Source: Oscillospiraceae bacterium (GTDB taxonomy: Bacteria; Bacillota; Clostridia; Oscillospirales; Ruminococcaceae). From it: 42,822 bases of DNA. The stretch is from the NCBI GenBank assembly GCA_017436575.1, contig JAFSCU010000030.1, positions 1 to 42,822 of the forward strand, written 5' to 3'. This document shows, piece after piece, positions 1 to 42,822 of the stretch. Made by a program: the position numbers and the translations under genes. The notes beneath the pieces were generated by a model. That model saw nothing but the letters and a program-made list of their open reading frames with translations. It ran no database searches and had not been told where the DNA came from. The first letter of the stretch is position 1. Every line of letters begins with the position of its first letter.

Positions 1-1022
1 GTAGGAGTAGGAGTAGGAGTAGGTGTAGGTGTAGGTGTTGGTTTAACAGAAGGAGTTGGAGCAGGGGATGCTTTAGGGGCTTCTGTTGTCTGTGGAACAG
101 GTGTAACTTTAGGGGATGCAATTTCTGCTGCTGTACCTTCATTATAAATTTTTGATGTATCTGCAGCTTTTTCAGTTCTGAACATCAGTTTTTCACCGTC
201 AGAAGTACACAGGATGTCCCCGTGCATATCTGTACGGTACAAATCAATGGCTGCAAAGTCCAGCAAGGTCAGCAGTTCTTTATGAGGATAGCCCTTGTCA
301 TTTTCTTTTCCAACAGAAATAACTGCAAAGTCAGGAGAAATCTTACGCAGGAAATCAGCAGATGAAGACTGATTACCGCCATAGTTTGCAGCTACCAGCA
401 CGGAAGATGTGAGGTCTGTATCTTTTTTCAGCAATACAGATTCCTCCCGGGATGTTATATCACCGGTGAAAAGAAAGGAAGTTTTGCCGTAAATTACTTT
501 TATTGTCAGCTTAGCAGTGTCTTTATTGACAGAGATAATTTCCACATCAGCATCGCCAAGGCGATAGAAGCTGTTTTCAACAGGGATATTTATGCCACCG
601 CCGTTTTTGTTAGCATATGTTTTGAAATCTTCGAATTCTTCGGAGTTGTGTTGGTCTGTGGCGCAGAAAGTGAAATCAGCATTTGCATAGTTCAGCGCCC
701 CTGCAAGACCTCCGATATGGTCAGGTGCTACAGTTGTGGCGAATATGTAATCCAGTTTTTCAGCTCCAGCTTCTTTTAATACAGTGTACATCAGGCGGGA
801 ATCACTTTTTTTGCCGCCGTCAATAAGCATATAATGTCCATCACACTGGACAAGAGCAGCATTACCCTGACCTACATCAAAAAATTCTATGGAAAATGCA
901 GGTGGGGTATCCACTTCAGGTGACACAGATGGCTGTGGTTCAGGTGATTCACCGCATGAACACAGGGGAATTACAAGTGCCAGTATAATTATTAAGGATA
1001 AAAATCGTTTGAATATTCTCAT
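1..1022 (-). CDS. Lipoprotein with degenerate ComEC-like metallo-beta-lactamase domain (3' end outside window)
   Basis: The start ATG at 1022 follows GGAGG on the minus strand; 340 codons are visible and the frame runs off the left edge in a Pro-Thr repeat linker. Residues 1-23 are a lipoprotein signal ending in a lipobox (PLCSC), so it should be anchored outside the membrane. Residues 44-300 read as a ComEC/Rec2-type MBL fold (FFDVGQGNAALV, LIDGG, FTGDI). The usual THxHxDH metal site is TTVAPDH (residues 96-102), so two histidines are missing, and the later HHG motif is ANYGG. A working zinc hydrolase is therefore doubtful. It is a paralogue of the protein at 4480-6261, and it is the last visible gene of the minus-strand cluster, 34 nt after its neighbour. 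By analogy with that paralogue a further C-terminal domain probably lies outside the window. Confidence 0.85.
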   Translation of the reverse strand, partial: MRIFKRFLSLIIILALVIPLCSCGESPEPQPSVSPEVDTPPAFSIEFFDVGQGNAALVQCDGHYMLIDGGKKSDSRLMYTVLKEAGAEKLDYIFATTVAPDHIGGLAGALNYANADFTFCATDQHNSEEFEDFKTYANKNGGGINIPVENSFYRLGDADVEIISVNKDTAKLTIKVIYGKTSFLFTGDITSREESVLLKKDTDLTSSVLVAANYGGNQSSSADFLRKISPDFAVISVGKENDKGYPHKELLTLLDFAAIDLYRTDMHGDILCTSDGEKLMFRTEKAADTSKIYNEGTAAEIASPKVTPVPQTTEAPKASPAPTPSVKPTPTPTPTPTPTP

Positions 1023-1056
1023 AAATTTGTCCTCCTTTTTATATTTGATTTTCAAG

Positions 1057-2103
1057 TTATAAAACAGAGTTATGGTATTCCAGCAGTTCTGAAATAAGTG
1101 GCATCATAGAGGAAAGCTCGCTTTCCTTAGACGTATTTATATCTATTGTTCTGTCACTTTGGAATTTTAAATACAAAGAGAAAGAAATGCTGTCGGAGTC
1201 TTTCTCATTCCGGTCTGTTCGCTCTCCCATACCATAATAGCCTCTGTCGTGGTTGCCATAATCTTTGGCGAAATGGTCATACCTGCTGAAATCATATTTA
1301 AGCACAAGATTATGTCGGTTGATGATTTCTGCTGCTTTTTCAAAATAATATAACGGCAGTGCGGTTTGCTCAGAACATATATTTTTGCCAAGGGTGTCAT
1401 CGTATATTTGTTTTTTTATGATATGACAATTATCGGCTGAGGTCATTGTTCTGTAACTGATGGTCTTTCCGTCTGCGGTATAACTGATGTCAATCCTGAG
1501 AGGCAAAGATATTTCTTTTTCAGGATACAAAGTAAAGTTTCCTTTGTCGGCAAACCAATCAGCAAATAGTGTATAAATTTCTTCTGCCCATCTGGAGTGT
1601 GGATTGTTATTTATAGAAAACTCCAGTTTTTTGCCTGAATCATAATTTACGGTCATACTGCATTTCTGATATTTGGGTGCGACTCCTGGTGTGACTTTAT
1701 CAGTGCCGTTCATATCAAAAAGACTGTGTTCAGTCAAGATATGATGCAGATTTTCAGTTATACTATCATCCGCAGGGAAACTTATACGGGATATATCCTC
1801 GTATACTGTCAGTGTGTCGTTTTCATCACGGTTTATACGAAAGCAGAATTTATGGCTGCCAGAAGATGTCCATCTGTCGGCAAGGAAAAATTCTGTATAA
1901 AAATCTGATATTTTTTCCTGCTGTATGGCTGATGAGGAAGGTGATATCTGCGGTAATTCATTTTCCCGGTTGTTTATCATCTCCGGACCATCGTCAATAT
2001 GGCTTTTGGCATTTATTATGAAATAAACAGTCGATGTGCAAATGACCAATACAGCAATCAGTATGAGCATAATTATTATTTTCATATTTCTTTTGGATTT
2101 CAT
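1057..2103 (-). CDS. Membrane-anchored protein of unknown function
   Basis: This 348-residue protein has one N-terminal transmembrane segment (about residues 8-30) after a basic start, then a long hydrophilic domain that should face outward. Just after the membrane segment it carries DDGPEMINNRENE, closely matching LDGPGMIYTRENE in the protein at 3886-4461. The two also align loosely through a beta-rich domain, so they are distant paralogues. The ATG at 2103 lies 9 nt after the stop of the transglutaminase-like gene, and no strong ribosome site is visible, so coupled translation is likely. An internal ATG at 2085 is an alternative start. No family is recognised and no catalytic motif is seen. 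Confidence 0.75.
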   Translation of the reverse strand: MKSKRNMKIIIMLILIAVLVICTSTVYFIINAKSHIDDGPEMINNRENELPQISPSSSAIQQEKISDFYTEFFLADRWTSSGSHKFCFRINRDENDTLTVYEDISRISFPADDSITENLHHILTEHSLFDMNGTDKVTPGVAPKYQKCSMTVNYDSGKKLEFSINNNPHSRWAEEIYTLFADWFADKGNFTLYPEKEISLPLRIDISYTADGKTISYRTMTSADNCHIIKKQIYDDTLGKNICSEQTALPLYYFEKAAEIINRHNLVLKYDFSRYDHFAKDYGNHDRGYYGMGERTDRNEKDSDSISFSLYLKFQSDRTIDINTSKESELSSMMPLISELLEYHNSVL

Positions 2104-2112
2104 ATTTCAATG

Positions 2113-3177
2113 TTATTTTATTTCCTGATAACCTTCGTGTTGGTATTTCTTTTCTGTCATAAACAGATATCCGAAATGTCCGTCTGTGTATATGTTCATT
2201 TCTTCATCGGTGTCATACCATGTAACGTCAACATATATCGGACCATCGTCGGTCTGTATTTCGTTCCATGCGTGTGTTTCATCCGGATTAGCTGGTGATT
2301 GGTCTGGTGAATAGCCTTTTATGTAGCTGCAGGATATATCAGCCTGTCGGCATAACTCCAGAAAAGCTAATGCGTAACCGCCGCAAACTGCTTTTCCATC
2401 TACAAGACAGTTATAGGACTGATAGAAATCTGTCAGGGAAGTCAACAAATGGTCATATGTGTTTACAGATGATATTACAAAAGCGAAATAACAGCATTTT
2501 TCCCGGTTTGTAGAATTTTGGGGTGCTTTTTCCACAATTCTGTCTACTATCCGCCAGTAAAAATCGACAGTATCCCTGACATCCTGTATGTTGCTGCATT
2601 GATTGTCCATCCAGTCACCAGGCATATAGTAACCATTTGTATCATAGCCTCCGTCACTGCCTATATCCATATACATATATAATTCCGGGTGATACAGATG
2701 GTATTTGTCCACTGTGTTGAAAAAGGCGTTCAGATATGCCTGCCTTTCACCGAACTGCTTATAGTTGATTCTGAAAGTTTCAAAATTTACTGCTGAATCA
2801 CAGAAAAGGTTGTACAGCTGTAATTCCAATGGGTCGGTAATTTTATCCTCTGATTTAGGCAGTGTGCTGTGGTCCATACTGTGTACATTGAAAGCAAGTG
2901 ATTCTTCTGGTACAGTATTCAGCAGTTTTATGGCTGTTTTTATATGAGGGTCTATATGCCGTGCCCGTTCTTGCTGTGTATCTGTTTCAAATTCTTCGTT
3001 TTCATCGAATATAACAGTAAATCTTTCCGGTGTAGGAGTAGGCCTTGATGTGGCGGCAGGTGTGGCCTGCGGATTGTTCCCGCCTGGAGAGGCAGGGGAT
3101 ATAGTGATAATACCGCAGGAGCACATTACAAATGCAATTACTGCAACAATAATTACTGATAAATATTTTCTGTACAT
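2113..3177 (-). CDS. Transglutaminase-like domain lipoprotein
   Basis: 354 residues. The N-terminus is a lipoprotein signal with lipobox VMCSC, followed by a Ser/Pro/Thr-rich spacer. The C-terminal third carries the transglutaminase-like (papain-fold) triad: Cys in DGKAVCGGYALAF, His in ETHAWNEI and Asp in VDVTWYD, in the right order and spacing. Such bacterial domains act as peptidases or cross-linking enzymes outside the cell; the substrate cannot be told here. The start at 3177 follows AGGA. A 19-bp perfect intrinsic terminator ends only 12 nt upstream, so expression of this gene and those after it may depend on read-through or on a promoter inside the previous gene. Confidence 0.88.
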   Translation of the reverse strand: MYRKYLSVIIVAVIAFVMCSCGIITISPASPGGNNPQATPAATSRPTPTPERFTVIFDENEEFETDTQQERARHIDPHIKTAIKLLNTVPEESLAFNVHSMDHSTLPKSEDKITDPLELQLYNLFCDSAVNFETFRINYKQFGERQAYLNAFFNTVDKYHLYHPELYMYMDIGSDGGYDTNGYYMPGDWMDNQCSNIQDVRDTVDFYWRIVDRIVEKAPQNSTNREKCCYFAFVISSVNTYDHLLTSLTDFYQSYNCLVDGKAVCGGYALAFLELCRQADISCSYIKGYSPDQSPANPDETHAWNEIQTDDGPIYVDVTWYDTDEEMNIYTDGHFGYLFMTEKKYQHEGYQEIK

Positions 3178-3189
3178 AATAGTTCCTGG

Positions 3190-3234
3190 AAAACAAAGGC
3201 AGAGAGTGAATATACCACTCTCTGCCTTTGTTTT
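3190..3234 (-). terminator. Perfect 19-bp stem-loop terminator, inside the minus cluster
   Basis: The arms 3190-3208 and 3216-3234 are exact reverse complements around a 7-nt loop, with T-rich flanks on both strands. It follows the stop of the gene at 3275-3853 and sits directly before the ribosome site of the gene starting at 3177. It can therefore end the upstream transcript or attenuate the downstream genes. Confidence 0.85.
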
Positions 3235-3274
3235 ATTTATTCAGAAAGTAGCATCTTGACTATTTTCTTGTTTG

Positions 3275-3853
3275 TTATGCCCATGGATCCTGTTCTGCAG
3301 GAACACGGATATCTGCCAGCAGCATCTGGTCCCACAGGTACCATTTGCCATCTTTGGCAAGGCGCAGTTTTACCTGACGTGGGCTGTCAGCACCGCCGGA
3401 TTTAAGGTGCAATGTAGCATAACCTTCGTCCTGATAGGAATAAGGATTGTCTCTTACAGTGATTGTGTAAGGTTCTGCAGGTTCATAGTTGTTTTCGGGT
3501 GTAGCACCGTCATAATATGAGCGTGGCACATAGCCCTTGTCGCGGAAACGGTCAGCAATAAACTGTTTTTCCATTTCGCTGAGCGGGCGTGGTCCGCGCA
3601 GATAGTTCAGCATATCCAGGCACAGAGCTTTGTTGAATGAATAGTATGTAAGTGCCACTACTGTCATAGCTGCTGTTTTAAAAGGTGTGGACATATCAGC
3701 TTGTGGCAGAGCTTTGAATTCTGCCAGGTCATCAGGCAGTTTATTGAAAACAATTTTTTCTGTTTTGTTGCCTGCGTTCTGAACAGTTTCTTTTACAGCC
3801 TCTTTTACTGCTTGCTGTGCTTTGTTTTTTAGTTTGTCCATAAATGATGCCAT
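3275..3853 (-). CDS. Conserved small protein, paralogue of the lipoprotein at 17447 (tentatively DUF6935)
   Basis: 192 residues with no signal peptide. The first 30 residues form a charged amphipathic helix (MDKLKNKAQQAVKEAVKETV), so a cytoplasmic or membrane-surface location is likely. The C-terminal 110 residues match the lipoprotein at 17447-18169 closely: both contain TPENNYEP or APENNYEP, GADSPRx(V/I)xLRL and end in DPW plus one residue. The name DUF6935 is a recollection, not a search result. The start at 3853 follows AAAGGAG. That the same domain sits in both clusters flanking the LuxR regulator, once soluble and once exported, ties the two clusters together. Function is unknown. Confidence 0.85.
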   Translation of the reverse strand: MASFMDKLKNKAQQAVKEAVKETVQNAGNKTEKIVFNKLPDDLAEFKALPQADMSTPFKTAAMTVVALTYYSFNKALCLDMLNYLRGPRPLSEMEKQFIADRFRDKGYVPRSYYDGATPENNYEPAEPYTITVRDNPYSYQDEGYATLHLKSGGADSPRQVKLRLAKDGKWYLWDQMLLADIRVPAEQDPWA

Positions 3854-3885
3854 AATAATTCTCCTTTATAAAATTTTAGCTGATT

Positions 3886-4461
3886 TCAATCCTCTGTTGT
3901 TGTTATGATATCTTCCGGCAGAATTTCATTATCCAGTATACGTTGCATTTCTGCTGTTATCATACCAAACAGCCCGTTACAAATGCTGTGATAATCGTAG
4001 TTGTCGTGCAGAGATATTAACTCTCCATTGAGCATGGTAAATGTAATATGTGAAGTAGGTGCATCAAGTAACTGAAGTTCGCTTGGTTTGCCATTATGTG
4101 CCTGTAAAAGGCATTCGGTCTGTCGACATATTGTACGGATATTATTGAAATATTCCACGGATACTTCCTTGGTTGCCGTAACAGTATCTGCGCCATTGTA
4201 TTGGCAGTTGCTGTATTCAAAGAGAGAAGTTGTGCCATTCTCTGAAACTGTAAGGCTGTAATATAAACTTTCGCCTTCCATACCACCGCCATAGGAGTAA
4301 CTCACACCCACAATTTCATTTTCTCTGGTGTATATCATACCTGGCCCGTCTAGGATGAATTTATCGCGATTTTTACGGATATACATCATGCTGGCGATAC
4401 CTCCTATAATAACTGCAACCAGAATAATAACTAATATTTTCATTATTTTTCCTGCTTTCAT
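3886..4461 (-). CDS. Small membrane-anchored protein of unknown function
   Basis: 191 residues with a basic N-terminus, one transmembrane segment (about residues 8-28) and an outward domain. The post-membrane motif LDGPGMIYTRENE is shared with the protein at 1057-2103, as is the rough order of beta strands after it. The ATG at 4461 follows GAGGT; a second ATG at 4443 also has an AGGA and cannot be excluded. It starts 18 nt after the MBL-like lipoprotein gene, so it belongs to the same transcript. No catalytic motif is seen. Confidence 0.78.
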   Translation of the reverse strand: MKAGKIMKILVIILVAVIIGGIASMMYIRKNRDKFILDGPGMIYTRENEIVGVSYSYGGGMEGESLYYSLTVSENGTTSLFEYSNCQYNGADTVTATKEVSVEYFNNIRTICRQTECLLQAHNGKPSELQLLDAPTSHITFTMLNGELISLHDNYDYHSICNGLFGMITAEMQRILDNEILPEDIITTTED

Positions 4462-4479
4462 AGGTTACCTCGATAATGA

Positions 4480-6261
4480 TTAACCTACAGCATTTGTAAT
4501 GTAGAGTTCATAATTTACACCGTCACCAGGGTATTGGTAGAACTGTGTATAATTTGCATCCATATAGATAGCACAGTTATATTTGCCGTTGAATACATCT
4601 ACTTCCCAGCCAAGAGGAAGGTACAGTGGCATAAAATAAGATTTATGCTCAGTGCCATCATACAGGTCTGCATAGATGCTTACAACTTTCAGTCCAGTGC
4701 CATTCTGCCATGCATCCAGTATATCCTGGCCTTCAACCCATTCACCGTATACATATTCCAGCATTTCGTAATCTTCGCCTTCGCCTGATTCAACCTTCAG
4801 TATGGCAAGGCTCTGGCCGTCAACAGTAAGTGTATAATCAATGCCGTCCTTGTGTGAAATGTATTTGTGGTTTTCACCGTCTTTACCCAGATATTCTATG
4901 GAATCCTTGTTAACAAAGTAGTATGCCAGGTCTGTCTGGTTAGGCGGTGTCTGTTCACCTTCCAGTTTTTCAGGGTCCACTATTATAGTAGGGCGCATGC
5001 CATAATCATTGAAATTATATCCTGCGTACCAGCCGTTGTATGAACACACATTGCCCGGATAAATATGTGAGTTAAGGTAGGCAAATTTTCCGTCTACCAT
5101 ATAGGAACCCATAACATGCATCTGTCCCATATAGAATGATGTTCTTTTCACGCTGCCATAGGCCCTTACCAGATTTGTCATCAGGTTTGCTTCATACAGT
5201 TCATCAGCGCCAAATGGTGAAACCGGTTTCTGTACAGGAGTAGGGGTAGGTACAGGAGTAGGTGTAGGAGTAGGTACAGGTGTTGGAGTAGGAGTAGGGG
5301 TAGGTGTTGGGGTTACTTCCGGTTTTGTCTCTGGGGTAGGCTCAGGCTGTTTTTCGGTACCCGGTACAAACAGTTTTTCGGTATCTGCCTGTTTTTCTGG
5401 TGTAATTTCTGCTTTGTTGCCGTCAGATGTGCAACGGATATCACCATTCAGGTCTGTTCTGTACAACTGCACTCCTGCTACTTCCAGCACACTCAGTGTG
5501 GTTGTACCCGGACAGCCGTTCTGGCCATCTGTGGAGATAACTGCGTATTCAGGCTGTACTTCGCGGATAAATGAAGCACCGCTGGCGTTATCACCGCCGT
5601 GGGCTGCCACTTTAAGCAGTGTTGCTTTCAGCTGTGTATCGGAGTCAACAGCCATCTGTTCTGTTATTATATGGTTGTTGCCTGCAAACAGGAATACTGT
5701 ATTGCCGTAAGTGATTTTTACTATCAGGCCGCAGTCTGTGTCAGCTTTTCCGTTTACAGCCACAAATTCCATTTCGGCAACACCCAGTTTATATTTGTTA
5801 CCGGCTTTTGGCACGGTAATACCACCGCCGTTTTTGTCAGCATATTTTTTGAAATCGTTGAAAGCGTCTGTATCGCTGGAATCAACAGGGCAGAATGTAA
5901 TGCCGGCTGTTGCATAATTCAACGCACCTGCCAAACCACCGATATGCTCAACGTTGATGTTTGTTGCGATTACATATTCCAGATGTGCTATTTCTTTTTC
6001 TTTCAGAATAGCAAACATTTTCTGGGAATCAGCTTTATTACCGCCGTCAATCAGCATATAATTGCCGTCACATTCAATCAGCGCAGCATCAGCCTGGCCA
6101 ACATCAAAGAATTCAATTGAGAATGTGGAGCCTTCAGGCATCTGTACGGTATTTGTGTCAGGAGCCGGAGTTGGTGAATCTGTGCTGCCGCCACAGGCGC
6201 ATAATGATATCATTACTGCTGCAGCCAGAACTAAGGACAGTATTTTTGATGCCAATTTCAT
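4480..6261 (-). CDS. Lipoprotein with degenerate ComEC-like metallo-beta-lactamase domain plus C-terminal domain
   Basis: 593 residues from the ATG at 6261. A GTG at 6270 is in frame, but it lies inside the AGAGGTG ribosome site, so the ATG is preferred. Order: lipoprotein signal with lipobox LCAC (Cys23), MBL-like domain (about 45-280), a Pro-Thr repeat linker (about 305-345), then a roughly 240-residue beta-rich domain of unknown family. The MBL signature FFDVGQADAALI...LIDGG is clear. The metal motif is TNINVEH instead of THxHxDH, and the TGD motif is AGN. One later histidine (AAHGGD) remains. It is probably a binding or sensing domain rather than a hydrolase. Paralogue: gene at 1-1022, with a different pattern of lost residues. 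Confidence 0.88.
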   Translation of the reverse strand: MKLASKILSLVLAAAVMISLCACGGSTDSPTPAPDTNTVQMPEGSTFSIEFFDVGQADAALIECDGNYMLIDGGNKADSQKMFAILKEKEIAHLEYVIATNINVEHIGGLAGALNYATAGITFCPVDSSDTDAFNDFKKYADKNGGGITVPKAGNKYKLGVAEMEFVAVNGKADTDCGLIVKITYGNTVFLFAGNNHIITEQMAVDSDTQLKATLLKVAAHGGDNASGASFIREVQPEYAVISTDGQNGCPGTTTLSVLEVAGVQLYRTDLNGDIRCTSDGNKAEITPEKQADTEKLFVPGTEKQPEPTPETKPEVTPTPTPTPTPTPVPTPTPTPVPTPTPVQKPVSPFGADELYEANLMTNLVRAYGSVKRTSFYMGQMHVMGSYMVDGKFAYLNSHIYPGNVCSYNGWYAGYNFNDYGMRPTIIVDPEKLEGEQTPPNQTDLAYYFVNKDSIEYLGKDGENHKYISHKDGIDYTLTVDGQSLAILKVESGEGEDYEMLEYVYGEWVEGQDILDAWQNGTGLKVVSIYADLYDGTEHKSYFMPLYLPLGWEVDVFNGKYNCAIYMDANYTQFYQYPGDGVNYELYITNAVG

Positions 6262-6288
6262 AAATAACACCTCTTTTGTGTTTTGTTT

Positions 6289-6322
6289 AAGCAGTGCATG
6301 TGAAAAATGACATACACTGCTT
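6289..6322 (-). other. Intercistronic stem-loop without a U-tract on the transcribed strand
   Basis: The arms 6289-6301 and 6310-6322 pair along 13 bp with one mismatch. On the minus strand it lies between the MscS gene and the MBL-like lipoprotein gene and is followed by A-rich sequence, so it is more likely an mRNA-stabilising or processing hairpin than an efficient terminator. Confidence 0.5.
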
Positions 6323-6341
6323 TTATAAACAGATATATGAA

Positions 6342-7265
6342 TTATTCTTTAAAAGGAACTGAAAGACCTGCTTTTTCAAATGCCAGTCTGATTTCACGGT
6401 GCATTATTCTGCGTGCATTGTAGATATCTTCTTCTTTTACAGTTGCTACAACCATCAGTTCAATATGTGTTTCCACCAATTTGTCCACGCCTCTGTAAAC
6501 AGGTGCAGATTTGAAAATTTCAGGATATTCGCTTGGCAGTTCGGACAGTGCTTCTTTTACAGCAGCTTCTACATCAAGCAGTTTGTCTTCATAGCTTACA
6601 GGAACAGTTACTACAGCTACAGAATTTACTTCAGACAGATTAATAAGGGAAGAAATTTCGCTGTTGTTGATAATGCGGATGTTGCCGCCCCGGTCAATAA
6701 TGCTTACAGTGCGCAGACCGATAGATTTTACTTCACCGCGGAAACCGTCGATTGTGATAATATCGCCTACTTCAAATTCACCTTCAAAGATGATGAAAAG
6801 GCCGGTGATAACATCTTCGATAAGGCTCTGTGCGCCAAAGCCTACCACAATACCTACAACGCCTGCTGATACAAACATTGCTGCTGCATCAACACCCAGA
6901 CAGCCCAGTGCAACCACGAAACCGACAATGTAGATTGTATATTTCAGTATGCTGCCGATAAGGTGACGGATTGTTTCAGAACGGTGTCTCTGACTATGGA
7001 AACTTTCTGTCAGGTTTTTCACCAGGTCACCTGCCAGCCATGTGATAACCATAGCCAGCACAGCTGCTGCAACAGCTTCAAGTGTAATGCCAGATACTAT
7101 TGATTTTGAAAAATATGTAGCAGAAAACTGTGCCAGATATTCTCTAATTCCCAGTGGAAGGAATGTGAGAACTGCTGGGTTCAGCAGGGCAAGTATAATT
7201 GCCAGTACGATAATCAGCAGTGCTATTCTGCCTGTTTTGTTTGTTTTTTTAGTCTGTTTATTCAT
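6342..7265 (-). CDS. Small-conductance mechanosensitive channel (MscS family)
   Basis: 307 residues from the ATG at 7265, which follows GAGGAAA; a longer upstream reading has no ribosome site. Three membrane segments precede the MscS pore helix (AMFVSAGVVGIVVGFGAQSL), followed by the beta domain with GEFEVGDIITIDG and RIINNSEISSL, then the C-terminal alpha/beta domain. MscS channels open under membrane tension and release solutes on osmotic downshock. The length suits the short MscS type. It lies between the Cys-repeat protein and the MBL-like lipoprotein in a cluster of envelope proteins, which fits a membrane-stress role. The cytoplasmic segment after the second helix is very basic. Confidence 0.95.
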   Translation of the reverse strand: MNKQTKKTNKTGRIALLIIVLAIILALLNPAVLTFLPLGIREYLAQFSATYFSKSIVSGITLEAVAAAVLAMVITWLAGDLVKNLTESFHSQRHRSETIRHLIGSILKYTIYIVGFVVALGCLGVDAAAMFVSAGVVGIVVGFGAQSLIEDVITGLFIIFEGEFEVGDIITIDGFRGEVKSIGLRTVSIIDRGGNIRIINNSEISSLINLSEVNSVAVVTVPVSYEDKLLDVEAAVKEALSELPSEYPEIFKSAPVYRGVDKLVETHIELMVVATVKEEDIYNARRIMHREIRLAFEKAGLSVPFKE

Positions 7266-7302
7266 AATAATTTCCTCTCGGTAAATTTTGTTTATTATCA
7301 GA

Positions 7303-10269
7303 TTACCAGTTATTGATGGTTGCCCATGTTTCGTGGCAGATATCGCAGGTATCAGTATCAGTTGGTGCATCTGTGCTGAATGTATGTGCTCCGGTGTAGC
7401 CACAGCTACATACATGTCCGTTAGGACTTACCTTGTCAGGGTCCCATATATGAGCTGCCTGATGCTGGCAGATTGTACACTGGTGATTATCACGGTCAAG
7501 GCTGCCATCCTCAGTATAAGCAACTTCCCATGTGTGTTCTGTAGAGGTGTTACATACTGTACAGATGTGAACTTCATCATCAGATTCAAAAACTGCCGCA
7601 GGCAGTGCCTGTTCAAGACCGCAAGCACATTGATGTGTTCCGTGTGTTTCAGATGTTGCTACCCAGTTATGAGGTATTTCTGTATTACACAGTGAACAGA
7701 TATGAACATTATAATCTTCCATGCCGCTGTCATCGTATTTCACCATCAGGGTGTGTTCGCCTGTATCACCACATTTTTCACATATATGTGTCAGTCCGTC
7801 TTCGCTGGCGGTATATGTATGAGCCTCTGCATAGTAACAGTCATCACAGGCATGGCCGTTGGCGTTGGCTGTCATATTATGCTGTGCGATTTCGTTACAT
7901 ACTGTACACTGGTGCTGGTCAGGGTCTGCCTCACCTGTATCGGCACTGAGAATAGGTTCCCATGTATGGCCCAGAGCATCTATTGTTTCCTGTGAAATAA
8001 TCACTTCGCCACAAACATCACAGTGACTGCCTTCAGTCAGACCTGCATCTGTACATGTAGCTGCAACTGCCTGGTCAACAACTTCTGTATGACCAAGAGC
8101 AGGAATGTCAATCGGCTGTGAAATCTGATACAGACAGTCAGAACATTCAATGTGTGGTTCTACACCATCTGTTGTACATGTAGCTGCTACCCGTTCAGCT
8201 ATTACATTTTCTGTATGTAATGCTGTGGTACCACATACTGTACAGTAATGCTGTGCAGTATCGTCAGGGTCAACCTGCCATGTGTGGTCAAGCATTGGTG
8301 TTACTTCCTGTGGAATAATCACTGTATTACATACATCACAGTGGCTGCCTTCTGTCAGACCTGTAGCTGTACATGTGGCTGCAACTGCCTGGTCAACAAC
8401 TTCTGTATGAGGCAGCATTTCGACTGTCTGCTGTGGAATAATCACTTCGCCGCAAACATCACAGTGACTGCCTTCAGTCAGACCTGTAGCTGTACATGTA
8501 GCTGCAACTGCCTGGTCAATAACCTCTGTATGAGGCAGCATTTCAACTGTCTGCTGTGGAACAATCACTTCGCCGCAAACATCACAGTGACTGCCTTCAG
8601 TCAGACCTGTAGCTGTACATGTAGCTGCAACTGCCTGGTCAACCACTTCTGTATGAGGCAGCATTTCAACTGTCTGCTGTGGAATAATCACTTCGCCGCA
8701 AACATCACAGTGACTGCCCTCTGTCAGCCCTGTAGCTGTACATGTGGCTGCAACTGCCTGGTCAACAACTTCTGTGTGGCCCAGTACTGGGATTACAGTC
8801 TGCGGTGTAAGTTCGGTGTTACATACTGTACAGATAGCACCGTCAGTCAGACCTTCTGCAGTACATGTGGCCGCATATCCCGGCACAATCTGCTCTGTAT
8901 GACCAAGTGCAGGAATAATATCCTGTGCAAGAATTGTAGTTCCACATACTGAACAGTGCATACCTTCTGTCAGGCCCGTATCTGTACATGTGGCCGCAAC
9001 AGCAGGATCCCTTTCAGAAATATGAGGAATCAGGTCTATTGTTTCCTGTGGGATAATCACTGTATTACATACATCACAGTGGCTACCCTCTGTCAGACCT
9101 GTAGTTGTACATGTGGATGCAACTGCCTGGTCAATAACTTCTGTATGAGGCAGCATTTCGACTGTCTGCTGTGGAATAATCACTTCGCCACAAACATCAC
9201 AGTGACTGCCTTCTGTCAGACCTGTGGTTGTACATGTAGGTGCAACTGCCTGGTCAATAACCTCTGTGTGAGGCAGCATTTCAACTGTCTGCTGTGGAAT
9301 AATCACTTCGCCGCAAACATCACAGTGACTGCCTTCTGTTTTACCGGCGGCAGAACATGTAGGTGCAATTGCCCGGTCGGTAATCTCTGTATGACCTGTT
9401 GCCGGTATTACCATCCTTGCTGCCAGCAGTATTCCACAGTCTGCACATTGCTGTCCGTCTGTAAGACCGGTCTGAGTACATGTCGGGGCATAACCTGCTA
9501 TTGTCGCTGCAATATGTCCTGTGGCAGGTATGGTTACAGTTTCGATTGTTTCACCGCAGTCTTCACATACTGTATGCCGGACACCGTCGGTCAGACATAC
9601 TGCTTCTGTATCGATAACCGGCCGTCCTGCTGTATGGCCTGTTGCCGGTGTTGTTTCGGTTTCCAGTATTTCGCCACAGTCGGGGCATATCAGCTGTTTT
9701 TTCTCCGGTTCTGAACAATTGCCCTCGCTTACCAATGTCCATACAGGCTCGGGGTGATTGCTCCGCGGTACCAAAAGCACTTCTACCTTCCGGTTACAGT
9801 CTGTGCATATCAGCACTTCTGTGCCGGGCTGTGTACAGCTGGACTTTTCTTCTTCTGTCCACCCGTTGAAAACATGCCGGTGAGTCTGGGGCAGTATAGG
9901 CGTGCCGTCAGGCTTTCGCAAATCACTGGCCCCCGGGTATGTAAGCCCTGTTTTTTCTGCAACAGGGCTGGTAATAATTACAGTGCCTGCTGCAATGGTA
10001 ATTGCCCGGACTTTCAGCACCCGCATTGCTTTCTGCAATATGCTTTTTCTTCCCGGTGCCCAGGACCTGTATTCGTCCATGGCTTCGGCTTCGCCCGCCT
10101 CGAATTCATCTCTGTCGGAAAGCCCTACATAGGCGTCTCGGTTGTATTCATCTTCGTGAAAAAACCTTTCCCGCCCGATTGATTCATCGTCAAGAAAAGA
10201 AAACTCGTTCTGCTCATTCAGCTCGGTGCTTTCATCATCCTGACGAAATTCGTTTTTGTCGTATAACAT
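7303..10269 (-). CDS. Giant Cys-repeat membrane-anchored protein
   Basis: 988 residues. The first 85 are very acidic and probably cytoplasmic. A hydrophobic segment follows at about 88-105, and the rest should be extracytoplasmic. The body has about 15 units with the pattern Cys-x9/10-Cys-x2-Cys, often separated by GHTE or PHTE. A 41-residue form is repeated almost exactly, best seen as four consecutive copies (DNA about 8340-8790). The C-terminal 200 residues switch to a shorter pattern of His-x-Cys-x2-Cys units. Similar repeats occur in surface proteins of Clostridia. The CxxC knuckles suggest metal or redox chemistry, or disulfide-linked stalk modules; which one is not decidable here. The start at 10269 follows AAAGGA. 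It is the first gene of the minus cluster. Confidence 0.88.
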   Translation of the reverse strand: MLYDKNEFRQDDESTELNEQNEFSFLDDESIGRERFFHEDEYNRDAYVGLSDRDEFEAGEAEAMDEYRSWAPGRKSILQKAMRVLKVRAITIAAGTVIITSPVAEKTGLTYPGASDLRKPDGTPILPQTHRHVFNGWTEEEKSSCTQPGTEVLICTDCNRKVEVLLVPRSNHPEPVWTLVSEGNCSEPEKKQLICPDCGEILETETTPATGHTAGRPVIDTEAVCLTDGVRHTVCEDCGETIETVTIPATGHIAATIAGYAPTCTQTGLTDGQQCADCGILLAARMVIPATGHTEITDRAIAPTCSAAGKTEGSHCDVCGEVIIPQQTVEMLPHTEVIDQAVAPTCTTTGLTEGSHCDVCGEVIIPQQTVEMLPHTEVIDQAVASTCTTTGLTEGSHCDVCNTVIIPQETIDLIPHISERDPAVAATCTDTGLTEGMHCSVCGTTILAQDIIPALGHTEQIVPGYAATCTAEGLTDGAICTVCNTELTPQTVIPVLGHTEVVDQAVAATCTATGLTEGSHCDVCGEVIIPQQTVEMLPHTEVVDQAVAATCTATGLTEGSHCDVCGEVIVPQQTVEMLPHTEVIDQAVAATCTATGLTEGSHCDVCGEVIIPQQTVEMLPHTEVVDQAVAATCTATGLTEGSHCDVCNTVIIPQEVTPMLDHTWQVDPDDTAQHYCTVCGTTALHTENVIAERVAATCTTDGVEPHIECSDCLYQISQPIDIPALGHTEVVDQAVAATCTDAGLTEGSHCDVCGEVIISQETIDALGHTWEPILSADTGEADPDQHQCTVCNEIAQHNMTANANGHACDDCYYAEAHTYTASEDGLTHICEKCGDTGEHTLMVKYDDSGMEDYNVHICSLCNTEIPHNWVATSETHGTHQCACGLEQALPAAVFESDDEVHICTVCNTSTEHTWEVAYTEDGSLDRDNHQCTICQHQAAHIWDPDKVSPNGHVCSCGYTGAHTFSTDAPTDTDTCDICHETWATINNW
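7900..9400 (-). repeat. Tandem 123-bp coding repeats
   Basis: Inside the Cys-repeat gene, units of about 123 bp (41 codons) recur. Copies around 8440-8790 are nearly identical in sequence, with a second near-identical group at about 9120-9345 and more diverged copies elsewhere. The third-position identity points to recent expansion or gene conversion, and copy number may vary between strains. Confidence 0.8.
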
Positions 10270-10345
10270 TTTGTCAATCCTTTTGGAAAATATATTATTA
10301 CATCTTATATAATATATTATTTCGTGTGAATATTTAATTAGCCCT

Positions 10346-10364
10346 GGGGGTACTTTTGGGGGTA
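10346..10364 (-). promoter_or_regulatory. Candidate LuxR-type operator, TACCCCC direct repeat
   Basis: Two GGGGGTA boxes at 10346-10352 and 10358-10364 (TACCCCC on the minus strand, 12-bp period) lie about 75 bp upstream of the Cys-repeat gene. The same motif occurs as TACCCCT with a 13-bp period at 11732-11751, before the opposite cluster. An AT-rich stretch with possible -10 elements lies between the boxes and the gene. Assignment to the neighbouring LuxR protein is inference. Confidence 0.55.
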
Positions 10365-10383
10365 ATTATAATTTTTATATAAC

Positions 10384-10420
10384 AAAAAAAGGCACCTGAT
10401 TTTATAATCAGATGCCTTTT
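10384..10420 (-). terminator. Intrinsic terminator of the 7TM-LuxR gene
   Basis: Stem of 15 bp with one mismatch (10387-10401 with 10406-10420), followed on the minus strand by a run of seven T. It lies 12 nt after the stop of the LuxR-type gene and separates it from the promoter of the Cys-repeat operon. Confidence 0.88.
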
Positions 10421-10432
10421 CAGTATGGAATT

Positions 10433-11581
10433 TTAATTATTCAGAATATTCAGTCTGTCCATAATTTCTGCACGGCTGGATATATCCAGTTTGCGGAAAA
10501 TATTTGATGTATGCTTTTTGACAGTGCTTTCTGTTACAAACATTTCGTCTGCAATGTCCTTGCGGCGTTTGTTTGCCACCAGATACATAAACACTTCCAC
10601 CTCACGGCTGGTCAGCTCTGCTACCTGTGGCCATATCTCAATAATATCTTCGATTGTAAGGGCCTTTTTCACAGGTGTGTATTCTTCAGGCAAAACAGTG
10701 ATTTCTTTTGCCACATACTGTGGAATATAGTCTACCTTTGGTCCACCACCTATAGCGGTTATCGAATTTTCTATTGGAAGAATGTTATATCGGTATTCGT
10801 CCATTGCTGTGTAAAGGAACAGCAGGAAAAACTCTGTCATAATATAGGAAACTGACAGCATTTCAAAATCAAAGCGGAATATCTGTTCCAGGTACCACAC
10901 CATAATGTTAAGCAATGTCAGCATTGCCAGAAATATAGCGGTGTTTACAGATTCCAGCTTCTTTTTTATCCAGGAGTGTGCGATGGTTGCCAGCATAAGT
11001 ATATAGTACATAATCAGATAAACATAATACCACTTGTGCATAGGACCATATACTTTTTTCAGTTTTGCAGCGCCATTTACAAACACAAGAAATACTTCTT
11101 TATAGTAAATTGTGCTGTATCCTGGGCTTGCGGCAATAACAAATGTGATTGTACTGATTGCAATCAGCACAGCCAGTATATATTTGTTGTGTTTCAGCTG
11201 GCATACATCACCTATAATCAGCAGCATGATTAACGGCAGAAACACAGCCCCCAGATAAGAAATCCTGTTTGCCATCAGTGCCTCGGGGATAGTTTTTGAA
11301 ACTGAAAGGAAAAAGTATCCCACATTTACCAGCAGTACACATATGTACAGCAGGATAAAATTAAGCTCTTTGATTTTTATCAGTGTTATATATCCCAACA
11401 GAAGTATAAATGAAATTGTTGCCACTGCACCGTAAACGCAGGGCAGGCTGATATATCTGTCCATCAGCGGATAGGTGTCAGCGGCATAGGCTGTCAGCGG
11501 TGTCATTGTCAGCAACAACACTGTCAGCATTACACCGGTGGCCTTTGACCATTGAAATATATTTTTAAGATGATTGTTCAT
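10433..11581 (-). CDS. Seven-transmembrane sensor with C-terminal LuxR-type HTH
   Basis: 382 residues from the ATG at 11581, which follows AGGA; a TTG one codon upstream is less likely. The N-terminus resembles a signal peptide (LTAYAAD), then seven hydrophobic helices fill about residues 38-265, as in the 7TM sensor domain found on some histidine kinases. A short linker leads to a LuxR-family HTH at about 318-375 (ELTSREVEVFMYL, TESTVKKHTSNIFRKLDI). So a membrane-embedded sensor is joined directly to a DNA-binding domain, with no kinase or receiver. The ligand is unknown. It lies between two divergent clusters of envelope genes that share a candidate operator, which makes it their likely regulator. 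Confidence 0.93.
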   Translation of the reverse strand: MNNHLKNIFQWSKATGVMLTVLLLTMTPLTAYAADTYPLMDRYISLPCVYGAVATISFILLLGYITLIKIKELNFILLYICVLLVNVGYFFLSVSKTIPEALMANRISYLGAVFLPLIMLLIIGDVCQLKHNKYILAVLIAISTITFVIAASPGYSTIYYKEVFLVFVNGAAKLKKVYGPMHKWYYVYLIMYYILMLATIAHSWIKKKLESVNTAIFLAMLTLLNIMVWYLEQIFRFDFEMLSVSYIMTEFFLLFLYTAMDEYRYNILPIENSITAIGGGPKVDYIPQYVAKEITVLPEEYTPVKKALTIEDIIEIWPQVAELTSREVEVFMYLVANKRRKDIADEMFVTESTVKKHTSNIFRKLDISSRAEIMDRLNILNN

Positions 11582-11838
11582 CAATAATCCTCATATTCTC
11601 AAATTTTGTATGTAACATAACTCTATTACATATATTTATATATTATACACAATCTGAACTATTATTTCTATTGTTAATATGAACAAAATAATAATTAAAA
11701 GATGATGTGGTGGGTACACCTGTGATAAAAGTACCCCTGAAAAGTACCCCTATAAGGGTACCAGGGATAATAGTTTAGCGGGTTTTATCCTGTTATAAAT
11801 ATAATAGGCAAACTGTATTGAACGGGGGCTGTTGGTAT
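11582..11838. promoter_or_regulatory. Divergent control region of the two envelope clusters
   Basis: A 257-nt AT-rich gap. It holds GTACCCCT at 11731-11738 and again at 11744-11751, then an inverted AGGGTACC at 11755-11762. A consensus -10 TATAAT lies at 11800-11805 for the plus cluster, and no good -35 is found 16-18 bp upstream of it. A promoter with a strong -10 and no -35, with repeats about 50-70 bp upstream, is typical of an activator-dependent promoter. Minus-strand promoter elements for the LuxR gene must lie in the AT-rich part near 11600-11700, but none stands out. Confidence 0.6.
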
Positions 11839-12207
11839 ATGACAGACATAATCAGAAAAAATCTGCGAAATCATTCAGATGAGAGACAATTCCGTTTTTC
11901 TCTTTCCTGTACCGTGTGCGGTAAAACATGGTACAGCACACCTGTAATGTTTTCAAAAGCGGGAAAAACACCTGCCAGTGATTCCAAAGCGATAGTATAT
12001 CAGGCTGTGTATCAGCGTGAATTCAGCCAGGCTGTCACAAAGGCAGTGGAAGAAGCCAAAGGCTATTTCAACTTTTGTCCTGTCTGCAAAAGCCTGGTAT
12101 GTGACAACTGCTTTGTTATCTGTGATGACATAGATATGTGTGTTGACTGTGCCAGGGAACTGGGAGAAACCGGTGAAGTGGTGGCCTGTGATTCCATAGC
12201 ATACTGA
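11839..12207 (+). CDS. Small Cys-rich zinc-ribbon-like protein
   Basis: 122 residues from the ATG at 11839; a TTG at 11818 extends the frame but precedes the GGGGG ribosome-like site. Cysteines are paired as CTVCGKTW near the start and as CPVCKSLVCDNCF with CDDIDMCVDC near the end, so two or three zinc sites are likely. There is no signal peptide or membrane segment. It is the first gene of the plus cluster, 33 nt after the -10 element. No family is recognised. Several later proteins of the cluster also carry zinc ribbons. Confidence 0.8.
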   Translation: MTDIIRKNLRNHSDERQFRFSLSCTVCGKTWYSTPVMFSKAGKTPASDSKAIVYQAVYQREFSQAVTKAVEEAKGYFNFCPVCKSLVCDNCFVICDDIDMCVDCARELGETGEVVACDSIAY

Positions 12208-12277
12208 TACCTGAAAACAAGAACAAGATAATCAATACAGACAAATAAACACATTATTAACTGAAAGGAGTTTTTAT

Positions 12278-13744
12278 ATGAGCAGATATAAAAAACTGAC
12301 TATTCTCCACTCCAATGACCTTCACGGCGACTTTACAGCACAGGATATCGACAACAATCTGGTTGGCGGCGTAAGTATGTTGTCCGGTTATATCGACAAG
12401 GTAAGAAGAGAAGAACCAAACACAATTTACTGTATAGCCGGCGATATGTTCCGCGGTTCTGTAATCGACTCTGAATTCAAGGGTCTGAGTACAATCGAAA
12501 TCATGAACGCCATCGCACCTGACGTTGTTACATTGGGCAACCACGAAACAGACTATGGTATTGCACACCTGCTGTTCCTGGAAAAATGTGCAAAATTCCC
12601 TATTATAAACGCAAACCTGTTTATCAAATCAAACTATGCCAGACTTTTCAAACCACAGATTGTTCTCAATGTAGGCGGTATGAAAATACTGTTTATCGGT
12701 ATTCTGACAGAAGAAGTTATGGCACAGGCCAGAAATGAAGCTGTTATCGGTTCCTTCGTTGATATTCACGAAGCAGCAGCTGAAGTTGGCAAAATCTGTA
12801 ACGCATACAATGCAACAGATATTGACCTGACAGTTCTGCTGACACATATTGGTTTTGAAGAAGACAAAAAGCTGGCAGCTATGCTGGACCCTGCATGGGG
12901 CGTAGATATCATTGTTGGCGGTCACTCACACACATTTATTGAAAAACCTGAAGTAGTAAACGGTATTACTATCGTACAGGCCGGCACAGGTACAGACCAG
13001 ATTGGCCGTTTTGACATCACAGTTGATACATACGAAAACAGCATTGAAAGCTATGAATGGCAGGCAGTACCTATCAATGATGACACCTGTCCACGCGACC
13101 CTGATATTGAAAAATTGCTGGAAAGCTATAAGAACGAAACAGACAAAATCTACGGCAGAACAATCACCCGTTTCCGCAGAAAACTGACACACCCTGCAAG
13201 AAATCAGGAAACAGAACTGGGCGGCCTGCTGTCAGATATGCTAGCAGAAAGCCTTGGGCTGGATGTAATGCTGCTGGGCAGCGGCGCCATCAGAAACCTG
13301 CAGATGGGCCCACTGGTTATCTATCAGGACCTGGTGGAATGTTTCCCTTATGATGATTCCACATATATGGTTACTGTTACAGGCGGCCAGCTGAAACGTA
13401 TGATGCTGCATATGCTTCGTGATGGAGTATGGAGAGGCGAACACACTGAATTCTATCAGCTGTCAAAACGTCTGAGAATCACATACGATATTCCAAACAG
13501 CAAAATGCTGGAATTCACTTTTGACGGCGAACCTGTAGATGAAAACAGACTGTTCAAAGTGGGTCTGCAGACATTCCACGTTTCCAACTTTACAGAATTC
13601 TTTGGTGTGCCAATGGCAGAAGTTGAAGCAATCAAAAAACCTATCGTTATTTCCACTTCCACAAGAGACATTATGGAAGAATATATGATGACACATCAGC
13701 ATCTTGACAGAGAAATCGACGGCAGACTGACACTTATCAGATAG
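12278..13744 (+). CDS. 5'-nucleotidase/UshA-type metallophosphoesterase, copy 1
   Basis: 488 residues with two domains. The N-terminal calcineurin-type phosphoesterase has SNDLHGDF (residues about 12-19), AGDMFRGS, GNHETDYG, LTHIGFEED and GGHSHTF, which supply the two-metal site and the catalytic Asn-His. The C-terminal 5'-nucleotidase domain starts near residue 300 (ETELGGLLSDMLAESLG, GSGAIR, PYDDSTY). The family removes phosphate from nucleotides and related esters. Unlike most UshA-type enzymes it has no signal peptide, so it should act in the cytoplasm. The ribosome site AAAGGAG is strong. A paralogue of exactly the same length follows 31 nt downstream. Confidence 0.93.
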   Translation: MSRYKKLTILHSNDLHGDFTAQDIDNNLVGGVSMLSGYIDKVRREEPNTIYCIAGDMFRGSVIDSEFKGLSTIEIMNAIAPDVVTLGNHETDYGIAHLLFLEKCAKFPIINANLFIKSNYARLFKPQIVLNVGGMKILFIGILTEEVMAQARNEAVIGSFVDIHEAAAEVGKICNAYNATDIDLTVLLTHIGFEEDKKLAAMLDPAWGVDIIVGGHSHTFIEKPEVVNGITIVQAGTGTDQIGRFDITVDTYENSIESYEWQAVPINDDTCPRDPDIEKLLESYKNETDKIYGRTITRFRRKLTHPARNQETELGGLLSDMLAESLGLDVMLLGSGAIRNLQMGPLVIYQDLVECFPYDDSTYMVTVTGGQLKRMMLHMLRDGVWRGEHTEFYQLSKRLRITYDIPNSKMLEFTFDGEPVDENRLFKVGLQTFHVSNFTEFFGVPMAEVEAIKKPIVISTSTRDIMEEYMMTHQHLDREIDGRLTLIR

Positions 13745-13775
13745 CATTATATTATAAAGCTGAAAGGAGATGCGT

Positions 13776-15242
13776 ATGAGCAGATATAAAAAGCTGACTT
13801 TACTGCATTCCAACGACCTGCACGGAGATTTTACTGCTGAAAATGTGGATGAAAAACTGACCGGTGGTGTAAGCATGCTGTCCGGCTATGTAAATAAAGT
13901 GCGACGGGAAGAGCCAAACACAATCTATGCCATTGCCGGTGATATGTTCCGCGGTTCAGTAATAGATTCTGAATACAAAGGAATAAGCACAATAGAGATT
14001 ATGAACACAATCTCTCCTGATGTGGTTACAGTGGGCAACCACGAAACTGACTACGGTGTTGCCCACCTGCTGTTCCTTGAAAAATGTGCCAAATTCCCAA
14101 TTATAAACGCCAATTTGTACATAAAATCAAACTATGCCCGTCTGTTCCAGTCACACATTGTTCTCAATGTGGATGGAATGAAGATACTGTTTATCGGCAT
14201 TATTACCGAACAGGTAATGAAAAGCACCCAAAGTGAAGCTGTTATCGGTTCTTTTATAGATGTGCACGATGCAGTGCGGGAAGTGGGCAGAATCTGCAAT
14301 GCGTACAATGCAACGGATATTGACCTTACAGTTCTGCTGACACATATTGGCTTTGAAGAAGACAAACAGCTGGCTGCAATGCTGGACCCTGCCTGGGGGG
14401 TGGATATCATCGTAGGTGGCCATTCCCATACATTCATTGATAAACCGGCAGTGGTAAATAACATTGTAGTGGTACAGGCCGGCACAGGTACTGACCTGAT
14501 TGGCCGTTTTGATATAGTGATTGACACTGATGAAAACAGTATTGAAAGCTACACATGGCAGACTGTACCTGTAAATACAGATAACTGTCCTGTTGACCCG
14601 GCTATTGAAAAACTGCTGTCTGGTTACAAACAGCAGACTGATAAAAAATACGGCAGGGTAATCACCCGTATGCGCAGAAAACTTACACATCCATCCCGTA
14701 CTCAGGAAACAGAACTGGGCGGACTGGTGGCAGATGCCCTGGCAGAAAGTCTGGGTGTAGACATAGCTATGCTGGGCAGCGGCGCTATCAGAACACCTGA
14801 CCTTGGTCCGCTGGTTACATACAAAAATCTGGTGGAATGTATGCCGTATGACAATGCTATGTATCTTGTTCATGTTACAGGCAACCAGTTGAAACAGATG
14901 ATAGGCTATATGCTGCGAGATGAAGTGTGGAAAGGTGCACACAGCACTTTCTTTCAGATAAGCAAAAGGCTGAAAGTGGTATACGATATTCCAGGCAGCA
15001 AAATGCTGGAGTTCAGTTTTGACGGTGTGCCTGTTGAAGATGAAAATGTTTTCAGAATAGCACTTCAGGATTATCAGCTGAATAATTTCAAAAGAAATTT
15101 CAATATAGTACTGGAAGAAGTAACCGCAAACAAAAAACCTGTGGTCCTGTGTACATCTGCACGAGATGTGCTGGAAGAATATCTTATCAATCACCAGCAT
15201 ACAGACAGAGAAATCGACGGCAGAATCACATTAATCCGTTAA
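13776..15242 (+). CDS. 5'-nucleotidase/UshA-type metallophosphoesterase, copy 2
   Basis: 488 residues from the ATG at 13776; an ATG at 13770 overlaps the AAAGGAG ribosome site (13763-13769), so the second is preferred and gives the same start, MSRYKKLT, as copy 1. All metal and catalytic motifs are kept (SNDLHGDF, AGDMFRGS, GNHETDYG, GGHSHTF). The two copies are very similar through the N-terminal domain and differ more in the last 150 residues, where the nucleotide-binding domain lies, so they may prefer different substrates. No signal peptide. Same transcript as copy 1. Confidence 0.93.
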   Translation: MSRYKKLTLLHSNDLHGDFTAENVDEKLTGGVSMLSGYVNKVRREEPNTIYAIAGDMFRGSVIDSEYKGISTIEIMNTISPDVVTVGNHETDYGVAHLLFLEKCAKFPIINANLYIKSNYARLFQSHIVLNVDGMKILFIGIITEQVMKSTQSEAVIGSFIDVHDAVREVGRICNAYNATDIDLTVLLTHIGFEEDKQLAAMLDPAWGVDIIVGGHSHTFIDKPAVVNNIVVVQAGTGTDLIGRFDIVIDTDENSIESYTWQTVPVNTDNCPVDPAIEKLLSGYKQQTDKKYGRVITRMRRKLTHPSRTQETELGGLVADALAESLGVDIAMLGSGAIRTPDLGPLVTYKNLVECMPYDNAMYLVHVTGNQLKQMIGYMLRDEVWKGAHSTFFQISKRLKVVYDIPGSKMLEFSFDGVPVEDENVFRIALQDYQLNNFKRNFNIVLEEVTANKKPVVLCTSARDVLEEYLINHQHTDREIDGRITLIR

Positions 15243-15288
15243 TTAAAAAATAAAATAAAAACTTTTTCAACCCGAAAGGAGATTTATT

Positions 15289-16587
15289 ATGGGACTTATT
15301 AAAGCTGCATTAGGTTCAGCCAGCGGCGTAATGGCTGATCAGTGGAAAGAATATTTTTATTGCGATTCAATTCCTGCAGATGTTCTGATGCTGAAAGGCC
15401 AGAAAAGAAACAGCGGCCGTTCCTCCAACACAAGAGGCAGTGACAACATCATTACAGATGGCTCTATCATCAACGTTGCTGACGGCCAGTGTATGATGAT
15501 TGTTGAAAGCGGCAAAATTGTGGACCTGTGTGATGTTCCGGGCGAATATACATACAGCACAGGCACAGAGCCTACAATTTTCACAGAAGGCAAACTGGCA
15601 GCAAACCTGGGCACAATGTTTGAAGAAATGGGCAAACGTTTTGCATTTGGTGGCGAAGCAGCAAAAGACCAGAGAATTTACTTCTTCAACACAAAACATA
15701 TTCTGGGCAACAAATTCGGTACAGCTTCACCTGTTCCATTCAGAGTGGTTGACCAGAGAGCAGGTATCGATATTGATATCGGCGTAAAATGCTTTGGTGA
15801 ATATGTGTTCAGACTGGTTAACCCAATGCTGTTCTACAAAAACATTGCAGGCAATGCAGGCGACCAGGTAACACGCCAGCAGCTGGAATCCAAAATGAGA
15901 ACAGACTTCCTGCAGGAACTGCAGCCTGCATTTGCAAAACTGTCTGAAATGGGTATCAGATACTCTGCTATCCCAGGCCATACAAGAGAACTGGCTGATA
16001 TAATGAAAGGCTTCCTCTCTGCAGAATGGGGCGTAAATATGGGCCTTGAACTGGTGGATGTAAACCTTGCTTCCATCAAGGCAAATGAAGAAGACGAAGC
16101 AATGATTAAAGATATGCAGCGTGCAGCAGCATACACAAACCCTGACCTTGCAATGGCTTCCAGAGTTGCAGCTGAAAACCAGGCTATGAAAGATGCTGCC
16201 AACAATGCCGGCGGGGCAGCAGTTGGCTTTATGGGCATGAATATGGTTGGCAATATGGGCGGCAATACAATGCAGACAATGTATCGGATGCAGCAGAACA
16301 AACAGGTAAATGAACCTGCAAAACCGGCAGCTAATACATGGAAATGTTCCTGCGGTGCTGAAAATACAGGTAAATTCTGTGCAGAATGCGGCAGTCCAAA
16401 GCCTGTAGCTGATGTATGGAAATGCACAAATTGCGGCACAGAAAACAAAGGTAAATTCTGTGCAGAATGCGGCAGCCCAAAACCTGCAGCAACAGCAGTA
16501 AAATGTGCAAACTGCGGCTGGGAACCTGAAGCAGGCGCACCTGTTGGCAAATTCTGCCCTGAATGCGGCACACCATTCAATAAATAA
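15289..16587 (+). CDS. SPFH-domain protein with C-terminal zinc ribbons (YdjI-like)
   Basis: 432 residues. The N-terminal 270 residues match the SPFH/virion-core type seen in Bacillus YdjI: ADQWKEYFYCDSIPADVLM, then a band-7-like core ending in VDVNLASIKANEEDEAMI. A Met/Gly/Asn-rich linker follows, and three CxC or CxxC zinc ribbons (CSCGAENTGKFCAECG, CTNCGTENKGKFCAECG, CANCGWEP...FCPECG) end the protein. SPFH proteins assemble on the inner face of the membrane. In Bacillus YdjI acts with YdjG, YdjH and the PspA-like YdjF; YdjG- and YdjH-like genes lie downstream here, but no PspA homologue is in the window. RBS AAAGGAG. Confidence 0.92.
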   Translation: MGLIKAALGSASGVMADQWKEYFYCDSIPADVLMLKGQKRNSGRSSNTRGSDNIITDGSIINVADGQCMMIVESGKIVDLCDVPGEYTYSTGTEPTIFTEGKLAANLGTMFEEMGKRFAFGGEAAKDQRIYFFNTKHILGNKFGTASPVPFRVVDQRAGIDIDIGVKCFGEYVFRLVNPMLFYKNIAGNAGDQVTRQQLESKMRTDFLQELQPAFAKLSEMGIRYSAIPGHTRELADIMKGFLSAEWGVNMGLELVDVNLASIKANEEDEAMIKDMQRAAAYTNPDLAMASRVAAENQAMKDAANNAGGAAVGFMGMNMVGNMGGNTMQTMYRMQQNKQVNEPAKPAANTWKCSCGAENTGKFCAECGSPKPVADVWKCTNCGTENKGKFCAECGSPKPAATAVKCANCGWEPEAGAPVGKFCPECGTPFNK

Positions 16588-16602
16588 TCAAAATAATATC
16601 CG

Positions 16603-16623
16603 GGGGCACTGAAAAAGTGCCCC
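16603..16623 (+). other. Intercistronic hairpin without U-tract
   Basis: GGGGCACT (16603-16610) pairs perfectly with AGTGCCCC (16616-16623) around a GAAAA loop, between the SPFH gene and the next gene. No T run follows, so it more likely stabilises or tunes the mRNA than ends transcription. Confidence 0.5.
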
Positions 16624-16651
16624 TGACAGAATTAATATTTAGGAGGTTCTT

Positions 16652-17428
16652 ATGGGACTTTTTGATAAAATTTTTGAAAAGAAAGTTTGTGACATCTGTG
16701 GCGGCGAAATAGGTCTGCTGGGCAATAGAAAACTGGAAGACGGCAATATGTGCAAAACCTGTGCAGCTAAACTGTCACCATGGTTCAGTGAAAGACGCTC
16801 CAGCACAGTGGAAGAAATCAAAGCACAGCTGGAATACAGAGAAGCAAACAAACTGGAAGTTGAAAAATTCAATGTTACACGCACAATGGGCGAAGGTACA
16901 AAAATTCACCTGGATGAAGATGCGCTTAAATTTATTGTAACCAGCTCCAGAAACTTCAGAGAAACAAACCCGGACGTTATCGACTTTGCACGGGTTACAG
17001 GCTGTGAACTGGACATCAGCGAAAGCGAAAGAGAAGAAAAGAGAAAAGACGCCGAAGGCAAAATGGTAAGCTACAATCCGCCAAGATATGAATTTGAATA
17101 CGATTTCTATTTTGAAATTTTTGTAAATCATCCATATTTTGACAACATCAGGTTCAAACTCAACTCCTCCAGCGTTAATATCACACCAGATGTAGCTGTG
17201 CCAAGAAACAGAAAACCTAATCCAAAATTCAATACTGAATACAGAGAATATGAAATGATGGGTCAGGAACTGAAAGCTATTCTCACACAGGCTCGTCAGC
17301 AGGGCAGAGATGAAGCTGCTGCAGCTGCTGCACCAAAAGAAAAACTTACATGTCCATGGTGCGGTGCTACAACAATTCCTGATGCCAACGGCTGCTGTGA
17401 ATACTGCGGTGGCTCCTTCAACGGTTAA
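16652..17428 (+). CDS. DUF4428-like zinc-binding protein with C-terminal zinc ribbon
   Basis: 258 residues. The first 50 read as the DUF4428 type of zinc module (CDICGGEIGLLGNRKLEDG, then CKTCAAKLSPWF), which is often found next to SPFH and phage-shock-like proteins. The middle is a beta-rich domain without a known name. After an Ala-rich stretch, the C-terminus has a second ribbon (CPWCGAT...CEYCGG). No membrane segment. AGGAGG lies 7 nt before the ATG. Likely a cytoplasmic adaptor working with the membrane proteins of this cluster; this is inferred from context only. Confidence 0.85.
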   Translation: MGLFDKIFEKKVCDICGGEIGLLGNRKLEDGNMCKTCAAKLSPWFSERRSSTVEEIKAQLEYREANKLEVEKFNVTRTMGEGTKIHLDEDALKFIVTSSRNFRETNPDVIDFARVTGCELDISESEREEKRKDAEGKMVSYNPPRYEFEYDFYFEIFVNHPYFDNIRFKLNSSSVNITPDVAVPRNRKPNPKFNTEYREYEMMGQELKAILTQARQQGRDEAAAAAAPKEKLTCPWCGATTIPDANGCCEYCGGSFNG

Positions 17429-17446
17429 GAAAGGTGTGAGTCTGTT

Positions 17447-18169
17447 TTGAAAAAGACAAAAAGATTATTATCACTTATCCTTGCTTTTGCAATGATGTTT
17501 GCACTGACTGCCTGTGGCGGTACAGAAGCTGGTGATGGTGAAAGTTACAGCAATCCGCCACAGTCACAGCAGACTGTAAAGGATAACAGCAAACAGCCGG
17601 AAACTACACCGGAACCAGACCCTGTAGTGGAAAACAGCTTTGATGCAGTATCTGCCGTAACAGTAGAACAGCTGGACGGTGCAGTGAAATACATCTTCAA
17701 CACCCTGCCACAGTCCGCAGAAGATATAAAGTCGCTGATTGCGGTTTATCCTGTGACAGACAGACACAATACAGTTGCTTTCTTTATGGCCAGCCTTGTA
17801 CGTTACATTGAAGATACACAGGAAGGCCTGGCTATGATTGATGTGCTGAAAGGTCCTGAAAAACTGTCAGATACGGCAAAGGCTTTCATAAAAGAAAGAT
17901 TCAGCGACAAACTGTATCTGCCAAAAGCATATTTTGAAGGCGCTGCCCCTGAAAATAACTATGAACCGGACAGTCCATGGACGCTGATTATATATGACGA
18001 CCCTGTTGCACCGCCTGATGGTTATGCCTATGTAAAGGTTGCTACATCCGGTGCTGACAGTCCGCGCCGCATCACACTGCGTCTCAAAGGCGAAGAAAAC
18101 TGGCTGTGGGAATACAACGGCGTGCTTATGAGCATCAGACTGCCAGCCAATGAAGACCCTTGGCGGTAA
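17447..18169 (+). CDS. Lipoprotein, paralogue of the protein at 3275-3853 (tentatively DUF6935)
   Basis: 240 residues, with a TTG start at 17447 preceded by AAAGGTG; no ATG lies near enough to replace it. The signal peptide ends in lipobox LTAC, followed by a Gln/Pro/Glu-rich spacer to about residue 60. The C-terminal 110 residues match the soluble protein at 3275-3853 (LPKAYFEGAAPENNYEP, SGADSPRRITLRL, final DPWR). Function is unknown. It starts 18 nt after the DUF4428 gene. The rare TTG start may keep its level low. Confidence 0.85.
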   Translation: MKKTKRLLSLILAFAMMFALTACGGTEAGDGESYSNPPQSQQTVKDNSKQPETTPEPDPVVENSFDAVSAVTVEQLDGAVKYIFNTLPQSAEDIKSLIAVYPVTDRHNTVAFFMASLVRYIEDTQEGLAMIDVLKGPEKLSDTAKAFIKERFSDKLYLPKAYFEGAAPENNYEPDSPWTLIIYDDPVAPPDGYAYVKVATSGADSPRRITLRLKGEENWLWEYNGVLMSIRLPANEDPWR

Positions 18170-18176
18170 TTTACAG

Positions 18177-18195
18177 ATGCGGCTTATCTCCGCAT
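18177..18195 (+). other. Short intercistronic hairpin
   Basis: ATGCGG (18177-18182) pairs with CCGCAT (18190-18195), followed by TTATAAAA. It is weak, but it is another of the hairpins between genes of this cluster. Confidence 0.35.
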
Positions 18196-18231
18196 TTATA
18201 AAACCAATAATTACTATTTAAGGAGAAAAAG

Positions 18232-19347
18232 ATGGCAACACAAGTAACTAACTATCAGTGCCCGTCCTGTACAGGTCCTCTGCGCTTTGACGGCAACACA
18301 GGTAAGCTGGTGTGTGATTATTGTGGCAGCCAGTTTGAAGTGGCTGAAATAGAAAAACTTTATGCCGCCAAAGACCGGAAGGCACGGGGAAATTTTGAAA
18401 TTGCCAATTCAAAACCAAAGAACGAAGACGATTGGGATGTTTCCTATCTGTCCAGCGACTGGGGTGCCGACGCTGAAAAAATGAAGGCATATGACTGCCC
18501 GTCCTGTGGCGCACAGCTTATCTGTGATGAAAATACATCTGCCACCAGTTGCCCTTATTGCGGCAATCCGTCCATTGTTCCCGGTCAGTTTGCCGGTGCT
18601 CTGAAACCGGATTATGTAATACCTTTCAAAAAGAGTAAAGATGATGCTGTAAAAGCACTGGAAAATTATTATAGGGGCAAAAAATTCCTGCCTGACGCTT
18701 TTACAAAAAACAACAAAATTCAGGAAATCCAGGGTGTATATGTGCCGTTCTGGCTGTTTGACGGCGAAGTAGATGTGGATATGACTTTTGATGCAGTTGA
18801 TATCAGCAGTTACCGCAGCGGTGACTATCAGATAACTGAAAAAAGGTTTTTTGAACTTATCAGAGAAGGCACCGTACCATTTGAAAAAATACCGGTAGAT
18901 GCTTCCACAAAAATGCCGGATACACACATGGATGCAGTGGAACCTTTTGATTACAAAGAGCTGAAACCATTTTCAACAGCATATTTGCCGGGTTATCTTG
19001 CAGACAGATATGACCTGAAAGTTGAAGACTGTTCGCTAAGAGCGGATCAGCGTGCAGAAAAAACAGCTGTGGATGTGGTTACAGGCAGTGTAAGCCGTTA
19101 TGAATCGGTGACCATGACCAGCAAAAGGCTCAATCTGAAGCGCGGTAAAGTAAGCTATGCACTGCTGCCTGTATATATGCTGAACACAAAGTGGAACGGC
19201 AATGATTATCTGTTTGCTATGAACGGCCAGACTGGTAAATTTATCGGTAACCTGCCTGTGGATAACGGCAAATACTGGAAAACATTTCTGGGAATTACCG
19301 CAGCAGTTACAGCTGTACTGGGCACCATAATTATGTTTACGATGTAA
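18232..19347 (+). CDS. Zinc-ribbon tail-anchored protein (YdjG-like)
   Basis: 371 residues. Two zinc ribbons open the protein (CPSCTGPLRF...CDYCGS at about 10-35, CPSCGAQLI...CPYCGN at about 87-108), a type often annotated as TFIIB-like or primosomal-like. A long beta-rich middle domain (PFKKSKDDAVKALENYY, VYVPFWLFDG) follows, and a hydrophobic helix at about 347-369 ends the protein, so it is tail-anchored with the ribbons in the cytoplasm. This matches Bacillus YdjG in overall plan. With the SPFH gene and the TPM gene it forms a YdjG-YdjH-YdjI-like set. RBS AAGGAG. Confidence 0.88.
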   Translation: MATQVTNYQCPSCTGPLRFDGNTGKLVCDYCGSQFEVAEIEKLYAAKDRKARGNFEIANSKPKNEDDWDVSYLSSDWGADAEKMKAYDCPSCGAQLICDENTSATSCPYCGNPSIVPGQFAGALKPDYVIPFKKSKDDAVKALENYYRGKKFLPDAFTKNNKIQEIQGVYVPFWLFDGEVDVDMTFDAVDISSYRSGDYQITEKRFFELIREGTVPFEKIPVDASTKMPDTHMDAVEPFDYKELKPFSTAYLPGYLADRYDLKVEDCSLRADQRAEKTAVDVVTGSVSRYESVTMTSKRLNLKRGKVSYALLPVYMLNTKWNGNDYLFAMNGQTGKFIGNLPVDNGKYWKTFLGITAAVTAVLGTIIMFTM

Positions 19348-19361
19348 GGGAGGCGCTGATT

Positions 19362-20192
19362 ATGAAAAAGAATTTTTTATCAAAATTATTTGCGCTGACC
19401 ATAGCTGTTTTGCTGGCTGCAAACTTTGCCGGATTAAAGGCTTTTGCAGTAAATGATTATGGCCAGTACATCTTTGATGATGCAGGCATGCTTACAGCTG
19501 CTGAATTTGAAAGTCTGAACAGTTACGCAAAACAGATTTCTGAATACTATGAATGTGGTGTACATATTCTGACAACAGACAGTGAAGAAGCAAATGAATA
19601 TAATATTCAGATGTTTTCCGAAGACGAATATCTGCGTTACATAGATTACGGCTGGGGCGAGGACAAAGACGGTTTTCTGTTGGTACTTGGTACTTATGAC
19701 AGAAGCTACTGGCTGCTGGCATACGGCCCTAAAGGGAACTATGCCCTGACTGATTATGCAAAGGACGAAATGGCAAACCAGTTCCTTGACAATTTCCGCA
19801 ACGATGACTGGGCAGGCGGTTTCAATGACTATCTGTCATACGCCAACTATGTTCTGGACTGCGCATCCAAGGGACAACCGGTAGATGTTTATTATGATAC
19901 AGTTGAAACTGACATAGGTCCGGAAGCTTACGGAGTGGCAGCCATTATTGGTATGATTATTGCTGCCATTACCTGTTCTTCATACAAAAAACAGATGAGA
20001 ACAGCAGTTACAGCCACAAAAGCAGATGCATATGTGGTTCCAGGCGATATTGATATGCGCGTAAATAAAGACATTTTCAGATATGAAACTGTAGACCGCA
20101 CACTTATCAATGACAGTGATGATAACAACAGAAGTCGTGGCGGTACAACCGTAAACAGCCGAGGATTCTCCGGCAAAGGCGGTAAATATTAA
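19362..20192 (+). CDS. TPM-domain membrane protein (YdjH/YgcG-like)
   Basis: 276 residues: signal peptide (about 1-29, ending LKAFA), TPM domain (about 30-170; YIFDDAGMLTAAEFESLN, CGVHILTTD, GWGEDKDGFLLVLG), a transmembrane helix near 190-210, then a cytoplasmic tail with Ser/Gly-rich RGFSGKGG at the end. TPM domains face outward and occur in photosystem repair and bacterial envelope-stress proteins. YdjH of Bacillus has the same plan. It follows the YdjG-like gene by 14 nt, with RBS GGGAGG. A partner role in a membrane-stress complex is inferred. Confidence 0.9.
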   Translation: MKKNFLSKLFALTIAVLLAANFAGLKAFAVNDYGQYIFDDAGMLTAAEFESLNSYAKQISEYYECGVHILTTDSEEANEYNIQMFSEDEYLRYIDYGWGEDKDGFLLVLGTYDRSYWLLAYGPKGNYALTDYAKDEMANQFLDNFRNDDWAGGFNDYLSYANYVLDCASKGQPVDVYYDTVETDIGPEAYGVAAIIGMIIAAITCSSYKKQMRTAVTATKADAYVVPGDIDMRVNKDIFRYETVDRTLINDSDDNNRSRGGTTVNSRGFSGKGGKY

Positions 20193-20207
20193 AAGAGGAG
20201 TTCTGAA

Positions 20208-21293
20208 ATGAAAACTACTATAAAAAAACTGCTGGCACTTGTGCTGGCAACTGTAATGGCTGCTTCATTGGCAGCCTGCGGCGGTGGAGGTGGCGAAGCC
20301 GAAAGTGATACACCAAAACCAACTCCAAAATCAACTCCTGAACTTACAGTGGTTGACACCGGTATGCTGAAACAGGCAATAAGCGATGATGAAGCTATGG
20401 CTGTGGCATATCTGGGCTGGTGTGAAGACGAGCTTGATAAAGTGGAAGATTACCTTACAGCCATCAATATGGATTATGGTGATTACAGCTTTATGTTTGA
20501 AATCACTGAAGATTACAGGGTTGATGCCCAAGGTGATGAACTTTACTGCATCGTGCCAAGAAATGATGATGATACAGTTACAATAAGCGAATGGATTATC
20601 GATGAATACAACGACTGGCAGGGTGAAGAAGGCAATGTTCTTTACCACAAGAAAAATGACGGCAACCCTATTCTTCTGAAATGCAACGAAAGCGAAATCG
20701 TACCTAATGTTCTCATAACAATTACAGATGCTGAGGGCAATGTAAACCGTATGGTTCCTTATATCACACAGATGGATGGAACACTGACTACATATCTGGA
20801 TGGTGAAAATCCTTTCTATGATTTTTCACCATATGCAAGGTTTATGCCGGGCTGGGGTGACGGTTGGGATGACTGGGATGACGGTGATGACTGGAACGAC
20901 GGTGCAGTGATGTTTGACATCGAATATCTGCTTGGCTCCTGGTGCACAACAGTGTACACAGAAGATGAAAGATATCTGGATGCAGCATTTGAATTCTATG
21001 CTGACGGCACAATGAATTTCAGCTATGGCATTTCAGGCGAAGCTTATGATGTGTATTACACAGGCGAATATTACTTTGCAAATGATGATACTATGCCGGA
21101 AAATACAATCATACTTGACCTGTATCTGAATGAGAATAGCTCTGAATATGAAGTGGCAGCTGCACTTTACACAGCAGTTAACTTTGAATTCAACGCATAC
21201 AGTGATGTGGTGGGTATGGCTTATGAAAACGGCGACCTGCTCTTTGGCAATGAATATGACAGCTACTATCAGTTGGAATACACTGTAGGTTAA
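20208..21293 (+). CDS. Lipoprotein of unknown function with Asp/Trp-rich segment
   Basis: 361 residues. The lipobox is LAACGGGGG, followed by a Pro/Lys/Thr spacer. Residues of about 215-235 are an unusual acidic Trp stretch (GWGDGWDDWDDGDDWND). The C-terminal 120 residues look like a small beta-barrel of calycin type (LLGSWCTTVY, FEFYADGTMNFSY, MPENTIILDLYL), a fold often used to bind small molecules. The fragment at 22396-22665 resembles its last 65 residues. RBS AAGAGGAG. A strong terminator follows. Confidence 0.82.
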   Translation: MKTTIKKLLALVLATVMAASLAACGGGGGEAESDTPKPTPKSTPELTVVDTGMLKQAISDDEAMAVAYLGWCEDELDKVEDYLTAINMDYGDYSFMFEITEDYRVDAQGDELYCIVPRNDDDTVTISEWIIDEYNDWQGEEGNVLYHKKNDGNPILLKCNESEIVPNVLITITDAEGNVNRMVPYITQMDGTLTTYLDGENPFYDFSPYARFMPGWGDGWDDWDDGDDWNDGAVMFDIEYLLGSWCTTVYTEDERYLDAAFEFYADGTMNFSYGISGEAYDVYYTGEYYFANDDTMPENTIILDLYLNENSSEYEVAAALYTAVNFEFNAYSDVVGMAYENGDLLFGNEYDSYYQLEYTVG

Positions 21294-21303
21294 TAACAAA
21301 ATC

Positions 21304-21339
21304 AAAAGCCTTTGCCTGAAAAAAGGCAAAGGCTTTTTT
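21304..21339 (+). terminator. Intrinsic terminator just before the XpaC-like gene
   Basis: 13-bp perfect stem (21304-21316 with 21325-21337) and six T at 21334-21339. The ribosome site of the next gene (AAGGAG, 21343-21348) begins 3 nt later, so the XpaC-like gene is probably reached only by read-through. Confidence 0.9.
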
Positions 21340-21355
21340 GATAAGGAGTAAATGT

Positions 21356-22027
21356 ATGAACAAAGGTAAAGCATCTCCTGTGTTGGTATTGCTGTTATTG
21401 CTGGCGATGATATACATACTGAACCCTGTTCGATTAATCCCTGCTGTAATTAAGTTGCGGTTTAAAGGGGCGGTGCTGGTGTTGATTGGCATTGCGCTGC
21501 TGGTAATTCTTGTAATGTATTATGCCTTCAGGCAAAACAGCAAACAGGGCAAACCGGAAGAACAACAGATGACAGATGCAATTAATGCAAAAGCCAGACA
21601 ACGGATTGTTCAGTTGCGCAGTATGGGGATGAATATAAAAAACCAAAACATCAGCAGTCGGACAGAGGAAATCTGTCAGGCAGTGGAAAAGATGATGTCT
21701 GTCAGTGAAAATGATACTGACAAAACTGTTCAGGCCGACCGGTTTATTGTTAATTCTCTTATTACCCTTGGCAGCGTACTGACTAAATTTGCACGTCTGG
21801 AAACAAATAACAGCCTGACGGATGATGTTGCCGCCAATGCTATCGATTGCCTGGAAAAAATCAAAACAGCGGCAGAAAACCATACACAGAATATTCTGAA
21901 AAATGATATAATGGACATTGCTGTAGAAATGGAAACCTTGCTGGCAATGGCAAAACGGGACGGTCTGCTGGCAGAGGAAGGTTTCTCATTTGGCGATGAA
22001 CAACAGCAGATTACATTGGTTTTATAA
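21356..22027 (+). CDS. XpaC-like membrane protein
   Basis: 223 residues from the ATG at 21356 (RBS AAGGAG); a TTG further upstream lies in the terminator and is rejected. Two transmembrane helices (about 8-28 and 38-57) are followed by a cytoplasmic helical domain. Its pattern RFIVNSLITLGSVLTKFARLE, then ALDxLExIKxAAE-like helices, then NDIMDIAVEMETLLAMAKRDGL, matches the XpaC family (often annotated as 5-bromo-4-chloroindolyl phosphate hydrolysis protein). XpaC genes usually accompany TelA toxic-anion-resistance genes; no TelA is in the window. The family's real function is unclear, and its company here supports a role at the membrane. Confidence 0.75.
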   Translation: MNKGKASPVLVLLLLLAMIYILNPVRLIPAVIKLRFKGAVLVLIGIALLVILVMYYAFRQNSKQGKPEEQQMTDAINAKARQRIVQLRSMGMNIKNQNISSRTEEICQAVEKMMSVSENDTDKTVQADRFIVNSLITLGSVLTKFARLETNNSLTDDVAANAIDCLEKIKTAAENHTQNILKNDIMDIAVEMETLLAMAKRDGLLAEEGFSFGDEQQQITLVL

Positions 22028-22395
22028 TATGCCTGTAGAAATATTAAATTATATTTGAATTATGCGGAAAAGCGTAGAAAACACGGCGGTTATCCGATTC
22101 ATACCGGCTGTGTAAATTATTGCTTTTGTTATTTCAATATATTTAAACCAAGAATAAAAACCCTTGTATTTATTACAAGGGGTTTTTAATATGTATTTAA
22201 TCTGCACGTTCCAGTTTTCCGGCGTATGAAAAACAAAAAGCGATGTTTCATAACGCCCCCTCCTCAAATAGACAAAGGATGTTTGTCTGCATTTTATTGT
22301 GACTCATCTAAACTTATATAGTACAAAATTCAATACGTTGAATTGCCTTTCTAACACAATAATTCTTAATTGTTATTATATCAGCAAAAATTTTT
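22028..22395. other. Intergenic region with one terminator
   Basis: A 368-nt AT-rich stretch. Apart from the terminator at 22156-22187 no gene, RNA or clear promoter is seen. A degenerate remnant of the 5' part of the next fragment could be hidden here, but no reading frame supports it. Confidence 0.5.
22156..22187 (+). terminator. Intrinsic terminator of the plus envelope cluster
   Basis: CCCTTGTA pairs with TACAAGGG (one bulged G) flanked by A5 and T5, about 130 nt after the XpaC-like gene. Confidence 0.75.
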
Positions 22396-22665
22396 ATGTT
22401 CAATAATCATGTAGAGTTTTACAATATTGCTGCAACAGCATTTCTGGGCTATTATGCTTATGGCTCCACACTGCCTGATGATGCTTTAATGATTGAACTG
22501 TATGCCGAATACGTTCCTGATGGTGTAGCCGAAGAACTTCACTTTGTGGCTACATTTGAATACGAAGAATTGGGTGACAGCCTGACTATGGTAATAGAAG
22601 AAGGCGATGATCCGTTCCCAGGTATTGACTATGGAGTATATGTAATGGCACCTGCAATGGGTTGA
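22396..22665 (+). pseudogene. Truncated fragment resembling the C-terminus of the 20208 lipoprotein
   Basis: An 89-codon frame with no ribosome site and no signal peptide. Its middle (LPDDALMIELYAE, then HFVATFEYEE and MVIEEGDD) lines up loosely with the last part of the lipoprotein at 20208-21293 (MPENTIILDLYLN, YTAVNFEFN, MAYENGDL). It is probably the 3' remnant of a duplicated calycin-like lipoprotein gene whose start has been lost. A small real protein is the less likely alternative. Confidence 0.45.
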
Positions 22666-22729
22666 GTATAATCCAACAAAAGAAAGTAATCTCAGCAATT
22701 GCTTAAATATTACTTTATATCACATAATA

Positions 22730-22765
22730 AAAAGTCCTGATAGGTTAATGCCTATCAGGACTTTT
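22730..22765. terminator. Bidirectional terminator
   Basis: 15-bp perfect stem (22730-22744 with 22751-22765), loop TTAATG, with T runs on both strands. It serves the MarR gene on the minus strand and the fragment on the plus strand. Confidence 0.88.
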
Positions 22766-22791
22766 GTTGTATCTGATACATTGAAAAAAGA

Positions 22792-23328
22792 TTATTCTTT
22801 TGAAAAACCTTGTCTGTTGCCTTCCCAGGCTTCGATTTCGTTCTTTTCAAGAATTCTCAGTCTGTTCATTTTTTCATTGTGCTTTGCAACAGCCTCGTTT
22901 GTAATTATCCCCATAATACTTTCGTACTCTTTAAGCAGATGTTCAAGCATAATAGCCTTTTCAAGTCCGAAAGTCAGTATTATTTCATTATGCCGCTTTG
23001 AACGTTTGATAAGAGAATATCTTTTTATAACATTGCCTTTATCTGTAAGTTTCAGCAGTTTTTCTTTCTTATTGTCCGGGGACTGATAATACGTGATATA
23101 TCCCTCGTTCATCAGTGATTTAACAGAAATGTTTATTGTCTGTTTTGAAATGGCATGGTAAGCGGCAATATCTTTCTGCAGTGAGTCTCCGTGTTCAGAA
23201 AGATATTCTACAATCAGCATTTCATTATGGGACAAATCATCCATCTTTGAAAAAAGCACAGTATAGTTTTTAATTTTTTCAGCTGATATGGATATGCTGC
23301 GGGCGAGTTCAAGAGGTTCACTTTTCAT
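22792..23328 (-). CDS. MarR-family transcriptional regulator
   Basis: 178 residues. A winged helix-turn-helix occupies about 30-105: LSHNEMLIVEYLSEHGDSLQ, KDIAAYHAISKQTINISVKSL (recognition region) and the wing GYITYYQSPDNKKEKLLKLTDKG. Flanking helices would make the dimer. MarR proteins usually repress neighbouring genes and release DNA on binding a small ligand. A perfect 18-bp inverted repeat lies 42 bp upstream of its start, and two more copies of the same 20-bp core lie at the promoters of the divergent phosphatase-transport operon. Autoregulation and control of that operon are therefore likely. The residues after about 150 have no obvious counterpart in small MarR proteins. Confidence 0.9.
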   Translation of the reverse strand: MKSEPLELARSISISAEKIKNYTVLFSKMDDLSHNEMLIVEYLSEHGDSLQKDIAAYHAISKQTINISVKSLMNEGYITYYQSPDNKKEKLLKLTDKGNVIKRYSLIKRSKRHNEIILTFGLEKAIMLEHLLKEYESIMGIITNEAVAKHNEKMNRLRILEKNEIEAWEGNRQGFSKE

Positions 23329-23369
23329 TAAAGTCTCCAGGAATCGTATAATATAATCAATAATTATCC

Positions 23370-23407
23370 AATGATAATATAGTAAATCTATTTACTATAT
23401 TATCATT
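23370..23407. promoter_or_regulatory. Perfect 18-bp inverted repeat, MarR operator site 1
   Basis: Arms 23370-23387 and 23390-23407 are exact reverse complements separated by CT. The core 23379-23398 is ATAGTAAAT-CT-ATTTACTAT. It lies just upstream of the MarR gene. The same core recurs twice nearer the divergent operon. Confidence 0.75.
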
Positions 23408-23549
23408 TTTTAATTTTCTTTTCAACATTAAAATATACAAAAATAATAACTAATATTTGTCAATAATTTAACAGAAAACAAGTTTAAGGATAAACTTTTT
23501 TTATTAAATAAATAATAACAGCGTTTATGTTTTGGACAAGGTGCATAAA

Positions 23550-23562
23550 TGAAACGTTTCCA
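23550..23562 (+). promoter_or_regulatory. Possible LacI-family or CcpA-like operator
   Basis: TGAAACGTTTCCA contains the palindrome GAAACGTTTC with a central CG, as in LacI-family operators. It is one base short of the usual cre spacing. It lies about 35 bp before the first promoter of the transport operon. Confidence 0.35.
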
Positions 23563-23584
23563 ATTTATTTATTACAACAAATTA

Positions 23585-23625
23585 ATAGTAAATATATTGA
23601 CTATTTCTTAGAGCAATGTTATCTT
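23585..23625 (+). promoter_or_regulatory. Promoter 1 of the transport operon with MarR site 2
   Basis: The core ATAGTAAAT-AT-ATTGACTAT (23585-23604) overlaps the -35 TTGACT at 23597-23602. A 17-bp gap leads to TATCTT at 23620-23625. Repressor bound here would cover the -35 element. Confidence 0.65.
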
Positions 23626-23637
23626 AATATTGTAAAA

Positions 23638-23678
23638 ATAGTAAAAATATTGACGATTTATATATTGATCAGTATTTT
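23638..23678 (+). promoter_or_regulatory. Promoter 2 of the transport operon with MarR site 3
   Basis: A second copy 53 bp further on, ATAGTAAAA-AT-ATTGACGAT (23638-23657), overlaps TTGACG at 23650-23655; 17 bp later comes TATTTT at 23673-23678. It is less conserved than sites 1 and 2. Confidence 0.55.
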
Positions 23679-23700
23679 CCATACCCAAGCATAAGGAGTT

Positions 23701-23763
23701 ATGCATTTCCCGGCACCACATAAGAGCATTATGTGGTTTTTATTTGTGATTTTTGAGGTTTAA
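23701..23763 (+). CDS. Possible 20-residue leader peptide
   Basis: An ATG at 23701 after AAGGAG (23693-23698, only 2 nt away) opens 20 codons (MHFPAPHKS...FEV). The stop at 23761-23763 lies one base before the phosphatase ATG. The frame runs through the terminator-like hairpin at 23716-23741. That layout would suit attenuation or coupled translation, but the tight ribosome spacing makes it uncertain. Confidence 0.3.
   Translation: MHFPAPHKSIMWFLFVIFEV
23716..23741 (+). terminator. Terminator-like hairpin in the operon leader
   Basis: CCACATAA (23716-23723) pairs with TTATGTGG (23729-23736), followed by TTTTTATTT. It lies between the promoters and the first gene, so it could act as an attenuator. 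Confidence 0.55.
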
Positions 23764-23764
23764 A

Positions 23765-24586
23765 ATGAACAATTCAGATAGAATTCTGCATTTGCAGGGG
23801 GTGTTGAACGCCCGTGAAATGGGCGGACTGCCACTGAAAAACGGTAGAGTCGTAAAACACAGAAAAATAATCAGAACAGGCAGATTGTCCAATCTGACAG
23901 TTGATGACAGAAAACAGCTGAAAGATGTATGGAATGTAAGAAAGATTGTAGACCTGAGAAACAATCGGGAAGTTGCAGAGTATCCAGATATGTCACTGGA
24001 AGGTGCCGGATATCAGCAGATTTCTATTATTCCGGGTGAACTGGATGGTATTTCCCGCCAGGATGATGGTATGGATCCTATTGACAGAGCTATTATCCGC
24101 GCAGAAAACTTGCATAAAAACGGCGGTGCCAAAGGCTTGCTGGAAAGTATGTATGGCCAGATGGCAGATGATGATTACTGTGCTGACAGAATCAAAGATT
24201 TTTTTGATATGATGCTGGACCTTGAAGATGGTTCATTTATATGGCACTGTACATCAGGCAAAGACCGCACGGGTGTTACCGGCGGACTGATGCTGTATGC
24301 ACTTGGGGCTGATATGGAAACCATAAAAGAAGATTACCTTTATACCAATATTCAGAACCGGCAGCACAGAGAAACTGTTCTGGACAAGATGAAATCAAAA
24401 AATGCCAGTGATATACGGATTGAAGAAATCAGAATTCTGGAATCAGTTGACTGGGCATATATGGAAAGCTTTTTTGAAGGAATCATTTCAAAATTCGGCA
24501 GCATTGATAACTTTCTGTCACATAGAATAGGTCTTGATGACAATAAAATGAAAATGCTGACAGAAAAATATACAGATAAATTATAA
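23765..24586 (+). CDS. Tyrosine-phosphatase-like protein (Y_phosphatase3 type)
   Basis: 273 residues from the ATG at 23765 (GAGG upstream); a TTG at 23753 is in frame but has no ribosome site. The start (LQGVLNAREMGGLPLKNGR...IIRTGRLSNLT) and the P-loop HCTSGKDRTG (residues 161-170, catalytic Cys162, Arg168) identify the atypical tyrosine/dual-specificity phosphatase family. An acid (for example Asp in LRNNREVAEYPD or later) should assist catalysis. No signal peptide, so it is cytoplasmic. As the first gene before a Ugp-type importer and a phosphodiesterase, it may dephosphorylate an imported phosphoester rather than protein; that is inference. Confidence 0.9.
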   Translation: MNNSDRILHLQGVLNAREMGGLPLKNGRVVKHRKIIRTGRLSNLTVDDRKQLKDVWNVRKIVDLRNNREVAEYPDMSLEGAGYQQISIIPGELDGISRQDDGMDPIDRAIIRAENLHKNGGAKGLLESMYGQMADDDYCADRIKDFFDMMLDLEDGSFIWHCTSGKDRTGVTGGLMLYALGADMETIKEDYLYTNIQNRQHRETVLDKMKSKNASDIRIEEIRILESVDWAYMESFFEGIISKFGSIDNFLSHRIGLDDNKMKMLTEKYTDKL

Positions 24587-24649
24587 CCTATTAAACAAGG
24601 AACTTTTAGTGGTATCACTATTAAAATATAAGCAGGAGGATAAAAAACA

Positions 24650-25690
24650 ATGAGTTCAATTTCTTTAAAAAATGTTAAAAAAGCCTACGGTGATGATGTA
24701 GTAATTGAGAATTTGAATCTGGAAATCAAAGATGGCTCCTTTACAGTACTGGTAGGTCCATCAGGTTGTGGTAAATCTACAACACTGCGTATGATTACAG
24801 GTCTGGAAACAATTACTGACGGCGATATACTTATTGACGGCAAAAGAGTAAATGATGTAGCACCTGGTAAACGTGATATTTCAATGGTTTTCCAGAACTA
24901 CGCTCTTTATCCAACAATGACTGTAAAAGACAACATCGAATTTGGTCTTATCAACAAAAAAATCCCAAAAGAAGAACGTGAAAAACGTATCAGAGAAGTA
25001 TGCGAAATCGTTGGTCTGACAGAATACCTGGACAGAATGCCAGCAAACCTTTCTGGTGGTCAGCGTCAGCGTGTTGCCCTGGCAAGAGCTATGGTTAAAG
25101 AACCAAAAGTATTTATGATGGACGAACCTCTGTCAAACCTTGATGCTAAACTCCGTGGTGCAATGCGTGTTGAACTTATCAATATGCATAAAAGAATGGG
25201 CACAACATTCGTTTACGTAACACACGACCAGGTAGAAGCTATGTCTATGGCTGATGACATTGTTCTGATGGATAAAGGCAAAATTATTCAGCAGTCCAGC
25301 CCTGCAGAACTGTACCACAACCCTAACTGCATTTACACAGCACAGTTTGTAGGTTCACCACAGACAAACATCATTGATGGACACCTGCCAAACGAAATCA
25401 AACTTGGTTTCCGTCCTGAAAAAGTACGTATGCACGAAGTAGAAAATGGTATCAATATTCCAGCTAAAATTGCTACAAGAGAAATGCTGGGTGCTGAAAT
25501 CATCTACTCACTGGAAACAGCTTACGGCACAATCATGGCAAAAACAGATGTTGATATGCCAGTAGACACAGAACTGAAATTCGGTGTTGAATACGACAAT
25601 ATGTACCTGTTCGGTGCTGATACATACAGAATTCCATTTACTGCTGAACTGAAAGATATCATCGCCGTCGTATTTGGAGGTAACAAATAA
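24650..25690 (+). CDS. ugpC: ABC transporter ATP-binding protein (UgpC/MalK type)
   Basis: 346 residues. Walker A GPSGCGKST (36-44), Q-loop FQNYALYP, signature LSGGQRQR (134-141), Walker B VFMMDEP (154-160), D-loop SNLDAKLR and switch His in YVTHDQ are all present. A C-terminal TOBE-like regulatory region follows (GFRPEKVRM), a little shorter than in most UgpC/MalK proteins. It should drive the two permeases encoded next. RBS AGGAGG. The stop codon overlaps the next start (TAATG). Confidence 0.95.
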   Translation: MSSISLKNVKKAYGDDVVIENLNLEIKDGSFTVLVGPSGCGKSTTLRMITGLETITDGDILIDGKRVNDVAPGKRDISMVFQNYALYPTMTVKDNIEFGLINKKIPKEEREKRIREVCEIVGLTEYLDRMPANLSGGQRQRVALARAMVKEPKVFMMDEPLSNLDAKLRGAMRVELINMHKRMGTTFVYVTHDQVEAMSMADDIVLMDKGKIIQQSSPAELYHNPNCIYTAQFVGSPQTNIIDGHLPNEIKLGFRPEKVRMHEVENGINIPAKIATREMLGAEIIYSLETAYGTIMAKTDVDMPVDTELKFGVEYDNMYLFGADTYRIPFTAELKDIIAVVFGGNK

Positions 25691-26622
25691 TGGCTAAAAC
25701 AAAAGCTAAGAAAAAGCCTGAAATCGAAAGAGTAGCAGGTCGGAATGAAAAAAGAGAAAAGCTGATGGGTTACCTGATGGCTATGCCTGCAATCGTTCTG
25801 CTGTTCGCCTTTACAGTTTATCCACTGTTCTATATGGCTTATCGCTCACTTTACGGTGGCAGTGTTATTTCAAGAAATCCTAAATTTGTAGGTTTTGACA
25901 ACTATAAAGCACTGATAGAATCTACAGACTTTCATCAGGTACTTATGAATACAGCTGTTTACACAGCTATCACTGTTGGTCTGACAATGGTACTGGCAAT
26001 TGTTATTGCTGTTTGGCTTAACGGCAAACGCAACTCAAAACTGAACGGCATTGCACAGACATTTATCTTCACACCACACATCATTTCCATGGTTTCAGTT
26101 TCCACACTGTTCCTGTGGCTGATGGACTCCCAGAACGGTCTTCTGAACGTAGTTTTGACTGCTCTCGGCTTTGAACCATATTCATTCCTTGCTTCTCCAG
26201 AAACAGCCCTGCTGTCTGTTTCTCTGGTAAGCGTTTGGAAAGGTCTTGGTTATTATGTTCTTCTGATTATGGCTGCTCTGCAGAATATTCCTACTTCTGT
26301 ATACGAAGCAGCTGAAATGGATGATACACCACCGCTGAGAACTTTTTTCAAAATCACACTTCCTATGATTTCACCAACTATTCTGTTTACATCTGTTGTT
26401 GCTGTTATTGCTTCCTTCAAAGTATTTGATAGTGTAAGCATCATGACTGGCGGTGGCCCTGTAAACTCTACAAACACTCTGGTTTACTACATTTATGACT
26501 TTGCTTACAGCTATGGTAAACCTGGCCAGGCCTGTGCTGCCGGTATGGTACTGCTGCTGTTTGTATGCGTGGTTACATATGTACAGTTCCTGGTTGGTAA
26601 AAAACGTGTACATTACCAGTAA
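25690..26622 (+). CDS. ugpA: ABC transporter permease, UgpA type
   Basis: 310 residues with six membrane helices after a basic N-terminus (KAKKKPEIERVAGRNEKREK). The cytoplasmic coupling loop reads EAAEMDDTPPLRTFFKITLP, the EAA motif of binding-protein-dependent sugar permeases, though the usual Gly is Asp here. Its start overlaps the stop of the ATPase gene by one base, which suggests coupled translation. It should pair with the next permease to form the channel. Confidence 0.93.
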   Translation: MAKTKAKKKPEIERVAGRNEKREKLMGYLMAMPAIVLLFAFTVYPLFYMAYRSLYGGSVISRNPKFVGFDNYKALIESTDFHQVLMNTAVYTAITVGLTMVLAIVIAVWLNGKRNSKLNGIAQTFIFTPHIISMVSVSTLFLWLMDSQNGLLNVVLTALGFEPYSFLASPETALLSVSLVSVWKGLGYYVLLIMAALQNIPTSVYEAAEMDDTPPLRTFFKITLPMISPTILFTSVVAVIASFKVFDSVSIMTGGGPVNSTNTLVYYIYDFAYSYGKPGQACAAGMVLLLFVCVVTYVQFLVGKKRVHYQ

Positions 26623-26633
26623 GGAGGAAAAAT

Positions 26634-27473
26634 ATGTATTCACAGAACAAAACACTTGAAAAAGTAAAAACATTTGCAGATGCTTTCTTTAAAATTCTGT
26701 TTATTCTTGTTATAGCATTCCCATTCTTCTGGATGATTTCTACAGCATTCCAGACTCTTAAGGAAACAATGCGGGTGCCTCTTACACTGTGGCCTGAAAA
26801 ATTGCAGTGGGGCAACTTTGCAGAAGTTTTCAAAACAATCCCTGTAGACACATATCTTAAAAACTCACTGATTGTATGTACCAGCGTAGTTCTGCTGCAG
26901 TACCTTATTATAGTACCTTGTGCATACTCTCTTGCAAAATATGATTACAAAGCAAAACCACTGGTTTTCGGTCTGGTTCTGCTGGGTCAGATGATTCCTA
27001 TGCAGCTGACATTCCTGCCTGTTTACTTTATGTTCAATAAAGCAGGCCTTATCAACAGCTATGCATCATTGATTCTTCCATTTATTTCCAACCCATTCGG
27101 CATTTTCATGCTGCGTCAGTACTTTATGCAGGTGCCTTCTGAAATTATTGAAGCCGCCCGCCTGGACAACGCCAGCGACCTGAAAATTATGTTCAAAATT
27201 ATGATGCCAATGGTAAAATCAGCGCTGGTAACAATCGGTCTGTTGTCTTTTATCTCCAACTGGAACAACTACTTCTGGGCGCTGATTATGACAAACAACG
27301 ACCTGGTTCGTACATTGCCAATCGGTATTACTCTGCTTAAAGACTCTGAAACACTTGCCCGCTGGAATGTTATTATGGCAGGTAACCTGCTGCTTGTTCT
27401 TCCAATGCTTGGTCTTTATATCATTGCAAGCAAGAAAATCAGAAATGCATTTGTATATTCCGGTATTAAATAA
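26634..27473 (+). CDS. ugpE: ABC transporter permease, UgpE type
   Basis: 279 residues with six membrane helices. It has the typical start of this family (FPFFWMISTAFQTLKE) and coupling loop EAARLDNASDLKIMFKIMMP, where the usual Gly is Asn. RBS GGAGG, 11 nt after the UgpA-type gene. It is the second half of the membrane channel. Confidence 0.93.
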   Translation: MYSQNKTLEKVKTFADAFFKILFILVIAFPFFWMISTAFQTLKETMRVPLTLWPEKLQWGNFAEVFKTIPVDTYLKNSLIVCTSVVLLQYLIIVPCAYSLAKYDYKAKPLVFGLVLLGQMIPMQLTFLPVYFMFNKAGLINSYASLILPFISNPFGIFMLRQYFMQVPSEIIEAARLDNASDLKIMFKIMMPMVKSALVTIGLLSFISNWNNYFWALIMTNNDLVRTLPIGITLLKDSETLARWNVIMAGNLLLVLPMLGLYIIASKKIRNAFVYSGIK

Positions 27474-27484
27474 GGAGCAGAATT

Positions 27485-28771
27485 ATGAAACGTTTATTTA
27501 TATTATCTATCGACTCTCTGTTCTACGAAGATATGGAATGGCTGAAAGATTGCCCATACCTGTATGATATTCTGCAGAATGGTTCACAGGTAAAAAGAAT
27601 GCAGTCTGTTTACCCAGCCATGACTTATGCAGCACATGCAACAATGCTGACAGGCTGCTACCCTGATGTACATGGTATCTACCATAATGAAAAAGTTGAA
27701 ATTGACAAACGCTTCCCTGACTGGCACTGGAGAAGAGAAGAACTGAAAGTTCCTACACTTATCGACTATGCCACAGAAAAGGGCTATCGTTTCAGCGTGG
27801 TAAACTGGCCTGTAACAGGCGCTGACCCAAAAATCGCATACAATATTCCTGAAATCTGGTCAGATAAACCGGATGGTGACGGTCGTCCACGTTTTGTGAC
27901 AGTATGTTCACCTGAAATTGTTCCTCTGTATGATAAATACAAACATCTTCTGCGTTGGAAATATCAGCCTGAACTTGACGAATTCGGTGTTTGCTGTCTG
28001 CAGGAAGTTATCGAAGAACACCAGCCTGAAGTAATTATGCTGCATTTGTCTTTCCTAGACCATGCACGCCACGCAAATGGTGTATATGCCGAAGAAGCAT
28101 ATCAGGCACTTATTGAATGTGACAAACGCTTTGGTCGCATTGTTGAACAGCTGAAACGTCTTGGAATTTATGATGAAACCAACTTTGCAGTGTTCGGTGA
28201 CCACGGCCATATGCCTGTTAAACAGGTTTTCAACCCTAATGTAATTCTCCGCCAGAAAGGCCTTATTGAACTGGATGAAAACAATCTGGTTAAAAACTGG
28301 AAGGCATACTGCCATTCAGCCGGTCTGTCAACTCACGTAGTTCTTGCGGACCCTGCTGATGAAGAGGTAAGAAAACAGGTGGAAGAAATTATGGCTGAAA
28401 TGGTTGCAGATGAAAGTCTTGGTTGTGAACAGATAGTAGATAAAAAGACCCTTAAAGAAGTATGGCATCTGGAAGGTCCATTTGATTATGTAATCGAAGG
28501 CAGACCTGGCACATCTTTCGGTAATCTCTGTGTTGACCCTATGATTATGCCTACAGATTCCACAGACTACAAAATTTCAGTTTCAGCACACGGTCATATG
28601 CCAACAAAAGGACCACAGCCAACATTCTTTATGGCCGGTCCACAGATTAAAAAAGGTGTGGTAGTTGAAGAAGGTCATCTTATAGACCACGCACCTACAT
28701 GGATGGCAGTTCTTGATGTAGAAGTACCTACAGCTCAGGGCCGTGTAATCCGTGAACTCATCAATGAATAA
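27485..28771 (+). CDS. Type I phosphodiesterase / nucleotide pyrophosphatase family enzyme
   Basis: 428 residues. Alkaline-phosphatase superfamily motifs are clear: metal Asp10 (FILSIDSL), probable nucleophile Thr47 in YPAMTYAAHATMLTGCYP, LDHARHANG, FGDHGHMP, and a late SAHGHMPTKGPQ. These would bind two metals and cleave phosphodiesters or related esters. There is no signal peptide, so the substrate should be cytoplasmic, probably what the importer brings in. It is encoded between the permease and the binding protein, 11 nt after the former, which fixes its role to this transport system. Confidence 0.92.
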   Translation: MKRLFILSIDSLFYEDMEWLKDCPYLYDILQNGSQVKRMQSVYPAMTYAAHATMLTGCYPDVHGIYHNEKVEIDKRFPDWHWRREELKVPTLIDYATEKGYRFSVVNWPVTGADPKIAYNIPEIWSDKPDGDGRPRFVTVCSPEIVPLYDKYKHLLRWKYQPELDEFGVCCLQEVIEEHQPEVIMLHLSFLDHARHANGVYAEEAYQALIECDKRFGRIVEQLKRLGIYDETNFAVFGDHGHMPVKQVFNPNVILRQKGLIELDENNLVKNWKAYCHSAGLSTHVVLADPADEEVRKQVEEIMAEMVADESLGCEQIVDKKTLKEVWHLEGPFDYVIEGRPGTSFGNLCVDPMIMPTDSTDYKISVSAHGHMPTKGPQPTFFMAGPQIKKGVVVEEGHLIDHAPTWMAVLDVEVPTAQGRVIRELINE

Positions 28772-28817
28772 CCGGCAATAATTCCGGGTTCATATAAAAA
28801 CAAAAGGAGAAAATACT

Positions 28818-30095
28818 ATGAAAAAACTTTTAGCATTAGTTCTGGCTGCTGTTATGGCTTTCTCAATGGTAGCTTGCGGCGGCGGTTCTGAAGCTGGCGC
28901 AGACACAGAAGGCCCAGTAACAATTGACTTCTGGCACTCAATGGGTGGCGCTACTGGCGAACTGGTTCAGGAAATCGTTGACGAATTCAACGCTTCTCAG
29001 GACGAAGTTATTGTAAACTGCATCTACCAGGGTGACTACAATGCTGCAGGTGCAAAACTGCAGGCAGCACTGTCCGGTTCAGGCGAATCTGCACCACATG
29101 TTGCACAGATTGAAATCACACGTGTTGGTTTCTACGCAGAAGAAGGTCTTCTGGTTGACCTGAAACCATACGATGATGCTGATGACACATTTGATGTGGC
29201 AGATATGTATGACGGCGTTATGGACTTCTCTTGGTACGATGGCAAACTGGTTTCTCTGCCAAACGGCAGAAGCTGCCCAGTTATGTACTACAATGTTGAT
29301 GCTCTGAAAGCTGCTGGCTTTGAAACAGCTCCAGCAACTTGGGACGAACTGCGCGCAGCATCCAAAGCTGTTACAAAAGACGGCGCAAAAGGCTACGGCA
29401 TCTCCCTGGGCGACTCTTGGTACTACCTTGCTATGATGCTGACAGCAGGCGGTCAGGTTTATAACGAAGAAGGCAACGGTATCGGTTTTGCTGGCGAAGC
29501 TGGTGAAAAACCACTGCAGCTGTGGCTGGATATGCTGGCTGACGAATCTGCATTTATCCCAGAAGGTGAAGACTATGCTTCCAACTCTGCACTGAGAAAT
29601 GCTTTCATGGCTGGCCAGTGTAACATCATCATGCAGTCTTCCGCACAGTACAGAGGTCTTGCAGACAACTCTGACTTTGAAGTAGGCGTTGCTTACATTC
29701 CAAAACTTGCAAACTACGCAGCTATCCCAGGTGGCTCCAACGTTGTTGCATTTGAAGGCAAATCTGAAGCTGAAGTTGAAGCAACATGGAAATTCATGAA
29801 ATACCTCTGCTCCGGCGACGTTGCTGGTAAATTTGCAGCAGGTACAGGTTACCTCCCAACTTCTGACGCTGCTCTGAACTCTGCAGTATATCAGGATAAA
29901 CTGGCTCAGTATCCATACCTGGATATCGCTGTAGGTCAGCTGGAATACTTTGTTGAAATGCCATTTGACCCAACATATGTTGAAGTTAAAGACAATATTG
30001 TTGGCAGACAGGTACAGGAATGTATCATCAATGGTGTAACACCAGCAGATGCAGTTGCAACAATGGAAACAGAAACAGCTGCAATGTACAAATAA
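28818..30095 (+). CDS. ugpB: Extracellular solute-binding lipoprotein, UgpB type
   Basis: 425 residues. Lipobox MVAC with Cys20. The mature start IDFWHSMGGATGELVQEIV and the segment YQGDYNAAGAKLQAALSG resemble UgpB, the glycerol-3-phosphate and glycerophosphodiester binding protein, more than maltose-type proteins. Codon use is more uniform than in the neighbours, as expected for an abundant binding protein. The true ligand may be another phosphoester. It is the last gene of the transport operon, and a long GC-rich hairpin follows. Confidence 0.9.
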   Translation: MKKLLALVLAAVMAFSMVACGGGSEAGADTEGPVTIDFWHSMGGATGELVQEIVDEFNASQDEVIVNCIYQGDYNAAGAKLQAALSGSGESAPHVAQIEITRVGFYAEEGLLVDLKPYDDADDTFDVADMYDGVMDFSWYDGKLVSLPNGRSCPVMYYNVDALKAAGFETAPATWDELRAASKAVTKDGAKGYGISLGDSWYYLAMMLTAGGQVYNEEGNGIGFAGEAGEKPLQLWLDMLADESAFIPEGEDYASNSALRNAFMAGQCNIIMQSSAQYRGLADNSDFEVGVAYIPKLANYAAIPGGSNVVAFEGKSEAEVEATWKFMKYLCSGDVAGKFAAGTGYLPTSDAALNSAVYQDKLAQYPYLDIAVGQLEYFVEMPFDPTYVEVKDNIVGRQVQECIINGVTPADAVATMETETAAMYK

Positions 30096-30153
30096 TTTTT
30101 TCCAAATAGGATTGACTATCAATTTAGACATCCTGCCTTATTTATAAAGTTTG

Positions 30154-30190
30154 CCGAGTCGGCGGCCCTCCCATCGGGCCGCTGATTTGG
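30154..30190 (+). other. Long GC-rich hairpin after the binding-protein gene
   Basis: Positions 30154-30168 pair with 30176-30190 (15 bp, some G-U), built on GCGGCCC/GGGCCGC with a 7-nt loop. No T run follows. It may protect the 3' end of the upstream mRNA or reduce read-through into the aldo/keto reductase gene. Confidence 0.6.
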
Positions 30191-30227
30191 TACAACTTTA
30201 AAATTATTACAACAAGAGGTTTATTAT

Positions 30228-31355
30228 ATGAAAAAACTTGGCTTTGGCTTTATGAGATTACCGCTGACAGATGCAAACGATGCATCAACAGTAGACTTGG
30301 AACAGGTTATAAAAATGACAGATCTGTTTATGCAGCGTGGGTTTACATATTTTGATTCTGCATACGTTTACCACAAAAAACAGAGTGAACATATCATCCG
30401 TAAGGCGCTGGTAGAAAGATATCCAAGAGACAGCTTTCAGCTTTGTACCAAACTGCCAATGGCTATCCTTACCGGTCCGGAAGATAATGACAGAATTTTC
30501 AACGAACAGCTGGAATACTGCGGTGTTGATTATTTTGATGTTTATCTGATGCATGCAATGAATGCTGAACGTTTTGAAAAAGCAAAAAAATTCGGCTGCT
30601 ATGAATATATGCAGCAGAAAAGGGCTGAAGGTAAAGCAAAGAAAATAGGTTTTTCTTTCCATGGTCAGCCAGACCTGCTGGAAGAAATGATACTTACATG
30701 GCCAGATGTTGATATTATCCAGCTGCAGATTAACTATATAGACTGGGAAAATCCATCTGTGCAGGCAAAAAAATGCTATGAAATTGCAACTAAATATAAC
30801 AAACCTGTTATTGTAATGGAACCTGTGAAAGGTGGCACTCTTGTAAATCTGCCACCTGAGGCTGTGGAAATAATGAAAGCAGAACATCCTGAATTATCAG
30901 TGCCATCATGGGCTATCAGATTTTCTGCCAGCCTTGAAAATGTAATGGTAGTTCTTTCTGGTATGAGCAACTATGAACAGGTTGATGACAATACCTCATA
31001 TATGGAAAATTTCCAGCCATACACAGAAAAGGATTATGAAACACTTGGAAAGGTTCTTGATATTTTCAATCAGGCAGCAGTTATCCCTTGTACAGCCTGC
31101 GGATATTGTGTAGATGGATGCCCGGCGGGAATTCCTATCCCTAAATACTTTGGCCTTTATAATAACGACCAGATGGCATTTACCAAAAATAAATCCAACA
31201 ATGAAACATATTACAGAAATATGACAGACCTTATGCCAAAAGCCAGCCGGTGCATCGGTTGTGGCAAATGTGAAAGAGCCTGTCCACAGAATGTAAAAGT
31301 TATTGAAGGTCTGAAAAAAGTAGCAGACAGGTTTGAAAACAAAAATAGCAGATAA
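30228..31355 (+). CDS. Aldo/keto reductase with C-terminal 4Fe-4S ferredoxin domain
   Basis: 375 residues. An aldo/keto reductase barrel fills about 1-270 (LGFGFMRLPL, FDSAYVYH with Asp and Tyr, LCTKLPM with Lys, YLMHAMN with His). A ferredoxin-like domain follows: CTACGYCVDGCPAG (about 287-300) and CIGCGKCERACPQN near the end, eight cysteines in all for two clusters. This fusion is common in anaerobes and reduces aldehydes or ketones with electrons that can pass through the clusters. The substrate is unknown. RBS AAGAGG. It lies 132 nt after the transport operon. Confidence 0.94.
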   Translation: MKKLGFGFMRLPLTDANDASTVDLEQVIKMTDLFMQRGFTYFDSAYVYHKKQSEHIIRKALVERYPRDSFQLCTKLPMAILTGPEDNDRIFNEQLEYCGVDYFDVYLMHAMNAERFEKAKKFGCYEYMQQKRAEGKAKKIGFSFHGQPDLLEEMILTWPDVDIIQLQINYIDWENPSVQAKKCYEIATKYNKPVIVMEPVKGGTLVNLPPEAVEIMKAEHPELSVPSWAIRFSASLENVMVVLSGMSNYEQVDDNTSYMENFQPYTEKDYETLGKVLDIFNQAAVIPCTACGYCVDGCPAGIPIPKYFGLYNNDQMAFTKNKSNNETYYRNMTDLMPKASRCIGCGKCERACPQNVKVIEGLKKVADRFENKNSR

Positions 31356-31394
31356 CTTTATTGTGATGAGCAATAAGTTTTTCAAGGGTTTACC

Positions 31395-31466
31395 TCACCC
31401 AATCCTTTCTTTGCCAGAGAAGCACAGTTCGCCACCACAGCAGGTGGCGTTCTGTGTTTGGGGTGA
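31395..31466 (+). ncRNA. Possible structured leader RNA before the MgtC-like gene
   Basis: An outer helix (31395-31402 with about 31458-31466) encloses a small hairpin (31406-31422) and a long hairpin: CACAG and CGCCACC (31423-31436) pair with GGTGGCG and CTGTG (31443-31456) around a symmetrical TT/TT bulge. The result is a three-way junction of about 72 nt, 27 nt before the start codon. It does not match a riboswitch class that I know. Confidence 0.35.
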
Positions 31467-31493
31467 AAATATACTGAAAACAAAGGAGTAATT

Positions 31494-32156
31494 ATGGTTA
31501 CAGGTATGCAAATGGCAATGCGCCTTTTATTTGCCACAGTTGTTGGCGCGATTATAGGATTTGAAAGACAGGCAAAAGGACATCCCTTGGGGATACGTAC
31601 CAATGTGCTGGTATGTGTGTCTGCCACAACAATTATGATGCTGTCAAAGGCTATGCTGGCAGAAACTTATCAGCTTTATGGTATGATTGCCGACCCTCGT
31701 CTGGCACAGCAGGTTATTACAGGCATAGGTTTTCTGGGCGCAGGTACTATTGTACATTCGGATTCCAATATCAAAGGTCTTACTACTGCCGCAACTGTAT
31801 GGAGTGTAGGCTGCATAGGGCTGGTAATAGGATTCGGCTGGTATAGTCTGGCTTTGTTTACAACAGTACTTGTTTTTTTAGCTTTGTTTGTAATGGATCA
31901 TCTTTCCAAAAGGATTGACCGTAAATCCCAGACATACCACATATCTGTTATACTCAGTCAGGACAGCAAACTGTTCTTTGATGTGCTGGAATATCTCCGC
32001 GGCTGGGAAGTAAGCATTGACCACGCCGAAGCAGTAGTGGAAGGTGAAGGCGATGCAGCATTTATAGAGTTTCATGTAAAAGGTATGGAATTGGCACAGA
32101 CGCTTATAAATAATCTGAAAAGAAAAGAAGGTATTCATACTATAAAGTTCAGATAA
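31494..32156 (+). CDS. MgtC/SapB-family membrane protein
   Basis: 220 residues. Four or five membrane helices fill the first 130 (FATVVGAIIGFERQAKGHPLGIRTN, ITGIGFLGAGTIVHSDSNIKGLTTAATVW), matching the conserved MgtC/SapB core with GIRT and GFLGAG. A cytoplasmic domain of about 80 residues follows, of ACT-like or degenerate type. In pathogens MgtC supports growth in low magnesium by acting on ATP synthase or transport; in a commensal the role is open. RBS AAAGGAG. A structured leader RNA may lie upstream. Confidence 0.93.
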   Translation: MVTGMQMAMRLLFATVVGAIIGFERQAKGHPLGIRTNVLVCVSATTIMMLSKAMLAETYQLYGMIADPRLAQQVITGIGFLGAGTIVHSDSNIKGLTTAATVWSVGCIGLVIGFGWYSLALFTTVLVFLALFVMDHLSKRIDRKSQTYHISVILSQDSKLFFDVLEYLRGWEVSIDHAEAVVEGEGDAAFIEFHVKGMELAQTLINNLKRKEGIHTIKFR

Positions 32157-32195
32157 TATGATATAATGTATGTAATCAATCCAGAGAGGTTTATT

Positions 32196-32996
32196 ATGAA
32201 ATACAAATTGATGGCCGTGGATATGGACGGCACTTTACTGAACGACAGAGATGAAATAACACCCCGTACTGAAAAAGCGATAAAAGCGCTTGTGGACAAA
32301 GGTGTTGTGTTTACTCTGTGCACAGGCAGACCTGTGCAGGGGGTAAAAAGATATATTAACCAGCTGGGGCTGGACTGCCCGGTTATCACATACAATGGCG
32401 CAGTGATTGTGCATGGCAAAACAGAAGAAATACTTTTCAGTCAAAATATGGATACTGCCGAAGCACGCCGTGTATACAATATGGCAAAAGAAAAAAATGC
32501 CATGTTTATTGTGTGGTCGCAGAATAAACTGTATGCCAGTGAATTAAGTGAAAAAACAGCTTTTTATGAAAATATCACCAGCACAAAGGCATCTCTGCTT
32601 GAAAATTTTGAAGATTTGCTTTTGGCAGGTATAACAAAAATGCTGTGGTATGAGTCACCTGAAATTCTGGACGGGTACATTGAGGAACTTAAACGGCAGA
32701 GTTTTGAAAAGACTACATTTACAAAATCAAGGGCATATTTTCTGGAGTTTTTCTCAAACAAAACATCAAAAGCAGTTGCTATGTCAAAACTTGGCGAGTA
32801 TTACAATATATCCGCCCAAGAAATGATAGCGGCAGGGGATCAGACAAATGATTTATCTATGATACAATATGCCGGTCTGGGTGTAGCAATGGGAAATGCT
32901 GTTGAATCCGTAAAAGCTGTGGCAGGTTATATTACTGACACAAACATCAACGAAGGCGTGGCAAAGTTTATAGAGAAAATTTTATTGAAACACTGA
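32196..32996 (+). CDS. Cof-type HAD-superfamily phosphatase
   Basis: 266 residues from the ATG at 32196, which follows GAGAGG; an upstream ATG at 32166 lacks a ribosome site. HAD motifs: VDMDGTLLNDRDEIT (I), TGRP (II), conserved Lys in the FTKSRAYFLEFF region or SNKTSKAVA (III) and GDQTNDLSMI (IV). The C2-type cap fits the Cof/YidA group, which removes phosphate from sugar phosphates, flavin mononucleotide or similar. Cytoplasmic. A -10-like TATAAT at 32162-32167 lies just upstream, so it may have its own promoter. Confidence 0.94.
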   Translation: MKYKLMAVDMDGTLLNDRDEITPRTEKAIKALVDKGVVFTLCTGRPVQGVKRYINQLGLDCPVITYNGAVIVHGKTEEILFSQNMDTAEARRVYNMAKEKNAMFIVWSQNKLYASELSEKTAFYENITSTKASLLENFEDLLLAGITKMLWYESPEILDGYIEELKRQSFEKTTFTKSRAYFLEFFSNKTSKAVAMSKLGEYYNISAQEMIAAGDQTNDLSMIQYAGLGVAMGNAVESVKAVAGYITDTNINEGVAKFIEKILLKH

Positions 32997-33015
32997 TGAA
33001 TTTATTACAGTATTG

Positions 33016-33044
33016 TTGGAAAACCATTTTTATGGTAATATAAA
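33016..33044 (+). promoter_or_regulatory. Probable promoter of the carboxylesterase gene
   Basis: TTGGAA (33016-33021), a 17-bp gap, then TATAAA (33039-33044). The leader between it and the gene contains AACACCG (33078-33084) able to pair with CGGTGTT (33128-33134). Confidence 0.5.
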
Positions 33045-33166
33045 TTATAATATAATTTGTATTACCGGCAAAAAAACAACACCGAAAGGCAAACGCTAAA
33101 CAAAGTTTATAACAGCAATAAATACTCCGGTGTTCAGAAAACAACAGGTACTCAGAGGTGATATTT

Positions 33167-34543
33167 ATGAACAGAACAATCAATACCCCTTGCGGAAAGA
33201 TAAAAGGTACAGCAGGTCGCCAGCCAGGCGTAATTGCTTTTAAAGGCGTTCGTTATGCCACTGCAGGTCGTTGGGAATACCCACAGGTTATTAAACAGTG
33301 GGATGGTATTTATAATGCCACACGGTATGGCAACTGTTCTTTCCAGCCACGCGCTTTTTACAATGAAGCTGAAATGCCTGAAAAAGCGTTTTACTACAAC
33401 GAATTCCGCAAAGATGAAGTATATACATACAGCGAAGATTGTCTGTTTTTAAATGTATGGACAACTGAAACAGCAGATGAAAACAGCAAATTGCCTGTAA
33501 TTTTCTATATCCACGGCGGCGGTTTCAACGGCGGCTGCGGTCACGAAAAACATTTTGACGGTCCGGTATGGCGGACAAAAGGTGTTGTGGCGGTTACAAT
33601 CAACTATCGTATGGGTCCTCTTGGCTTTGCCTGTCTTGAAGAACTGGCAAAAGAAAGCGGTCATACAGGCAACTACGGAATTTTTGACCAGATAGCGGCA
33701 CTGCAGTGGGTAAGGGAAAATATCTCTGCTTTTGGCGGTGACCCTGACAATATTACAATTATGGGCCAGTCTGCAGGGGCTATGAGTGTATCATCACTGT
33801 GTCTTACACCGTTGACAAATGGTATGTTTGCAAAAGCCGTTATGAGCAGTGCCGGCGGTACAGGCGAATATTTCCCTGTAAAGGCTACAGCAGAAGAAGT
33901 TTATCCTTTGTGGAATATGGTTATGGTCGACTGCGGTTGTGAAACACTGCGGCAGTTCCGTCAGGTGCCGCCACAGCAGCTGTGGGATGCATGGAAAGCA
34001 GCACAGGCAAAAATGGGCAAGGCCGGCTTTTCCACTCCTTTATGCGTGGATGGCGTGCTTTACCCAAAATCAAGCCCTGAAATAATTGCAGAAGGCAGTT
34101 TTAAAAATATTCCGTATATGATTGGCTCCACAACTCATGATATTATCAGTCCTATGCTGTTTAAAATGATGAAAGACTGGTGTGTTATTCAGGCCGACCA
34201 GGGCAAACAGGATTCATGGTGCTGGATGTTTGACAGAATGCTGCCGGGCGATAACAATGGTGCGTGGCATTCATCTGATCTGTGGTACTGGTTCGGTACA
34301 TTGGACAACTGCTGGCGTCCTTTTGAAAAACTGGACTATCAGCTGTCTGACATTATGACAGACTATCTCTGCAATTTTGCTAAAAATGGCAATCCGAATG
34401 GCGATAATCTGCCAGAGTGGACAGCTACAAAAACACAGGCAGACCCTGTACTTCACTGGGGCGATGCAGGTGTAAGAATGGAACAGCCGGATATTGAAAA
34501 ACTGGAAGAAATTTTCCGCACAGTAAAACCGGTAGGTGAATAA
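33167..34543 (+). CDS. Type B carboxylesterase
   Basis: 458 residues from the ATG at 33167; a GTG at 33158 is inside the AGAGGTG ribosome site. Family marks: DCLFLNVW, the oxyanion hole HGGGFNGG (about 116-123), nucleophile Ser202 in MGQSAGAMS, and the catalytic His in AWHSSDLWYWFG near residue 370. No signal peptide, so it is cytoplasmic. The family hydrolyses carboxylic esters; the substrate is not indicated. A terminator follows immediately. Confidence 0.95.
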   Translation: MNRTINTPCGKIKGTAGRQPGVIAFKGVRYATAGRWEYPQVIKQWDGIYNATRYGNCSFQPRAFYNEAEMPEKAFYYNEFRKDEVYTYSEDCLFLNVWTTETADENSKLPVIFYIHGGGFNGGCGHEKHFDGPVWRTKGVVAVTINYRMGPLGFACLEELAKESGHTGNYGIFDQIAALQWVRENISAFGGDPDNITIMGQSAGAMSVSSLCLTPLTNGMFAKAVMSSAGGTGEYFPVKATAEEVYPLWNMVMVDCGCETLRQFRQVPPQQLWDAWKAAQAKMGKAGFSTPLCVDGVLYPKSSPEIIAEGSFKNIPYMIGSTTHDIISPMLFKMMKDWCVIQADQGKQDSWCWMFDRMLPGDNNGAWHSSDLWYWFGTLDNCWRPFEKLDYQLSDIMTDYLCNFAKNGNPNGDNLPEWTATKTQADPVLHWGDAGVRMEQPDIEKLEEIFRTVKPVGE

Positions 34544-34548
34544 AAACA

Positions 34549-34574
34549 AAAGGCACTCCCGCGGGAGTGCCTTT
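34549..34574. terminator. Bidirectional terminator between convergent genes
   Basis: AAAGGCACTCCC (34549-34560) pairs with GGGAGTGCCTTT (34563-34574). It separates the carboxylesterase gene from the convergent amidohydrolase gene. Confidence 0.82.
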
Positions 34575-34580
34575 AATATA

Positions 34581-35417
34581 TTAAAGCTGTCTGTTTATCA
34601 GTTTTTTTGCATTTTTCCAGCAGATTTTTTCGTAATCTTCTGTAGAGATTTTACCCCGTAAGTGCTGCTTATCCAGATATTCACCCAAAGGGAATTTCAT
34701 TGTCACATTTACCATATCGGTGGCAAAGAACAGTCTGTCAGCATATTTATGTAAAAATTCCAGACCGAACTGTTCGTCTCTCATAATAGCCTGCCCACCG
34801 CTGTTTGCAGACAAATCACCGTACAGATTAGGATAGTTTTCAAACAGATATGGTATTCTGCCGCCTTCTTTTACAGGACCCTGGCCCCACTGGTTTCTGC
34901 TTTCTGTATCTGTGGCTGCATCACCTGTCATTTCGTGCCAGAAAGTCTGGCTGTGGCCGATGAATTTCAGTTTCGGATACTTTTTCAGTGCTTCTTCCAG
35001 CATTGTCAGACCAGGTTTATCGCAAATGCCATAACTGAAACCTTCTTCACCGCTCATATGGAACAGCACAGGCATTCCTGCCTTTTCGGCGGCAGCGAAC
35101 AGTTGCTGTATTTTTTCGTTTTCAATCCACAGGTTATGGGTGATTTCACCTATGCCAATGGCGCCTTTGGCTTTGTATTCTTCTATCTGCTTTTCAATAT
35201 CACCGTCAATATCAATATGGCACATCCAACTGAATCTGTCAGGATACTGTCGGACAGATTCGATGTTGTGCTCATTCCACTGGTCTGAAATGGAAAGCAA
35301 TACACCGTGACCGATGCCCAGTTCGTCCAGATAAGGAATCATTTCTTCCACAGGAGAAGACATTTCCATTAATCCTTTATGATTTTGCAGATGCAGATGT
35401 ATATCGATTTTTTTCAT
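34581..35417 (-). CDS. Amidohydrolase-family metal-dependent hydrolase
   Basis: 278 residues. A TIM-barrel hydrolase of the amidohydrolase-2 type: metal motif DIHLHLQ at the start, then GIGEITHN, VLFHMSGEE, FIGHSQTFWHE and the late Asp in FFATDMV. These supply the expected histidines and aspartate. Related proteins include hydrolases and decarboxylases, so the reaction is not defined. The start at 35417 follows GAGGAAA. It is divergent from the MBL hydrolase gene. Confidence 0.9.
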   Translation of the reverse strand: MKKIDIHLHLQNHKGLMEMSSPVEEMIPYLDELGIGHGVLLSISDQWNEHNIESVRQYPDRFSWMCHIDIDGDIEKQIEEYKAKGAIGIGEITHNLWIENEKIQQLFAAAEKAGMPVLFHMSGEEGFSYGICDKPGLTMLEEALKKYPKLKFIGHSQTFWHEMTGDAATDTESRNQWGQGPVKEGGRIPYLFENYPNLYGDLSANSGGQAIMRDEQFGLEFLHKYADRLFFATDMVNVTMKFPLGEYLDKQHLRGKISTEDYEKICWKNAKKLINRQL

Positions 35418-35458
35418 AGTATTTCCTCACATTTTTTTCTTCATTTTAACACAACTGA

Positions 35459-35486
35459 TTGAATATTACAAAGTATATGTTAAAAT
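35459..35486 (+). promoter_or_regulatory. Probable promoter of the MBL hydrolase gene
   Basis: TTGAAT (35459-35464), 16 bp, TAAAAT (35481-35486), 28 nt before the start codon. Confidence 0.45.
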
Positions 35487-35513
35487 ATTATAAAAAAGAA
35501 AAAGAGTGATAAT

Positions 35514-36359
35514 ATGAAACCACAGCATAATGTTATTGAAATAGCACCACGCTCCTGGTGTATCAGCGAATATAATCTGGTAAATGCTTTTCTCATAGAA
35601 GGGGAAACTACAGCCGCACTTGTTGACACAGGCTGCGGAATAGGCGATATAGCTGCAGTAGTAAAAAGTCTTACGGATAAACCGGTGGTTGTACTTTTGA
35701 CACACAATCATTTTGACCATAATGGGGGCCTGTACCATTTTCCGGATTCAAAAGTATATATGCAACCTGCTGATGACGGTTTATGGCAGTCTATGATGAA
35801 AATGTCCCCTGATGGCAGTTACAACGGCCTGCGCAGCTTTTATATACAGACCCGCGGCCCTGTGCGCTGCCCCGAATATGAAATCGAAGACCTTCTGGCA
35901 CTTATACCACAGGATAATCCGTCACCTGAATTCAGCTATACTGCCGTAAACAACGGTGACAAAATAGACCTGGGTGGCAGGGTTATTACTGTTATCCATA
36001 CCCCTGGTCATACTGAAGGCGGTGTGTGCTATCTGGATGAAAACAGCGGCATACTTTTCAGCGGAGACACTGTAAACAACAGCATTATACTTATGCGCCA
36101 GCCGCATAATGACACAGTGCTGATTAAAAAATACAATGAAACTGTGGCGAAATTGTGGGCAGAAGAAAAGTCCTACACATCACTTGCCATTGGTCACGAT
36201 GGCACTGTTATTTCAAAACAGATTGTAAAAGATTATCTGGACCTTACAACAGGTCTTCTGGGCGGTACTATTACTGGTGAATATAAAGAAACTGGTTTCA
36301 GAAAAGGCGATGTTGCAAATCTTGGTATGGCAGAATTATGGTATCAGTGTGATGCCTGA
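35514..36359 (+). CDS. MBL-fold metallo-hydrolase
   Basis: 281 residues. Unlike the two MBL-like lipoproteins at the left of the window it has an intact site: THNHFDHNGG, HTPGHTEGG, FSGDTVNN and a late His in AIGHDGT. The plan fits the glyoxalase-II-like group of small hydrolases. No signal peptide. The substrate is unknown. A two-hairpin terminator region follows. Confidence 0.93.
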   Translation: MKPQHNVIEIAPRSWCISEYNLVNAFLIEGETTAALVDTGCGIGDIAAVVKSLTDKPVVVLLTHNHFDHNGGLYHFPDSKVYMQPADDGLWQSMMKMSPDGSYNGLRSFYIQTRGPVRCPEYEIEDLLALIPQDNPSPEFSYTAVNNGDKIDLGGRVITVIHTPGHTEGGVCYLDENSGILFSGDTVNNSIILMRQPHNDTVLIKKYNETVAKLWAEEKSYTSLAIGHDGTVISKQIVKDYLDLTTGLLGGTITGEYKETGFRKGDVANLGMAELWYQCDA

Positions 36360-36435
36360 TTGAGTGTGCTGCACTGCCAAAAATATGAATACATCATAAA
36401 TATTTGTTCCGATTCAAAATTTGATAATGAAATAC

Positions 36436-36472
36436 AAACTGGCTTCTGTCAAATACAGAGGCCAGTTTTGTT
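36436..36472 (+). terminator. Terminator of the MBL hydrolase gene
   Basis: ACTGGCTTCTGT pairs with ACAGAGGCCAGT (one G-U) followed by TTTTGTT. A second weaker hairpin, CAGCTTT with AAAGGCTG and then ATTTTTA, follows at about 36482-36508. Confidence 0.8.
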
Positions 36473-36530
36473 AAAAAAACACAGCTTTTCAGCAAAGGCT
36501 GATTTTTATAATTATTATACCTGTTTTTAC

Positions 36531-36562
36531 AACTTGGTAACATTTTTATAATATGATAAAAT
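36531..36562 (+). promoter_or_regulatory. Promoter and single operator box of the paralogue operon
   Basis: The box AACTTGGTAAC (36531-36541), preceded by TTTTTAC, includes the -35 TTGGTA (36534-36539). After 17 bp comes TAAAAT (36557-36562). The response-regulator promoter at 38536-38567 has the same layout almost base for base. Confidence 0.7.
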
Positions 36563-36584
36563 ACATAAAAATCAAAATTTTTAC

Positions 36585-36628
36585 AACTTGATAACAACTT
36601 GATATAAAGTTGATAATAACTTTAGGTT
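36585..36628 (+). promoter_or_regulatory. Four tandem 11-bp operator repeats
   Basis: Consecutive 11-mers AACTTGATAAC, AACTTGATATA, AAGTTGATAAT and AACTTTAGGTT fill 36585-36628 without gaps. They are preceded by TTTTTAC as at the other sites. Head-to-tail repeats with one-helical-turn spacing are the usual binding pattern of OmpR/PhoB-type regulators. The array ends 27 nt before the first paralogue. Confidence 0.75.
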
Positions 36629-36655
36629 ACTATTAAAGCAAAGGAGGATATATTT

Positions 36656-37636
36656 ATGAAAAACAGAAAAATAATATCTCTTACAGTGCTGATAGTTGCC
36701 ATAGCGTTAATGGGCATACTGGGCTTGTCAAAAGCATTTGAAACGGCCTGGCAGAAAGAAAACACCATAGACAACAGTTTAAGTGCGGAAATGGTTGAGC
36801 GTAATCCATACTCTAATCTTGAACGGACTGATTTGGATTATCCTTTTCTGACGTTCGAAGAATTTATGGGCAAAAGCGACGAACAGGTTTATATCAGGTA
36901 CAGAGATTCTTTAGATCCGCTGTGGAAAAGCCAATTGGACTGGGCTGTTAAAAAAAGAGAGAATCAGAAATATTATTACCCCGAACCAGCTATGTTTACT
37001 TTTCAGAAAATTGCCAATAAGTGTGGTGAAATTGCAAAGTTTACTGTAGGATATACAGAGCACACAAAGCTGCCTGCAGTTATAGCGTATTATCCTGCTG
37101 ATTGTTTGGATGGTCTTGAAAGAGTAGGCGAAGGTTATGATTTTACCGGTCAGCCTTATTTTTATTATGAGTTCTTGAATGAAAGTAAAGATAAAGCCTT
37201 GCAGTTTGTTGTAAATGCTGTTACAGGTGAAATAATCACAATGTGTATCGATGGCGAAATTCTTATAGATTACATTGATGATCTTGACTATTATTATCAT
37301 CAGTCTGAACCATCAGCAGAAATATGCAAATTACTTGAAGAACAAACAAATCATATTTTAGATGTTTTAAATATAGAGGATAATATAATAAACAGGAATT
37401 ACTATTTCAGAGGTGCGTTTAAGCATGTTCTCTATAATGGCGGTTGTTACAGATACTTTGTAGAAACAGCATTTTCAAACGGTGATATAAAAACAATAGA
37501 GTTTTTGAGTGATGATAATTTGACATTCCAGCCATATCACTATTACACAAAACCAATTATACTTACAGTATCAGATGAAAGTATCATTTATAAAAATGGT
37601 AATCTGACTGATATAAATGGAAATATCGTAGATTAA
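36656..37636 (+). CDS. Membrane-anchored paralogue 1 of the two-component locus
   Basis: 326 residues. One N-terminal transmembrane segment (about 6-25) lies between a basic start and GLSKAFETAW; the rest should be extracytoplasmic. A segment FTFQKIANKCGEIAKF recalls the YxxAxxxxGE-type start of PepSY-like repeats, followed by QFVVNAVTGEIITM, which resembles the PepSY strand-turn (V-tTGe). No enzyme motif is seen. Its first 45 codons are nearly identical to those of paralogue 2. RBS AAAGGAGG. It is controlled by the operator arrays just upstream. The anchor plus outward PepSY-like domain resembles YycI and YycH, which modulate a histidine kinase; this is an analogy only. Confidence 0.8.
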   Translation: MKNRKIISLTVLIVAIALMGILGLSKAFETAWQKENTIDNSLSAEMVERNPYSNLERTDLDYPFLTFEEFMGKSDEQVYIRYRDSLDPLWKSQLDWAVKKRENQKYYYPEPAMFTFQKIANKCGEIAKFTVGYTEHTKLPAVIAYYPADCLDGLERVGEGYDFTGQPYFYYEFLNESKDKALQFVVNAVTGEIITMCIDGEILIDYIDDLDYYYHQSEPSAEICKLLEEQTNHILDVLNIEDNIINRNYYFRGAFKHVLYNGGCYRYFVETAFSNGDIKTIEFLSDDNLTFQPYHYYTKPIILTVSDESIIYKNGNLTDINGNIVD

Positions 37637-37648
37637 GGTGGTGATATT

Positions 37649-38452
37649 ATGAAAAACAGAAAAATAATATCTCTTACAGTGCTGATAGTTGCAATAGCGT
37701 TAATGGGCATATTGGGCTTGTCAAAGGCATTTGAAGCAGCCTGGCAGAAAGAAAACACCATAGACAACAGTTTAAGTGCGGAAATAGTTGATGATGCAGG
37801 CACTGTATTTGATTATCCGTATGTGAACTATACTCAGTTAAGCGATGAAGAGAAAAGATTACACGGTTGGTTTAATGATGATTTTATCATACCTGAAAAT
37901 AAGGAATTTACATATCAGCAGGCAGTAAATAAGGTTGGTGAAGCAATAAAGTACCTTACTGGATACACTGGTCATCAAAAAAGTCCAATGGTTATCGAAT
38001 TAACTAATGTAAATATGTTTTTATTGTCACGTCAATTAAGTGAAGATTGTTATAATTGCAGACAAATTGTTCCAACCGAATCAGGTGAATTGTGTATTTC
38101 AGCCATTATTGATACAACAGGTCAGTTCTGGTATATAGGATATGAAACAACAGAACACAAATTTGGTGGTAATGCTTACAAAACAGAACTTTCACAGAAT
38201 GTTTCTGAACAGTTACTCGAAACTTCCTTGCAATTTTTACAAGAAATAAATCCAACAGATAGAATTGTAGGATATGCTGCTCGAAAAGCATCATCTTCAT
38301 TGGAAGATGGTGCAGATGTGGAATATATTATTGCGCTTAAAACCGAGAACAAAAATACACTTTTATTTACTTTAAATGATGAGTATGGTCTTATTTATTT
38401 CAGCAGATATCCCGAAGAAATAGAATTGGATTACTTACCTTTACCAGAATAA
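37649..38452 (+). CDS. Membrane-anchored paralogue 2
   Basis: 267 residues, 12 nt after paralogue 1 and on the same transcript (RBS AAGGTGG). Residues 1-45 repeat the anchor of paralogue 1 with only a few changes, then the sequence diverges abruptly. The motif FTYQQAVNKVGEAIKYLTGYTGH matches FTFQKIANKCGEIAKFTVGYTEH of paralogue 1, so the outward domain is related but fast-evolving. The rest (SGELCISAIIDTTGQFWYI, and EYIIALKTENKNTLLF) keeps the strand pattern. No catalytic motif is seen. Confidence 0.8.
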   Translation: MKNRKIISLTVLIVAIALMGILGLSKAFEAAWQKENTIDNSLSAEIVDDAGTVFDYPYVNYTQLSDEEKRLHGWFNDDFIIPENKEFTYQQAVNKVGEAIKYLTGYTGHQKSPMVIELTNVNMFLLSRQLSEDCYNCRQIVPTESGELCISAIIDTTGQFWYIGYETTEHKFGGNAYKTELSQNVSEQLLETSLQFLQEINPTDRIVGYAARKASSSLEDGADVEYIIALKTENKNTLLFTLNDEYGLIYFSRYPEEIELDYLPLPE

Positions 38453-38504
38453 CTGGCACTATGGAAACAGAAAATAACTTATCCACTATTCTCATATTTT
38501 ATCA

Positions 38505-38533
38505 AACTCCCACTGTTTTCAGTGGGAGTTTTT
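38505..38533 (+). terminator. Terminator after paralogue 2
   Basis: 11-bp perfect stem AACTCCCACTG (38505-38515) with CAGTGGGAGTT (38520-38530), loop TTTT, then T to 38533. Its T run is also the start of the next operator (TTTTTACAACTTGG). Confidence 0.9.
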
Positions 38534-38535
38534 AC

Positions 38536-38567
38536 AACTTGGTAATATTTGTGTAATATGATAGAAT
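38536..38567 (+). promoter_or_regulatory. Promoter and operator box of the response-regulator operon
   Basis: AACTTGGTAAT (38536-38546) contains TTGGTA (38539-38544); after 17 bp comes TAGAAT (38562-38567). It nearly copies the promoter at 36531-36562, which suggests autoregulation. Confidence 0.7.
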
Positions 38568-38603
38568 TACAATAATATATCTGCTTTAAAAAGAGGAATA
38601 ATT

Positions 38604-39260
38604 ATGGCATACATTTTAATCGCAGAAGATGAAGAAGTTATAAACGAACTTATTGCAAAAAATCTTACAGCTGTCGGTCACAAAATTTACCAGACTTTCA
38701 CCGGCACTGAAACCCTGAAAGCTATAAATGAAAACCGGTTCGACCTGGCATTGCTGGACGTTATGATGCCCGGTATGAATGGCTTTGATGTAAAAAGACG
38801 AATAGAAAATGATACCCCCGTAATATTTGTTACGGCAAAACAGTCCCTTACAGACCAGCTGACAGGTTTGTCACTGGGGGCAGACGACTATATCACCAAA
38901 CCCTTTGATATGCTGGTACTGCTGGCAAGAATAGAAAATATTCTTCGCCGCACTATGAAAAATACCACCATATACCGAATAAACAACTGCGTTATTGATA
39001 CAGAAAGCCGCAATGTAAAAGTAAATGGTGAAGATGTGCATCTTACAACACAGGAATTCAATCTTCTTGAAGCACTGGTGATTAACCGCAATCTTGCTCT
39101 TTCCCGTGAAAAACTGATTGAACTGGCCTGGGGTTTTGATTTTATGGGGGATAACCGTACGGTTGATGTCCATATTCAGAAAATACGCAAAAAATGCAAT
39201 CTTGAAAAAGAAATTGCCACAGTTTACAAATACGGTTACCGACTGGAGTACAAAAAATGA
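38604..39260 (+). CDS. OmpR-family response regulator
   Basis: 218 residues. Receiver domain: acidic pair EDEE (8-11), phospho-acceptor Asp52 in LLDVMMPG, Thr in FVTAK and Lys in DYITKPFD. The C-terminal winged helix (about 125-218) is of OmpR/PhoB type (LTTQEFNLLEALVINRNLALSR, NRTVDVHIQKIRKK). Such proteins bind direct repeats as dimers; the 11-bp repeats before this gene and before paralogues 1 and 3 are the obvious targets. Its stop overlaps the kinase start by 4 nt. RBS AGAGGAA. Confidence 0.96.
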   Translation: MAYILIAEDEEVINELIAKNLTAVGHKIYQTFTGTETLKAINENRFDLALLDVMMPGMNGFDVKRRIENDTPVIFVTAKQSLTDQLTGLSLGADDYITKPFDMLVLLARIENILRRTMKNTTIYRINNCVIDTESRNVKVNGEDVHLTTQEFNLLEALVINRNLALSREKLIELAWGFDFMGDNRTVDVHIQKIRKKCNLEKEIATVYKYGYRLEYKK

Positions 39261-40657
39261 AATTGAACTATCGCCAGAAATTATATTTTTATATTCTGGT
39301 AATATTTTTAATCTTTTTCAATGGTGGTATATTTTCCGTTGCCGCCATTCAGAACAGTAAAAATATAAAAGCACAGCAGGAAAACCTGTTGATACAGAAC
39401 AACATAGTTCTGCAGCAGATTATTTCTGATGTGGAAGTTGTATATTCATCACGACCACAAAGCATACCGCTGATTATCAAACAGCACGGCGCAAGACAAA
39501 AAGCCAATGGCATACTTATACAGGTGGAGACCGACAGCCAGGAATACATTTATTCTTCCTTTGACAGTCAGATTTCTTTTGTAGGCAGTGACCCCACAAA
39601 AATCAATTATAAAATAGATACTGTAAATGGTGAAAAAACCTTTCTTGCTTTTTCAAAACTTCCACAGCCTTTTGACAATTACAATGTAATCACTGGTTTT
39701 TCCATGCAGGCTGTTTTTGATGACTGGCGCGATACAATCCGTGTGGTTGTGGCACTGTCGGTTATATTTTCTTCCATAATTTCCGTGGTGCTGTACATAT
39801 CTTTGAATCAGCTTACAAAACCTCTTATGGCTATCAGCAGGGCGGCATCAAAATTTGGTGAAGGCAACTATTCTGTGCGTATCAGAGAAATGTCAAAAGA
39901 TGAATTGGGCGACACAGCCAGAAACTTTAATCTGATGGCTGAAAGAATTACCAACCAGATGGATAATCTGGAGTCGATGGCAAATGACAAACAGCGTCTT
40001 ATAGATGATATTTCCCATGAAATGCGCACACCGCTGACTGCTATCCGTGGTTATGTGCATTATTTGCAGACAGCAAAATTGACCGAAGAAGAATATTACA
40101 ATACATTGAATATCATTGACCGCCAGGCAGACAGAATGCAGAAACTCAGTGAAGGCGTGCTGTCTTTCACACGCCTGAGAAATGAAAATGCAGACCGCAC
40201 AACAGTGGTAAATCTTGCAGACCTGCTGAATGATATTGCCAAAGCATATTCAATCAAAGCCCAAAGGGACAATATTTATCTGTCTGTAAAATGTCCGTCT
40301 TATCTTGAAATAAAAGGCGACAGGCTGCTGTTTGAAAGTCTTATTGGCAACCTGGTTGACAACGCCCTCAACGCCTGTGCCGATACAGCCATAAAGCGCG
40401 TGTCTGTAACTGCCCACAGCAGAGCAGATAAAACAGTGGTGCAGATTGAAGACACAGGTATAGGCATGTCAAAAGAAACACTGGAAAATATACACAAACC
40501 ATTTTTCCGTGCGGACAAATCCCGCAGCCGCCGACGTGGCGGTGCCGGCTTGGGTGCAGCACTGTGCAAAGAAATTGCCGATATGTATAATATTGATATA
40601 AAATATACATCCCGGTTGGGCAGCGGCACTACAGTTTCTTTAATTTTTACAACTTGA
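39257..40657 (+). CDS. Sensor histidine kinase
   Basis: 466 residues. Two membrane helices (about 9-31 and 162-183) bracket an outward sensor domain of about 130 residues with no named family. HAMP follows (about 184-236), then HisKA with His254 in DDISHEMRTPLTAIRGY, and HATPase with NLVDNALNACAD, DTGIGM and RRGGAGLGAALC. A complete kinase. The start overlaps the regulator gene, so the two are co-translated. The TGA stop lies inside the operator array of the next gene (TTTTTACAACTTGA). The flanking membrane-anchored paralogues are candidates to act on its sensor domain. Confidence 0.96.
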   Translation: MKLNYRQKLYFYILVIFLIFFNGGIFSVAAIQNSKNIKAQQENLLIQNNIVLQQIISDVEVVYSSRPQSIPLIIKQHGARQKANGILIQVETDSQEYIYSSFDSQISFVGSDPTKINYKIDTVNGEKTFLAFSKLPQPFDNYNVITGFSMQAVFDDWRDTIRVVVALSVIFSSIISVVLYISLNQLTKPLMAISRAASKFGEGNYSVRIREMSKDELGDTARNFNLMAERITNQMDNLESMANDKQRLIDDISHEMRTPLTAIRGYVHYLQTAKLTEEEYYNTLNIIDRQADRMQKLSEGVLSFTRLRNENADRTTVVNLADLLNDIAKAYSIKAQRDNIYLSVKCPSYLEIKGDRLLFESLIGNLVDNALNACADTAIKRVSVTAHSRADKTVVQIEDTGIGMSKETLENIHKPFFRADKSRSRRRGGAGLGAALCKEIADMYNIDIKYTSRLGSGTTVSLIFTT

Positions 40658-40704
40658 TAACAACTCTATATAAACTTGATAACATTCCGCCTTTAAAATA
40701 GAGA
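40651..40704 (+). promoter_or_regulatory. Three tandem 11-bp operator repeats before paralogue 3
   Basis: AACTTGATAAC (40651-40661), AACTCTATATA (40662-40672) and AACTTGATAAC (40673-40683) are contiguous and preceded by TTTTTAC. The last box holds TTGATA, 17 bp from TAGAGA (40699-40704), a possible weak promoter. The array overlaps the kinase stop codon. Confidence 0.7.
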
Positions 40705-40723
40705 TATAAAGGAGGATAAAACT

Positions 40724-41542
40724 ATGAAAAGCAGAAAAGTTATATATTTGACGGTACTAATAATTATAATTTTTGTACGGACTTTATTTGGCTGCTCGAA
40801 AATTATCGATGCATCTTATGAACAACCCAAAGAAATCAATAATAAATTTGTTGAGGATGTAGTTGTTTATAATTATAGGAATGCTACAGTCGACCCTGCT
40901 GATGAATATGATGACTATAATGCTCAGATGACAGCAGATCACCGAATAAACTATGAAGAAGGTATGATTTCCTATGATGAAGCGGCCAAGATTATGGGCA
41001 AAGAAATTGACTATTTCTTTCCACAGGCAAATATTGCAGATAAAGAGTTTTTGCTGGATTTAGTATCTTATGATTATATTGAAGAAGGCACACCGGAATA
41101 TCATGCTGATTATGTGAATACTGTTGATAATTATGTTTTTCAGATGGCTATAAATGCATATTCCGCGGATGTCAGGGTAATTTATCTTTCTGACAGGTCA
41201 AAAGACAGTTATGTAGCATCCGATGATCTTACTGCAGAATTGGAAACAGAACTTTTGGGCAGATGTATGCTGCTGGCCGACAGGTATGGTTACTCTGATT
41301 ATAAAGGATATTATCTGAAACAACAAAACGGAACAATGACCGGCTATTGTCTTATGCTGATACTTAATGAAACTGATGCACTGCGTTTTGAATTTGATTA
41401 TGTAAATGGACAGTTCCACCGCGAATTTTTATTTGAAAAAACAGCAATTGACCCAAGAATAGCATCAATGGACGGTGCAAAGGATATGGTTGCAGAAGCT
41501 ATTAATTCTATGAAGCCAATACCGGAATCATTTATAAATTAA
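40724..41542 (+). CDS. Membrane-anchored paralogue 3
   Basis: 272 residues. It begins like paralogues 1 and 2 (MKSRKVIYLTVLI) with one hydrophobic segment, but has LFGCSK where they have LGLSK, so it might instead be a lipoprotein with a poor lipobox. The motif ISYDEAAKIMGKEIDYF and the later GYSDYKGYYLKQ...CLMLILNETDALRFEF align with paralogue 4. RBS AAAGGAGG. It is expressed from its own operator array after the kinase gene. No catalytic motif is seen. Confidence 0.8.
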   Translation: MKSRKVIYLTVLIIIIFVRTLFGCSKIIDASYEQPKEINNKFVEDVVVYNYRNATVDPADEYDDYNAQMTADHRINYEEGMISYDEAAKIMGKEIDYFFPQANIADKEFLLDLVSYDYIEEGTPEYHADYVNTVDNYVFQMAINAYSADVRVIYLSDRSKDSYVASDDLTAELETELLGRCMLLADRYGYSDYKGYYLKQQNGTMTGYCLMLILNETDALRFEFDYVNGQFHREFLFEKTAIDPRIASMDGAKDMVAEAINSMKPIPESFIN

Positions 41543-41553
41543 GGCGGTGTTTT

Positions 41554-41727
41554 ATGAAAAACAAATCTTTACTTTACGTTGTACTGCTTAATCTTCTGCT
41601 GATTGCTTATGGCTTGTTCAGCCTTTCAATTGCGCTTGATGTGCTCTTTCCTGTACAGGAAAATCACACTCCGACAAAAGAAATAATTTTGGACAGCGGA
41701 AATAAAATAGAAATATATAATATGTAA
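41554..41727 (+). CDS. 57-residue single-pass membrane protein
   Basis: An ATG at 41554 after AAGGCGG opens 57 codons: basic MKNKS, a hydrophobic helix (about 6-28), then a short outward tail (PVQENHTPTKEIILDSGNK). It fits exactly between paralogues 3 and 4, with 11 and 16 nt gaps, and its opening recalls the paralogues' anchors, so it may be a minimal or truncated member. A small regulator of the kinase is possible but unproven. Confidence 0.65.
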   Translation: MKNKSLLYVVLLNLLLIAYGLFSLSIALDVLFPVQENHTPTKEIILDSGNKIEIYNM

Positions 41728-41743
41728 TTTAATAGGTGATGTT

Positions 41744-42544
41744 ATGAAAATTAAAAAAATTGTACCGCTCACTGCCATTGTTATAGCTGTAATGGTCATT
41801 ATGATAGTAGGCATGTCAAAATTAGTTGAAATGAACTGGCGGTCTGAAAAAGAAACAATCAATATTCTTAACGATAATTCTACAGTAAAGTATGAAATCA
41901 CAAGTTTAGGCGATTTCAAATTCACAACATGGGATGATTATCAGTCTGAAAATCCTGGTACTGCTTATTACGCAAACGGAAACCCGGAAATATACAGTGG
42001 CGAAATGCCACTGTCGTATGAAGAGGCAGCGGCCTTAGGCGGTACGGCTTTGGAAAGAATAAATAAATTTGAAGATTTCAGAAATATGAATTTTGTGCTG
42101 TATCCATCAGTGCAGAATATATACGACAAAGACTTTAATGTAATTGGTTCCACCCCGGTTTATCTTGCTTATTATTCTGAAAAAGACATTGACAAAGCAA
42201 AAAATAGTAAATCTTTTCAATATACAATTAATACTGATACTAAAAAAGTGTCTTATATACGATGGTCCATAATCACAGATGAACAGATTTTACAAATTGA
42301 CGACCCGTTGGAATATGCAAAAACCATAGCCTATGATCTGGGATATAATAATTTTAAGTCATATTATGTAGAATCTGGTGAATATAGAGGAAATGGAATG
42401 GCATACAGGGTAGACTTGTTATTGAGTGATACTGAGTCGATTTCCATAGGGTTTAATTCATATAATGATACATTCTTAATGAGGATGAATCATACAGGCA
42501 GTGACTATCATAGCAATTTAATGAAAAAAGGAATACCATTCTAA
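41744..42544 (+). CDS. Membrane-anchored paralogue 4
   Basis: 266 residues. Start MKIKKIVPLTAIVIAVMV with one membrane segment, then GMSKLVEMNW as in paralogues 1 and 2 (GLSKAFETAW). LSYEEAAALGGTALERI matches the SYDEAA motif of paralogue 3, and LGYNNFKSYYVES...YRVDLLLSDTESISIGF aligns well with its C-terminal part. QYTINTDTKKVSYI has the PepSY-like strand-turn. RBS AGGTGATG. It is the last gene of the locus; a strong terminator follows. Confidence 0.8.
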   Translation: MKIKKIVPLTAIVIAVMVIMIVGMSKLVEMNWRSEKETINILNDNSTVKYEITSLGDFKFTTWDDYQSENPGTAYYANGNPEIYSGEMPLSYEEAAALGGTALERINKFEDFRNMNFVLYPSVQNIYDKDFNVIGSTPVYLAYYSEKDIDKAKNSKSFQYTINTDTKKVSYIRWSIITDEQILQIDDPLEYAKTIAYDLGYNNFKSYYVESGEYRGNGMAYRVDLLLSDTESISIGFNSYNDTFLMRMNHTGSDYHSNLMKKGIPF

Positions 42545-42582
42545 AGTAACAGTAGTCCTGTTTGTAAAAACTGAACATAGAG

Positions 42583-42607
42583 AAAAGGTGGCGTATGCCA
42601 CCTTTTT
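42583..42607 (+). terminator. Terminator of the two-component locus
   Basis: AAAAGGTGGC (42583-42592) pairs with GCCACCTTTT (42597-42606), loop GTAT, T run 42603-42607. Confidence 0.92.
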
Positions 42608-42637
42608 GTAAATAGTGTAAATAATGCAAAAACGGTG

Positions 42638-42666
42638 TTGACAATTGGCCGGTAGAGGTATATAAT
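42638..42666 (+). promoter_or_regulatory. Consensus promoter, upstream of the tandem pair
   Basis: TTGACA (42638-42643), exactly 17 bp, TATAAT (42661-42666): a perfect sigma-A consensus pointing out of the window. No credible gene starts before the window end. Confidence 0.85.
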
Positions 42667-42731
42667 ACAGGAACGCTCGAATGGGCGTACACATTGAAGA
42701 AAGAAAAAGTCAAAGGAAAATAAAAAAGTAC

Positions 42732-42759
42732 TTGACAAACTGGAAAAATGTGGTATACT
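42732..42759 (+). promoter_or_regulatory. Strong promoter, downstream of the tandem pair
   Basis: TTGACA (42732-42737), 16 bp, TATACT (42754-42759), 94 bp after the first promoter and preceded by an A-rich stretch like an UP element. Tandem near-consensus promoters are typical of rRNA operons in Firmicutes; the target gene lies outside the window. Confidence 0.75.
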
Positions 42760-42822
42760 AAATGAGCTGTCTTGGAAGGGATAGCGGAATACACAAAGAA
42801 GTTTGAAAAAACTTGTAAAAAA

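What the first reader, a model, noticed from the sequence alone, without database searches (positions are those of the whole stretch)
36531..42607. Candidate new signalling module: two-component system embedded in a family of anchored paralogues
An OmpR-type regulator and a complete kinase are flanked by four paralogues (326, 267, 272 and 266 aa) and one 57-aa membrane peptide. All have one N-terminal membrane anchor and, in the four larger ones, an outward domain with weak PepSY-like strand-turns and a shared (F/S)(T/Y)xxA...G motif. Enzyme motifs are absent. The layout recalls YycH/YycI acting on WalK, but with several diverging copies under the regulator's own control. I infer a feedback system in which alternative anchored modulators tune one kinase.
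Basis: partly seen in the sequence, partly recalled or inferred. Interest (0 to 1): 0.8.

Follow-up and report, generated by a model that had tools for sequence, protein, structure and literature searches.

The report
Self-controlled sensor with swappable PepSY proteins
A gut bacterium carries a sensor-regulator pair that appears to switch on mainly itself and a family of membrane-anchored proteins; these look like partners of the sensor, their anchored ends kept alike within a genome while their outer domains diverge.

Summary

(1) Control: an operator-like element with 11-bp repeats lies before RR, before p326 and at the HK stop codon before p272. Exact core matches in the 2.1-Mb genome number six: four here, two before a second copy cluster. 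A related element lies at the HK 3' end in 22 of 38 loci read outside the genus, so the wiring looks old. (2) Anchors: the first 44 residues are homogenised within a genome (p326/p267 98%) while outer parts diverge (19%); quartet tests give opposite trees.

RR and HK stay 89% identical between two congeners, the paralogues 41-66%.

Best reading: an autoregulated TCS whose anchored products feed back on the kinase. Main rival: the anchored proteins are the output. PepSY-TCS modules are known (DbfQRS, BqsPQRS, YycI-WalK); this is an expanded variant. RR binding, contact with the kinase and function are untested.

The parts
36523..36562 (+). operator-like site 1 before p326 (core 36526-36540), followed by a -10-like element
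   Evidence: 90% over 40 bp to 38528-38567; alignments A9, A10; exact core
36576..36616 (+). operator-like site 2 before p326 (core 36580-36594), 11-bp repeats
   Evidence: 93% over 41 bp to 40642-40682; alignment A11
36656..37636 (+). p326, anchored paralogue; its outer part is closest to G009_c (60%)
37649..38452 (+). p267, anchored tandem PepSY paralogue (AF2 pLDDT 76.2, pTM 0.69)
38504..38531 (+). terminator-like hairpin after p267 whose T-run runs into the RR site
   Evidence: -19.7 kcal/mol, z -6.8
38528..38567 (+). operator-like site 1 before RR (core 38531-38545)
38604..39260 (+). OmpR-family response regulator, 218 aa
   Evidence: PF00072 9.8e-25, PF00486 1.7e-21
39257..40657 (+). sensor histidine kinase, 466 aa (HAMP, HisKA, HATPase_c; outer domain between two hydrophobic segments)
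40642..40682 (+). operator-like site 2 overlapping the HK stop codon (core 40646-40660), 11-bp repeats
40724..41542 (+). p272, anchored paralogue; 66% to its G015 counterpart
41554..41727 (+). p57, one-helix peptide with 60-aa counterparts in G001 and G015; tail GNKxExYx
   Evidence: pN 0.38-0.39 against pS 0.70-0.73
41744..42544 (+). p266, anchored tandem PepSY paralogue (AF2 pLDDT 75.1, pTM 0.71)

Best explanation
A self-contained, autoregulated two-component system whose regulator switches on its own operon and a set of membrane-anchored tandem PepSY proteins (plus a small one-helix peptide), which feed back on the kinase. Shown by sequence: the gene set, the fold of two members, the conserved repeats before RR, p326 and p272, their near-absence elsewhere in the genome, and a related element at related kinases in other genera and families. 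Inferred: that the RR binds the repeats (11-bp pitch, which I recall as usual for OmpR-family regulators), that it activates, and that the anchored proteins act on the kinase. I infer that the conserved anchor and membrane-proximal stretch is the common plug that meets the conserved kinase, and that the fast-changing outer domains read or bind different things outside. The sign of the feedback is not known; YycH/YycI inhibit WalK in Bacillus subtilis and activate it in Staphylococcus aureus (PMC8399564, passages). The confidence below is for the feedback function; I hold the anatomy and the autoregulation at about 0.85.
Against: No interaction was computed or measured. A regulon limited to the module suits an effector role as well as a feedback role. 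The RR-site link is by position and pattern only. 'An anchored gene directly downstream' is a weak test: 33 of 38 related loci pass my loose hydropathy rule, but so do 7 of 17 other HATPase genes of the own genome. Nine loci with an uncut, non-overlapping HK lack an HK-end site in the scanned window (L116, L121-L123, L125, L132, L136, L140, L142). In G004/G014 the divergence contrast is slight (HK 76%, G004_d/G014_c 70%). One of 17 paralogue pairs in other lineages (L110) has a less conserved anchor. In lipoprotein lineages (L111-L114) the conserved stretch includes a signal peptide that should be cleaved, so helix-helix contact cannot be general. Foldseek, run for p266 only, gave no match at E <= 0.001. 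One genus member (G015:C5) has no TCS beside it and no site in the ~95 bp before it.
Confidence: 0.5

Rival explanations
1. The anchored proteins are the output, not modulators: the kinase senses an envelope threat with its own outer domain and induces BLIP/PepSY-like surface inhibitors (of hydrolases, proteases or antimicrobials), which diversify in an arms race.
For: The exact operator core is confined to the module, so the paralogues and the TCS are its only visible targets. Outer domains change fast while the kinase is conserved. PepSY and BLIP folds are proposed to act as inhibitors by binding a partner (PMC4282423, passages).
Against: Homogenised anchors and the recurrent operator at the kinase's own 3' end suggest a tie to the kinase itself; a PepSY protein beside another TCS acts on its kinase (PMC12714742, passages).
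Confidence: 0.33
2. TseB/CopD-like partners of a penicillin-binding protein: the paralogues regulate the class B PBP beside some copies.
For: A class B PBP (PF00905 1.5e-54 and 4.1e-50 in the two tested) lies next to copies in G000:C6 and G001, and its counterpart in G015:C5. It too diverges (69-71%) beside a conserved alaS (96% between G000 and G001). CopD has one TM and two PepSY domains and meets PBPs through TM and cytoplasmic parts (PMC10653890, passages).
Against: The PBP is found in 15 of 16 genus genomes, including 8 of the 9 without the module; sigK lies directly before it in 11 of the 15 loci, so the paralogues seem to have landed at an existing site. A terminator-like hairpin lies before the PBP in G000.
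Confidence: 0.1
3. Neutral local amplification: tandem duplicates kept by recombination, with the adjacent TCS regulating something else.
For: Two to six full members per genome among the seven carriers; paralogues are AT-richer (33-35% GC against 40-41% for RR and HK).
Against: Intact frames, and dN/dS of 0.09-0.24 for the four paralogue pairs where it could be computed, though dS is 1.5-2.3 and near saturation; operator conservation.
Confidence: 0.05

Closest known systems
DbfQRS of Vibrio cholerae and BqsPQRS of Pseudomonas aeruginosa (PepSY protein beside a TCS)
   Same: PepSY extracytoplasmic protein encoded beside an RR and HK; PepSY-TCS neighbourhoods reported >60-fold over chance; two PepSY proteins in P. 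aeruginosa (PMC12714742, passages)
   Different: DbfQ is a single-domain secreted protein encoded upstream, in a Gram-negative; here membrane-anchored tandem PepSY, up to six copies, homogenised anchors and a small one-helix peptide, in Bacillota
YycH/YycI with WalRK
   Same: Anchored outer proteins encoded with the TCS and acting on the kinase (PMC8399564, passages); YycI is called a PepSY protein in PMC4282423 (passages)
   Different: No Pfam match to YycH/YycI and scores far under the WalK and YycF cut-offs; no PAS domain in HK by Pfam; several paralogues; operator-like site at the HK end
YpeB C-terminal domain (5boi)
   Different: YpeB partners SleB in spore germination (PMC4282423, passages); whether a SleB-like gene lies near was not searched
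TseB/YpmB and CopD
   Same: One TM helix and two PepSY domains; CopD meets its partners by TM and cytoplasmic parts (PMC10653890, passages)
MgrB (for p57)
   Same: Short membrane peptide of a TCS regulon; MgrB represses the PhoQ/PhoP system (PMC2789325, abstract)
   Different: No sequence link shown; action of p57 unknown

Membership tests
PepSY domain (fold) | one helix packed on four antiparallel strands | tested here: met
   two such units in each of two AF2 models of moderate confidence; best matches PepSY proteins
PepSY Pfam PF03413 | score over the gathering cut-off (24 bits) | tested here: not met
   best 21.6 bits in a G004 member, 13.9 in p326; 5 of 25 members at E <= 0.1
YycH / YycI | match to their Pfam families | tested here: not met
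   neither family is listed up to E 10 for the four paralogues
YycH / YycI | structural match to their solved outer domains | tested here: inconclusive
   not among the rows, which is no evidence against
WalRK | NCBIfam equivalog cut-offs (HK_WalK 725 bits, YycF 340 bits) | tested here: not met
   182 and 160 bits
WalRK-YycHI-like layout | anchored outer proteins encoded next to RR-HK | tested here: met
DbfQRS-like PepSY-TCS module | PepSY protein within four genes of HK/RR | tested here: met
   (by fold; by the Pfam cut-off it would be missed)
DbfQRS-like PepSY-TCS module | direct contact with the kinase sensor domain | not testable with these tools
   no complex prediction on hand
OmpR/PhoB-type regulator | receiver plus Trans_reg_C | tested here: met
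TseB/YpmB, CopD | sequence family match | tested here: inconclusive
   no such family listed by Pfam or NCBIfam for the four paralogues, but no dedicated comparison was made
MgrB | sequence family match | tested here: inconclusive
   no Pfam or NCBIfam hit for p57 up to E 10; no direct comparison with MgrB

The most novel reading that the evidence does not exclude
One conserved kinase serves as a socket for an evolving set of plug-in sensors: recombination keeps the anchors alike within a genome so that every copy fits the kinase, while outer domains diverge to read different signals. An operator-plus-anchor cassette can be copied to new loci, and the regulator controls chiefly this set, giving a nearly closed circuit that can gain or lose inputs without changing the kinase.
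Probability: 0.25. Interest if true: 0.85.

Novelty: new variant of a known kind. Interest (0 to 1): 0.62.

Why it matters
What most sensor kinases detect is unknown. If anchored PepSY proteins are exchangeable inputs to one kinase, the range of signals can evolve without touching the kinase. The operator-like element found at related kinases across the order would let the regulon be read from DNA alone, also where the downstream proteins look unrelated, and gives a test set for accessory-protein control of kinases in little-studied gut Bacillota.

Tried and rejected
PBP partnership as the main reading: set back after searches showed the PBP in 15 of 16 genus genomes, 8 of them without the module, mostly right behind sigK. 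Homology of the order-level downstream proteins (A8) with the PepSY family: hhalign 35%, anchor region only, so not claimed. PDB search with the HK sensor part (A6): first row PCNA (E 7e-4, no stretch passing on its own), then many LC3 chains, taken as chance. PDB search with A7: nothing convincing. Foldseek without realignment, p266 only: nothing at E <= 0.001. YycH/YycI are absent from the VIA-align lists, which says nothing either way.

Operator pattern in the genus: the degenerate pattern has 22 matches in 16 genomes against 5 for the reversed control. Outside module clusters lie G011, G012, G006:C59 and G009:C2, which look unrelated; G014:C16:24907 and G006:C155:3406, which precede a small membrane protein and lipoprotein pairs; and G002:C40, which has two 11-bp repeats and lies 263 bp before an anchored 324-aa ORF although G002 (85% complete) shows neither HK nor paralogues; G002 is unresolved. 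Sites 1 and 2 back to back as a deletion scar of RR-HK: both p326 and C6 p277 carry them 54 bp apart, which fits copying of one cassette; the order of events is open.

Limits of the locus survey: the 38 loci (L048, L108-L144) are all 18 places outside the genus and 20 of the 29 places outside the own genome; nine, mostly weaker, were not fetched. They come from 31 genomes and are not independent (several congeners, and up to four loci of one genome). Gene starts were picked by a simple rule; L116, L117 and L125 are doubtful. The hydropathy threshold (best 17-residue mean of at least 1.6) was applied by me to the printed values. G006_b (395 aa) was left out of A2. The PSSM was trained on 18 genus sites; the 22 of 38 are all outside the genus. 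Part of the HK-end motif codes for the kinase's last residues (FTT or FTS), which could conserve it for another reason; against this, the six kinases that overlap the next gene end otherwise and some sites lie outside coding sequence (L109, L119).

Literature: a search on PepSY with gene conversion and paralogues and one on TCS, lipoprotein and Faecalibacterium gave nothing fitting in their listings, of which only the top rows were shown.
Full report
What is there. The window is one whole contig (C28, 42,822 bases) of a 2.1-Mb, 54-contig genome (length). A congener (G015) has a 10,047-base contig of the same length as JAFZGF010000042.1, a water-buffalo rectum MAG titled Oscillospiraceae, and the family members read at mirrored places in both, so the source is a gut Bacillota. 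The finding's ORFs are all present. RR and HK are complete by Pfam. The four outer proteins get no Pfam or NCBIfam assignment over a cut-off.

Distribution. The 25-row profile matches 8 of 16 genus genomes, with 26 full-length members in 7; G002 has only a partial match, to a lipoprotein beside another TCS. 21 of the 26 lie in a cluster with RR-HK (window 4, G001 2, G004 4, G009 3, G014 3, G015 5); two lie on contig C6 of the window's genome, two at a contig edge in G006, one alone in G015:C5. The kinase sensor part is found in 6 of 16 genomes, the six just named as holding clusters with a TCS; 9 genomes have neither kinase nor full-length paralogue. In a sample of 297 family genomes the profile adds six outside the genus, weakly (E 2e-8 to 2e-4); the best is G206, where RR (61% identical) and HK are followed by three proteins of 638-702 aa that share the N-terminal part.

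The kinase is more widespread than the paralogue family. With the sensor part as query, 21 of 396 family genomes (11 of 126 genera, the own genus counted) and 16 of 295 in an order sample (9 of 149 genera) have a relative. I read 38 loci outside the genus: all 18 such places of the family search and 20 of 29 of the order search, from 31 genomes, several of them congeners. RR relatives upstream are 48-61% identical to the window's in the rows printed. By a loose hydropathy rule the gene directly downstream of HK is N-terminally anchored in 33 of 38, after I discounted a sigma factor (L123) that passed; L116 and L125 among the 33 are doubtful gene calls. Of the other five, L108 ends at the HK, L117 is doubtful, and L121-L123 carry an anchored protein just before RR instead, that of L121 matching the family profile (E 5e-7), the other two similar by eye. 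The rule is weak: 7 of 17 other HATPase genes of the window's genome (17 of the 18 others, not all of them sensor kinases) pass it as well. Weight therefore rests on homology and on the operator. The downstream proteins of family-level loci are homologous to the window's paralogues (15-row profile, hhalign 97%, E 5e-11); 13 order-level ones are not shown to be (35%, anchor only). None of the ten tested has a Pfam family over the cut-off.

Operator. Comparing intergenic regions showed that one 40-bp element lies before both RR and p326, and another 41-bp element both at the HK stop and before p326. Alignments with up to six genomes give site 1, TTTACAACTTGGTAATAT followed by a -10-like element, and site 2, repeats of about ACAACTTGATA at 11-bp pitch. 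The shared core TTTACAACTTGRTAA occurs exactly six times in the genome: before p326 (two), RR, p272, and before the first paralogue on C6 (two); the reversed pattern gives none, and one mismatch adds one further place. In the window, shuffles average 0.41 hits at two mismatches against five found, one of which is off the module. With a PSSM from 18 genus sites, 22 of 38 outside loci have a site of at least 12 bits within -45 to +30 of the HK stop, 10 of 38 have one before RR, and 17 hits lie elsewhere in 937,398 nt (both strands); of these 17, those of L121-L123 at about -1.8 kb lie before the moved gene and that of L125 lies at -49. Control loci of the own genome give 8 in 287,570 nt. The six loci where HK overlaps the next gene (L048, L110, L134, L138, L141, L144) have no HK-end site and their kinases end in other residues; nine others with an uncut, non-overlapping HK also lack one in that window. 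L129 and L143 show four repeats at 11-bp pitch by eye.

Transcription units. A terminator-like hairpin follows p267, its T-run merging with the RR site, so p326-p267 is probably one unit and RR-HK another, with a further start before p272. In G014 and G006 sites also precede pairs of a small membrane protein and a lipoprotein, so the regulon is wider there.

Anchors and outer domains. For p326 and p267 the first 132 bases are 96.2% identical (41 of 44 third positions), then similarity collapses; G009_b and G009_c show the same (96.2%, 42 of 44). Yet outside the anchor p326 is closest to G009_c (60%). Quartet resampling gives 1000 of 1000 for the within-genome pairing in the anchor and 1000 of 1000 for the cross-genome pairing in the rest. 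Over all pairs of 26 members, within-genome anchors average 42.3% against 32.3% between genomes; outer parts do not differ (17.2 and 17.4%). In eight tandem sets of other genera the first 45 residues are more alike than the rest in 16 of 17 pairs, L110 being the exception and one L048 pair nearly equal (42 and 40%). This fits gene conversion or selection for a common anchor; I cannot separate them.

Constraint. Between G000 and G015, RR and HK are 89% identical, the sensor part 91%, p272 66%, p267/p271 43%, p266/p268 41%, p57 40%. Between G000 and G009, RR and HK 83% and p326 59%. Between G004 and G014 the gap is small (HK 76%, RR 78%, G004_d/G014_c 70%). dS is near saturation for many pairs, so ratios are rough.

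Small peptides. p57 has 60-aa counterparts in G001 and G015; a profile of the three finds no further full-length match in the loci scanned, only weak likeness to the paralogues' anchors (E 0.008 for p267). In G004 and G014 a different 42-aa one-helix ORF follows the HK. Their role is unknown; MgrB is an analogy only.

Mechanism and rivals. The strongest shown facts are the operator-like sites confined to the module and the clustering of the paralogues with this kinase. Feedback on the kinase is the reading I prefer, on the precedent of DbfQ (passages of PMC12714742) and YycH/YycI (passages of PMC8399564), and because anchors, not outer domains, are kept alike, as would suit a shared partner in the membrane; CopD contacts its partners through TM and cytoplasmic parts (passages of PMC10653890). 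The rival that the proteins are the output is nearly as good.

Novelty. PepSY-TCS neighbourhoods are published, so the kind is known. I saw no paper on this TCS lineage, its HK-end site or anchor homogenisation in the listings, which search an open-licence library only and show top rows.

On recounting I lowered the weight of the downstream-gene statistic (own-genome control 7 of 17), told the nine loci without an HK-end site, and marked G002 as unresolved.

Noticed in passing
L024:10062-11482 (G000:C6 end): A large serine recombinase lies next to the 3' part of sigK: a skin-like element appears to interrupt sigK in the window's genome. In G005 and G008 the sigK match before the PBP also begins only at residue 108, close to a contig end.
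   Followed up: partly
L187-L201 (PBP loci of 15 genus genomes): sigK lies directly before a class B PBP in 11 of 15 loci, and alaS after it is seen in 12 of 15. Paralogues precede the PBP in G000, G001 and G015; in G001 sigK is not in view.
   Followed up: yes
L054:5548-6615, L055:5451-6407, L056:3518-4507: A separate lipoprotein with two or three PepSY-like stretches by the family profile sits beside a kinase of another TCS in G002, G014 and G006.
   Followed up: no
L026:8114-8242 (+), L029:5766-5894 (-): A 42-aa one-helix ORF directly after the HK in G004 and G014, alike in both.
   Followed up: no
L029:9064-9097 and L183: Operator-like sites before pairs of a ~105-aa membrane protein and a lipoprotein in G014: a wider regulon in that species.
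   Followed up: partly
L167 (G002:C40:4849-4865): An operator-like site with two 11-bp repeats, 263 bp before an anchored 324-aa ORF, in a genome where neither HK nor paralogues were found.
   Followed up: no
42638-42759: Two strong sigma-70-like promoters (12 and 11 of 12) in tandem at the contig end, perhaps the start of an rRNA operon where assembly broke.
   Followed up: no
7303-10269 (-): A 988-aa ORF of many near-identical cysteine-rich repeats.
   Followed up: no
L048:7710-13763: The three G206 proteins (638-702 aa) share the anchor and first part with the family but carry a long extra C-terminal part of unknown fold.
   Followed up: no
36360-42544: The module is AT-richer than the window (35.7 against 41% GC); paralogues 33-35%, RR and HK 40-41%.
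   Followed up: no
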